From: an uncultured Bacillota bacterium
Lineage (GTDB): Bacteria > Bacillota > Clostridia > Peptostreptococcales > Anaerovoracaceae
Direction of reading: 5' to 3'
NCBI GenBank assembly: GCA_946541435.1
Contig: CAMNJK010000094.1
Coordinates: 1 to 6,280, forward strand
DNA: 6,280 nt
Shown: one piece after another, positions 1-6,280 of the stretch
Numbering within the stretch: the stretch's first letter is position 1
Layout: each line of letters opens with the position of its first letter
Position numbers and translations under genes: made by a program
Notes under the pieces: generated by a model
The model's input: the letters and a program-made list of their open reading frames with translations, nothing else
What the model was told of the DNA's origin: nothing
Databases searched by the model: none

Positions 1-15
1 TGAACGAACCGATCC

Positions 16-31
16 CCGCAGTTGCCTGCGG
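16..31. repeat. Inverted repeat overlapping the -35 of the first promoter
   Basis: CCGCAG (16-21) and CTGCGG (26-31) are perfect 6-bp complementary arms around a 4-base loop TTGC. The -35 hexamer of the following promoter occupies the loop and the start of the right arm. It could be an operator or the remains of a hairpin from the gene upstream of the window. There is no T-run after it, so it is not a convincing intrinsic terminator. Function is unknown. Confidence 0.4.
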
Positions 32-50
32 CGATGGAGATTGATATAAT
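22..50 (+). promoter_or_regulatory. Housekeeping-type promoter of the L,D-transpeptidase gene
   Basis: The -35 TTGCCT (22-27, 4/6 of consensus) and -10 TATAAT (45-50, perfect) are separated by 17 bases, and TG at 42-43 makes it an extended -10. Transcription is predicted to start near 57, giving a leader of about 19 nt that just contains the AAGGAG ribosome binding site. This rules out translation from the ATG at 34 or any earlier codon, because those lie inside the promoter. Confidence 0.75.
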
Positions 51-75
51 AGATGCATTCAAGGAGACAGGCAAT

Positions 76-1386
76 ATGAAAAGATATATATCAATACTGG
101 CAGTCATCTGCATGATCCTGACCATGGTCCCGGCGGCTTCTTTCGCTGCTGAGAGCGTATCGGCAATAGACGATGCAACGGCTGCGGCCGGGCAAACACC
201 AGCTTTTGCAGAGCCTGCGGAGACGGACCCCACCACCGTGACCACGCCCGCCGGCTGGACAGCCAACGGACAGAACTGGCTCTACTACCAGAACGGGACT
301 GCCCTCCTGGGATTCCAGAGCTTCGGCGCCAGCACCTACTTCTTTGACGCCATGGGCCTGCTTCAGTGGGGCTTCAGGAACATCAACGGGGCGAAATACT
401 ATTTCGATGAGACGGAGCTGACCCCGGGAACCACCCCGGGCGATCCCGGACAGCGGCTGGGGGTCATGCACACCGGCTGGCTCAGGGATCACGACGACGG
501 CACCGGGAAGATCGCCACCTATTACTTCCAGGCCAACGGTCAGGCAAAGGCTGGCGGGTTCCTCAGGGAAGGCAAGTACAGATACTTCTTCAAGAAGAGC
601 GGCAGGATGAAGACCGGCTGGCTGAAGCGGAACGGAAAGAAGTTTTACCTGCGGCCCGACGGGACATACAAGGGCGCGGCCCTTACAGGCCTGCATGCCA
701 TCGACGGGGACCGCTATTTCTTCAATGACAACGGCGTCATGAAGAAGGGCGTCATCCAGTACAACGAAGAACTCTATTATTTCGATCCCGACGGGAAGGC
801 GCAGAAGAGCAAAGGCTGGTTCACCGGAGCGGACAAGAAGAAACGCTACTGCTACGGCAAGGGACGCATCGCCTCCGGGACCGTGAAGATCGGCAGCACC
901 TGGTATGTCTTTGACACCGCCAGCGGGGCCTATCTGAAGACCCTGGGCGACGACACCGACAGAGCGGTGCAGAAGTACAGCAGCAAGACCGATAAGCTGC
1001 TGTATGTGAAACGGGCGGATCATTACGTCAGAGTCTACACCGGCAGCAAGGGCAACTGGAAGCACTATTCCACCATGACCTGTTCCGTAGGGGCAAAATC
1101 CACGCCCACACCCAAGGGGAGCTTCACCATCGGCAGCAAGGACGAGGTCCAGGTGAATTCCAAGCAGACGGTGAACTGGTGGTACAACACGCATTTTTAC
1201 GGGAGCCTGCAGTTCCAGAGCATCCTGTACTACACGGACGCGGAGACAAAGAAGCCGGCCCATGTCAAGGTCTATGACGGACGCCTGGGCCAGAACATCT
1301 CGGATGGGTGCATCCGCCTGTCCCTGGCCAACGCGGAGTGGATCTATAAGAATGTGACCGAAGGGACCAAGGTCATTATCAAATAG
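76..1386 (+). CDS. Secreted cell-wall-binding-repeat protein with C-terminal L,D-transpeptidase (YkuD) domain
   Basis: A 436-residue exported protein predicted to act on peptidoglycan. The start at 76 has AAGGAG nine bases upstream; an 18-residue longer frame would begin inside the promoter. Residues 1-25 form a signal peptide (MKRY, a hydrophobic core, likely cleavage after A24 or A25). Residues about 26-58 are an Ala/Thr/Pro-rich linker. Residues about 60-290 hold roughly ten aromatic/glycine repeats of the choline-binding (CW_binding) kind, beginning near 61, 79, 98, 133, 160, 180, 204, 224, 246 and 267, which normally bind wall polymers. Residues about 306-436 are a YkuD domain ending in the SDGCIRL motif (S409, D410, C412 nucleophile, R414). 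Family members make 3-3 peptidoglycan cross-links. Usual motifs are SHGC and an upstream HS; here they read SDGC and FQS (Q381-S382), so both expected histidines are absent. It may be a variant subclass or catalytically altered. It has its own promoter. The domain call is firm; catalytic activity is uncertain. Confidence 0.9.
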   Translation: MKRYISILAVICMILTMVPAASFAAESVSAIDDATAAAGQTPAFAEPAETDPTTVTTPAGWTANGQNWLYYQNGTALLGFQSFGASTYFFDAMGLLQWGFRNINGAKYYFDETELTPGTTPGDPGQRLGVMHTGWLRDHDDGTGKIATYYFQANGQAKAGGFLREGKYRYFFKKSGRMKTGWLKRNGKKFYLRPDGTYKGAALTGLHAIDGDRYFFNDNGVMKKGVIQYNEELYYFDPDGKAQKSKGWFTGADKKKRYCYGKGRIASGTVKIGSTWYVFDTASGAYLKTLGDDTDRAVQKYSSKTDKLLYVKRADHYVRVYTGSKGNWKHYSTMTCSVGAKSTPTPKGSFTIGSKDEVQVNSKQTVNWWYNTHFYGSLQFQSILYYTDAETKKPAHVKVYDGRLGQNISDGCIRLSLANAEWIYKNVTEGTKVIIK

Positions 1387-1417
1387 CCTTCGGACATGAT
1401 TCAGCGGCCTTCGGACA
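1386..1417. repeat. 11-bp direct repeat, 21-bp spacing, upstream of the second promoter
   Basis: GCCTTCGGACA occurs at 1386-1396 and again, identically, at 1407-1417, with starts 21 bases apart (two helical turns). The first copy begins in the last base of the transpeptidase stop codon. The pair ends 7 bases before the -35 of the next promoter, where activators or response regulators commonly bind as tandem dimers. The repeat is seen directly; the regulatory role is inference. Confidence 0.5.
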
Positions 1418-1424
1418 AGACATC

Positions 1425-1454
1425 TTGCATGAACGGCGGCATATCTGATAAAAT
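1425..1454 (+). promoter_or_regulatory. Promoter of the two small membrane-protein genes
   Basis: The -10 TAAAAT (1449-1454, 5/6) has an extended TG at 1446-1447. The best -35 is TTGCAT (1425-1430, only 3/6) at an 18-base spacing. A weak -35 plus a good extended -10 fits a promoter helped by an activator, and the 21-bp-spaced direct repeat lies just upstream. A short inverted repeat CAAGA-CA-TCTTG (1416-1427) overlaps the -35. Predicted transcription start is near 1461, leaving a leader of about 48 nt. Confidence 0.55.
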
Positions 1455-1508
1455 AGCGGAAACGGGAAATCAGCAAGGTACAAAGCGCAATAATCAAGGA
1501 GAATTATT

Positions 1509-1910
1509 ATGGCATGTTTTTTGGTAAGCGCGGCTGAGGCTGTTGTGGTGACAGGCCTTGAAAAGCACGAAGAAAAGGTTGAACAGGCGAGGATCGAAAA
1601 AGGCGAACCGGAACCGGCGCTGAAGAAGATCCCCATGAGCAGGAAGCTGAAGTGGCTGAGCCACATGCTCTGGGGCGGCGCGGTGCTGCTGGCCTTCGAA
1701 CACGTGTGGCACGGAGAAATCGTTCCCTGGTTCCCATTCCTGACGGCAATGTCTGATCCGGCGGATGCCTCAGAGATGTTTGGTGAGATGGCGACCGTGG
1801 GCGTAGCCATGGCTGCGATCATCACACTGACCTGGCTCGTGATGTGGAAGGTATCGGATATGATCATGGCAAGATCGCCGGAGACCATTTCCGCGGAAAC
1901 GAAAGCATAA
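1509..1910 (+). CDS. Small membrane protein of unknown function, first of a pair
   Basis: A 133-residue protein with no function I can assign. The start has AAGGAG seven bases upstream. The N-terminus (MACFLVSAAEA) is short and hydrophobic with a Cys at position 3; residues about 17-46 are strongly charged and probably cytoplasmic. Two membrane helices are visible, about 48-66 and 94-115. The loop between them (about 67-93) is rich in Pro, Phe and acidic residues and is predicted to be outside by the positive-inside rule. H65, H68 and E70 in a HVWHGE stretch at the membrane edge, with H52 and E64 inside helix 1, could bind a metal or cofactor, but this is speculation. It is followed after 16 bases by another small membrane protein with a similar acidic, Pro/Phe-containing outer loop, so the two probably form one complex. 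I believe similar pairs occur in other Clostridia but cannot verify this here. Confidence 0.8.
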   Translation: MACFLVSAAEAVVVTGLEKHEEKVEQARIEKGEPEPALKKIPMSRKLKWLSHMLWGGAVLLAFEHVWHGEIVPWFPFLTAMSDPADASEMFGEMATVGVAMAAIITLTWLVMWKVSDMIMARSPETISAETKA

Positions 1911-1926
1911 TAAAGGAGGCGGTATC

Positions 1927-2298
1927 ATGACACTGCTGATAACTGTCTTCGCGGCTGTGATCGCGACTGTGAAATGGTATACGCGGCGGAATGACGATCT
2001 GCAGCTGGGGATCCTGCTCTTCATGTTCTGGGGCGCGTCTCTGATGTGGCTGGTGGATGCCATCTTCGAGTATGTACAGGAGGGGGCGGACTTCTTCACG
2101 CCGGCGCCTTCAGACATGCTGAATGACGCTTTCCTCGGTCTGTCAGTGGTGGCCCTGGCCCTGGTCATCTGGGTGGTCAGACTCCTGGTCACAGATCCGG
2201 CGGGTGTGGTCAGAGCATCCATGGTGAGATCCGCCGAAAAGGACAGACAAAAAAAGCGTGAAGCGGATCCTGGGCACCGCGTAGGAACAATCGAATAG
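1927..2298 (+). CDS. Small membrane protein of unknown function, second of a pair
   Basis: A 123-residue protein, function not recognised. A near-perfect ribosome binding site AAAGGAGG (1912-1919) lies seven bases before the ATG, and the gap to the preceding stop is only 16 bases, so the two genes are almost certainly one operon. Three membrane helices are visible at about 2-17, 26-48 and 68-88. Basic KWYTRR (16-21) and the basic tail (96-111, RASMVRSAEKDRQKKR) place those parts inside, leaving the loop 49-67 (FEYVQEGADFF then TPAPSDMLND) outside. D44 and E48 at the end of helix 2 and the acidic loop resemble the outer loop of the upstream partner. The last 35 residues are charged and probably disordered. 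The operon ends at the intrinsic terminator just downstream. It is a real gene by ribosome binding site, spacing and composition; its role is open. Confidence 0.8.
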   Translation: MTLLITVFAAVIATVKWYTRRNDDLQLGILLFMFWGASLMWLVDAIFEYVQEGADFFTPAPSDMLNDAFLGLSVVALALVIWVVRLLVTDPAGVVRASMVRSAEKDRQKKREADPGHRVGTIE

Positions 2299-2312
2299 AA
2301 ACGATCGCTGCA

Positions 2313-2340
2313 TTGACAACGTCCGGAAAGATGATATAAT
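2313..2340 (+). promoter_or_regulatory. Near-consensus promoter of the queuosine-precursor transporter, embedded in a terminator
   Basis: TTGACA (2313-2318, 6/6) and TATAAT (2335-2340, 6/6) are 16 bases apart, with an extended TG at 2332-2333. Predicted transcription start is near 2347. The spacer holds the left arm of the upstream operon's terminator hairpin and the -10 box lies in its loop. A transcript starting near 2347 lacks the left arm and cannot form the hairpin, so it escapes termination, while read-through RNA from the upstream operon contains both arms. Confidence 0.85.
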
Positions 2341-2359
2341 CTTTTCCGGACGTTTTTTT
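2318..2359 (+). terminator. Intrinsic terminator of the small membrane-protein operon
   Basis: AACGTCCGGAAA (2318-2329) pairs perfectly with TTTCCGGACGTT (2343-2354), giving a 12-bp stem, a 13-base loop, and a run of seven T (2353-2359). It begins 20 bases after the stop codon at 2298. The loop carries the TATAAT of the next gene's promoter. Confidence 0.9.
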
Positions 2360-2364
2360 CGTCT

Positions 2365-2416
2365 AAAGCAGTTCGGGTCCGATATCCTGCTTTTAAAATA
2401 TTAAAACCAAAGGAGA
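2365..2416 (+). ncRNA. Candidate class I preQ1 riboswitch in the transporter leader
   Basis: A leader of about 80 nt precedes a queuosine-precursor transporter. Stem P1 is AAAGCAG (2365-2371) with CTGCTTT (2387-2393). Its 15-base loop starts with UUC (2372-2374) directly after the closing G, and has a C (2386) directly before the 3' strand of P1, the place of the ligand-pairing cytosine in class I aptamers. An A-rich tail (2394-2406) follows, then ACC (2406-2408), which can pair with GGU (2376-2378) in the loop as the pseudoknot helix P2. The ribosome binding site AAAGGAGA (2409-2416) starts right after that helix, so ligand binding would hide it and block translation. The tail is a few bases longer than in the shortest known examples. 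The class call rests on recalled architecture, not a covariance search. Confidence 0.6.
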
Positions 2417-2425
2417 GACAATTCA

Positions 2426-3160
2426 ATGAATCTGATCAAGCGTGAGCTGGAGGATTACCGCATCCTGCTGCGGAATATCCCCAGTCTGGTTATTTCTCTG
2501 TTCATCGTGAGCGTTATCATGATGAACCTTCTGGCAAACAAGGAACTGTTTTCGACACAGTATCTGGCTCTGGACTGCGGTTTTGTCCTGAGCTGGATCA
2601 GTTTTCTGTGCATGGATATGATCTGTAAACGGTTCGGCCCCAAGCCCGCGGCCAAGGTATCCATTCTGGCCATGGTGATCAATCTGGCGGCCTGCGGCGT
2701 GTTCAAGCTGATGTCCCTGAGCCCCGGCATGTGGGGTGAATTCTACTCCACCGGCAGCATGGATGTAAACAACGCGCTGAACGCCACCATCGGCGGAAGC
2801 TGGTTCGTGGTTCTGGGCAGCAGTCTGGCCATGGTCTGCGCGGCCGTCTGCAACTCCGCCATCAACCAGGGCATCGCCAAGCGGCTGAACTTTGGGGGTT
2901 ACAAAGCTTTTGCCGTTCGTTCTTTCGTGTCCACCGGACTGGCCCAGTTCGTGGATAATTTCGTGTTTGCCACGGTGGTTTCCCTGCATTTCTTCGGATG
3001 GAGCTGGACACAGGTCTTCTTCTGCTCCCTGACCGGCGCGGTGATGGAACTGCTCTGTGAAGTGATCTTCAGTCCCATGGGATATCGTGTCAGCCAGCAG
3101 TGGGAAGAAGAGAAGGTGGGAGAACAGTATCTGCGCTACAGCCAGGCAATGAACGCATGA
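2426..3160 (+). CDS. VUT/YhhQ-family queuosine-precursor transporter
   Basis: A 244-residue integral membrane protein of the VUT (vitamin uptake transporter) family, COG1738, whose characterised members import queuosine precursors such as preQ0, preQ1 or queuine for tRNA modification. Six membrane helices are visible at about 18-36, 48-66, 76-97, 124-147, 167-187 and 194-215. Features typical of the family are MNLLANKE (33-40) at the end of helix 1, the acidic DCG (50-52) and CMDM (62-65) around helix 2, then KRFGPK (68-73), the VDNFVF segment (176-181), and the ending ELLCEVIFSPMGYRV (208-222). Length matches the family. The start has AAAGGAGA about nine bases upstream and no closer alternative. 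The 24-residue tail is charged. It has its own promoter, and a preQ1-like leader supports the substrate. No T-rich terminator follows, so read-through into bioY is possible. Family is confident; the exact precursor is inferred. Confidence 0.9.
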   Translation: MNLIKRELEDYRILLRNIPSLVISLFIVSVIMMNLLANKELFSTQYLALDCGFVLSWISFLCMDMICKRFGPKPAAKVSILAMVINLAACGVFKLMSLSPGMWGEFYSTGSMDVNNALNATIGGSWFVVLGSSLAMVCAAVCNSAINQGIAKRLNFGGYKAFAVRSFVSTGLAQFVDNFVFATVVSLHFFGWSWTQVFFCSLTGAVMELLCEVIFSPMGYRVSQQWEEEKVGEQYLRYSQAMNA

Positions 3161-3183
3161 TGATTCTGCCCGGAGGCCCCCTG

Positions 3184-3279
3184 GGTTAACAAACTTGCAG
3201 CACGGGTTGACAAACAGGCAACGGAGGTTTACAATCCGAAGTGATGAACGTTTACAATTGCTGAGAGAAGTTTACGGTT
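3184..3279. repeat. Five direct repeats of a BirA-operator-like half-site upstream of bioY
   Basis: GTTAACAAAC (3185-3194), GTTGACAAAC (3206-3215), GTTTACAATC (3227-3236), GTTTACAATT (3250-3259) and GTTTACGGTT (3270-3279) all point the same way, with start-to-start distances of 21, 21, 23 and 20 bases. With its flanking G, the first reads GGTTAACAA (3184-3192), the right half of the Firmicutes BirA operator (TTGTTAACC, spacer, GGTTAACAA). No left half (TTGTNAAC) is present in the intergenic region. Repeats 2 and 3 contain the -35 and -10 of the bioY promoter. The last repeat is degenerate. BirA binding is inferred from the motif, the bioY target and the nearby birA. Confidence 0.7.
3207..3235 (+). 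promoter_or_regulatory. bioY promoter built from the repeat array
   Basis: TTGACA (3207-3212, 6/6) and TACAAT (3230-3235, 5/6) are separated by 17 bases. Each hexamer lies within one unit of the 21-bp-spaced repeat array; the repeat carrying the -35 has a G where its neighbours have A or T, which makes the -35 perfect. Predicted transcription start is near 3242, leaving repeats 4 and 5 in the leader. A protein on the repeats would exclude RNA polymerase. Confidence 0.75.
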
Positions 3280-3295
3280 TGGGGCAGGTACAGAA

Positions 3296-3883
3296 ATGGT
3301 GTCCGGGACAAGACAAATGAAATATTCCAAAACAACGTATATGGCCCTGTGCGGATTGTTCGCCGCGCTGATGGCCATTTGTTCATTTATTTCCATTCCG
3401 CTGGGATTCACACCGGTGCCGGTCAATCTGGCTACACTGGGCGTGTTTCTGGCCGGCGGTCTGCTGGGGAAAAAATACGGGACCATCAGTCTGGCAGTCT
3501 ATGTGCTGCTGGGCGCGGTGGGCATCCCCGTTTTCGCCGAGTTCCGGGGCGGGCTCAGCGTCCTGGCCGGACCCACGGGCGGCTATATCATCGGATATAT
3601 CGCAGCAGCCTTTTTGGTCGGGCTGATCGTGGACGCAGGGCTGCAGGATCGCAGAAGCAGGATCGACCAGTCCCGGGGGCGCCAGCTCCTGATCTGTGTG
3701 ATCGCCATGATCATCGGTCTGCTGGCCTGCTATCTGCTGGGGACCATCTGGTTCATCGTCTCCACCCATACCGGGGTCGCCGCTTCTCTGGGCATGTGCG
3801 TGATCCCTTTCCTGCCCGGTGACGCGCTGAAGATCGCAGCAGGCGCCATTCTTGTACAGAAGCTGCGGCGGTATCTCAATTGA
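3296..3883 (+). CDS. bioY: BioY, substrate-binding S component of the biotin ECF transporter
   Basis: A 195-residue membrane protein that captures biotin outside the cell and works with the shared ECF energy module (EcfT and two ATPases), which is not encoded in this window. Hallmarks are FTPVPVNLATLGVFLAGG (38-55), where most homologues have a PVP..LQT-like stretch, the conserved LAGPTGGYIIGY segment (90-101), and PFLPGDALKI (171-180) before the last helix. About six hydrophobic segments fit the fold, and the length is usual. The start is uncertain: ATG 3296 has only GGGGCAGG upstream, and an in-frame ATG at 3317 has only GGGA; neither is a strong ribosome binding site, so poor initiation may be part of its control. 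The first 14 residues add little to the domain. It has its own promoter within a repeat array likely bound by BirA, and is closed by a terminator at 3945-3974. Confidence 0.93.
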   Translation: MVSGTRQMKYSKTTYMALCGLFAALMAICSFISIPLGFTPVPVNLATLGVFLAGGLLGKKYGTISLAVYVLLGAVGIPVFAEFRGGLSVLAGPTGGYIIGYIAAAFLVGLIVDAGLQDRRSRIDQSRGRQLLICVIAMIIGLLACYLLGTIWFIVSTHTGVAASLGMCVIPFLPGDALKIAAGAILVQKLRRYLN

Positions 3884-3894
3884 TCAATCAGAAC

Positions 3895-3941
3895 AAGTAT
3901 CCTTTGCGCCTGGTTCCCGCCAGAATACTTCGTCAGGCGCA
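3895..3941 (+). other. Structured 3' region after bioY with interleaved helices
   Basis: Two perfect helices can form but interleave: AAGTAT (3895-3900) with ATACTT (3925-3930), and TGCGCCTG (3905-3912) with CAGGCGCA (3934-3941). A small CTGG/CCAG hairpin (3910-3913 with 3920-3923) fits inside the first. The two main helices must therefore either alternate or form a pseudoknot. The region sits between the bioY stop and its terminator. It may protect the 3' end or be a small RNA element; there is no evidence beyond pairing. Confidence 0.4.
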
Positions 3942-3944
3942 GCG

Positions 3945-3974
3945 AAAAACCGGCTCCGGTGAAGCCGGTTTTTT
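3945..3974 (+). terminator. Intrinsic terminator of bioY
   Basis: AAAAACCGGCT (3945-3955) pairs with AGCCGGTTTTT (3963-3973), an 11-bp stem with a 7-base loop, followed by one more T for a run of six (3969-3974). The A-run on the left arm would also allow it to work on the reverse strand. It separates bioY from birA. Confidence 0.9.
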
Positions 3975-3975
3975 G

Positions 3976-4004
3976 TTGAAAGATGCCCGTTGTCGGCGTA
4001 AAAT
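3976..4004 (+). promoter_or_regulatory. birA promoter
   Basis: TTGAAA (3976-3981, 5/6) and TAAAAT (3999-4004, 5/6) are exactly 17 bases apart. The -35 starts two bases after the terminator's T-run. Predicted start is near 4011, leaving a leader of about 52 nt with GGAGGAG (4049-4055). No BirA-type half-site is present here, suggesting birA itself is not under the control proposed for bioY. Confidence 0.7.
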
Positions 4005-4015
4005 AGTTACACTAT
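4003..4015. repeat. Small inverted repeat over the birA transcription start
   Basis: ATAGT (4003-4007) and ACTAT (4011-4015) are perfect complementary arms around TAC. They overlap the end of the -10 box and the predicted start of transcription, a typical repressor position, but 5-bp arms can occur by chance. Confidence 0.25.
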
Positions 4016-4062
4016 GACAGAGGGCCGTCACACTTGTTCGGCGGACCCGGAGGAGAAAAGAG

Positions 4063-5088
4063 ATGACAGTGAAAGAGTCGGTGCTGCAGGCGTTGACAGA
4101 GAATAAAGGAACATATTATTCAGGCGGAAAACTGGCGGAGATCCTGGGCGTATCCCGGGCAGCCGTGTGGAAGGCCATCCGGTCCCTTCGGGAGGAGGGC
4201 TACCGTATCGATGCGGTGACCGGACGGGGCTATTGTCTCACGGTGGACCGGGCGCCGCTGACGGAAGAAGGGATCCGCCAGGCTTTGCCCCTGCGCTACC
4301 GGAACAACGGGATCTGTGTGTACGATGTCATCGATTCCACCAACATCCGGGCGCGGCAGATCGCGGCGGGCGCGGCGGAAGCTCCAAAGGCTGGTCCGGG
4401 CGGCGGACCGGCGCCCCTGCACGGGACGGCGGTGATCGCGCTCCAGCAGACAGCGGGCAAAGGCAGGCTGGGGCGGAGTTTCTTCTCACCCAAGGAAGGG
4501 ATCTACCTGAGCATCATCGTGCGGCCGGATTTTGATCTTTCCAGGTCGGTCCTGGTCACAGTAGCTGCCGCTGCCGCGGTGGCGGAGGCCATCGACGCAG
4601 TCTGCGGGCAGCAGGAAGAGGCCATGATCAAGTGGGTCAACGATGTCTACCTGGGCGGAAAGAAGGTCTGCGGGATCCTCACCGAGGGGATCACGGACTT
4701 CGAGAGCGGTCAGATCGATCATCTGGTCATCGGCATCGGCATCAATACGGATCTGGAAGGCTTCCCGGCGGAGCTTCTGGAGGTGGCCGGCGCGGTGGAA
4801 GGGGACTATTCCCGGGCAGAACTGGCAGCGCAGATCATCGCCCGGGTGCTGGATTATCTGGAGAACATCGACGCCAGGAAGTTTATGGACAGCTACCGCA
4901 GCAAGAGCCTTCTGACCGGACGGCAGATCCGCGTCTTCAAGGGCGTTTACCGGGCGGATCCGGAAAAGGATCTGACGGGGATCCCGGCCCGGGTGCTGGG
5001 GATCGACGGCGACGGCGGACTTGAGGTCATCTATGCCGATGGCAGCAGAGAAACGCTGACCACCGGGGAAGTCACGGTGCGCCTATGA
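4063..5088 (+). CDS. birA: BirA, bifunctional biotin protein ligase and biotin-operon repressor
   Basis: A 341-residue cytoplasmic enzyme that makes biotinoyl-AMP and transfers biotin to the carrier lysine of biotin enzymes, and as a dimer represses biotin genes. Residues 1-60 are a winged helix-turn-helix (recognition region about LGVSRAAVWKAIRSLREEG, 28-46; wing TGRGYCL, 53-59). The catalytic domain has DSTN (91-94), the ATP/biotin loop QQTAGKGRLGRSFFSP (128-143, GKGRLG in place of the GRGRRG-type loop), KWVNDVYLGGKKVCGILTE (190-208, with the lysine-containing KWxND motif), and GIGINT (224-229). The C-terminal domain covers about 285-341 with GGLEVIYADG. A Gly/Pro/Ala-rich stretch at 103-119 appears longer than the loop usually found between DSTN and the GTxVxAxxQ strand. 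Ribosome binding site GGAGGAG lies seven bases before the ATG. The HTH domain makes it the likely ligand of the repeat array before bioY. The stop overlaps the next start as ATGA. Confidence 0.95.
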   Translation: MTVKESVLQALTENKGTYYSGGKLAEILGVSRAAVWKAIRSLREEGYRIDAVTGRGYCLTVDRAPLTEEGIRQALPLRYRNNGICVYDVIDSTNIRARQIAAGAAEAPKAGPGGGPAPLHGTAVIALQQTAGKGRLGRSFFSPKEGIYLSIIVRPDFDLSRSVLVTVAAAAAVAEAIDAVCGQQEEAMIKWVNDVYLGGKKVCGILTEGITDFESGQIDHLVIGIGINTDLEGFPAELLEVAGAVEGDYSRAELAAQIIARVLDYLENIDARKFMDSYRSKSLLTGRQIRVFKGVYRADPEKDLTGIPARVLGIDGDGGLEVIYADGSRETLTTGEVTVRL

Positions 5089-6280
5089 GATATACACTTC
5101 GACATTACAGAAAATTCATCCCCCTGATCGTTCTGATCGCGGCATTTCTGTTCGGCCAGGCCATGTGCGAGCTGGCCCTGCCGGGCTATATGTCGGACAT
5201 CATCAACGACGGGATCGTGCCGGGGGACCTGTCCTACGTGAAGAGCAGGGGCATGATCATGATCGCTGTATCGGCGGCTTCCATGGTCTGCGCCATCGGG
5301 GGATCTTTTTTCGCGGCCTTTTCGTCGGCGAAGATCTCCCGAAACATCCGCAGCGATCTCTTCCATAAGGTCACGGATTTTTCGGCGGCGGAGATGAATC
5401 ACTTTTCCACGGCGTCCCTGATCACCAGATCCACCAATGATATCCAGACGGTGCAGCAGACCACGAACATGATGCTCCGGATGGCCCTGTTCGCGCCCAT
5501 GATGGGCATCGGCGCCGTCTACCGGGCCCTGCACACCAGCGTGTCGCTGTCCTGGACCGTGGGGGTGGCGCTGGTCACCATCCTGTGCATCATGGGCATC
5601 GCCTTCTTCGCGGTGCTCCCGAAATTCCGCGTGCTCCAGTCCAAGCTGGACCGGCTGAATCTGATCATGAAGGAAAGGCTGGCCGGTATCCTGGTCATCC
5701 GCGCCTTCACCACAGAGCGGCAGGAGGAGCAGCGGTTCGATGAGGCCAATCTGGATCTGACCCGGATCAACATCTTCGTCAACCGGGCCATGTCATTTCT
5801 CATGCCCGCGCTGATGTTCGTGATGAATGCGGTCAGCGTTCTGATCGTCTGGGCGGGCGCCCATCTGATCGAGGCGGATAAACTGTTGATCGGCGACATG
5901 CTGGCCTACCTGCAGTACGCCATGCATGTGATCATGTCCTTCCTCTTCGTGACAGCGATCTTTATCCTGCTGCCCCGGGCCATGGTATCCGCCCAGCGGA
6001 TCGGAGAAGTGCTGGGCACGGAGCTGAGCATCACCGATCCGGCGGCACCGGTGGCCATAGACCATGCGAGGGAAGCGGCGGCGGAGGAGGAACCCCTTTC
6101 CCGCGGCCTGGTGGAATTCCGCCATGCCTGCTTCGCCTATCCCGGCGCCGAAAAGAATACCCTGACGGATATCACCTTCACGGCCCGGCCCGGGGAGACC
6201 ACCGCCATCATCGGCGGCACGGGAAGCGGCAAATCGACTCTAATCCAGCTGATCCCCAGGTTTTATGATGTGACCGAGGG
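5085..6280 (+). CDS. ABC exporter half-transporter (permease plus ATPase), 3' end beyond the window
   Basis: A partial gene: 398 full codons, open to the window edge. It starts at the ATG of an ATGA overlap with birA and has no strong ribosome binding site, so it is probably translated by coupling to birA. The membrane domain (about 1-310) holds six helices at about 11-30, 57-79, 131-147, 157-177, 236-258 and 272-297. QAMCELALPGYMSDIINDGI (25-44) is typical of clostridial half-transporters that usually work as heterodimers encoded in tandem. The nucleotide-binding domain begins near 342, with A-loop Tyr352 and Walker A GGTGSGKST (377-385, lysine 383). Q-loop, signature and Walker B lie beyond the window. 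Homologues are annotated as multidrug or lipid exporters; the substrate cannot be told here. I expect the partner subunit immediately downstream, which is an inference. The link with birA is probably transcriptional only. Confidence 0.9.
   Translation, partial: MRYTLRHYRKFIPLIVLIAAFLFGQAMCELALPGYMSDIINDGIVPGDLSYVKSRGMIMIAVSAASMVCAIGGSFFAAFSSAKISRNIRSDLFHKVTDFSAAEMNHFSTASLITRSTNDIQTVQQTTNMMLRMALFAPMMGIGAVYRALHTSVSLSWTVGVALVTILCIMGIAFFAVLPKFRVLQSKLDRLNLIMKERLAGILVIRAFTTERQEEQRFDEANLDLTRINIFVNRAMSFLMPALMFVMNAVSVLIVWAGAHLIEADKLLIGDMLAYLQYAMHVIMSFLFVTAIFILLPRAMVSAQRIGEVLGTELSITDPAAPVAIDHAREAAAEEEPLSRGLVEFRHACFAYPGAEKNTLTDITFTARPGETTAIIGGTGSGKSTLIQLIPRFYDVTE

Follow-up and report, generated by a model that had tools for sequence, protein, structure and literature searches.

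In the window (the whole stretch of DNA analysed, a contig of 6,280 bases), the biotin transporter gene bioY is preceded by a head-to-tail row of BirA-type half-sites that probably represents, to judge from comparison with related genomes, a direct-repeat form of BirA's operator at bioY, one met repeatedly in the genus, with BirA as the predicted ligand. In this form GGTTNACAA(T) half-sites follow one another about 21 bp apart, and two of them hold the predicted -35 and -10 boxes. The TTGACA half-site of sampled relatives usually has an inverted left arm 22-25 bp upstream; in the genus that arm is gone and a half-site lies on the -10 box. On the best reading, the operator would have been rebuilt from inverted to direct, the -10 box having turned into a half-site and the left arm having been lost.

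The array before bioY and its predicted promoter

Units were scored over the 8 scored positions of GGTTNACAA, with at least 7/8 defining a strong unit. The features of the array and the genes behind it are as follows.

3184..3192, + strand: unit 1, half-site GGTTAACAA, 5' of the predicted -35 box; 8/8 against GGTTNACAA
3205..3213, + strand: unit 2, half-site GGTTGACAA, holding the predicted -35 box TTGACA (3207-3212); 8/8
3226..3234, + strand: unit 3, half-site GGTTTACAA, giving with the next base the predicted -10 box TACAAT (3230-3235); 8/8
3249..3257, + strand: unit 4, half-site CGTTTACAA, 3' of the predicted -10 box; 7/8
3269..3277, + strand: unit 5, degenerate half-site AGTTTACGG; 5/8, alone not distinguishable from chance
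3296..3883, + strand: bioY, biotin transporter S component; Pfam BioY 154.6 bits, cut-off 25
3956..3968, + strand: terminator-like hairpin followed by a T run in the bioY-birA gap; weak, the scan having found 2 against 1.8 expected
3976..4004, + strand: promoter-like TTGAAA-17-TAAAAT before birA, free of half-sites; from the promoter scan
4063..5088, + strand: birA, biotin ligase with N-terminal winged helix and proposed regulator; Pfam HTH_11 58.6 and BPL_LplA_LipB 66.4 bits

The row lies between the Vut_1 gene and bioY, with all units on the + strand, and the GTT of units 1 to 5 begins at 3185, 3206, 3227, 3250 and 3270 (steps of 21, 21, 23 and 20 bp). The longest chain in the window, counting units of at least 7/8 in one orientation at 20-23 bp steps, is four units; in 300 dinucleotide-preserving shuffles of the window it was one unit in 280 and zero in 20. 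The array of five same-direction units described in the earlier note is thereby real, with the qualification that four of its members are strong and the fifth is degenerate. Its description of BirA-type half-sites that lack an inverted partner holds (three units score 8/8 and one 7/8), as does its remark that only right halves are visible: no good TTGTNAACC left half stands at the classical distance in the array region, the one caveat being that the core GTTAAC of unit 1 is self-complementary and, read the other way, scores 5/8 as a left half. The window units thus carry the GGTTNACAA / TTGTNAACC half-site of the classical BirA operator and share its siting before biotin genes (bioY, birA, bioB) and its overlap with a promoter, here a predicted one. 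The inverted pair around a 14-16 bp spacer was sought in the window region and is absent from it, and the array is for that reason classed apart from the classical operator. At gathering thresholds, the window has no Rfam match that would indicate an RNA element.

The promoter scan places TTGACA-17-TACAAT, with 11 of 12 consensus matches, inside units 2 and 3; two further strong units stand outside this predicted promoter. A half-site surrounds each of the two promoter boxes, so promoter geometry too sets the 21-bp step, which is by itself no proof of contacts between neighbouring proteins. This is the point that the earlier interpretation missed. Its BirA-type direct half-sites stand, and the stacked dimers with graded, cooperative repression that it suggests would be one possible arrangement.

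The contig encodes, in order, a choline-binding/YkuD protein, two small frames, the Vut_1 transporter, bioY, birA and the start of an ABC exporter. The first of these (22-1386) belongs to the cell wall and combines choline-binding repeats with a YkuD L,D-transpeptidase domain, and the consecutive small frames (1509-1910 and 1927-2298) have no Pfam or NCBIfam match. Before the Vut_1 gene, at 2313-2360, lies a full-consensus promoter, TTGACA-16-TATAAT. It is overlapped by a hairpin measuring some 14 bp (ACGTCCGGAAAGAT / ATCTTTTCCGGACGT) with a T run behind it; the hairpin was noticed by eye and is not among the sites of the terminator scan. For bioY there is an alternative start, the in-frame ATG at 3317, and relatives' matches mostly start near residue 8. 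The array probably controls bioY alone, since birA has its own promoter-like site, a weak hairpin before it and, in the 350 bp upstream, no half-site of at least 7/8. The window's assembly also holds a second BirA (G000:C64:6984-8024, L134; 48% identity) and a second BioY (G000:C186, L163; 32% identity), neither with a half-site upstream in the stretches seen. G000:C186 starts near a contig end, and the assembly may include foreign contigs.

Recurrence in the genus and the operators of its relatives

A genome-wide search for direct half-site pairs (gap 11-16) gave 43 matches in 30 of 49 genus genomes; the reversed-pattern control gave 5 over the same 49. The exact 21-bp step is found in 30 of the 43, without exception no more than about 200 bp upstream of birA, bioY or bioB; the two BioB proteins downstream score 390.7 and 387.7 bits (cut-off 225). 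The other 13 fall into 4 at birA or bioY and 9 elsewhere, several of the 9 inside open frames. The inverted pattern (gap 12-19) has matches in 5/49 genomes, including one match before birA (G021). To the genus, whose members are uncultured bacteria of the gut, belongs Candidatus Allocopromorpha excrementigallinarum, in which the direct-pair site of DVMP01000048.1 is that of G061:C163.

A second count took the regions upstream of birA and bioY, of which 96 were used (98 genes, 2 dropped for want of upstream DNA, with 3/49 genomes providing no usable region). Direct pairs make up 79 of the 91 close pairs, 46 of these at 20-23 bp and 41 at exactly 21; in 100 shuffles, direct pairs at 19-23 bp averaged 0.07 and never exceeded 1. 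Counted by region at 7/8 or better, a direct pair is present in 37 and an inverted one in 1; a further 29 have single units, and the last 29 have none. Counted by genome (n=46), the corresponding figures are 34, 1, 9 and 2. The 12 of 46 genomes that lack a direct pair include G005, where the genome-wide pattern search does find one and the bioY start was so placed that the region count missed it; gene starts were assigned by rule, in some cases to a codon that is no start codon (bioY of G064, G065:C37, G017:C4 and G000:C186). Several bioY genes that lack half-sites stand directly behind birA, and in 22 other genus genomes birA itself has a direct pair before it. Chains of units of at least 7/8 (n=37) number two units in 31 cases, three in 5 and four in 1, so that a long array is an exception in the genus, a chain of four being that of this window only.

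In 40 regions with a direct 21-bp pair at a looser threshold, both decamers are conserved, and the 11 bp between them never reach 55%. Most upstream units read GGTTGACAA(T) and most downstream units GGTTTACAAT, a -35 and a -10 box lying within one half-site each. Conservation extends to the flanks of the upstream hexamer, with GG before it at 88/97% and AAT after it at 95/95/72%. The earlier note had named loss of the repeats or of their spacing in relatives as the outcome that would count against it; both are kept in the genus, at bioY, birA and bioB. As a separate observation, nine genus genomes have a strong reverse-orientation unit before bioY, TTGTAAACC or one mismatch from it (G006, G007, G013, G014, G019, G020, G035, G064 and G070; loci L149, L147, L150, L123, L115, L146, L122, L118, L151 and L148), with TTGTT(G/T)AC about 21 bp further on. 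Two readings fit this second element, a direct repeat in the reverse direction or the arm of an inverted pair, degenerate in either case.

The proposed regulator itself is ordinary. The window BirA is canonical, winged helix included, and combines an N-terminal HTH with a biotin ligase domain as Group II (bifunctional) BirA proteins do. Its predicted monomer model is close to E. coli and S. aureus BirA, fitting ligase-only structures at about 2-3.4 A and the full-length E. coli/S. aureus proteins at 5.8-7.6 A. The N-terminal HTH is kept in 39/39 aligned genus BirA proteins (the alignment leaves aside fragments of G001, G004 and G024 and the BirAs of G015, G016, G028 and G067). In the region of the recognition helix, S31, R32 and K37 are invariant in 24 BirAs from both operator types. 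A set of 30 genomes was hand-picked for a classified operator, and 28 of them have a BirA match. Nine alignment columns are typical of the genus, some near residues 296-303, a comparison confounded by relatedness. A C-terminal stretch, Y296, P300 and E303, is conserved in genus BirAs and absent from most outgroup BirAs. A change in BirA as the cause of the direct operator was also considered; with the HTH kept and the genus-typical columns confounded, no conclusion was drawn from it.

In the order as a whole (297 genomes), the exact direct pattern is present in 8/15 genus genomes versus 19/282 others (a biotin gene was confirmed for two of the 19, G253 and G320, both bioY); for the classical inverted pattern, defined by a gap of 16-18 between 8-mers, the figures are 0/15 versus 61/282. 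BioY matches were found in 267/297 genomes. Among those listed, 79 non-genus bioY upstream regions were hand-picked, one to four per genus (one of 80 fetched stretches, L335, the second contig of G282, was left unscanned); an inverted pair is present in 34 of these and a direct pair in 2, and the others have single units (33) or none (10). Inverted pairs, whose half-sites stand 21-24 bp apart in these relatives, occur in 11/39 regions from other genera of the family and 23/40 from other families, and both direct pairs belong to other genera of the same family.

A further comparison is centred on the anchor, the half-site containing TTGACA; anchors near stretch ends were skipped, so that the 30 genus anchors are fewer than the pairs in the region count. 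A left arm of at least 6/8 at -22 to -25 accompanies 1/30 anchors in the genus versus 36/47 outside it, and a direct partner at +21 accompanies 23/30 versus 2/47; a -10-like box at 16-18 bp is present at 29/30 versus 39/47. Anchor and promoter therefore stayed, and the partner changed sides.

An exact-pair scan of named genomes returned at least 80 loci; among the matches listed, no fewer than 20 have the start of a birA, bioY or bioB relative at most 300 bp downstream. Among the same listed matches, the biotin-gene loci divide into 12 from the genus and 8 from other taxa, including Coprococcus catus, an Anaerotignum and Veillonella rogosae (before bioB), and the inverted left arm is kept as well at 7/8 other-taxa loci versus 1/12 genus loci and 2/59 of the remainder. 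Seven operators (L181, L184, L203, L211, L212, L220 and L227) have a left-right-right arrangement, an inverted BirA pair with a third, direct half-site on the -10 box; their targets are bioY and, in Veillonella rogosae (L211), bioB. Such operators plausibly represent a step between the inverted and the direct architectures. The likely course of evolution would then be that the -10 box became a half-site first, giving a left-right-right operator, and that the left arm was lost afterwards.

How BirA may occupy direct half-sites

When biotin is plentiful, BirA charged with biotinoyl-AMP would load one winged helix onto each half-site, and neighbouring BirA molecules would share roughly one DNA face at a distance of two helical turns. 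Occupied -35 and -10 boxes would exclude RNA polymerase from bioY, and in relatives from birA and bioB too, while units outside the promoter may raise occupancy or stop elongation. Loading of single half-sites is credible given that S. aureus BirA has a monomer pathway in which it binds a single half-site and represses, although its natural operators are inverted pairs (PMC6391492, available in part). A symmetric BirA dimer does not obviously fit direct repeats, and this counts against the array being a BirA operator.

A possible but doubtful alternative to such loading is a single asymmetric BirA dimer, one winged helix turned by about 180 degrees, spanning two direct units in the manner of ArdK or AraC. 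The ArdK precedent makes it credible too: the relatives ArdK and KorA differ in the repeats that they bind, direct for ArdK and inverted for KorA, owing to a rotation of one HTH (PMC9723621). Most chains in the genus are pairs (31/37), and the gap in fit between ligase-only and full-length structures would suit a movable winged helix, although this gap comes from a monomer model and may be a modelling effect. Triplets and lone units exist, however, and the spacing of extra units varies (20, 21, 23 and 25 bp, that is, 20-25 bp apart), for which reason loading of single half-sites would be preferred over one asymmetric dimer.

That another, unrecognised regulator took over BirA-type half-sites as direct repeats is improbable. 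Direct repeats are unusual for a symmetric repressor and the role of BirA here is predicted, which leaves some room for such a protein; against it, the half-site is half of the BirA consensus (as given in the available part of PMC545781), the targets are birA, bioY and bioB, the 39 aligned genus BirAs keep their HTH, and the anchor half-site is common to relatives that use an inverted BirA operator. Even less probable is that the repeats are a sigma-70 promoter only, the likeness of TTGACA and TACAAT to BirA half-sites being accidental. Units 2 and 3 do form a promoter-like site, and TTGACA-17-TACAAT is present in 49/49 genus genomes, but with half-site flanks at 21 bp all 30 of 30 matches lie at biotin genes, the bases outside the hexamers are conserved (GG before, AAT after) and two further strong window units lie outside the promoter; this explanation was rejected on target specificity and conserved flanks. 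Least probable of all, and rejected on half-site scores and genus anchor counts, is a classical but degenerate inverted operator formed by units 1 and 2 of the window, unit 1 being read in reverse through GTTAAC: although unit 1 has that left-half score of 5/8 and stands 22 bp before unit 2, inside the 21-24 bp of relatives, it scores 8/8 as a right half, most genus pairs are GGTTGACAA/GGTTTACAA and have no self-complementary core, and the left arm reaches 6/8 at only 1/30 genus anchors.

With the array taken as a direct-repeat BirA operator, a broader proposal can be framed, for and against which the chances seem to us about even: that BirA exchanged an inverted operator for a direct one through the merging of its half-sites with the -35 and -10 boxes, that BirA of the genus hence assembles in a non-C2 manner, as an asymmetric dimer or a head-to-tail row, and that the left-right-right operators of Coprococcus catus, an Anaerotignum and Veillonella rogosae keep the intermediate step.

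Known systems and implications

BirA sites are described as palindromic or inverted in the available parts of PMC545781, PMC5343134, PMC4861984 and PMC6391492, and the S. suis site in the excerpt of PMC4877710 has the same inverted look; the portions of PMC3840689 and PMC6593275 at hand contain nothing on site geometry. A literature search confined to one paper collection found no report of direct-repeat BirA operators. With the classical operator (TTGTAAACC-N14/15-GGTTTACAA; E. coli bioO, Firmicutes), the array shares the half-site, the kind of target gene, the promoter overlap and a winged-helix BirA encoded nearby. The classical form differs in being inverted, with one pair per site, whereas that of the genus is direct, with two to four units and a -10 box that is itself a half-site.

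The direct half-sites of AraC also follow a 21-bp step. AraC is likewise a symmetric dimer able to occupy direct half-sites, according to the accessible text of PMC9723621, but it is an activator of another fold with a flexible linker, and the likeness is an analogy only. ArdK (direct) and KorA (inverted) show, as here, one repressor family using either topology, and the direct TTGACA repeats of ArdK overlap a -35 box (PMC9723621, in the part available). ArdK is, however, an unrelated small plasmid repressor, with repeats about 10 bp apart instead of 21 and with a solved structure, whereas the present array is known from sequence.

Motif searches that presume an inverted BirA site would overlook regulons of this kind. 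Further, the operators of the genus and its relatives would constitute a sequence-level record of a change in operator topology with targets unchanged, in which a -10 box became a half-site and the old arm was then lost. BirA is a model case for coupling repressor dimerisation to the binding of an inverted operator. Given that the genus keeps both the DNA-reading helix of BirA and its half-site on direct repeats, the need of C2 dimerisation for repression becomes testable.
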